Below, piece after piece: positions 1 to 33,760 of a stretch of 33,760 nucleotides of DNA (position 1 is its first letter; each line of letters starts with the position of its first letter). The notes under the pieces were generated by a model. That model was not told the DNA's origin. It saw nothing but the letters and a program-made list of their open reading frames with translations, and searched no databases. Location: positions 1 through 33,760 of IMG/VR virus record IMGVR_UViG_3300006077_000797; one strand, written 5' to 3'. The stretch is from a virus. Position numbers and translations under genes: made by a program.

Positions 1-363
1 TTAATCATCAAAAGCGACAACTTTCCAGTTCACCATCATCGAAACGCCATCTTGAGTATTACTAAAGTCATCATCATCATTGCCCATGACAGAAACATCA
101 ACATCATCAAGGGTTCGAACAGTCAAACCATCTTTTTCAAATTCATCTTTGATGGACTCACTAATTTTCATTGATAATTCAGTAATTAAGCTTCTATCGA
201 GTGATTTGAACTTAGCAATAACCATGTTTTCGACTGTTTTCGCCTTCCTTTTGCTGCGTTTTGGGTTAATGAATTTATTAGCAGTCATCATTGTTTCAAT
301 TTTAGTGTGAACATTGCTGATTAGTAGTTCAATGAATCGTAATTGTTGTTTAGTGTTAGTCAT
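1..363 (-). CDS. Hypothetical protein, only large leftward gene
   Basis: This 120-residue protein is not recognised. Residues about 33-42 (NPKRSKRKAK) are strongly basic, and the C-terminal third is acidic with a run of four Asp. The middle (about 45-80) is predicted helical. No helix-turn-helix or membrane segment is obvious. The ATG is preceded at about 10 nt by CTGGAG (complement of 374-379), and an ATAAATAA promoter-like motif lies on the same strand at 400-407. As the one gene facing the integrase side, it could be a lysogeny or DNA-binding regulator, but that is only inferred from position and basic charge. Confidence 0.7.
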   Translation of the reverse strand: MTNTKQQLRFIELLISNVHTKIETMMTANKFINPKRSKRKAKTVENMVIAKFKSLDRSLITELSMKISESIKDEFEKDGLTVRTLDDVDVSVMGNDDDDFSNTQDGVSMMVNWKVVAFDD

Positions 364-383
364 TTCGTGTAATCTCCAGTCGT

Positions 384-467
384 TTAAGTAGTAACAATCT
401 TATTTATGGAATTACCGCAAACTTTTGAAACGTGTTTTGATTCTGAGTGATAAATACTAACGTTCAT
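384..467 (-). CDS. Possible 27-residue peptide ORF upstream of the leftward gene
   Basis: The ORF has an ATG at 467-465 preceded by an excellent Shine-Dalgarno, AAAAGGAG (complement of 473-480), at 5-nt spacing, and ends at 384, 20 nt before the next leftward gene starts. The peptide (begins MNVSIYHSE) has no recognised feature. The promoter-like motif at 400-407 lies inside it, so it would need transcription from further upstream. It may be a real leader peptide or a chance ORF with a fortuitous SD. Confidence 0.35.
   Translation of the reverse strand: MNVSIYHSESKHVSKVCGNSINKIVTT
400..407 (-). promoter_or_regulatory. Phage promoter-like motif ATAAATAA (leftward)
   Basis: On the minus strand the sequence reads TCCATAAATAAGATT, nearly the same as the rightward copy at 825-832 in front of the helicase. 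It lies 37 nt upstream of the start codon of the leftward gene. Confidence 0.5.
450..457 (+). promoter_or_regulatory. Phage promoter-like motif ATAAATAC
   Basis: An intergenic copy of the shared motif. It is followed immediately by a stem-loop (457-491) and an intrinsic terminator (491-529), with no ORF between. Confidence 0.5.
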
Positions 468-529
468 TTAATCTCCTTTTGAACGGTTTAGCCCACGTTG
501 ATTCCATATTTTCAAACGTGGGCTTTTTT
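457..529 (+). ncRNA. Candidate ~70-nt structured small RNA
   Basis: This unit is framed by the promoter-like motif at 450-457 and the terminator ending at 529. The 5' part folds as CTAACGTTCA (457-466) against TGAACGGTTTAG (480-491) with two bulges. Its loop exposes CTCCTTTT (473-480), complementary to Shine-Dalgarno sequences and, being on the opposite strand, exactly antisense to the SD of the leftward ORF 384-467. The 3' part is the terminator hairpin. It could instead be only a leader fragment. Confidence 0.35.
491..529 (+). terminator. Intrinsic terminator
   Basis: A perfect 9-bp stem, GCCCACGTT (491-499) with AACGTGGGC (515-523), is followed by six T. No T-run follows in the leftward direction, so it acts rightward. 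Confidence 0.75.
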
Positions 530-548
530 GTGCGCAAAACGAAACAAC

Positions 549-578
549 TAGACAAATAATGCACTTTTATGTTAGAAT
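549..578 (+). promoter_or_regulatory. Candidate host sigma70 promoter
   Basis: TAGACA at 549-554 and TAGAAT at 573-578 are separated by 18 bp. T7-like phages need host RNA polymerase for their first transcripts, and this lies upstream of the helicase/RNAP region. A terminator at 659-687 would attenuate it. Confidence 0.35.
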
Positions 579-658
579 GCCTGTCCAGTTTGAGTTCCAA
601 GCTGCTCATCACGCACACGAAACATCACCCCCATCATCAAAAAGCAAACGTAAAAAAA

Positions 659-687
659 CCCTGATTCAAGTTAAATCAAGGCTTTTT
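659..687. terminator. Bidirectional terminator / attenuator
   Basis: TGATT (662-666) pairs with AATCA (674-678), extended by CC/GG across one bulged A, with a 7-nt loop. It is followed by five T rightward (683-687), and by a run of T on the other strand (A652-658), so it can work in both directions. Confidence 0.55.
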
Positions 688-761
688 ATGCATTCTTTTT
701 TTCAATAACCACAAAAAAAACCGAAATACATTTCTCTCAAACAAATATTTCTATTTTTTTT

Positions 762-769
762 GTATTTAT
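762..769 (-). promoter_or_regulatory. Phage promoter-like motif ATAAATAC (leftward)
   Basis: On the minus strand this reads TATAAATACA. The motif forms the 5' arm of a potential stem, AAATACA (767-761) with TGTATTT (730-724). Leftward RNA would meet the bidirectional terminator near 660. Confidence 0.4.
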
Positions 770-824
770 ATCGCGATGTTTCCATTAAAGCCGACAAAAA
801 ACCTCAACTTTTTGCCGCCAATCC

Positions 825-832
825 ATAAATAA
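825..832 (+). promoter_or_regulatory. Phage promoter-like motif ATAAATAA
   Basis: It lies 80 nt upstream of the helicase start. It is followed by the hairpin at 843-895. Confidence 0.5.
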
Positions 833-842
833 GATTTTTAAA

Positions 843-895
843 GACACAAAAAAGCCACCACCAAGGACTGAATCTTGATGATGGCGTGTCATTTT
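843..895 (+). promoter_or_regulatory. Hairpin in helicase leader
   Basis: GACAC (843-847) pairs with GTGTC (886-890). Inside, a 12-bp imperfect stem (854-865 with 874-885, two C-A mismatches) closes an 8-nt loop. TTTTT follows at 892-896, so it resembles an attenuator between promoter and gene; an RNase III site is the alternative. Confidence 0.45.
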
Positions 896-911
896 TACTA
901 TTGGAAGACAA

Positions 912-2900
912 ATGAACAATTCTATTTATACCGACAAATTATTCCTGCACTTCAGCAAGAGCATGAACCATCATCAAACACTTGAAGAGTCTATCGAGTT
1001 CTTTAAGTCCAAAGGTCTTGGCGCAACATTACAGCACACACAGCCACTACACAAAGAAGGTGACCGACATTGTGCCATCATCAATATTGGTGAATTTGTT
1101 GACTGCCCTATCCGATATGCAGAACTAGTACAGTGCATCATCAAAGCCCACCCTCAACTTCATGCTATCAACAAGAAAAGCATCATTTACTCACCACCTA
1201 CCGAATGCATTGGTGAGCAATTCATCGTGGACGGAATATCATTGAACAAATCATTAATATTCAAAACACAAAACAGCTTACCGATGACAACACGTATAGC
1301 TCAACACAGCAAAACCAACAAGAATCTACACATCACTGAAGAAACCGATGAATTATTTGCTTACTCAGTCACTAACCAGCACGAGAAGTTATTCCCAGCA
1401 GGACGACATGGTGATGGTTACCTTTTTCACAGAAACGGTGCTGATGATAAAGCCAATTTGTTCGCATTGAGTGATATGAACTGCATTCTTGATGATGAAA
1501 GACATGTTTTTTACTCGTTAATGTACAGTTCTAATGATTTTGCTGAAGCTAATCAGGATATCAAACTTAGTACCCACAAAAACCTACACCAATGTCTTGC
1601 TTGGGAAGAATCAGCAACATCTTGTGCAGCATTTATAGAGCCATGCGGTAGCGGAAAGTCAAAAACCTTCAAGAAGCTTGCAAAATTAACAACAAACGGA
1701 ACGCACCGCATCTTCACCGAATCATTACGAACCGCACGAACTGAGTTTGTTAATGAAATCGGCAGAGAAAACATTATTGAAATTTTTGGTAATGAAGAAA
1801 TCGCAGTAAAATTCGCAAACCGTAAACACAAAGATAAAATTGAATTAGCATTTATTGGTTACTACGAAGATGAAGAAGCACCTTCGGTATCATTTAAGAA
1901 ATTCGTTACCAAGGAGTTAAGCTTCGTTAGCAATGAAGAACGTGAAGCCATGATTGAATTCCATAAAGTGAATAGCGACAACATGAAACGTCGAGATTTA
2001 CCACTATGCATGACTCATGACAAGCTTGAGCTAACCATCAGTAAGTGTGGTGAGAAGTACAACCCATTCAGCAAGTCAATTATCTACTCCGACGAATATA
2101 GAACCGGAACATTAGCCGACTTACCCAACCAGAAGCACAAACCAGCAATATTACGTGACCTAAAGCGGTGCTATGCCAGTGCTGAATCAATTGCACTAAT
2201 GGAGATAAAAGCATGGATTGATGATGTATGCATTATCGGATGCGGTGTTCGTAAGCAATATGATGAAGGACTTCATGTGATGCGCATTCCTTCAACACGA
2301 GCAGGTGAAGTACGTGATGAATTGGTTAGTCATGTGAAACAAGTACCTGAATTCAAGCTGGTAGTAGGTAATGGATGCGAAGCAGACATGAACTTCACCA
2401 CAATCAAAGGAAGCAATGAATACATTGATGATGACATATGCACGATAGCTAGCTACCCGAAGAAATCACAGACCTATGAAGCAATGCTATGTCTTCGTAA
2501 CGATTCCTTTGAAGAAGTGGAAAATTTGCTCGTGATGGCTAACGTAACCCAGTCACTAGGTAGAAACATGGGCTTTAGGAATAAATCAGGTACAAATAAG
2601 CACTTATTGATTATACCTGACCACTTACACATAGACATGGAGTTCGTGACCAAGCACGTCTATATGACCGATGACTTAACTCATGTAACCAACAAAATGT
2701 ACAACTCGACCAATAACGCATCACTTCACACGTACCTGTCCAATATGACTGAAGGCGAAGCAATATCAACCCAGTCGATAATTGATGAATTAATGTTAAC
2801 ATCTGATGAGAAGTCAGTGAACAAGCAAGCCAAGCTACTGGGTTTATCGGTTACGCGCAAACGGGTAAACGGAAAGCAAATCCGACACATAACCCGATAA
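912..2900 (+). CDS. SF2-like helicase, putative replication initiator
   Basis: This 662-residue protein carries helicase motifs. A Walker A motif (EPCGSGKS) is at residues 243-250. A DE-type Walker B (YSDEY) has D394-E395. A motif VI-like QSLGRNMGFR spans 547-556. Residues 1-240 match nothing I recognise and could bind DNA or carry a priming activity. The C-terminal ~40 residues are basic. The start follows GGAAG with usual spacing. It occupies the early replication zone where T7 would have primase-helicase and DNA polymerase, neither of which is seen. It resembles plasmid or viral origin-binding helicases in general plan, but the exact family is uncertain. Confidence 0.65.
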   Translation: MNNSIYTDKLFLHFSKSMNHHQTLEESIEFFKSKGLGATLQHTQPLHKEGDRHCAIINIGEFVDCPIRYAELVQCIIKAHPQLHAINKKSIIYSPPTECIGEQFIVDGISLNKSLIFKTQNSLPMTTRIAQHSKTNKNLHITEETDELFAYSVTNQHEKLFPAGRHGDGYLFHRNGADDKANLFALSDMNCILDDERHVFYSLMYSSNDFAEANQDIKLSTHKNLHQCLAWEESATSCAAFIEPCGSGKSKTFKKLAKLTTNGTHRIFTESLRTARTEFVNEIGRENIIEIFGNEEIAVKFANRKHKDKIELAFIGYYEDEEAPSVSFKKFVTKELSFVSNEEREAMIEFHKVNSDNMKRRDLPLCMTHDKLELTISKCGEKYNPFSKSIIYSDEYRTGTLADLPNQKHKPAILRDLKRCYASAESIALMEIKAWIDDVCIIGCGVRKQYDEGLHVMRIPSTRAGEVRDELVSHVKQVPEFKLVVGNGCEADMNFTTIKGSNEYIDDDICTIASYPKKSQTYEAMLCLRNDSFEEVENLLVMANVTQSLGRNMGFRNKSGTNKHLLIIPDHLHIDMEFVTKHVYMTDDLTHVTNKMYNSTNNASLHTYLSNMTEGEAISTQSIIDELMLTSDEKSVNKQAKLLGLSVTRKRVNGKQIRHITR

Positions 2901-2990
2901 CATGAAGTGTGCCTATTACGTCGTTACCTATTATATAGAGCAAACACCTAATCGGCACATACGAATAAAGACACGGGCAAGCCCTTAGTC

Positions 2991-3056
2991 TTAATCACTT
3001 AATGAAGTCACTCAGTAGCAAGCTACTTCGCTCAATTCATTAAGGATTAACTTTTT
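2991..3056 (+). terminator. Long hairpin terminator after helicase
   Basis: TTAATC (2991-2996) pairs with GATTAA (3045-3050), and TTAATGAA (2999-3006) with TTCATTAA (3036-3043). An inner hairpin AGTAGC/GCTACT (3014-3019, 3022-3027) sits in the loop. CTTTTT follows at 3051-3056. Confidence 0.65.
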
Positions 3057-3220
3057 ACTTCACCTCCCTTTAATATATGAATCAACGACAAAACCAAAAA
3101 CAGCAACATTGATGGGTTTGATGAAGCAACTTGTTGCTGATATCAATTACTCATCACATGTTTAATCACGTAGTGATTACAACTAAAAACCGAAAAAGTT
3201 CAAAATAAAACCACATCCCT
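3057..3220 (+). other. Noncoding spacer with two further hairpins
   Basis: Between the helicase terminator and the HNH promoter motif there is no convincing ORF. AGCAAC-TT-GTTGCT (3125-3138) and TAATCAC-GTA-GTGATTA (3163-3179) are perfect inverted repeats. They may be protein-binding sites or RNA structure. Confidence 0.4.
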
Positions 3221-3228
3221 ATAAATAA
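3221..3228 (+). promoter_or_regulatory. Phage promoter-like motif ATAAATAA
   Basis: The sequence CCCTATAAATAAAGACA lies 54 nt upstream of the HNH gene and directly before the hairpin at 3231-3259. A weaker relative (CGAATAAAGACAC) is at 2962-2974. Confidence 0.5.
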
Positions 3229-3230
3229 AG

Positions 3231-3259
3231 ACATCAATCAATTTAGATTGGTGTTTTTT
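3231..3259 (+). terminator. Terminator-like hairpin directly after promoter motif
   Basis: ACATCAATC (3231-3239) pairs with GATTGGTGT (3246-3254), one G-T wobble, 6-nt loop, then T-run to 3259. It begins within a few bases of the promoter motif, so it may be a 5' stem-loop of the HNH mRNA, or an attenuator that keeps HNH low. Confidence 0.55.
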
Positions 3260-3281
3260 ACATTTTATTGGAGATTAACAC

Positions 3282-3854
3282 ATGAATAATTCACTACTAG
3301 CAAACATCAGCACATCATCAACAGATATCACTTGGAATTACAACCTTCAAGGAATCCAATCCAAGGTCGCAACAATCTATAGTGGTCGATTTGAACATAT
3401 CATCAACCGCTTACTCTCTATGAGCAAGCCAAACAAAAACGGATGCTGGGTTTGGGATGGCTCAACATCGAATTACGGAAAATACCCAAAAATCTCATTA
3501 GCACAAAAGGAGCGTAAAATGTTTGATGGAAATAATGCATCAATCGGAGCGCACAAACTATCACACATCCTTTTCAATGGAGCAATCAAAAAAGACAATC
3601 AAGTGCGCCATAAATGCGGATGTAGTACATGCATCAATCCTGCACACCTTGAGCAAGGAACAGCGAAACAGAATAGCTTCGACAAGTGGAGAGATGGAAC
3701 AATGACAAGCGCAAAACTAACAGAATCCGTTGTTCGCACAATCAAACACTTATCAATAACAACAACACAAGCCAATATTGCAGAGATGTGCGGCGTATCA
3801 CCATCAACAATCTCAGCCATCATCAACAACAAAACATGGAAGCACGTTCACTAA
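3282..3854 (+). CDS. HNH homing-type endonuclease with C-terminal HTH
   Basis: This 190-residue protein has an HNH core: H91 in AHKLSH, then RHKCGCSTCINPAHL at 109-123 with H110, N119 and H122, plus Cys at 112, 114 and 117 that may hold zinc. Residues about 163-188 form a helix-turn-helix (QANIAEMCGVSPSTISAII), as in phage homing endonucleases that add a DNA-recognition module. TGGAG lies 8 nt upstream of the ATG. It stands alone between its own promoter motif and terminator, so it looks like a free-standing selfish gene inserted before the RNA polymerase rather than an intron ORF. Confidence 0.85.
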   Translation: MNNSLLANISTSSTDITWNYNLQGIQSKVATIYSGRFEHIINRLLSMSKPNKNGCWVWDGSTSNYGKYPKISLAQKERKMFDGNNASIGAHKLSHILFNGAIKKDNQVRHKCGCSTCINPAHLEQGTAKQNSFDKWRDGTMTSAKLTESVVRTIKHLSITTTQANIAEMCGVSPSTISAIINNKTWKHVH

Positions 3855-3861
3855 CCCACAC

Positions 3862-3891
3862 AAAAAGGAACTCACATCGAGTTCCTTTTTT
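3862..3891. terminator. Bidirectional intrinsic terminator after HNH
   Basis: GGAACTC (3867-3873) and GAGTTCC (3879-3885) close a 5-nt loop, flanked by five A upstream and six T downstream. It separates HNH from the RNA polymerase gene, which starts 22 nt later. Confidence 0.8.
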
Positions 3892-3913
3892 ACACATACG
3901 GAATCCATAAACA

Positions 3914-6253
3914 TTGCACAACTCACAATTCGAACTTGAACAATCACTCATCACAGATGGAAAGAACAATTATCTTGCACGAGCCAGTAAAAACAACACC
4001 CAAACCCAGTTTAATATCATCAACAAATGCCACGAACATCTTTCTAGTGAAATCATCAAACAACTTCGCAATGCGGTTGACGGGAAAGCACTTTCATCAA
4101 ACATTACAGCCGATGGAATTAAACTACTTCTTGATATCACACCAGATATAGCCACAGCGTTAACCTTACGCACTGTATTGAACTCAATTGATAAACCCAT
4201 CCCGTTAACTCAACTCGCATTCAGTCTTGCTAACGAGCTTATTACGCAACACAAGTTCACGCACATCATCACAGAAAAAAGCATTAAACATCTCGACATG
4301 GATAATATGATTGAATTTCAATATGAACGTGATAATAAGTTAACAAAACGAGTTGATGAATTCATTGACCGCAAGCAATTGGGTTACACAAATCTCACTC
4401 AAACCGACAAATCTCGACTCGGACTGTTTTTGTTAAATGTATTAGAACAAATCGGAATCATCACCATCAAAACCGTGTTAATCGGCGCTAAGCGACATCA
4501 ATATCAAGTCAAACCATCATTACTACTAACGCAGTACATGAATGATTATCACGAGCACATGAGCAGCATTCACCCACTTCGGCAGCCCATGATTGAAAAG
4601 CCGAAAGACTGGGTGAGTCTTTACGACTCTGGTGGATATCACTGCATACAAAACAACTTCGTTCGCGGAGCCAATAAGACACAATTTGACGCACTTAAAC
4701 AAGCAAACCTTACCAATGTATTCAATGCAGTTAACAGGCTTCAGAGCGTCCGATGGCGCATCGACAAACCCATGCTTGAGCTAATCAACACCATCACCGT
4801 TAACTGTCCTGACATATGCGAATCCACGCGATTCATGGATGTTATTGAGATGCGCGAATATCCAAAGGAAGGTACTGAGCAAGAACAATCACAATGGAGA
4901 TTCGAAGCGTATCTTACTGCAACTAAAAATCAGTCTAACTTCAGCAAGAAAACGCGCTTTTTAAAAACACTATCCATCGTTAGCAAATACAAAGACTACG
5001 AAACCATTTATTTTCCGTATAATCTTGATAAACGTGGACGCAGCTACCCAATTCCGTCCATTTTTAACCCACAAAGTGATGATATTTCAAAGTCATTACT
5101 ACTATTAAAGCCGCAAGCAGTTACAGAAAATGGAGAATATTGGTTAAAAGTGAATATTGCCAATTTATTCGGCATGGATAAGCTTGACTTTGACGCGCGA
5201 ATTGCGTGGTTCGACAGACATCTCGATGAGATATTACAAGACCCACTAGATGGCTCAAGATTGTGGTGCAAAGCTGATAGTCCACTGTCATTTTTACAAG
5301 CAAGCTTGGATTACAAAAACTATCTTGAAACAGGGTTAAGCTCAGTCGTTGTTCGTGTTGATGCAACAAACAGTGCTATTCAACACATCGCTGCACTAAC
5401 TCGTGATGAAGAGTTAGCAAAATTCACAAACATGAGTAAATCAAACACATTTCGACATGACTTCTATCAAACAGTAGCAAGCATACTGCAAAGCAATGTT
5501 GATAATGATGATAGTGATGATGAAGCCGACAAGCGATTCATTCGCGATTGGCAAGCAAAGATATCAAGAAAACTCATCAAACCATCAGTAATGACAAGTC
5601 CGTTCAATGTTAGTCCTCGCGGAATCCAACGACAACTCATCGACTACGTAAAAACCCACACAACACCCACAAAAGCGTTTATCCATCACGACTCACGTAT
5701 AGTCATAGAATCGTGTTCATGGCTCCAAAAGAAGCTTACACGAACCCTTTCAAAATCCTTCCCTCAGCTAAATGGAATGCGCAAAATCCTTCGCGATAAA
5801 GCAAGGTTAATAGCAAGAACTGATGAGTCACCACAATGGCTTTTGCCGTCAGGTTTTTTATTCACGCAACACGATAACAAGTACGACTCAAAGCGCATTA
5901 TATTTCGCTATAACGAGAAAAAAGTATCTCTTCGCGTGAACGGAATTAATGACGAAGCACACATCGACGCAAACAAACAAGCAAACAGTGTTACAGCAAA
6001 TCTCATTCACAGTCTTGATGGATGTCATGTTCACATGGTCAGTAATGACGTTGACTTTGAAATAACAACTATTCACGACTCGATAGGATGTCACTGTAAT
6101 AACGTTGACACTTTACAGTTAAGTATTCGCAAGCAATTCGTAAAGCTTCATAGCGACTTCGATATCAATAGTATTTTTAGTGACATGGACGACATCGAAC
6201 TCGGTGCGTTTGATATTAACGAAGTGATGGTTAACCCGTATTTTTTCTCATGA
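3914..6253 (+). CDS. T7-type single-subunit RNA polymerase
   Basis: This 779-residue protein (T7 gp1 has 883) would transcribe phage genes from phage promoters. Motifs align with T7: FPYNLDKRGR-type segment before 400; motif A VDATNSAIQH with catalytic D483 (T7 D537); motif B with R552 and K556 (T7 R627, K631) in KPSVMTSPF; motif C IHDS with D722 (T7 D812); aromatic C-terminal end like the T7 FAFA foot. Two departures: F564 replaces T7 Y639, and motif A has Ala where T7 has G538 and G542. The start is TTG just after an in-frame stop (3908-3910), with no strong RBS, suggesting low expression. No later Met is near enough without losing N-terminal domain. Confidence 0.95.
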   Translation: MHNSQFELEQSLITDGKNNYLARASKNNTQTQFNIINKCHEHLSSEIIKQLRNAVDGKALSSNITADGIKLLLDITPDIATALTLRTVLNSIDKPIPLTQLAFSLANELITQHKFTHIITEKSIKHLDMDNMIEFQYERDNKLTKRVDEFIDRKQLGYTNLTQTDKSRLGLFLLNVLEQIGIITIKTVLIGAKRHQYQVKPSLLLTQYMNDYHEHMSSIHPLRQPMIEKPKDWVSLYDSGGYHCIQNNFVRGANKTQFDALKQANLTNVFNAVNRLQSVRWRIDKPMLELINTITVNCPDICESTRFMDVIEMREYPKEGTEQEQSQWRFEAYLTATKNQSNFSKKTRFLKTLSIVSKYKDYETIYFPYNLDKRGRSYPIPSIFNPQSDDISKSLLLLKPQAVTENGEYWLKVNIANLFGMDKLDFDARIAWFDRHLDEILQDPLDGSRLWCKADSPLSFLQASLDYKNYLETGLSSVVVRVDATNSAIQHIAALTRDEELAKFTNMSKSNTFRHDFYQTVASILQSNVDNDDSDDEADKRFIRDWQAKISRKLIKPSVMTSPFNVSPRGIQRQLIDYVKTHTTPTKAFIHHDSRIVIESCSWLQKKLTRTLSKSFPQLNGMRKILRDKARLIARTDESPQWLLPSGFLFTQHDNKYDSKRIIFRYNEKKVSLRVNGINDEAHIDANKQANSVTANLIHSLDGCHVHMVSNDVDFEITTIHDSIGCHCNNVDTLQLSIRKQFVKLHSDFDINSIFSDMDDIELGAFDINEVMVNPYFFS

Positions 6254-6260
6254 TAAATAG
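6253..6260 (+). promoter_or_regulatory. Phage promoter-like motif ATAAATAG
   Basis: It overlaps the RNA polymerase stop codon and lies 27 nt upstream of endonuclease I. It is the only G-ending copy. Confidence 0.4.
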
Positions 6261-6287
6261 CTTATATAACAAACTCATGAGTATGAA

Positions 6288-6656
6288 ATGTTGAAATACA
6301 GGTCTGGATTTGAAGAAACAATAGCCAAATCACTACACGACAAAGGTATTGATTTTGAATATGAAACGGTAAAGATTCCTTACGTTAGTTCACACAAGTA
6401 CACACCAGACCTCGTGTTTCGCAATGATGATGGCTCGGTTCGTCAAATAATTGAACTAAAAGGTCGATTTACATCCAGTGACCGAAGCAAACACAAGGCA
6501 ATCATCGCTCAGCATCCCGATATCAAAATCAAATTCGTATTCATGAATGCCAACGTCAAACTCAATAAAAATTCCAAAACCACTTACGGCGACTGGTGCG
6601 ACAAGCACGGCATCGAGTGGAGTCACAAAGTCATTCCTAGCGAATGGATTACATAA
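6288..6656 (+). CDS. T7 endonuclease I-like Holliday junction resolvase
   Basis: This 122-residue protein (T7 gp3 has 149) resolves branched DNA before packaging and degrades host DNA in T7. The active-site set is intact: E9 in RSGFE (T7 E20), D41 in YTPD (D55), E56 and K58 in ELKG (E65, K67). The C-terminal half keeps the T7 pattern SYGxxCxKHGI and IPSEWI. It lacks only the short T7 N-terminal arm and the basic C-terminal tail. It opens the T7-like late block behind a promoter-like motif. Confidence 0.95.
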   Translation: MLKYRSGFEETIAKSLHDKGIDFEYETVKIPYVSSHKYTPDLVFRNDDGSVRQIIELKGRFTSSDRSKHKAIIAQHPDIKIKFVFMNANVKLNKNSKTTYGDWCDKHGIEWSHKVIPSEWIT

Positions 6657-6669
6657 TCGGAGCACATAT

Positions 6670-6822
6670 ATGTCAAGTTTATTCACAGGATTAATCACTA
6701 AATTCTTAACGCAAAAATTTCTTACGAAAATCTTCATTTTACTTGCTGAATTCTTAATCAAGAAAACAGATAACAAGCTTGATGATGAACTAGTTAAAGC
6801 AATCAAGGAAGCACTTGAGTAA
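6670..6822 (+). CDS. Small amphipathic/hydrophobic protein, possible holin-like
   Basis: This 50-residue product starts at ATG 6670, preceded by CGGAG at 6657-6661. Residues 4-30 are rich in Leu, Ile and Phe and could form one membrane or amphipathic helix; the rest (KKTDNKLDDELVKAIKEALE) is a charged helix. Small proteins of this plan occur in many podoviruses. A holin role is an inference from hydrophobicity only. Its stop overlaps the next start (TAATG). Confidence 0.65.
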   Translation: MSSLFTGLITKFLTQKFLTKIFILLAEFLIKKTDNKLDDELVKAIKEALE

Positions 6823-6998
6823 TGGATGATTTTCCAACGATGAGTATCGAGTTGATAAAGCGACTTAATGTCATGTTTCCCGAATCCGTTCAAACATGGG
6901 AAACATCACCACGCGAAATAGACTTTCGCAACGGACAGCGTTCAGTAATTACGTTACTCAATTCAATCCTTGATGAAGCAAACGATAGGAATCACTAA
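6822..6998 (+). CDS. Small conserved-type podoviral protein
   Basis: A 58-residue ORF that starts in the TAATG overlap with the preceding gene, so it is probably translationally coupled. The segment EIDFRNGQRSVITLLNSI resembles short proteins seen beside podovirus structural genes. I recognise no function. Confidence 0.6.
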   Translation: MDDFPTMSIELIKRLNVMFPESVQTWETSPREIDFRNGQRSVITLLNSILDEANDRNH

Positions 6999-7000
6999 CT

Positions 7001-7180
7001 ATGTGTCCAAAACCAAAAACCCCCGAAATCAAAGACCCTAAAAAAGACGCGATTGAAATCTTTAAAAACCCTTACGACGATGAAAGTAATTCACGGTACA
7101 AATTACGCGGAATTAAAGGGTTGACGATTCAACGAAACAAGTCATCAAGCGGCTTAAATACTACTAACAAAAACGGATAA
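7001..7180 (+). CDS. T7 gp6.7-like small virion protein
   Basis: This 59-residue protein begins MCPKPKTPEIKD and has GIKGLTIQRNKSSSG near the end. T7 gp6.7 begins MCFSPKIKTPK and has GRKGLKVERDDS, and it also lies shortly upstream of the portal gene. In T7 the protein is a minor virion component ejected into the cell. TAGGA lies 10 nt upstream. The assignment rests on two short similarities plus position. Confidence 0.65.
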   Translation: MCPKPKTPEIKDPKKDAIEIFKNPYDDESNSRYKLRGIKGLTIQRNKSSSGLNTTNKNG

Positions 7181-7187
7181 GCACACT

Positions 7188-8801
7188 TTGAAGAAATTCC
7201 AATATACATCGAATTTTGCAAAATCAAGATGGGATGCACTTAGTATCAACATGGGTGACTTACTTGATAATTGCCGTAAATTCGCAGACATCACAATGCC
7301 GTTTATATTACCGCCTGATGACCAAACACAAGGGTATAGCGCAACTAAGCAGCCACTTAACAACATTACTGCTCGCGGAATTACTAATATATGTTCAAAA
7401 TTGTTGGTTGCGCTTTTACCACCGAATTCAGCATTCTTTAAATTAAATGTAGATGAGCAGACCCTGTTAAATATGGGCGCAAACCCTGATGAAATCGACA
7501 CGATGATGGCTGATATCAACTTAAATTTAAGTCAGATTGAATCGGAGGCCACACGCATTATTGAAAGCTCAACATTGCGCAAGCGATTCTTTGATGCATT
7601 GGTGCTGCTCGTGGTAACGGGTAACGCACTACTTCATGTTGACGTTAAAAACAATGCTAGTCGTACATTTTCGCTGTTAAATTATCGTGTAAACCGCGAC
7701 CACACGGGTGTCGTTCGTGAAATCATACTCAGTGAACAAGTTGAATACAGAAGTCTCGATGATGCAATTCAAAAGCAAATCACTGATGAAGCACCAAGCA
7801 ATAGCGGTGACGATAAATTCATTGAATTACTAACGTACATCTATCTTGAGGACGGTAACTATCATCAATTTCAAGAAATCAATGGCGTCAAAATCAACGG
7901 AACAGACGGAAAGTATCCGATTAACAAAAGTCCGTGGTTGGCAATAAGATTCTCTCAGCGCAATAACAGCGACTACGGAGTCGGATTAATTGAGCAATAT
8001 TACGGAAGTATTTCAGAGTTAGAAAATTATCACATCGCTAGTCGTGATTTTATCACTACAGTCAGTGACGTTAAATTCGGCATTAAAACTGGAAGCTCAT
8101 TAACTCCGCGTAAATTAGCAGCGTTAAAATCGGGAGAGGTCATCGGTAATTGCGATATGAATGACGTTACTGAATTAAAAATCACTCGACAATCTGAACT
8201 GCAAATCATCGAAAAGATGATGGGAACCTTGAAAGCTGAACTCGCACAAATATTCTTACTAACAAGTGGAAATATTCGCAACGCAGAGCGCGTAACAGCG
8301 GAAGAAATACGAATGATTGCGCAAGAGTTGGAGTCATCCCTTGGTGGGACGTATTCGCTACTATCAATAGAGTTACAAAGCCCAATTGTAAGTATCATTC
8401 TTTCGCAGACACCGAGCTTCGCACAGCTTAGTGATGAAGTTTCATTTCAGATAACAACAGGACTTGCAGCCCTTGGTAGAAGTCATGAGTTAGCAAAACT
8501 AGATGAATTCATATCACGTGTAGCTCAATCAAATCCAGAGTCGATAAACTGGGAAGAATACGGAAAACGCGTAGCGACATCACTCGGTATTGACCCTTCA
8601 AATCTATTGAAATCGCAACAACAATTACAACAAGAGCAGATGCAGCAACAAGGCGCACAGATGATGAGTAACATAGGCGCAAGCCCAGACACACAACGTC
8701 AAGCTCAGCAAATGGTAGATGCGTCAGGTGGTGATATCAATAAGATGATGGCTGACGCAGGTGTCACGCCAGAGATGTTACAGCAATTTTCACAGCAGTA
8801 A
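7188..8801 (+). CDS. Portal (head-tail connector), T7 gp8-like
   Basis: This 537-residue protein has almost the same length as T7 gp8 (536). Diagnostic stretches align: ARGITNICSKLLVALLPP, VVTGNALLHV, GTYSLLSIELQSPIV and ITTGLAALGRSHELAKLDE. The ring of 12 subunits forms the DNA gate and the dock for terminase and tail. A Gln-rich tail (residues about 475-500) precedes the C-terminus. The start is TTG with only a weak upstream GGATAAG; the first ATG would be 21 codons inside and would cut conserved sequence. Confidence 0.95.
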   Translation: MKKFQYTSNFAKSRWDALSINMGDLLDNCRKFADITMPFILPPDDQTQGYSATKQPLNNITARGITNICSKLLVALLPPNSAFFKLNVDEQTLLNMGANPDEIDTMMADINLNLSQIESEATRIIESSTLRKRFFDALVLLVVTGNALLHVDVKNNASRTFSLLNYRVNRDHTGVVREIILSEQVEYRSLDDAIQKQITDEAPSNSGDDKFIELLTYIYLEDGNYHQFQEINGVKINGTDGKYPINKSPWLAIRFSQRNNSDYGVGLIEQYYGSISELENYHIASRDFITTVSDVKFGIKTGSSLTPRKLAALKSGEVIGNCDMNDVTELKITRQSELQIIEKMMGTLKAELAQIFLLTSGNIRNAERVTAEEIRMIAQELESSLGGTYSLLSIELQSPIVSIILSQTPSFAQLSDEVSFQITTGLAALGRSHELAKLDEFISRVAQSNPESINWEEYGKRVATSLGIDPSNLLKSQQQLQQEQMQQQGAQMMSNIGASPDTQRQAQQMVDASGGDINKMMADAGVTPEMLQQFSQQ

Positions 8802-8848
8802 ATAACAACAACAAAAACACATCACTACAAACAGGACAAGTTAACGTC

Positions 8849-9013
8849 ATGACAAAAGCAAAAACAGCTAAAAAACAAGAAGCCGAAGTATTAACAGAAG
8901 TATTAATTGATACACCAAACCGACCGACCAAGGTTGATGGAAAAAATGTTGAGTACGTCGAAATCGGCAACGGCTTGATATTGCAAAAATTCACACAAGA
9001 ATCAAAGGAGTAA
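8849..9013 (+). CDS. Small hypothetical protein between portal and scaffold
   Basis: A 54-residue ORF with a Lys-rich N-terminus (MTKAKTAKKQEAE) and a short beta-like segment (VEYVEIGNGLILQKF). CAGGACAAG upstream offers a weak RBS. The gene ends in AAAGGAGTAA, which forms the RBS of the scaffold gene, linking the two. Function unknown; a virion or assembly role is suggested only by position. Confidence 0.6.
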   Translation: MTKAKTAKKQEAEVLTEVLIDTPNRPTKVDGKNVEYVEIGNGLILQKFTQESKE

Positions 9014-9016
9014 TCA

Positions 9017-9772
9017 TTGAGTCTACAAATCGAAACAGAATCACAGGGTGATTCCGTACAAGCAAATGACGCGATTGAGTCAACAACGGACACAGTAACA
9101 AGTGACGTGATTGCCAGACCTGACGATGTACCTGAAAAATTCTGGAATAGCGAAACAAGTGAAATCAACACAAAAGCATTACTTGAATCTTATGTGCATC
9201 TTGAGAAAAAGATATCTAAACCAGAACCAGAAACAGAGCCAGAAACAAAAACAGAAACAAAGCCAGAAACAAAACCAGAATCCGTAAATTTTGATGATGC
9301 AATTCAATCTGCAACTAACGAGTTTCAAGCGGATGGTAAGCTATCAGAAGCTACACTGAAGTCACTTGCTGATATGGGTATTAGTCAAAATCTGGTTGAT
9401 GGATACATCAAAGGTGTCGAGGCTGATAATCAATCTAAACTCAATGAAGTTTACAAAATTTCAGGCTCGGAAGACTCATGGAACGAAATCATGACGTGGG
9501 CAGCATCGAATCTTGACGAAGCAAAAACTAAAGAGCTAAACAAAGGGCTGGCTAGTGATGACGAGCGAGTTAACGCGGCAGTCGAATTAAAATCATTGTT
9601 CGACAAAGCTGCGCACACCCCACAAGTAGTTATTGGTGGTCAACCAGTAACAAACTCTGATAATGGCACATTCAAATCACAAGCAGAACTAGTAGCTGCA
9701 ATGTCCGACCCTCGATATAAGCACGATACGGACTACCAGCAAAAGGTTCATGCGCGTCTAGCTAAGATGTAA
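9017..9772 (+). CDS. Capsid scaffolding protein, T7 gp9-like
   Basis: A 251-residue acidic, helical protein (T7 gp9 has 307) just before the capsid gene. The N-terminal DVPEKFWNSET and the C-terminal MSDPRYKHD...QQKVHARLAKM pattern are typical of podoviral scaffolds, the C-terminus being the capsid-binding end. Residues 74-91 form a Pro-Glu-Thr-rich repeat. The start is TTG, well supported by AAAGGAG 6 nt upstream. It should be absent from mature virions. Confidence 0.9.
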   Translation: MSLQIETESQGDSVQANDAIESTTDTVTSDVIARPDDVPEKFWNSETSEINTKALLESYVHLEKKISKPEPETEPETKTETKPETKPESVNFDDAIQSATNEFQADGKLSEATLKSLADMGISQNLVDGYIKGVEADNQSKLNEVYKISGSEDSWNEIMTWAASNLDEAKTKELNKGLASDDERVNAAVELKSLFDKAAHTPQVVIGGQPVTNSDNGTFKSQAELVAAMSDPRYKHDTDYQQKVHARLAKM

Positions 9773-9784
9773 TGTTATCAAGCT

Positions 9785-9792
9785 ATAAATAC
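9785..9792 (+). promoter_or_regulatory. Phage promoter-like motif ATAAATAC before capsid
   Basis: The sequence CTATAAATACGG sits in the scaffold-capsid gap and is followed at once by the hairpin at 9793-9830. Confidence 0.55.
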
Positions 9793-9835
9793 GGATTAAC
9801 AGTTTTGATGATTAGCTGTTAATCCCTTTTTCTTT
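9793..9835 (+). terminator. Terminator-like hairpin starting at the promoter motif
   Basis: A perfect 10-bp stem, GGATTAACAG (9793-9802) with CTGTTAATCC (9816-9825), is followed by CTTTTTCTTTT. It either ends scaffold read-through or caps the 5' end of capsid mRNA. Confidence 0.7.
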
Positions 9836-9861
9836 TAATCATTACAGCAAAACAAAAAAAA

Positions 9862-10003
9862 GAAATACACCTTCGACACAGATGAACCCTACGTTCAGAC
9901 CGCTAGTGCGCTAGTGACAATCTCAAACCTACATTCATAAATTCCGTCGAACACCTCTTTGTATTTCACCTTTCGAGAAATTCTTCTCACAAATAAATGT
10001 AGG
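9862..10003 (+). promoter_or_regulatory. Structured leader of the capsid mRNA with competing stems
   Basis: Stem A joins GAAATACA (9862-9869) and TTCGAC (9872-9877) to GTCGAA (9946-9951) and TGTATTTC (9960-9967). Stem B joins CCTACATT (9928-9935) to AATGTAGG (9996-10003), which includes the capsid RBS (TAGGA). One arm of B lies inside A and the other outside, so they form either a pseudoknot or a switch. An 8-bp direct repeat (CGCTAGTG twice) lies at 9901-9916 inside the A loop. Confidence 0.5.
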
Positions 10004-10014
10004 AAATTATTACA

Positions 10015-10953
10015 ATGGCATTTTCATTACCCGGTCAGGACAAGCTAACAGGCTCCGACTTAGCTCTTTACGAAAAAATTTCAACTGGTCAAATCCTGAC
10101 TGGCTTTCAAACAAAATTAAAGTTTAACGGCTTAATCACAACAAAAACCATCCCAAATGGCGTAGGTGCAAAATTCAAAATCGTTGGTGATTCTGATGAA
10201 GGCTCATTACACACCAAGGGCGGCGCAATCACTGGTGACTCTCTGTATCGCTCAGAGAAGTTAATCTCTTTGACGGATACAATTCAAAAAGCATTCTTGT
10301 TAGCTGAAGAAGATATCTCATTTTCTGACATTAACGAACAGCAATTGCACTCTGAAAAAATCTCAGAAACTTTAGCGAATCGTTTTGATGCTGATATTTG
10401 TCGAGCAGTAATCGCATCAGCACGAAGTGCAACAGAAGTTATCCCGAATATGGGTGCAGGTACACGTATGTTGAATGTTGCACAAACAGCAGATGGCATC
10501 TATCAAGCTATCGTAGCTGCAAGCGTAGCGATGGAAGAAAAAGGCGTTACTGCATCTTTACATTGCTTCCTAGCACCTGCGGAATTCAGTTTACTACGTA
10601 ACGATTCTCGTGTTATCTCAGTGGACAACGGTGGAGCTTCCACGGGAGGTATATCTGGTCACGTAATGACTCTCGATGTTAACGGCGTGACAGTTATGAG
10701 CTACAACAAGGTATTCAAGAAAGATGAATCAGCCAATGCGAATCTGGATGCTCATTTGAAGTTCAATAACACAACCATCTTAGGTGTTGTTTTCTCTATG
10801 GAAGCGGCAGGTGTCGTTAACCTTAAAGGTGTATCAACCACGTTCGATTGGTTACCAGAAAAAGCCTCTTATCAATTACGTGGCTCATTTTTAAATGGCG
10901 TTGACTTATTAAACCCTGCCTGTGCAATCGCACTAGATAGTGCAGCAGCTTAA
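10015..10953 (+). CDS. Major capsid protein, T7 gp10-like
   Basis: A 312-residue HK97-fold type shell protein (T7 gp10A has 345). The N-terminal GDKLTGSDLALYEKISTGQILTGFQ-like region, the ELADRFDAD-type helix (ETLANRFDADICRAVI), and the C-terminal LRGSFLNGVDLLNP follow the family pattern. It lies directly after the scaffold, has its own promoter motif and long structured leader, and is followed by a strong terminator with a UUCG loop, just as T7 gene 10 precedes T-phi. TAGGA lies 10 nt before the ATG. I saw no slippery site or second reading frame for a gp10B-like product. Confidence 0.93.
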   Translation: MAFSLPGQDKLTGSDLALYEKISTGQILTGFQTKLKFNGLITTKTIPNGVGAKFKIVGDSDEGSLHTKGGAITGDSLYRSEKLISLTDTIQKAFLLAEEDISFSDINEQQLHSEKISETLANRFDADICRAVIASARSATEVIPNMGAGTRMLNVAQTADGIYQAIVAASVAMEEKGVTASLHCFLAPAEFSLLRNDSRVISVDNGGASTGGISGHVMTLDVNGVTVMSYNKVFKKDESANANLDAHLKFNNTTILGVVFSMEAAGVVNLKGVSTTFDWLPEKASYQLRGSFLNGVDLLNPACAIALDSAAA

Positions 10954-10979
10954 CTAGTTAACCATTGGTTTGAATAGAC

Positions 10980-11007
10980 AAAAAGGCCATCTTCGGATGG
11001 TCTTTTT
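10980..11007 (+). terminator. Terminator after capsid gene (T-phi equivalent)
   Basis: GGCCATC (10985-10991) and GATGGTC (10996-11002) close a UUCG tetraloop, one G-T wobble, with flanking A and T runs (AAAAA, TTTTT). Position matches the T7 late terminator. Confidence 0.9.
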
Positions 11008-11014
11008 GTCCGTA

Positions 11015-11022
11015 ATAAATAC
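11015..11022 (+). promoter_or_regulatory. Phage promoter-like motif ATAAATAC
   Basis: It lies directly after the capsid terminator and 39 nt before the adaptor gene, restarting transcription of the tail genes. No 5' hairpin is evident here. Confidence 0.55.
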
Positions 11023-11061
11023 AGGAATCAAACCCTAACAACAAATAGAGAATCCATCATC

Positions 11062-11622
11062 ATGATGAAATTAGATGCAATCAACTCAATGCTCATGTAT
11101 GTCGGATTGCCACCGATTGCAACACTGCAAGATTGCGACAACATACTACCTGCCGCGCAAGCACTGATTGCACTCGATTTAGCGAACCAAACAGGTCAAT
11201 CAAGGGGGTGGATATTCAACACAGACAAACAAATTACATTAGCACTCGCTACCGATGAAATCCCCTTACCTGCAAATGCGTTAAACGTCATTAACAATCC
11301 ATCACTAGTGAAGCGCGGTACAAAGATTTACGACACTGATAACAATACGTACAAGTTCACATTAGCACAAGTTGTAAACCTCGTTTCCGAAGTGAATTTT
11401 GATGATTTGCCAACTTCAGCACAACGATACATTTTAGCACTAGCGACCCGTGAATTCTCAATGTCACAAACCGCTAGTTCAAGTGCTGACCAACTACTCG
11501 GGCAGCGAGTTCGTGAAGCATTGAGTGACTTAATGCAAATCGAGTTAGACGCAGAGCCAATTGCGAACCTTATCGACACATCAAAAGCCGTGCTGACACC
11601 GAACGATTGGAGAAACAAGTAA
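11062..11622 (+). CDS. Tail adaptor (tail tubular protein A), T7 gp11-like
   Basis: A 186-residue protein (T7 gp11 has 196) expected to form the 12-mer ring between portal and nozzle. SMLMYVGLPPIATL, QSRGWIFNTDKQITL and LATREFSMSQTAS match the family's blocks. It starts at a double ATG after a weak AGAG. The stop is followed one base later by the nozzle start. Confidence 0.92.
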   Translation: MMKLDAINSMLMYVGLPPIATLQDCDNILPAAQALIALDLANQTGQSRGWIFNTDKQITLALATDEIPLPANALNVINNPSLVKRGTKIYDTDNNTYKFTLAQVVNLVSEVNFDDLPTSAQRYILALATREFSMSQTASSSADQLLGQRVREALSDLMQIELDAEPIANLIDTSKAVLTPNDWRNK

Positions 11623-11623
11623 G

Positions 11624-13777
11624 ATGGCAATCATCACAACAACCATCAGCAACATCCACGGCGGAATATCACAACAACCTGCACGAAAGCGAAATGCGAA
11701 CCAAGTAAGCAGCGCACTTAACGCCTCATTCTCCGTTGTTGATGGTGCAAGCAAGCGCAATCCACTGAAGTACAAGCACCACATATCAGCTTTAAATCAA
11801 GCGAATGCGAAATATCACGTTATCGACCGTGATGATACAGAGCAGTATCTTGTAAAAATTATCAGTGGACAAATCAAAGTGTACGACTTGCACACAGGTA
11901 ACGAGAAAGCCGTTAACTATCCAGAAGGTGTTGATTACATAACAACAACAGGCAAGCCCAACGAGGTTTTCGAACTGAAAACACTTGCAGATTACACGTT
12001 CATAACAAATAAAACTGTTCGCACAGCAATGCATGAATCTATCGTTATAGACCAAGCAGAGCCACCAGTGTACTGGCAAGATTTTGACTTTGATAATGAG
12101 GATTTCACCGAAGGCCGTAGACCGACACGGGTGTGGATACCGAATCCCGCAGGGACGTTTCTGTCTGGCAGTGTCAGCATATTTGCAGAGTTACCGAAGT
12201 CATCCGACCCTGCACCACCACAGCAGAACAGCGTGTACAAGGTACAAGGAGATGAAAATAGAAGAGCTAGACCTTATTACGTTCGTCGTGATGGTCAGTC
12301 GTGGATTGAATGCACAAAGCCGAATATTCAAAACTCAATTAACAACCTTACAATGCCGTGGGCTCTGCGAAGTAATAATGACGGCACGTTTGACTTTATT
12401 CCGTTTAATTTCGACCCACGCCGCGTTGGTGATGAGGAATCAAATCCGCCACCATCATTTGTAGGTAATTTCATTAAAGATATTATCTTCCACAGAAACA
12501 GGCTTGGCTTTGTGAGTTGTCAAAATTTAATATTATCAAGAAGTGGAGACTTCAAAACCTTCTTTCGAAGCACAGTAGCGCAATCACTACTTGATGATGA
12601 CATGATTGATATCAACACCAATTCATCAACAGGCTCCGACTTAGAATGGGCAGTACCAAGTAAAAGTGGGCTACTATTATTCTCAACAAAAGAACAGCAC
12701 TTACTTGATAGCAGTGAAACATTAACACCAACAAAATTAAGATTGAACTTAGCGACAAGTTATCGTGCAAGTAAAATATGTGAACCAATATCACTTGGCG
12801 CAGACACTTACTTCCCAACCCAGTCAGGCGCAAGCTCAAAATTACAACGGTACTTTACACAAGGTGATTCACTACTAAATCAAGCGAGCGATATCACAGC
12901 ACACACTCCGAATCTTCTTGATAGTGACATCTACCAGTTAGCAGGTAGTGCAATTAATGATACTGTGTTCGCAATCAGTAAAAGTAATCCGAATACGATT
13001 TACACGTATGAATTTTATTTTCAAGGTGACGAACAGGTACAGAGCGCATGGAGCGTACAATCATTTGATAATCACGTAATCACACACATCCACGCAATCG
13101 GCAACTTACTTTATGTTGTCTCTGAAAAAGCTGACGGAATATTCGTATCAACAATGAATATTGAAAAGCCGAAAGCGAATGAGATTCACGTTGATAATCA
13201 ACAGGTAGTGACAGGCACATACAATGACACACTAAAAGAATCAATCATCGGCGTAAATTACGATATTAATCAAGTCGATTTCTCCGTATTCAGTGATGAT
13301 GGCATCCAAGTCAATCCTGTTAATGTGAGCTTTATTGATGGACGTACAATTAAAGTCAAAGAAAACCGAGGTGACCCAACAGGTGCGTCAATTCCGTACA
13401 TAATCGGCAATCTGTACGAATTCAATATCGAGTTAAGCGAACAATTCCTACGTGACTCTCGTGGAGCACCTGTTAATAGCGAGAAAACATTACTTAAATC
13501 GGTATCACCGAGCTTCACGAACAGTCACGATTTTAAAATCAACATCAACCCTTACGGTCAAGATACAAATCAGTGGAATCGGTCATTCACCATCAACACC
13601 GTCGGTGACAGCATCAAAATAGACGAGCTTACCTTTGAATCTGGAAGTCAATTATTTGCCGTTGGCGGCTTTACTGATAAAGCAAAAATCAATATCACAT
13701 CAAAATCCCCATACCCAGTAACAATCACCTCAATTACTTACGAGCTACGAAGTTCGACGCGAGGTAATATTCAGTAA
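11624..13777 (+). CDS. Tail nozzle (tail tubular protein B), T7 gp12-like
   Basis: A 717-residue beta-rich protein (T7 gp12 has 794) expected as hexamer at the tail tip. The N-terminus NIHGGISQQPARKRNANQV and GNFIKDIIFHRNRLGFVSCQN are hallmarks of the family. RRPTRVWIPNP resembles the segment after the first domain. It is tightly packed between the adaptor and gp13-like genes. Confidence 0.94.
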   Translation: MAIITTTISNIHGGISQQPARKRNANQVSSALNASFSVVDGASKRNPLKYKHHISALNQANAKYHVIDRDDTEQYLVKIISGQIKVYDLHTGNEKAVNYPEGVDYITTTGKPNEVFELKTLADYTFITNKTVRTAMHESIVIDQAEPPVYWQDFDFDNEDFTEGRRPTRVWIPNPAGTFLSGSVSIFAELPKSSDPAPPQQNSVYKVQGDENRRARPYYVRRDGQSWIECTKPNIQNSINNLTMPWALRSNNDGTFDFIPFNFDPRRVGDEESNPPPSFVGNFIKDIIFHRNRLGFVSCQNLILSRSGDFKTFFRSTVAQSLLDDDMIDINTNSSTGSDLEWAVPSKSGLLLFSTKEQHLLDSSETLTPTKLRLNLATSYRASKICEPISLGADTYFPTQSGASSKLQRYFTQGDSLLNQASDITAHTPNLLDSDIYQLAGSAINDTVFAISKSNPNTIYTYEFYFQGDEQVQSAWSVQSFDNHVITHIHAIGNLLYVVSEKADGIFVSTMNIEKPKANEIHVDNQQVVTGTYNDTLKESIIGVNYDINQVDFSVFSDDGIQVNPVNVSFIDGRTIKVKENRGDPTGASIPYIIGNLYEFNIELSEQFLRDSRGAPVNSEKTLLKSVSPSFTNSHDFKININPYGQDTNQWNRSFTINTVGDSIKIDELTFESGSQLFAVGGFTDKAKINITSKSPYPVTITSITYELRSSTRGNIQ

Positions 13778-13778
13778 T

Positions 13779-14243
13779 ATGGGCAACTACACAATACAGA
13801 GAGTATCCAGCATGATTACTGTAAACGTTGTCGCCGTACTTCTGCGCCAAGCTGATACTGATGAGGTCACCCGAATGGGTTACAAAAACGGATTTGAAGC
13901 GGTGCTGGAATCGGTTCGCTCAAGCAGTGATGATTGTTACATAGTGCACGATAAAATAACAATGACCCCGTTTTGTATTTTCGGTGTTTCGTTAACCACA
14001 GGCGTCACCCCTGCACCGTGGTTGCTATGTACCGACAAAATCAACACACACAAACGCGGCTTACTCAAAAAAGCAAGACCAATTATTGATGCATTTAAAG
14101 ATAAGTACAAACATCTATCGAACTACGTTTCCATTGATAATGATAATGCAATCAAATTCATCCATCATCTTGGCTTTGAGTTTGGTAGCATCGTCAACTT
14201 TAATGGGAATAAATTCATTAATTTCACAATGGAGAAAAAATAA
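13779..14243 (+). CDS. T7 gp13-like internal protein (GNAT-like)
   Basis: A 154-residue protein (T7 gp13 has 138). The end, KLIxxFKDKYKHLSNYVSIDNDNAIKFIHHLGFEF, matches the T7 pattern YRDKMLEKYDTLWNYV..IRFLKTIGAVF, an acetyltransferase-like fold needed for virion assembly. An internal ATG at 13812 gives MITVNVV, close to the T7 start MMTIRP, and may be the true start; GAGAG precedes it. The stop overlaps the next ATG. Confidence 0.85.
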   Translation: MGNYTIQRVSSMITVNVVAVLLRQADTDEVTRMGYKNGFEAVLESVRSSSDDCYIVHDKITMTPFCIFGVSLTTGVTPAPWLLCTDKINTHKRGLLKKARPIIDAFKDKYKHLSNYVSIDNDNAIKFIHHLGFEFGSIVNFNGNKFINFTMEKK

Positions 14244-14698
14244 TGGCGGCTTATGCAATAGCAATGCTAATTATCGCAATAGCATCAACAGCAGTTCAAT
14301 ATAAAACAGCAGAAAATCAAGCTGATGCAAACAAGGATTTTCTCGAAAAACAACACAAAATAACAACAGATAATCTTGAAGATGAAGCTAATGATGCAGC
14401 ATCGATAGCATCAAAAAAAGCCATGAAGCAAAGAGCTATGATTCACGCCGCAACAGGTGAAATGGGTTTAGGGGGAGCAACAGCAGACCAATACATCGAT
14501 GATTCTTTATTTGCTGAGCAAGAGGAGGTTGAGCGCATCAACTACAAACGAAGAAAAGAGCTTGAGCGAGCCAAAACCCAAGCCGAGGGCGGCACTCAAT
14601 ATGGCGGCAACAAGATTGCAGCAGGACTGCAAATCGGTGGAGCTATCGCCAACTATGGAGCCACAAGTAAAAACGCACAAACAGACGAGAAGATATAG
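14243..14698 (+). CDS. Internal virion protein, T7 gp14-like
   Basis: A 151-residue protein (T7 gp14 has 196), ejected into the outer membrane during infection in T7. Residues 3-17 are hydrophobic (YAIAMLIIAIASTAV), then a long charged helix, then a Gly/Ala-rich end. Position after gp13 and before gp15 and the start overlap (TAATG) support the call. Confidence 0.85.
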   Translation: MAAYAIAMLIIAIASTAVQYKTAENQADANKDFLEKQHKITTDNLEDEANDAASIASKKAMKQRAMIHAATGEMGLGGATADQYIDDSLFAEQEEVERINYKRRKELERAKTQAEGGTQYGGNKIAAGLQIGGAIANYGATSKNAQTDEKI

Positions 14699-14700
14699 CA

Positions 14701-16749
14701 ATGCCAAAACTTCAAGGTAGCATCAAAAAACAACTCGGATTACCACAACTTGACACCAACCGAACTACGAGCATAAGCGTAACACCATTAAGTGCTCGCC
14801 GATTACCACAAAACCCAGCAGGACAACAAATCACGCAAGCACTCGGTATATTGAATCGCGGAGTTCAGCAACTCAACTACGCCGAGCGCAGGTCTGACGC
14901 AGTTGACAGGCAAAATCAAGCAAAACTCGACAGAGAAAACGAGGCACTCGAGTCAGCACAAGCACAAAACAAGGCTATTGATTTTTCGATTGAGCTAAAT
15001 GCAGCTTACGACGGCTCAACCGGTGCATTTGAAAACAAAGCAGATATGACACCCGACGAAGTATCGTCGGTATTCAAGCAAGAATTTACAAAATTCGGCA
15101 GTGCATACACGGATAAACATACACAAAAAGCAGTTAATCACGTTTACAATAAAGCGCGTCAAAACATTACTAGCACTCATCATGGATTCGTTATTGACGA
15201 GATGAGCAAACGTAAAGTTAACGAAGTCACTTCGCTTGGTATAAAAACCATTACCGCAAACCCTGATTCGTTTGATATGAACGCACTACAAGCACAACTG
15301 CGTGACTTGAAGTTACCTGCAAATTTGCGAGACAGTGTTGAATTCAGCATCATCACAACAGCAGCGCAAGAACTTGGTGACGCAAAGGTACTTGACAATT
15401 TGCGCGGAACCCGAAAGGACGGAAACCTTAAAATTGGCTCAACTCCGAAATACGCTAAAGCACTTAAAGAAGTCACTAACAGTATTAATCTAAGCAACAA
15501 ACGCAAGATTGCAGAAGATGAATACGACAAATACTCAACAATGCTTGAACGCGCACTACGAAGCAATATCACGAACACTGAAATACTTGATAGCAACATC
15601 ACTCCGCAACACAAATCAACACTACTTTCACATATCAGTAAGCGACAAAAACAATCTCGCGATATGACAGGCTACATTGAGTCGAAAAACGCTAATGGTG
15701 ATGCACCATTGGCGAACACAGCCGCAAACAGGAAAACTGCCGACATTGGGTATCAAGCAGACAAAAAATCACTTGACGCAAAAGGTATCGAACCAGAAAC
15801 GCGTGACGCAATGCTAATACAAACCTTTGAATCCACAGGTATTATCCCACCATCATTTACCGCACAAGTAAAAGCAGACCTATCATCAGCCGATGAAGAA
15901 AAACAGGGTTACGCACTAAAGCTTATCAATCTTACGTCGGAATCCCTTGATGATGGTGCAAGTAAGTTTACTAATGATGAGCTATTAGCGGCAACAATCT
16001 ATCGCTATAACGGAAACCCAGTTGAAGCAATTCGCATTGTTGAACAAGGAAAAAACATTGATGACAACCAACGAAAATCACTAAAGATAATATTCAAAAA
16101 AGACATCGATACTGACGCGATATTAACAGAACTCAATAATGATAAATTCGATAATAACGGATGGTTCGATTTTAGTGATTTAGAAGTAACAAGCAAACTA
16201 TCAAATAGCTTCAATAAAGTATTTGAACATTATTACATTGCCACTAACGGAAACGCTGAAGCTGCACAAGAGCTTGCTTACAATAAAATCTCAAAAGATT
16301 GGTCAGTAAGTGAGATTAACGGAATAAAACGAGTGCAATTTATGCCGCCAGAATCGGTTAATTTTGGCCAAAAGAATAACGATTGGTTGCAGCATGACTT
16401 TCAATTGTTTAGCGAGAAATATGGTGCTAAGCCAAGCGACTTTCAGTTAGTGACTGATGTAATCACGGTTAACTCAAAAAACAAAAAATCATGGTCAGTA
16501 ATGAAACGCGATAAGTACGGAATGCTAACCTTGCTACGCGATGATGATGGCAACATTGTTCGCTATAAGCCATCTATTAATTCATACATCAAACAGCTTG
16601 ACGAACTAAATAACAGTGACGAATTAAGTGCGCTAAAAGATGAAAACTGGAAGAAAGCACAGCGCATCCGCTCGATTTACCAACAGCGCAAAAAACTTGA
16701 AAAATCCCACCCTGAGCTATTCAACACTTACGGACAGCAAAAATACTAA
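14701..16749 (+). CDS. Internal core protein, T7 gp15-like
   Basis: A 682-residue largely alpha-helical protein (T7 gp15 has 747). The N-terminal GILNRGVQQLNYAERR helix and the helical repeats fit gp15, which with gp16 builds the inner core and the periplasmic tube for DNA entry. Sequence similarity in this family is low, so the call leans on position, length and composition. Confidence 0.85.
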   Translation: MPKLQGSIKKQLGLPQLDTNRTTSISVTPLSARRLPQNPAGQQITQALGILNRGVQQLNYAERRSDAVDRQNQAKLDRENEALESAQAQNKAIDFSIELNAAYDGSTGAFENKADMTPDEVSSVFKQEFTKFGSAYTDKHTQKAVNHVYNKARQNITSTHHGFVIDEMSKRKVNEVTSLGIKTITANPDSFDMNALQAQLRDLKLPANLRDSVEFSIITTAAQELGDAKVLDNLRGTRKDGNLKIGSTPKYAKALKEVTNSINLSNKRKIAEDEYDKYSTMLERALRSNITNTEILDSNITPQHKSTLLSHISKRQKQSRDMTGYIESKNANGDAPLANTAANRKTADIGYQADKKSLDAKGIEPETRDAMLIQTFESTGIIPPSFTAQVKADLSSADEEKQGYALKLINLTSESLDDGASKFTNDELLAATIYRYNGNPVEAIRIVEQGKNIDDNQRKSLKIIFKKDIDTDAILTELNNDKFDNNGWFDFSDLEVTSKLSNSFNKVFEHYYIATNGNAEAAQELAYNKISKDWSVSEINGIKRVQFMPPESVNFGQKNNDWLQHDFQLFSEKYGAKPSDFQLVTDVITVNSKNKKSWSVMKRDKYGMLTLLRDDDGNIVRYKPSINSYIKQLDELNNSDELSALKDENWKKAQRIRSIYQQRKKLEKSHPELFNTYGQQKY

Positions 16750-16751
16750 CC

Positions 16752-19691
16752 ATGACCAACCTCTCAAATCTATCAGTATCAAGACAAGTTGACGAGTTTA
16801 AGCAACCTAAGCAACCCAAACAGGAACCACCAAGCACCATCGAAGTGCTCGGTGCTGCGTTCGAGCGAGAAAACAGCATCGGCTCATTACTGTCAAACAC
16901 GCATAGCGCATTCGATGAAAGTGACACCAGTTACAATCCACTCGATGACATTCGTGATGATGAAGAGTGGGTTCAATATGCTGATAGGCTTGCAACTAGT
17001 GATAGTCACGATGAAACCGAATGGCTCAAAAGTAAGATATTAAAAGAAAATAAGAACAGAGAATTTATTGATAAATCAGGTGGTTATGGCGTAGCCGCAT
17101 CAGTTGCAGCAGGAATACTTGACCCTATTAACCTCGTTCCGTTAATTGGGCAATCAAGCAAGGCTGTCAGTGCGACTTCGCGACTCGCGAGACTTAGCAC
17201 TGGCTTCACACAAGGTGTAAAAGTCGGCGTTCAATCAACCGTAACCAGCGAAGGCGCATTACAAGCAACTCAAGAAACACGAACAACAGAAGAGTCAATG
17301 ACAGCAATCATCGCAGGTTCGCTACTCAGCGGAGTCTTGGTTGGCGGAACCAAAGCCTTACCCAAAACTCGATACAAGGAGCTTGAGCAAGAAATTATTG
17401 ATGATTTAACCGATGCAGCACCAACCCCAAAAGATGGTGGAGCCGCAGTCACAAAAACAACATCCCTTGATGACGAAGCCCTTACCGGTTACACGGGCAA
17501 GAACACCAAATTCAATGCAACTGCAAATGTTGATTTTGCACAATCATCATCCGTAGTAGTGCGTAGAATCGCACAAAAACTCTTTCGCGACCCCTTTATT
17601 AGAAACAAGAACAAGGATGGCGTAGCGAACGAACACGCACTCGAAACAAGGCTTGATATGTACAACGGAATGACTGCCAACCTTCGCACTGATATGAAAA
17701 AGTTTTACAATGAATTCCGCGACACGGTGGAAGGGGCAGGTAAGTACGGGTTCAGTGAATTTAACACCTTTGTTGCGAAAGTTATGCGCAGACAAACACA
17801 CCACGCAAAACAACGAAAAATCGGTGAGAGCGATGCGTTCGAGGATTACCTATCAAAAGTTGGCAATCATATCTCAAAGAAATACATTAACCCTCTTTAT
17901 CAAAAAGCGATTGACGAAGACCTTGATGTCGGCGCACAAATTAAAGATTACTTTCCGCAACTATGGGAAAAATCCGCAATACTATCAAATCAAAAAACCT
18001 TTGATGATGCACTCACTGGGTGGGTAGCTTTGACGATGAAAAACAACGAAAACATCAACACAAAAGATTACCCACAAATCGCAGTGAGAATTCGTGATTC
18101 CATCCTTGAAATTAACGATGGTGATATCCCGTTTAACATCAACAAAATACTCCCAGAATCAGCACGAATCAAAGAGCGACAACTCAACATACCAACAAGC
18201 ATGTTGGATAAATTCGAAGAGTTCATGGTAAGTGATACCGAGAGCGTTATCCGCTCATACATAAGAAGTATGTCAGTCGAAATTGAAACAAACAAGACTT
18301 TCAACGGTGATAAATGGACTGATATGGTTGATGAAATCAATATAGATTACGATAAACTAAAGAGATTAAACCCTGATGACGCAGCAAAACTCGACAAACA
18401 AAGGTTGAGCGATATTGATGGATTAAAAACCAGACTAGATGTGTTAACAGGAGGCAATCCTGCACCATCAACATTCACGCGACTAATGCTTGGTTTAAAT
18501 ACAGTAACCATGCTCGGCGGCGTTGTAATTTCTTCATTACCAGAGTTGGCAATGCTTGTTGTAAAAAACGGTTTCAAGAATTCAGCAAAATCATTCAAAA
18601 ATACGATATTGGATGTTGATTATCGCAAGTTCTCGCGAGATGAATTACAGGCTATCGGTATCGGAATTGAATCCATCGAAAATACCCGATTAAATCAACT
18701 CGCCTACGGAGATTACCATCAAAAAGGTTTTGAAACAGGTGCTACCAATATGATGTCAGCAGTTGTGCAAAAGTTCATGAAGGCGACTGGTTTGCCCTTA
18801 TGGACGGATTTAGGAAAACTTAACGCAGGGCGCGGTGCGGTTGTTAAAATTCGCGACGCACTCAATCGCTACAACAGTGATGATGCACAATTTCTCGCAC
18901 AACTCGGTATCGGAAAAGATGATGCAGGGCGAATACTTGGTGCGCTAGATGAATCTTGGAGAGCGACAACAAAAGACAATGGATTCCCGAAGTTTGATGC
19001 TATCACTGACAAGTATTCGCGAGAGTTACTTCAATTGTCCGTATTAAAACAAGTTCAATCCACGGTCATCACACCCTCAGTTGGTGTAGTGCCAAAATGG
19101 GTTTACGATTACCCTGCGCTTCGCATGGTTTGGCAGTTCAAGACTTTTATCACAGCACAACATGAGAACTTTTTATTGTCAGGAATACAAAAACCTGACG
19201 CAGATTTTCTTACGGGTGCGGCAATTATGGTTGCACTTGGTGGTGTTTCATCAATGATAAAATCAAGACTTCGGTACTTTGATGATGATGGCAAATATGA
19301 CGCACTGATAACTAGATACAAAAAGAAACCACAAGCCTTACTGTATAACGCCATCGACCAATCTGGTGCACTATCAGTTCCTTTTGAAGTAAGTAATATT
19401 ATGTCAAAAACGATGGGCTTTAGCCCTGTACAAAAAACATTCAATGTTGATAGTGCAGAGAGATTCAGAAGTCGAAATGACATTGGTGCACTATTCGGTC
19501 CATCGATGGGGCAACTGACAAATACGGCATCCGTCGTTAGCGCGGCAAATCCATTTTCAGAAAAAGAATGGGTTAAATCAACAACACACACTGCACGTAA
19601 ATTACTCCCTTTCCAGAACTTATTTTACATTCGCTCAATCTTTGATGAAGCAGAAAAAGCAACCAATAAAGCGTTAAACATCAAAAAGTAA
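16752..19691 (+). CDS. Internal core/ejection protein, T7 gp16-like without transglycosylase
   Basis: A 979-residue protein (T7 gp16 has 1318). Residues about 110-125 (AASVAAGILDPINLVPLIG) match the T7 segment LGAKLSAGIIGAGVDPLSYVPM, and the end region KMVMQFKSF-like (LRMVWQFKTFITAQ) and LPFQNLFYIRSIFDEA also fit. Roughly the first 230 T7 residues, including the lytic transglycosylase with its catalytic Glu, are missing. The protein should still line the DNA-entry channel, but cannot open peptidoglycan by this enzyme. It may come from a lineage that crosses the wall otherwise. Confidence 0.9.
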   Translation: MTNLSNLSVSRQVDEFKQPKQPKQEPPSTIEVLGAAFERENSIGSLLSNTHSAFDESDTSYNPLDDIRDDEEWVQYADRLATSDSHDETEWLKSKILKENKNREFIDKSGGYGVAASVAAGILDPINLVPLIGQSSKAVSATSRLARLSTGFTQGVKVGVQSTVTSEGALQATQETRTTEESMTAIIAGSLLSGVLVGGTKALPKTRYKELEQEIIDDLTDAAPTPKDGGAAVTKTTSLDDEALTGYTGKNTKFNATANVDFAQSSSVVVRRIAQKLFRDPFIRNKNKDGVANEHALETRLDMYNGMTANLRTDMKKFYNEFRDTVEGAGKYGFSEFNTFVAKVMRRQTHHAKQRKIGESDAFEDYLSKVGNHISKKYINPLYQKAIDEDLDVGAQIKDYFPQLWEKSAILSNQKTFDDALTGWVALTMKNNENINTKDYPQIAVRIRDSILEINDGDIPFNINKILPESARIKERQLNIPTSMLDKFEEFMVSDTESVIRSYIRSMSVEIETNKTFNGDKWTDMVDEINIDYDKLKRLNPDDAAKLDKQRLSDIDGLKTRLDVLTGGNPAPSTFTRLMLGLNTVTMLGGVVISSLPELAMLVVKNGFKNSAKSFKNTILDVDYRKFSRDELQAIGIGIESIENTRLNQLAYGDYHQKGFETGATNMMSAVVQKFMKATGLPLWTDLGKLNAGRGAVVKIRDALNRYNSDDAQFLAQLGIGKDDAGRILGALDESWRATTKDNGFPKFDAITDKYSRELLQLSVLKQVQSTVITPSVGVVPKWVYDYPALRMVWQFKTFITAQHENFLLSGIQKPDADFLTGAAIMVALGGVSSMIKSRLRYFDDDGKYDALITRYKKKPQALLYNAIDQSGALSVPFEVSNIMSKTMGFSPVQKTFNVDSAERFRSRNDIGALFGPSMGQLTNTASVVSAANPFSEKEWVKSTTHTARKLLPFQNLFYIRSIFDEAEKATNKALNIKK

Positions 19692-19707
19692 ACCCTCTTC
19701 TTTTACA

Positions 19708-22700
19708 TTGGTAATACATATCTTGTCAAATTCAACATCAGTTACATACACTGGTGACAATAATGTCAATCAGTTCGCTATACCCTTCAACTATATCAGT
19801 AGAGACCACGTATCCGTTACAGTTAGCGGACTTGGTGGCACCCATGTTAGTTGGGATTGGGTTAACGACAACCTAATCCAAATAACACCAACTCCAGCCG
19901 ATAATGCCGCTATCAAAATCACCCGTAACACCCCAATTAACCAGCGGATGGTTGATTTTGTGGCAGGTAATACACTGTCTGAAGCTGACCTTGATTTGGA
20001 TTCAGAGCAGAGCATCTATGCGATACAAGAGATACATTCAAAGTTCGACGACATGCTCAGTGATGAGTTGCAGCCCTATATTGACGAACAAGGTGTTGTA
20101 GGGGTTATAGACCCAAAAGCAATGATAGACGGTCTAGTTCAAAGTATTCTTGATTCCGAATTACTTGCAACACTTAAAGCCAGAGTGGATGATATAGATG
20201 CAAACGCAAACTCAATATTACAATCAATCGACACACAGTTAGCTGCAAATATCGCACAAGGCGTGCTCGAAAATCGGGTTACAGCGCACGATACCGACAT
20301 CGCAAATGAATCAACCGCAAGAAGCATAGCTGAGCAACTAATTAACGACAGAATTAACGCTAACGATATCAATATCAACAACATCAAAGGTGATATCACA
20401 ACAGCGACAGCGGAAATCAATCGCGTCGAAATCGAGGCACAAAATGGTCGTAATTCATTAGCAACAAGTATTGCCAATCTGCAAGCCAGCAACGGCGATT
20501 TGTCTGCACAACTACAAACCGAAATTACAACAAGAACTGATGACATATCCGCACTAAGCTCAGTTGTAAACACACTGCAAGCACAAACAAACAGAGTGTT
20601 TTCTCAAGCAGAATTTCCAAATGCGACAACAGATTCATTAAGCGTTGGTGATATATTTTACGACACTGATGACGGCAATCACGCGTGGCGATGGGATGGA
20701 ACTCAATGGATTGATATTCAAGACCAAAATATAACATCACTACAAGCGCAATTGCAGACAGAACAAACAGCAAGAATTGATGGTGATAGTGCAAACGCAT
20801 CATCAATAACCACACTAACATCACAAGTTAACACCAATAAAGCAGCGGCAGAATCATCAATAGCAACACTAACAACAAAAGATGCATCGCTAGCACAAGA
20901 CATCACAAACCTAGCATCAGTTGTTGATGGCAATGACGCAATAATTCAATCCGAACTATCTACACTAACAACAAAGGATGCGTCGCTAGCACAAGACATC
21001 GCAAACTTAACAGCGAACACAAACAGTCAATTCGCAGTAACATCATCAGCAAGAGCTACACTTACAGATACCGATGCGGCACAAGCGAGTGATATTTCGG
21101 TTCTTTACACAAAAGCCAGTGATAACGCAGCGGGAATCACACAAGAACAGACAGCCAGAACTAACGCTGATAACGCGCTTTCATCAAGCATTACAAATCT
21201 AGCATCAGTTGTTAATGATAATGACGCAACAATACAAACAAAATTAACAGCACTAACAACAAAAGATAACGCTCTAGCGCAAGATATCACAAATTTAACA
21301 AGTTCGACGAATAATCAATTTGCAGTAGCAGCATCATCACGCACAACAATGTCTAGCGATATAGCAACAAACGCTAGTGATATTTCAGTTCTTTACACAA
21401 AGACAAACAATAACGAAGCAGCGATTACAAGCGAGGCTTCAGCGCGAAGTGGTGCAATCAGTGCTGAAGCAAACCAAAGACAATTACTACAAGCTGAATT
21501 TGATGCAAACAAAAGACTACTGCAAAACCCTGAATTCGAGCTAGAAAAAAAATATTGGTCATCATCATCATCAGGAGAGTTTGTTAGTGATAGCGCAATT
21601 GGAAGCATAGTCGACCAAGGACGAAACGGCGGCAAGGCGTGGCAAATTCAAGGTAATAACTGGGCTTACGCAAGTCACCCGATTGCAGTTGATACATCGC
21701 GCACATACAAAGTTAGATTTCGTGTAAAGCAAATAGTTGATAGTTCAGCAAGCTATGTTTACGCAGGTGTAGCCACGCTTGACAGCAATTACATCGTGCA
21801 AGTTGGCGGTGCAGGTACGCACAGATACTGCGCTGTATCAGGTGTTAAAATAACCGTTGCGGATGGGTGGCAAACCTTTGAAGGAACTATCGCCAACGAG
21901 GGTGACGGACGCAACAACTTTAGAGTGGGAACAACATACGTTCGCCCAATGTTTATCGTCAACTACAGCGGTAGCACAGGCACAGCACTAGTTGATTCTC
22001 TTGAGTTTTTCGATGTAACAGAAGCAGAGCAAAACATCGCACTAATACAATCTGAAAGTGCAGTGAGAGTATCTGCTGAAAATGCACTTTCATCACGCAT
22101 AGATTCAACAGTGGTAGCCGTAAACAACAACGCAGCAGCAATACAAAGTGAATCAACGGCGCGAGCATCAGCAGATTCAGCTAACGCATCGTCAATAACC
22201 ACACTACAAACCACGGTTGATAGTAATACATCAAGTATCAACCAAAACCTATCAAGCATCGACGGATTAAATGCGCAATGGTCAATAAAAACAGATGTGA
22301 ACGGTTATGTTGCTGGTGTTGGTCTCAATAATAGTGGAGCAAGTTCGGAGTTTATTGTTCTTGCTGATAAATTTGCCGTGGTTTACGCAGGAAAACCGAA
22401 GATAGTGCCGTTCGTGGTTGGTGATGTTAACGGAGTATCGACAGTAGGTATTACAGGTAATTTGATTGTTGATGGCACTATTGCCACCAACTCAATCAAG
22501 GCAAATGCAATCACCGCAGACAAGATTAATGTAACCAACCTACAAGCTATATCAGCAACAATGGGAACCGTAACCGGTGGAACATTCAGAACCGCAAGCT
22601 CAGGATATCGATGTGAAATCTCAAACAGCGGCGCATACCCCCTATGGTACGGCACTGGAGCAAAGAATTCAGCTAACGCAATATTCTACGTAGATACATC

Positions 22701-23199
22701 AGGTAACGCGGTTTTTGCAGGAACATTGACTGCTGGCTCAGTTGACACACTGCAACTAGCAGAAAATAGCATCACAGAAGCAAACTCAGCAACATCAACA
22801 TCAACATCAACAAGCGTAACGTTAGCACTCAACCATAACTCAGTAGGAAAACCATGCAAGATTGAGATACCGATTTCGTATCATGATGACAGGCACAGCC
22901 TTAACGGCACTTTTACACAGAGCGCAGCAGCAAGAATCGCAGTCACACTAAAGCGAGGCTCAACAACACTAAAAACATGGGTGCTGAACACGTCACACAA
23001 GTACACTGTAAGTGGCGGTGGTGGTGAACCACTCGAAGCACACGAGAGTAATGATACGGAATCAAGTCTTGTTTATGTTGACACGCGAACAACACAGGAA
23101 GCCAGAACGTACACGGTAACTATCACTAGAACTGGTGGCTTGGCGCAAAGCTATGCTGATGCACAATACATCTTTATGAGCACCGAATTCAAGCGATAA
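19708..23199 (+). CDS. Tail fibre 1, T7 gp17-like N-terminus fused to lambda J-like C-terminus
   Basis: A 1163-residue fibre. Residues 1-130 match the T7 gp17 tail-attachment domain (TYTGDNNVNQFAIPFNYISRDHVSVTV; RMVDFVAGNTLSEADLDLDSEQ). Residues about 150-600 are Ala/Thr/Ser-rich coiled-coil repeats (LTTKDASLAQDI twice, SDISVLYTK twice). Residues about 607-771 look like a carbohydrate-binding jelly roll. Residues about 845-1010 resemble the lambda J/DUF1983 region (WSIKTDVNGYVAGVGL; FIVLADKFAVV; FVVGDVNGVSTVGITGNLIVDGTI). The start is TTG at 19708; a second TTG at 19723 gives MSNSTSV and fits T7 better. Neither has a strong RBS. Confidence 0.9.
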   Translation: MVIHILSNSTSVTYTGDNNVNQFAIPFNYISRDHVSVTVSGLGGTHVSWDWVNDNLIQITPTPADNAAIKITRNTPINQRMVDFVAGNTLSEADLDLDSEQSIYAIQEIHSKFDDMLSDELQPYIDEQGVVGVIDPKAMIDGLVQSILDSELLATLKARVDDIDANANSILQSIDTQLAANIAQGVLENRVTAHDTDIANESTARSIAEQLINDRINANDININNIKGDITTATAEINRVEIEAQNGRNSLATSIANLQASNGDLSAQLQTEITTRTDDISALSSVVNTLQAQTNRVFSQAEFPNATTDSLSVGDIFYDTDDGNHAWRWDGTQWIDIQDQNITSLQAQLQTEQTARIDGDSANASSITTLTSQVNTNKAAAESSIATLTTKDASLAQDITNLASVVDGNDAIIQSELSTLTTKDASLAQDIANLTANTNSQFAVTSSARATLTDTDAAQASDISVLYTKASDNAAGITQEQTARTNADNALSSSITNLASVVNDNDATIQTKLTALTTKDNALAQDITNLTSSTNNQFAVAASSRTTMSSDIATNASDISVLYTKTNNNEAAITSEASARSGAISAEANQRQLLQAEFDANKRLLQNPEFELEKKYWSSSSSGEFVSDSAIGSIVDQGRNGGKAWQIQGNNWAYASHPIAVDTSRTYKVRFRVKQIVDSSASYVYAGVATLDSNYIVQVGGAGTHRYCAVSGVKITVADGWQTFEGTIANEGDGRNNFRVGTTYVRPMFIVNYSGSTGTALVDSLEFFDVTEAEQNIALIQSESAVRVSAENALSSRIDSTVVAVNNNAAAIQSESTARASADSANASSITTLQTTVDSNTSSINQNLSSIDGLNAQWSIKTDVNGYVAGVGLNNSGASSEFIVLADKFAVVYAGKPKIVPFVVGDVNGVSTVGITGNLIVDGTIATNSIKANAITADKINVTNLQAISATMGTVTGGTFRTASSGYRCEISNSGAYPLWYGTGAKNSANAIFYVDTSGNAVFAGTLTAGSVDTLQLAENSITEANSATSTSTSTSVTLALNHNSVGKPCKIEIPISYHDDRHSLNGTFTQSAAARIAVTLKRGSTTLKTWVLNTSHKYTVSGGGGEPLEAHESNDTESSLVYVDTRTTQEARTYTVTITRTGGLAQSYADAQYIFMSTEFKR

Positions 23200-23206
23200 C
23201 AACCTG

Positions 23207-23214
23207 ATAAATAC
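23207..23214 (+). promoter_or_regulatory. Phage promoter-like motif ATAAATAC between fibres
   Basis: The sequence CCTGATAAATACC lies 7 nt after fibre 1 and gives a fresh transcription start for the small gene and fibre 2. Confidence 0.55.
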
Positions 23215-23248
23215 CTACTTTAAAGAAATCATTTTTACGGTAGGTATT
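23210..23248 (+). promoter_or_regulatory. 5' stem-loop built from the promoter motif
   Basis: AATACCTAC (23210-23218) pairs perfectly with GTAGGTATT (23240-23248), 21-nt loop. The right arm ends 7 nt before the next ATG and contains the only RBS-like bases (TAGGT). Confidence 0.6.
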
Positions 23249-23255
23249 ATTAGCT

Positions 23256-23444
23256 ATGCAACAAGAGCAAACACCAACACAAGAGCAAATCGAAAACATC
23301 AAAAACCAATTTAACCAAGCAATCATACAAAAAGTCGAGCTTGAGCAGCAATTAAAGCAAATTGACGAGCAAGTAAAAATGCTCCGCAATTTAATGGGCG
23401 GAATTGAGCTTGGTATAAAGTCAACCCAAACAGAACCAGAATAA
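23256..23444 (+). CDS. Small coiled-coil protein
   Basis: This 62-residue polar protein is predicted almost wholly helical, with heptad-like Leu/Ile/Val (residues 12-50). No membrane segment. It has its own promoter motif and terminator, sitting between the two fibres. It may be a fibre chaperone or linker, but this is a guess from position. Confidence 0.6.
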   Translation: MQQEQTPTQEQIENIKNQFNQAIIQKVELEQQLKQIDEQVKMLRNLMGGIELGIKSTQTEPE

Positions 23445-23467
23445 CAAAAAACAAATAACCAGCACCT

Positions 23468-23515
23468 CCTTTTTTAAAAAAGGGCAAAGAGCCGCAAGCC
23501 CTTCGCCCTTTTTTT
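23468..23515 (+). terminator. Terminator with overlapping palindrome
   Basis: AAAAAGGGC (23477-23485) pairs with GCCCTTTTT (23505-23513), extended by an inner imperfect stem. The perfect 16-bp palindrome CCTTTTTTAAAAAAGG (23468-23483) shares the left arm, so the two folds exclude each other. Confidence 0.8.
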
Positions 23516-23541
23516 CTTTTCTATATCAACATAGGTAATCT

Positions 23542-26500
23542 ATGACCATCTCAAACACACAGCTAGCGCAAAGCTTACAAACCCACCTTAACACTTTACT
23601 ATCTCGTGATATTGAGATGTCAAACTGGATGAATGGCACCTTTGATGGTGGCACGAATTCTGACGGAATGTACCCATTAACCGCGATTGATGGCACGTTC
23701 AAGCTATTCAAATGCCCTGCCCGACTTGAATGGGAGGTAAGCAACTCGAACTATGGTGCAGTAAGTGCGAAATCAGACGCAGAAGACAGTGCAAATGCAG
23801 CACTATCAACATTAGCGCAAATCAATGCACTAAAAGCACTAATAGATGCGACAGCATCATCAATATCTGATGACAAAAACATCAGCGAACAAGCAAAATC
23901 AGCAGCGGAAGCAGCACAGGCTATCGCAACAGGAAATCACAATAATATATTGTTGTTAAAGTCTGATGTCGAAGCAATTGAATCAAGCGTTAACAATCTG
24001 CAAAGTTCCAGCTTCGCTGACGCAGGTGACGCAAGTGATTCCGCAGTAGCAGCAGAGTTATCAAAAACATTGGCGATTGATGCGCAGCTTGCGTCCGAAC
24101 AAGCACGAGATACCGCATTAGCAGCCGTGAATTACTACACACAGGCACAGGTAGACCAAATAATTAGCGACTTAGTGAACGGCTCACCTGCAACGATGGA
24201 TACATTAAATGAGCTTGCAGTAGCCCTTGGTGACGACCCTAATTTCGCAACAACAATCACAAACCAAATAGCGACAAAATCCCCACTCGGTCACGGACAT
24301 GTATATACGGACATTAGTGGCTTAGCATCAGACTTAGCTAGTCGCTCACTAGCCACTCACAATCACGATACTGATTATTCCGATATCAATCACGACCACG
24401 ATATCAGTGAAGTTTTTGGATTGCAAAACACACTAGATAGCAAGTCGAGTTCAACCCATAATCATGATACTGATTATTCCGATATTAATCACAACCACGA
24501 TATCAGTGAAGTTTTTGGATTGCAAAACACACTAGATAACAAGTCGAGTTCAGCACATAATCATGATACTGATTATTCCGATATCAATCACGACCACGTC
24601 ATTAATGATGTGATTGGATTGCAAAACACACTAGATAGCAAGTCGAGTTCAGCACATAATCACGACACTGATTATTCTGATATCAATCACAACCACACAA
24701 TCCCGACATACACGAACTCAACTGACGATAGAGATATCAAACCCAACATCCCACCGCGCGGATTGTCATCCTACTTTACATCACTCACTGGAATGACGGG
24801 TAGCGCAAATACTGACTATCAAGACTTACTTGTGCTTAACACATACAGCGACCAGAGCGGCGGCAAAACCAATGCATTAGCGTTTGATAAAAGCAAAAAG
24901 TCAATCAAACACTTTCTTGCTAACTTTGATGACCCGTCAACGTGGGGTGGTTACGAAGAATTAGCGTATCTAAGCTCAAAAGTTGCTGATTCAAGCAAAT
25001 TAAACGGGCAAGATGCTAGTTACTACGCAGTAGCATCACATACTCATGATTACTTACCATTAACAAGTAAAGCGGCTGATAGTGACAAGCTAGATGGCTA
25101 CGATTCAAGCGCATTTGGTAAACTGTCAACGTCACAAGTATGGACTGGTGCTAATAATTTTACTAACGGGATAGTAAAAAATGGCAACTACATCCCGTCG
25201 CTCATATCAAGTTACTACCTTGATGTCGGTGTGAGTGCCAACACTTGGGTTGGACTAACTAGAAACGGTACTAGCAATTCAGTCATTACTGTGACGGGTG
25301 GGTTAATAGCAACAAGCAACTCATACGGAACCGACGCAGCAAAGGCAGGTGATGGCGAAGTGTGGGCTAGTAAGACCATCCATGCTGATGGCGGATTTAA
25401 AGTACCTTATGCGGCAGGACTAAAAAAACCTATGGTCGTCCTTGATGGTGCTGAAACTTACGGACTATTTCACACAGAAGGCGCGTCTGATTCGCTTTCC
25501 TTGGATTTTGGTGGCACTGAAGCCCTTAAAGTTGTACAAAACGAACAGGCGTATGTGTTCGGCAACAAGATTTGGACGACAGGTAATGATGGAGCAAGCA
25601 GTGGATTAGATGCAGACTTACTGGATGGTTATCAGGCGACAGCGTTCGGCAAGTTATCTTTATCACAAGCATGGACAGGAACCAATTCATTCTCACAAGC
25701 AAACATACAAGGAACAATTCCTGTTAAATCATCTCAAGACGTGATGGGCAGTGGTCACGTACTTTATGACATGACTGACATGATGGAAAACGAAGCTGTG
25801 ATTGCAGAGAAAAACGGCTCGATGACCGCAGGTAAATTTACTGTACTACCGACAAATTCACCGATGGCAAAAGGTATATCAACAACCAGTGGTGCTAATT
25901 ATTACTCAGCATACATTCCAGTTCGTGCAGGTGAGAAAATTATCACCGAAATACAAGCAAAACAAACAGGCATTACTGCTCGTGCTTACATCGGCGTTGA
26001 GCGATACGACAAAGACAAAAAACCAATTGCGTCGAACAACGGCTGTAACTACGGCGGACTAACGAACACACTACTAACAACATCATGGTTTAATTACTCT
26101 TACACCCATACGATACCAACATCGCACACACCGTACAACGGCTCCGACGGAGGTGGTGTGTGCTATATAAGATTAAGATTGCTATGTAATTACAACACAA
26201 CAGGTCAAGCGTACTACACTGGAATCCGCGTACTCCGACAAGTCCAAGCGCAAGCAGGTATTGAGTTAGAACCAAGCTTAACAACAATCACATCAACATC
26301 AATAATACCCAATTTGAACGCTGATTTATTGGATGGTTATCATGGCTCATCAGCATCATCAGCAAATACTTACGCTCTGCGCGATGCTAGTGGTGATATT
26401 AATTGCAGATTAGTTAGAAGTAACTACGCAACTGTGACATCAATGGCATCTACAGCCGATATGGTATTTCGAAACAGTACATCGGATGATTACCTTAGAA

Positions 26501-27840
26501 CATGCACTGTTGATGGCGTTAAGGCATGGCTTGGACTGGATAGCCTACCTTACGCCAATGTCGAAGGCAGAACCGTCACGGATTGTAATAGTGCGCAATT
26601 TCGTGAATCTGGCATGTACGGATTCAGCAATAACCCAGTAAACGGTACAGGAGAATCCTACGGGGCAATGATTGTAGCTAGAAATAGCGATACTGGATTA
26701 CAAATCGCAGGTGGCTACACTAATGATGACTTATATTTTCGCGGATGGTCAGGAAGTGGTGCTACTTACTATCCATGGAGAAGATTGCTTCACAGTAATA
26801 ACTGGTCTAGCTATGTAACAACGTCATACGTTAGTAGCCTTAATGCCAATGCTGACACGGTAGATGGTGCTCACGCCAACACTACAGGCACCGATATCAC
26901 AGGCGATAAGCTCGTTAAGCGACACGCAAGCGGCTACATTTACAGTAACTACTTTAATATGACAGCCAATACAACATCATCATTACCAACAAAAGTTGCA
27001 ATTGAAACAAGTAGCGACAAGTTTGTTAGATGGCAAACACTCGCTGATTTTGCAGCTAACATGCCGAATGTATCGTCAGCAACATGGGCTGATACGGTTG
27101 ATGTAAACACAAGTACAAGCGCGTCATTTTACAACATGAACTGGCACAGCGGTGACACATTATATTCAACTTCGTCAGGTGGTGGATTCACGTACAGACC
27201 GAGTGATGGGTTCACTAAAATTAAGCATGGCTACTTGGGCAACTCACGACTACAGCACGACACAGGCGGTAAGATTTTTGTTACTAACACTGCATATCGT
27301 CGCGCAGGAATGTACGGGCTTTACGACTCATACAAAACTAGTCACATTTGGTCAATGGGTACAGCCTATGCAATCCCTGATAACGGCTCAACATTCGGCA
27401 ATCTTTACGGTTTAGCATATAAGCACACCAATAACACCACGGGTGGCGCGATGGCAGGTGGTCATCAGATGGTCTGGTGCGCGAATGGTGTTGGCAAATC
27501 CGCACTAGGTGATAACATTTGGACATCGGGCAACATAACAGCTTACGGAACATCAGATGAGAACCTTAAAAGAGATATTGCTGAAATAACAAGTCCGTTA
27601 TTAAAGGTTTGCTCACTTCGCACATCCACATTTAACAAACTCGATAGAGCTACTAATGAATACAGCTTTGAAACTGGCTTAATTGCACAGGATATTCAAA
27701 AAATCATCCCTGAATTGGTGAGTAACAATGATGATGGTGATTTAGTTATAAGACACGGAAAGAATGAGTTGATTGCACTAGCTTTCGCAGCCATTAAAGA
27801 GTTGAAGTCTGAAGTTGATATACTGAGAGGTGCCAAGTAA
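23542..27840 (+). CDS. Tail fibre 2 with HxH repeats and S74 autochaperone
   Basis: A 1432-residue fibre. The N-terminus (to about 90) may bind the tail or fibre 1. Residues about 270-385 hold four His-rich 33-residue repeats (HNHDTDYSDINHDH). Residues about 480-950 contain repeated LDGYDSSAFGKLS-type linkers and TWTGxNxF strands typical of long fibres. The end is a Peptidase_S74 chaperone: TSDENLKRDI near 1336-1345 has the Ser-Lys pair for self-cleavage, then ETGLIAQDIQKIIPELV and a final coiled coil. It should trimerise and be trimmed on assembly. TAGGT lies 6 nt upstream of the ATG. It lacks the gp17-type attachment domain. Confidence 0.9.
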   Translation: MTISNTQLAQSLQTHLNTLLSRDIEMSNWMNGTFDGGTNSDGMYPLTAIDGTFKLFKCPARLEWEVSNSNYGAVSAKSDAEDSANAALSTLAQINALKALIDATASSISDDKNISEQAKSAAEAAQAIATGNHNNILLLKSDVEAIESSVNNLQSSSFADAGDASDSAVAAELSKTLAIDAQLASEQARDTALAAVNYYTQAQVDQIISDLVNGSPATMDTLNELAVALGDDPNFATTITNQIATKSPLGHGHVYTDISGLASDLASRSLATHNHDTDYSDINHDHDISEVFGLQNTLDSKSSSTHNHDTDYSDINHNHDISEVFGLQNTLDNKSSSAHNHDTDYSDINHDHVINDVIGLQNTLDSKSSSAHNHDTDYSDINHNHTIPTYTNSTDDRDIKPNIPPRGLSSYFTSLTGMTGSANTDYQDLLVLNTYSDQSGGKTNALAFDKSKKSIKHFLANFDDPSTWGGYEELAYLSSKVADSSKLNGQDASYYAVASHTHDYLPLTSKAADSDKLDGYDSSAFGKLSTSQVWTGANNFTNGIVKNGNYIPSLISSYYLDVGVSANTWVGLTRNGTSNSVITVTGGLIATSNSYGTDAAKAGDGEVWASKTIHADGGFKVPYAAGLKKPMVVLDGAETYGLFHTEGASDSLSLDFGGTEALKVVQNEQAYVFGNKIWTTGNDGASSGLDADLLDGYQATAFGKLSLSQAWTGTNSFSQANIQGTIPVKSSQDVMGSGHVLYDMTDMMENEAVIAEKNGSMTAGKFTVLPTNSPMAKGISTTSGANYYSAYIPVRAGEKIITEIQAKQTGITARAYIGVERYDKDKKPIASNNGCNYGGLTNTLLTTSWFNYSYTHTIPTSHTPYNGSDGGGVCYIRLRLLCNYNTTGQAYYTGIRVLRQVQAQAGIELEPSLTTITSTSIIPNLNADLLDGYHGSSASSANTYALRDASGDINCRLVRSNYATVTSMASTADMVFRNSTSDDYLRTCTVDGVKAWLGLDSLPYANVEGRTVTDCNSAQFRESGMYGFSNNPVNGTGESYGAMIVARNSDTGLQIAGGYTNDDLYFRGWSGSGATYYPWRRLLHSNNWSSYVTTSYVSSLNANADTVDGAHANTTGTDITGDKLVKRHASGYIYSNYFNMTANTTSSLPTKVAIETSSDKFVRWQTLADFAANMPNVSSATWADTVDVNTSTSASFYNMNWHSGDTLYSTSSGGGFTYRPSDGFTKIKHGYLGNSRLQHDTGGKIFVTNTAYRRAGMYGLYDSYKTSHIWSMGTAYAIPDNGSTFGNLYGLAYKHTNNTTGGAMAGGHQMVWCANGVGKSALGDNIWTSGNITAYGTSDENLKRDIAEITSPLLKVCSLRTSTFNKLDRATNEYSFETGLIAQDIQKIIPELVSNNDDGDLVIRHGKNELIALAFAAIKELKSEVDILRGAK
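24353..24702 (+). repeat. 99-bp tandem repeat coding HxH modules
   Basis: The unit recurs with exact 99-bp spacing (anchor points 24361, 24460, 24559, 24658), three full units plus a part, with few differences. Each encodes 33 residues with two HxH pairs. Like T4 gp37, where HxH pairs hold iron in the needle, they may bind metal; fold is inferred. Confidence 0.9.
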
Positions 27841-28286
27841 TGGCACTTCAAACATCAGGAGCGATAACATTATCACAGATAGCTACCGAATTCGGTGGCT
27901 CATCACCCCATTCAATGTCGGAATATCGTGGAGTTGATGGAACACCATCAACAGGCGCTATATCCTTCAGTAATTTTTATGGTAAGTCGAGTTGGATTGT
28001 AAATATATCACCCTCATCATCAGCACGAACAGGTATCGAGGGTTACGCCTTATCGGACTCATTCAGTGCAAGCCCTACGGGTGGCTCATCACCATACTCA
28101 TATTCTTGGTCTGTTAATGGGGGTGCGTCAATATCAGGCTCATCGACATCACAAACAGTAACTATTACGCAGAAGAATCATTACCCATCAACATCAACTG
28201 GAACAGTAACTTGTACGGTTAACGGCTCGACTCAAGGGCAGGCTAGTTACGACTTTACGTGGAATTTTGACGGAAACTTAAACTAA
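27840..28286 (+). CDS. Short tail-associated protein with Ig-like domain
   Basis: This 148-residue protein starts at the TAATG overlap with fibre 2. Residues 1-50 (LSQIATEFGGSSPHSMSEYRG ... GAISFSNFYG) are a module often found in phage tail-tip and fibre-linked proteins. Residues about 52-140 are Ser/Thr-rich with SPYSYSWSVNGG...TVTCTVNG, an Ig/PKD-like beta domain. It may decorate the fibre tip or the adsorption apparatus. Confidence 0.75.
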   Translation: MALQTSGAITLSQIATEFGGSSPHSMSEYRGVDGTPSTGAISFSNFYGKSSWIVNISPSSSARTGIEGYALSDSFSASPTGGSSPYSYSWSVNGGASISGSSTSQTVTITQKNHYPSTSTGTVTCTVNGSTQGQASYDFTWNFDGNLN

Positions 28287-28293
28287 CAGGCTG

Positions 28294-28301
28294 ATAAATA
28301 C
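28294..28301 (+). promoter_or_regulatory. Phage promoter-like motif ATAAATAC
   Basis: The sequence GCTGATAAATACG lies after the Ig-like gene and before the small membrane protein and terminase genes. Confidence 0.55.
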
Positions 28302-28335
28302 GTATTTCTAATGTAAATTTACACGGAATACGTAT
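28298..28335 (+). promoter_or_regulatory. 5' stem-loop next to start codon
   Basis: ATACGTATT (28298-28306) pairs perfectly with AATACGTAT (28327-28335), and the loop holds the palindrome TGTAAATTTACA (28312-28323). The right arm ends 2 nt before the ATG at 28338, so the RBS (CGGA) is occluded. Confidence 0.6.
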
Positions 28336-28337
28336 CC

Positions 28338-28673
28338 ATGCCCGACCAACAACAACAAGACATCCATCCATCCCACTTTCATCTTGATAAAAAAGTAAAT
28401 CTAATGCTCATAGTGACCATCATCATCAATCTGATATGGGGTGGATATCTGTTCGGTATTCAAAAAACCATCCTTGATTCACATACTAAAACCATCAGCG
28501 AAATCATTCAAACTCAAAAAAAGTTAACCGACTCAACTATCAACCTTGGTAGTGCCATTCAATCGAACACTTTTTACATAAACAACACATCCAAAAACCT
28601 TGCTGATGTCACAAAGACTTTAAAAGAAGTTAATGAGAATCAAATCCGACTTCAATCCAAATTAGAGAAGTAA
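28338..28673 (+). CDS. Single-pass membrane protein, holin or spanin candidate
   Basis: A 111-residue protein with a His-rich N-terminus, one membrane helix at about 22-44 (VNLMLIVTIIINLIWGGYLFGI) and a long coiled coil after it. The place, just before TerS and TerL, is where T7 has the holin (17.5) and Rz spanin (18.5). The plan, short cytoplasmic tail, one helix, periplasmic coiled coil, fits an inner-membrane spanin better than a holin. No overlapping outer spanin lipoprotein ORF was noticed. Confidence 0.7.
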   Translation: MPDQQQQDIHPSHFHLDKKVNLMLIVTIIINLIWGGYLFGIQKTILDSHTKTISEIIQTQKKLTDSTINLGSAIQSNTFYINNTSKNLADVTKTLKEVNENQIRLQSKLEK

Positions 28674-28676
28674 TAC

Positions 28677-28919
28677 ATGAGTAAATCAAACAGAGCCAGT
28701 GAAAGCAAAATGTCACTGCTACACGAGCTATTAGCATCCAGATTAACTGAAAAGTTAAATGATAGCGATGTTGATGCCAGTGTACTTAACGCAGCATCAA
28801 AATTCCTTAAAGACAACAGTATATTAGCTCACCCGAATGACAATAATGGATTAAACGAACTGAGTTCCATATTAAGTTCGTTTGAAAATCAAGGGAGAAA
28901 AGGTGCCAGTAAACACTAG
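28677..28919 (+). CDS. terS: Terminase small subunit, T7 gp18-like
   Basis: An 80-residue protein (T7 gp18 has 89). It has the short TerS helical pattern LHELLASRLTEKLND and LNAASKFLKDNSI, and lies directly before TerL, overlapping it by 17 nt. It should recognise concatemer DNA and guide TerL to the packaging site. The ATG follows TAATAC 3 nt after the previous stop. Confidence 0.85.
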   Translation: MSKSNRASESKMSLLHELLASRLTEKLNDSDVDASVLNAASKFLKDNSILAHPNDNNGLNELSSILSSFENQGRKGASKH

Positions 28920-30591
28920 TAACTCCAATCTTGAAAAGAAGCTTAAATCTGATTTTCAATTCTTTCTTTCATGCCTTCATCATTATCTCAATCTCCCTGC
29001 ACCAACCCCGATTCAACTATCCATTTGTAACTACCTGCAAAATGGCGGCAAACGAATCATCATTGAAGCCTTTCGCGGTGTTGGTAAGAGTCATATAACC
29101 GCTGCATTCGCGTGTTGGTGCTTATATAGAGAGCCGCAAGTCAAGATATTAGTAATTAGTGCAACGCAAGGACGTGCTGATGCATTCTCACGTTTTGTTA
29201 AACGATTAATCGGTGAAATCCCGTTTCTTTCATTCCTTGCCCCACAATCACATCAACGAAATAGCAACATTGAATTTGATGTAGCACCTGCAAAGAATGA
29301 CCAATCACCATCAGTTAAATCAGCATCCATCACAGGACAAATCACAGGTAGTCGAGCAGATATTATTATCGGGGATGACCTAGAAATACCAAGAAACAGC
29401 GCGACAGAAACACAACGAGATAAGTTACTCACGTTAGTAGGTGAATTCAACGCAATTCTTAAACCCCATGATGATGCACGTATCATTTACCTTGGAACAC
29501 CGCAGACACAAAACAGTCTTTACAACAAGTTAGCAGAGCGTAACTACAACATCCGTATATGGACATCACGAATCCCCGTCAATATTAATGCATACAAGGG
29601 TAGATTAGCACCGTATATTCACGAACTCATTGAGCAAGGCGGTCAATCCAACACAACAACAGAGCCATCAAGGTTTAGCGATGAAGATTTACTTGAGCGT
29701 GAAGCAAGTTACGGACGTACAGGTTTTCAACTACAATTCCAATTAGATACATCATTAAGTGATGCACTTAAATATCCACTTAAACTGAATGACTTGATGG
29801 TTACCGACCTTGATGAGTCCGAAGCACCAATTAAGCTGATATGGGCATCACAATCACAGATTATCGAAGGATTACCAAACCTTGGCTTTGATGGTGATAG
29901 ATACGTTAAACCGATGAAGGTAAGCGATGTATGGTCACCCTATTCCAAGATTGTAATGTCAATTGATAACTCAGGCTCAGGTACAGACAAAACAGGTTAC
30001 TCAGTAATCGCAGTATTACATGGATTCTTATTCGTACTAGACGCAGGTGGAATCAAAGGTGGGTACGATACCAATACATTGACCGCACTTGCTAATATAG
30101 CTAAACGATGGAATGTTCACGAGTGTATTATCGAGCGAAACTTCGGTGATGGCATGTTCACAAGTCTTTTCAAACCAGTAATCCACAAGATTCATCAGTG
30201 TCACATTGACGAAGTTAGACATAGTGTTCAAAAAGAAAAACGTATCATTGACACATTAGAGCCAGTTATGAATCGTCATAAGTTAATATTCAATCGAAGC
30301 GTTATCGAAAAGGATTATCGAGACAACGAAGAAGATGTTAAACACTCATTGATGTATCAGTTAACGCATATCAGCAAAGATAGAGGAAGCTTACGTCATG
30401 ATGATGCATTAGACGCATTAGCTATAGCAGTTGCACACCATCAAGGTTTAATGGTTATCGACGAAGACATTGCAGAGGAATCATTCATATTAGAAAAACG
30501 CATGTCACAAATAGATGCATTCTTACGTGAACATGATGAAGGTGGAATGTTTAGAAGTGATAGTCACTGTATTGGTAGTCAATATCGGTAA
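28903..30591 (+). CDS. terL: Terminase large subunit, T7 gp19-like
   Basis: A 562-residue packaging motor (T7 gp19 has 586). ATPase: FRGVGKS at 57-63 in place of a classical Walker A, Walker B IIIGDD with D158-D159, followed by the coupling segment RIIYLGTPQ. Nuclease: D355 in SIDNSGSG, ERNFGDGMF, and HDDALDAL with D500, D501 and D504. Very close to T7 in SVKSASITGQITGSRADIII. I chose the GTG at 28903 because GGGAG lies 5 nt upstream; a TTG at 28882 is also in frame. It ends the late block. Confidence 0.96.
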   Translation: MPVNTSNSNLEKKLKSDFQFFLSCLHHYLNLPAPTPIQLSICNYLQNGGKRIIIEAFRGVGKSHITAAFACWCLYREPQVKILVISATQGRADAFSRFVKRLIGEIPFLSFLAPQSHQRNSNIEFDVAPAKNDQSPSVKSASITGQITGSRADIIIGDDLEIPRNSATETQRDKLLTLVGEFNAILKPHDDARIIYLGTPQTQNSLYNKLAERNYNIRIWTSRIPVNINAYKGRLAPYIHELIEQGGQSNTTTEPSRFSDEDLLEREASYGRTGFQLQFQLDTSLSDALKYPLKLNDLMVTDLDESEAPIKLIWASQSQIIEGLPNLGFDGDRYVKPMKVSDVWSPYSKIVMSIDNSGSGTDKTGYSVIAVLHGFLFVLDAGGIKGGYDTNTLTALANIAKRWNVHECIIERNFGDGMFTSLFKPVIHKIHQCHIDEVRHSVQKEKRIIDTLEPVMNRHKLIFNRSVIEKDYRDNEEDVKHSLMYQLTHISKDRGSLRHDDALDALAIAVAHHQGLMVIDEDIAEESFILEKRMSQIDAFLREHDEGGMFRSDSHCIGSQYR

Positions 30592-30624
30592 CGAGCTATA
30601 AGCAGTTAGAAATAGCGTAAAATC

Positions 30625-30738
30625 GTTAAAAGAACGATAGTGTACGGAGCACGAAGTGCGGAGCCTATGATGATACAGGCTGAATATAGTTAAAAGAACG
30701 ATAGTGTACGGAGCACGAAGTGCAGAGTCTATGATGAT
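30625..30738. repeat. Two 50-bp direct repeats, 64-bp period
   Basis: Copies at 30625-30674 and 30689-30738 both begin GTTAAAAGAACGATAG and end CTATGATGAT with about two differences. Each contains the hairpin GCACGAAGTGC. Confidence 0.85.
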
Positions 30739-30830
30739 GTCAAACCCGTTTCGGAAGAAGAACTCAGAAATTAGTAAAGATTCGCCATGGGTTTAGGTGC
30801 GGTGCGGTTCCGAAAAACTCCCCATCGACC

Positions 30831-30866
30831 GTGAAACATCCTGTGAAACACTCCGTGAAACACCAT
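30831..30866 (+). repeat. Three 12-bp iterons
   Basis: GTGAAACA starts at 30831, 30843 and 30855, an exact 12-bp period (consensus GTGAAACAYYCY), so copies face the same side of the helix. The layout resembles iteron origins or T7 terminal short repeats. Confidence 0.65.
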
Positions 30867-30972
30867 CAAAGCGCCGCATTAGTAGCAATCATTTGCATAT
30901 ATCATGCATAAACAGTGAATGCATAGCATTATCATAGTTCAATCACGCTACAAGCCAATAGAATCAATGATG

Positions 30973-30997
30973 TGTAAATGATACACCATCATTTACA
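30973..30997. repeat. 9-bp inverted repeat
   Basis: TGTAAATGA (30973-30981) and TCATTTACA (30989-30997) with a 7-nt spacer. A candidate operator or cruciform. Confidence 0.6.
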
Positions 30998-31037
30998 TAA
31001 CGATACGTAAACAGTATTGATGATGAGATAAGCAACT

Positions 31038-31045
31038 ATAAATAC
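31038..31045 (+). promoter_or_regulatory. Phage promoter-like motif ATAAATAC
   Basis: The sequence CTATAAATACAGGG lies 12 nt before a short TTG ORF and 72 nt before a terminator-like hairpin. Confidence 0.5.
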
Positions 31046-31057
31046 AGGGTTTGACTA

Positions 31058-31132
31058 TTGAAAAACGACGACAATGCTTTGATATGGGGTTCAGTTGCTT
31101 CTAAGTCATTGATATTAAAAGAGTTTGATTAA
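31058..31132 (+). CDS. Possible 24-residue peptide
   Basis: A TTG-started ORF (MKNDDNALIWGSVASKS...) with AGGG 8 nt upstream, framed by a promoter motif and a terminator hairpin that overlaps its end. No family recognised; the transcript may instead be noncoding. Confidence 0.25.
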   Translation: MKNDDNALIWGSVASKSLILKEFD

Positions 31133-31190
31133 TCTATAAATTATAGATAGTTGGCTCTTTTATGTACGGATTTGTAAGTCATTGATATTA
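31102..31190 (+). repeat. 16-bp direct repeats
   Basis: TAAGTCATTGATATTA occurs exactly at 31102-31117 and 31175-31190, flanking the hairpin at 31117-31161. Confidence 0.75.
31117..31161 (+). terminator. Terminator-like double stem
   Basis: AAAAGAG (31117-31123) pairs with CTCTTTT (31155-31161), and the perfect palindrome ATCTATAA-A-TTATAGAT (31132-31148) lies inside. Confidence 0.5.
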
Positions 31191-31280
31191 TTACATATTA
31201 ATAAAGCTTCGCTCCGCACTTCGTGCTTCGCTCGCAATAATCACTACTTTTTGATAGTTTCAAAAATAATCACTATCTTT

Positions 31281-31288
31281 ATAAATAC
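31281..31288 (+). promoter_or_regulatory. Phage promoter-like motif ATAAATAC
   Basis: The sequence CTTTATAAATACATCG heads a small unit with one 41-residue ORF and a terminator. Confidence 0.55.
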
Positions 31289-31331
31289 ATCGTTACAAAA
31301 CAACTTATTAAAGGGATACTTTGAACGATGT
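31287..31331 (+). promoter_or_regulatory. 5' stem-loop that covers a start codon
   Basis: ACATCGTT (31287-31294) pairs perfectly with AACGATGT (31324-31331). The right arm contains the ATG at 31328, and the RBS AAAGGGA lies in the loop. Confidence 0.55.
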
Positions 31332-31453
31332 TAACTATGAATGAATTGGCACTATTGCAAACCTTTATTGATGCACATAACCATGTAAACAATAACCCTG
31401 AACATTTAAAGAATGCTATAGAATATTATATAAATCACTTAATCAAACGATAA
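31328..31453 (+). CDS. Small hypothetical protein (41 residues)
   Basis: MLTMNELALLQTFIDAH... is a short, probably helical protein with no recognised domain. It has its own promoter motif, an upstream AAAGGGA, and a terminator 38 nt after the stop, which makes a real gene more likely than chance. The second Met (31337) could be the start if the first is held in the hairpin. Confidence 0.5.
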   Translation: MLTMNELALLQTFIDAHNHVNNNPEHLKNAIEYYINHLIKR

Positions 31454-31490
31454 AACAAAAATAAATCAAAAAAATAATTAATAGTACATC

Positions 31491-31527
31491 AAAGCTGTAT
31501 TCCTTCACGGGTTACAGCTTTTTTTTG
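31491..31527 (+). terminator. Intrinsic terminator
   Basis: AAAGCTGTA (31491-31499) pairs perfectly with TACAGCTTT (31513-31521), followed by a T-run to 31526. It isolates the small unit from the ardA operon. Confidence 0.85.
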
Positions 31528-31561
31528 GCTTTTGATTTGGTGTTATTTCAAATTTATTTCA

Positions 31562-31592
31562 CATGACGTGTTGACATGTCACTATGACACAT
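31562..31592. promoter_or_regulatory. Palindromic operator candidate upstream of ardA
   Basis: The perfect palindrome TGACATGTCA (31572-31581) is flanked by more TGAC half-sites (ATGACG at 31563, ATGACA at 31584). TTGACA at 31571-31576 resembles a sigma70 -35 box, but I see no good -10 at the right distance. A regulated host-type promoter is likely here because the preceding terminator blocks read-through. Confidence 0.35.
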
Positions 31593-31669
31593 GAGAAGGT
31601 TTAAATCATCAACGGACACATTGACGTATGATAACAAATTTTAACTTTAATCAAACAGGAATACATAAC

Positions 31670-32167
31670 ATGGCTTCAATTACTTACTACGAATTATCAA
31701 ACTATAACAGCGGTTCACTAATAGCGAAAACATTTGAATTAGATGGCTTAACGTATGAAGAACACTTACAAGAGATTACTGATTGGATGGAAGAGTTAAC
31801 CGAAAAAACTGGTGAATTATGTGAAGAATGGATTGTTTGCGATTACGAAGACGTACCGAGCCGTTTTGTGGGTGAATGGTCTATTGATGCGGAGTTCTTT
31901 GATTACATGGAAGCATTAGAAGCAAGTTATTACGATGCTGAAGTGTTTGAAGCTGCTGCTGAATTGGGTATTGCTGCTGATAAAGTTGATGATGCATATT
32001 ACGGCACGTTTGATAGTGATGAAGAGATGGCTGAAGAGTATTGCGATTCAACTGGGATGTTGTCGGAAATACCTGAAAATTTACGTTGTTACTTTGACAT
32101 GGCTAGCTTCGGACGTGATTTAGCAATGGACTTTATTGAGTTCAACGGTCATTACTTCAATTGGTAA
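31670..32167 (+). CDS. ardA: Antirestriction protein ArdA
   Basis: A 165-residue, very acidic DNA mimic that blocks type I restriction-modification enzymes. Family marks: YYELSNYNSGSLIAKTFELDG at the N-terminus, EEWIVCDYEDVPSRFVGEW, and IPENLRCYFDMASFGRDLAMD near the end. I chose ATG 31670 (AGGA 9 nt upstream) over ATG 31628, since ArdA proteins begin at this point and are about 165-170 residues. It is the first gene of the early block, the role Ocr plays in T7. Its coding strand is G- and T-rich, unlike the virion genes. Confidence 0.93.
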   Translation: MASITYYELSNYNSGSLIAKTFELDGLTYEEHLQEITDWMEELTEKTGELCEEWIVCDYEDVPSRFVGEWSIDAEFFDYMEALEASYYDAEVFEAAAELGIAADKVDDAYYGTFDSDEEMAEEYCDSTGMLSEIPENLRCYFDMASFGRDLAMDFIEFNGHYFNW

Positions 32168-32202
32168 TAGTCATCTAACTAACAAAAAAGGAAAATATTA
32201 AC

Positions 32203-32511
32203 ATGAAATTATCAAACTCAGTTTTACCTTTAAAAAATATGCTTGATGCAACAACATACGCATCATCAACGTTTCAACGCAATATCAAAAACATGTTCAA
32301 TGATTTAAAACAAAATCCAAGTGTTGATGATGCGTATAGAGTCATTAGATATAATATCTGGCACTCATTGAACTCAACGCAACGTGATGTAGTGATTAAA
32401 CCTTCAAACATCCCATGTATTGGTGGCTACTATGATTATGATGATGCGAATTTAGATGCGCTATTAAGAAAAGTAATACCGACCACAACCATCATCAAAA
32501 TGGTGGCTTAA
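32203..32511 (+). CDS. Hypothetical early protein (102 residues)
   Basis: A mostly helical protein with a C-terminal Tyr/Asp cluster (GGYYDYDDANLD). It has a good RBS (AAAGGAAAA at 32187-32195) and lies 35 nt after ardA, so it is probably in the same operon. No family recognised. Position suggests an early host-takeover or accessory function. Confidence 0.7.
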   Translation: MKLSNSVLPLKNMLDATTYASSTFQRNIKNMFNDLKQNPSVDDAYRVIRYNIWHSLNSTQRDVVIKPSNIPCIGGYYDYDDANLDALLRKVIPTTTIIKMVA

Positions 32512-32513
32512 TC

Positions 32514-32957
32514 ATGAATTCAATCATCAATTATATAGCAAAACAATGGGGTTTTGCTCGTGTGACTCATCAAAGTAATACATCTAATAGAAGTGCAGCA
32601 CAAAACGCGTTAAATGGTGTAATGCATCACTTAGAAAATAACGGCTTGGAATTCTTCGAAGTGGTTCGGGTGTTACGTCTATATAAAAATGAGGTGTTCA
32701 CTGTTAAGCGTGAAGTTATAGGTAGGTGTCTTAATAAAGAACGTGCTCTTGAACTGATGAGAATTAAATGGTCAAAAGAAAGCGGTCGTGTTGGTTGTTA
32801 CGATGCATACAATGATGATGTGAATGGCGTTTATGAATGGTCACGGGTTGATAGTTTTAAAAATGTTAGTCGTGAATATAGCTTAGTTGTATTAAGGCGT
32901 GAACTTGATGTGTCGGGTTCATATTCAATGTTTAATGATGTGATAGGTGGTGAGTGA
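32514..32957 (+). CDS. Hypothetical early protein (147 residues)
   Basis: Starts 2 nt after the previous stop and overlaps the integrase region, so it is in the ardA-int operon. It contains a basic beta-rich middle (VVRVLRLYKNEVFTVKREVIG) and an N-terminal helix-rich part. I recognise no domain. Placement directly before int raises the possibility of an excision or DNA-binding accessory factor, unproven. Confidence 0.7.
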   Translation: MNSIINYIAKQWGFARVTHQSNTSNRSAAQNALNGVMHHLENNGLEFFEVVRVLRLYKNEVFTVKREVIGRCLNKERALELMRIKWSKESGRVGCYDAYNDDVNGVYEWSRVDSFKNVSREYSLVVLRRELDVSGSYSMFNDVIGGE

Positions 32958-32959
32958 TT

Positions 32960-33760
32960 ATGAGTTATTTTAAAAAAGAGTTTAACAAGTTTGATGAGAT
33001 GGTGTTAAGCGGTAAGAGTGAAGCTTATAGAACGCAATTTGTGAACTCATTCAATAGAAATGTGTTAAGTAAATTCGGTATGTTATCAGTGGAGAATATC
33101 ACGACAAGGGACGTTGTAAGTTTAATTGATGGCATTAGTAGCAATAGTGTAGCTAACAGGGTGTTAAGTGGTCTTGTGTCGTTTCTTGGATGGTGTTGTG
33201 GACGTGGTGAATGTATTACTAATGTTGCAATAGGTATTCCGCGTAGGACTGAAACTAGTCGTGAAGTGTTGATTGATGTTAAAGAGTTAAATGACGTGTG
33301 CATTGGTGTGGGTGTTGAAGTATCCGACATATTGAAATTGATGTTATTAACTGGATTGCGTCACGGGACTATTCGCAAGTTAACTGGTGTGAATGTATGC
33401 ACTGACAACTTGGTGATTGATAAAGCACTTGTTAAGAATCGTCGTGATGTTGTTGTGCCGATGTTACCTGAAGCGAAAATGATTATGATGAAGTATGAAA
33501 ATGGATTCAAAATAACTGGTGTGAAGTTAGCACAACAGATTAAGCGCACTGGTGTGAACTTTACTGCTCACGATATCCGTCATTTGATTGGAACTCGTTT
33601 GGGTTCGATGGGTGTTGAAAGTACATTGATTAGTAGGATACTCGGTCACCACATCAAAGGTGCTACCGAAATTTACAATCATCATCATTATTGTGAAGAA
33701 AAACGTGAAGCTTTGATGAAGTTACGTGATGTGTTCGTTGAAGATGGGATGGTGTTCTAG
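32960..33760 (+). CDS. int: Tyrosine recombinase (integrase)
   Basis: A compact 266-residue site-specific recombinase (lambda Int has 356). The catalytic set is complete: R134 in TGLRHG, H204 and R207 in HDIRH, H230 in LGHH and the nucleophile Y239 in EIYNHH. The N-terminal ~95 residues form a SAM-like core-binding domain; an arm-binding domain seems absent. ATG 32960 has GGTGAG 5 nt upstream; GTG 32954 is an alternative. It should integrate and excise this phage, with attP probably just 3' of the gene. Coding-strand composition is G/T-rich. Confidence 0.95.
   Translation: MSYFKKEFNKFDEMVLSGKSEAYRTQFVNSFNRNVLSKFGMLSVENITTRDVVSLIDGISSNSVANRVLSGLVSFLGWCCGRGECITNVAIGIPRRTETSREVLIDVKELNDVCIGVGVEVSDILKLMLLTGLRHGTIRKLTGVNVCTDNLVIDKALVKNRRDVVVPMLPEAKMIMMKYENGFKITGVKLAQQIKRTGVNFTAHDIRHLIGTRLGSMGVESTLISRILGHHIKGATEIYNHHHYCEEKREALMKLRDVFVEDGMVF

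Follow-up and report, generated by a model that had tools for sequence, protein, structure and literature searches.

Gene content and ends of the record

The window analysed here is the whole virus record IMGVR_UViG_3300006077_000797, 33,760 bases in length, with the following genes and features:

1..363, minus strand: 120-aa gene at the left record edge, no function assigned
364..911: AT-rich noncoding stretch with ATAAATA sites at 450 and 825 (plus strand) and at 401 and 763 (minus strand)
912..2900, plus strand: 662-aa SF2-helicase-like protein, by motif order
3282..3854, plus strand: HNH endonuclease with a C-terminal helix-turn-helix (HNH_3, 2.5e-6)
3914..6253, plus strand: single-subunit T7-like RNA polymerase (PF00940, 1.7e-66; PHROG 414, 2.8e-151)
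6288..6656, plus strand: endonuclease I of the T7 gp3 type (PF05367, 2e-40)
6657..7187, plus strand: small ORFs only; the site of gp4, gp5 and gp6 in relatives
7188..8801, plus strand: portal (head-tail connector), first gene of the T7-like virion block 7188-30591
28882..30591, plus strand: terminase large subunit (TerL), about 50% identical to T7-like phages
31628..32167, plus strand: ArdA-like anti-restriction protein
32954..33760, plus strand: tyrosine integrase, stopping at the final base of the record

The helicase-like protein, the HNH protein, the RNA polymerase (RNAP) and endonuclease I lie where the original prediction had placed them. Its statement that the virion set is otherwise complete also holds, as portal, scaffold, capsid, gp11, gp12/nozzle, gp13, gp14, a gp16-like protein, tail fibres, TerS and TerL were all identified; these virion and packaging genes are of T7 type and stand in T7 order. 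Like the single-subunit RNAP, they are features of T7-like phages, a group listed as Autographiviridae in the records consulted. A 682-aa orphan protein at 14701, in which polymerase motifs are absent, occupies the position of T7 gp15, and together with the 662-aa protein makes up the two large orphans remaining in the record. In the noncoding DNA between the terminase and ArdA genes, at 30619-30738 and 31211-31230, there are two direct repeats of 56 nt (93%), and the CGGAGCACGAAGTGCGGAGC core recurs there in inverted orientation.

Base 1 of the record is the end of the stop codon of the leftward gene, and the record closes with the final letter of the integrase stop codon. The record thus looks like a provirus excised at gene boundaries. 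No terminal or att-like repeat of at least 14 bases was found between its ends. The plasmid-like strategy that had been proposed for this phage was a guess: an integrase is present, no partition gene was found among the family matches in the record, and the linear record is therefore not classed as a phage-plasmid.

The motif ATAAATA occurs 10 times in noncoding DNA of the plus strand, where 1.1 occurrences would be expected (0 of 1000 shuffles); within genes it is under-represented. Nearly all sites are noncoding and most are on the gene strand:

450, 825, 3221, 6253, 9785, 11015, 23207, 28294, 31038, 31281, plus strand: ATAAATA sites
401, 763, 923, minus strand: ATAAATA sites

ATAAATA is likely the promoter that the phage-encoded RNA polymerase uses, and we take it to resemble the yeast mitochondrial ATATAAGTA. 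The stretch 364..911, which also holds a 37-nt imperfect inverted repeat (392-428/804-840), is a candidate divergent promoter region and possibly a replication origin. The three minus-strand sites face into the 120-aa leftward gene, which is therefore probably the phage's own. These leftward promoter-like sites suggest that phage DNA, with further genes, continues to the left of base 1.

Absence of the T7-type replication genes

Every gene-sized ORF was scanned with Pfam and/or PHROGs, and no polymerase, primase, single-stranded DNA-binding protein (SSB) or exonuclease was found among them; for DNA_pol_A (PF00476) there was no candidate anywhere in the 33,760-base record. Starting from LUZ100 proteins, we iterated profiles across the comparison loci for T7 gp2.5, gp3.5, gp4, gp5 and gp6, and none of these matched in the window. 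In control T7-type phages the same profiles score 1e-28 or better wherever the replication gene is present, with the exception of one gp4 (5e-7). All four replication genes were detected in LUZ100 and pVPan1, and a distant Sphingobium plasmid gave polymerase, exonuclease and that weak gp4. In P-SCSP1d, a published polymerase-less phage used as a control, the profiles detected gp4, exonuclease and SSB and gave no polymerase match. The absence of a T7-type polymerase, primase/helicase, SSB and exonuclease within the record is thus confirmed, and the scan and the iterated profiles both bear out the original prediction that gp5, gp4, gp2.5 and gp6 are missing.

The T7-order comparison stretches place gp4, polymerase and exonuclease between endonuclease I and portal in 30 of 30 cases; they are drawn from other phages and prophages and include a few overlapping pieces of one contig; a 31st stretch, L003, departs from this solely through its permuted record. 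The interval between the two genes is 5-10 kb in the comparison stretches versus 505 bases in the window. The only exceptions without the block at this site are the window and a second record, G433 (locus L216). DNA_pol_A is present in every T7-like relative of at least 31 kb in the TerL set, and chromosomal T7-like prophages have their polymerase no more than about 12 kb from the RNAP in the majority of the other bacterial genomes that were searched. Searches with endonuclease I returned no additional polymerase-less prophage in 369 Gammaproteobacteria, nor in 330 genomes of the family of an Enterovibrio (G060). The missing replication block is more than chance and is not the usual state of T7-order genomes.

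G433 is IMGVR_UViG_2657245668_000003, a record of 34,539 bases that is also cut at gene ends. Its RNAP is followed by endonuclease I, lysozyme and amidase, and then portal, and it gave no profile match for polymerase, gp4, exonuclease or SSB. Its TerL is nested, with support 0.99, in a Pseudomonas prophage clade in which endonuclease I and portal are 8 kb apart, with gp4, polymerase and exonuclease in between. As G433 is nested among block-bearing prophages, the block was lost in its ancestry; since the TerL of the window branches elsewhere, the window represents a separate loss, so that the loss occurred at least twice. Both records, each of about 34 kb, carry RNAP, endonuclease I and portal, with a helicase-like protein and an HNH protein left of the RNAP. 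G433 differs from the window in its TerL affiliation, in a helicase that belongs to PHROG 2467 and in an RNAP with the usual Y639; judged by these sequences, it is not a close relative.

The helicase-like protein of G433 has 498 aa and weak ResIII/DEAD matches (5e-4 and 0.013), and is distantly similar to jumbo-phage proteins and to a protein of the Methylobacterium plasmid pMNOD04. A final scan for its relatives returned G433 alone. The distant PHROG 2467 relative of M. nodulans pMNOD04 is an SF2 protein encoded at 33356-34759 of locus L328; ParA is present on this plasmid and no other replication protein is annotated, and the SF2 protein is possibly its unrecognised initiator. At 2323-4608 of locus L329, Agrobacterium phage Atu_ph07 encodes an SF2 protein of 762 aa that belongs to the G433 helicase family and whose C-terminal half appears primase-like by eye.

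The record might have been cut short, with the polymerase block situated in phage DNA beyond its left end. Both ends fall exactly at gene ends, the promoter-like sites at 401, 763 and 923 would drive a leftward gene, and relatives of phiKMV order have their polymerase upstream of the RNAP. Against this, endonuclease I stands directly behind the RNAP in the T7-order arrangement, where the block follows it in all 30 comparison stretches, and, in contrast to the phiKMV-order stretches, no exonuclease occurs in the 3.9 kb that precede the RNAP on the left. The same state arose independently in G433, and a T7-type polymerase is so strong a viral marker that its removal by a provirus caller would be improbable. 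We therefore consider a truncated record unlikely.

Loss of the block could also mark a defective prophage or a satellite that no longer replicates itself, as the smaller size of the record relative to its relatives might suggest. All other large genes are nevertheless open and complete and follow the T7 order, the candidate promoters are present, G433 is in the same state, and published T7-like phages without a polymerase are infectious (PMC9860041). This explanation is very improbable.

The RNA polymerase and the 662-aa protein

The RNAP is about 25% identical to its relatives and, at T7 positions, carries F at 639, A at 542 and N at 640. F639 occurs in 5 and A542 in 2 of about 117 readable RNAPs; the RNAPs with these changes form a natural set with altered ribose-discrimination residues. 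T7 RNAP with Y639F accepts both rNTPs and dNTPs (PMC8155940). The original prediction had speculated that a dNTP-tolerant RNAP primes or extends DNA, and in this reading the RNAP, with its Y639F/G542A-type changes, would itself make or extend the phage DNA. The substitutions are real and rare, but they are not in step with polymerase loss: the other F639 contigs (L301, L294, L319 and L287, of which L301 also has A542) carry DNA polymerase together with gp2.5, gp4 and gp6, and polymerase-less G433 and P-SCSP1d both have Y639. This co-occurrence led us to reject the RNAP as the DNA polymerase, an explanation that is scarcely credible. The RNAP has a genome-wide candidate promoter set of its own, and we read it as a transcribing enzyme whose RNA products might serve as replication primers.

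The 662-aa protein contains CGSGKS at residue 245, SDEY at 393, KGSN at 499 and QSLGR at 547, an arrangement that matches the succession of SF2 motifs I, II, V and VI. Motif V was assigned by eye, KGSN resembling the RGMN and HGIN of the G433 helicase family. The order GSGKS...DE...QxxGR was reproduced in 0 of 20,000 shuffles. No relative of the protein was found in Pfam, PHROG, NCBIfam, PDB, phages or plasmids, and nothing significant appeared in viral contigs, phages, plasmids, the fetched loci or about 390 bacterial genomes. Compared by profile with the helicase family of G433, it gave no significant similarity outside the Walker motif. Structures predicted from the single sequence, for the full-length protein and for residues 1-232, reached mean pLDDT values of 34 and 38; these poor models give hints, on which we place no weight, of a beta-alpha-beta-beta arrangement at the N-terminus and of a winged helix at the C-terminus. 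On its motifs, the protein is a candidate SF2-like helicase, and its position ahead of the RNAP and the parallel in G433 point, together with these motifs, to a putative role as replication initiator.

A divergent primase or polymerase domain might instead be hidden in the 662-aa protein or in a different orphan, for example the 682-aa one at 14701. Residues 1-232 of the former match no family, and a jumbo-phage protein distantly related to the G433 family has a C-terminal extension that appears primase-like by eye. A replicative polymerase, however, needs more than 232 residues, and the 682-aa protein has the T7 gp15 position and no polymerase motifs. A hidden domain of this kind is improbable.

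Candidate host-dependent replication and known systems

The window is probably a temperate T7 relative that has lost its replication block and in which the 662-aa SF2-like protein starts replication by host enzymes. In such a lineage, the gp2.5 SSB, gp4 primase/helicase, gp5 DNA polymerase and gp6 exonuclease would have been shed while RNAP and endonuclease I were kept. The 662-aa protein would bind and open an origin, perhaps in the AT-rich stretch 364-911, and host helicase, primase, SSB and DNA polymerase would then copy the phage genome. At the T7 origin, RNAP transcripts act as primers, and transcripts of the phage RNAP from nearby promoters may serve likewise. Endonuclease I would resolve branched DNA ahead of packaging. 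As an inferred mechanism, the host-polymerase replication through a helicase-like initiator that the original prediction had put forward fits all of the evidence. It is strengthened by G433, a separate lineage that shows the same loss and has, at the corresponding position, an SF2 protein backed by profile matches.

The MPP-C cyanophages of Cai and colleagues show that a DNA polymerase gene is dispensable for the growth of T7-like phages: they are infectious and T7-like, lack this gene and include one with an integrase. Their replication was proposed to use Pol I or Pol III of the host, or else a polymerase that had escaped recognition (PMC9860041). The MPP-C phages P-SCSP1 and P-SCSP2 share with the window a T7-like RNAP and virion, a small genome and the missing polymerase, and, in addition, P-SCSP1 shares endonuclease I and P-SCSP2 the integrase (PMC9860041). 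They differ in that SSB, primase/helicase and exonuclease are kept between RNAP and portal, and an upstream SF2-like protein was not reported for them. The window has the MPP-C trait of no polymerase between endonuclease I and portal and lacks the second trait, retention of primase/helicase and exonuclease. Since MPP-C phages keep these genes and the SSB, the window is a more extreme variant with the whole block gone. Polymerase-less T7-like phages are thus already published.

The T7 replisome is the textbook example of a self-contained replication machine, and the T7 DNA polymerase often serves as the marker gene for T7-like phages. As a broader and more tentative proposal, T7-type phages may have repeatedly dropped the whole replisome and given rise to a class of temperate T7 relatives, relying on unrelated SF2-helicase initiators, priming by RNAP and a Rep-like opening of the origin for the host replicase. 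If true, the loss of a whole replisome, rather than of the polymerase alone as in MPP-C phages, by two or more unrelated temperate lineages would mean that host replication is enough to sustain the virion and transcription modules of T7. It would also offer a natural system for the minimal DNA-copying needs of a T7-like phage. Marker-based surveys would overlook such phages.

Among temperate relatives, LUZ100 shares the integrase with the window (PMC10134795). LUZ100 and the Pseudomonas prophages G057 and G440 also have a T7-like RNAP, endonuclease I and the same virion order, but unlike the window they carry the full gp2.5-gp4-gp5-gp6 block (PMC10134795). The Vibrio panuliri plasmid pVPan1 (L002) resembles the window in its T7-like TerL (51% to the window), RNAP, portal and recombinase, and lives as a plasmid; it differs in having a DNA polymerase, a DnaB-like helicase and an exonuclease. 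With ParM and a DndB-annotated protein beside its DNA polymerase and recombinase, pVPan1 is a 48-kb phage-plasmid of T7 type.
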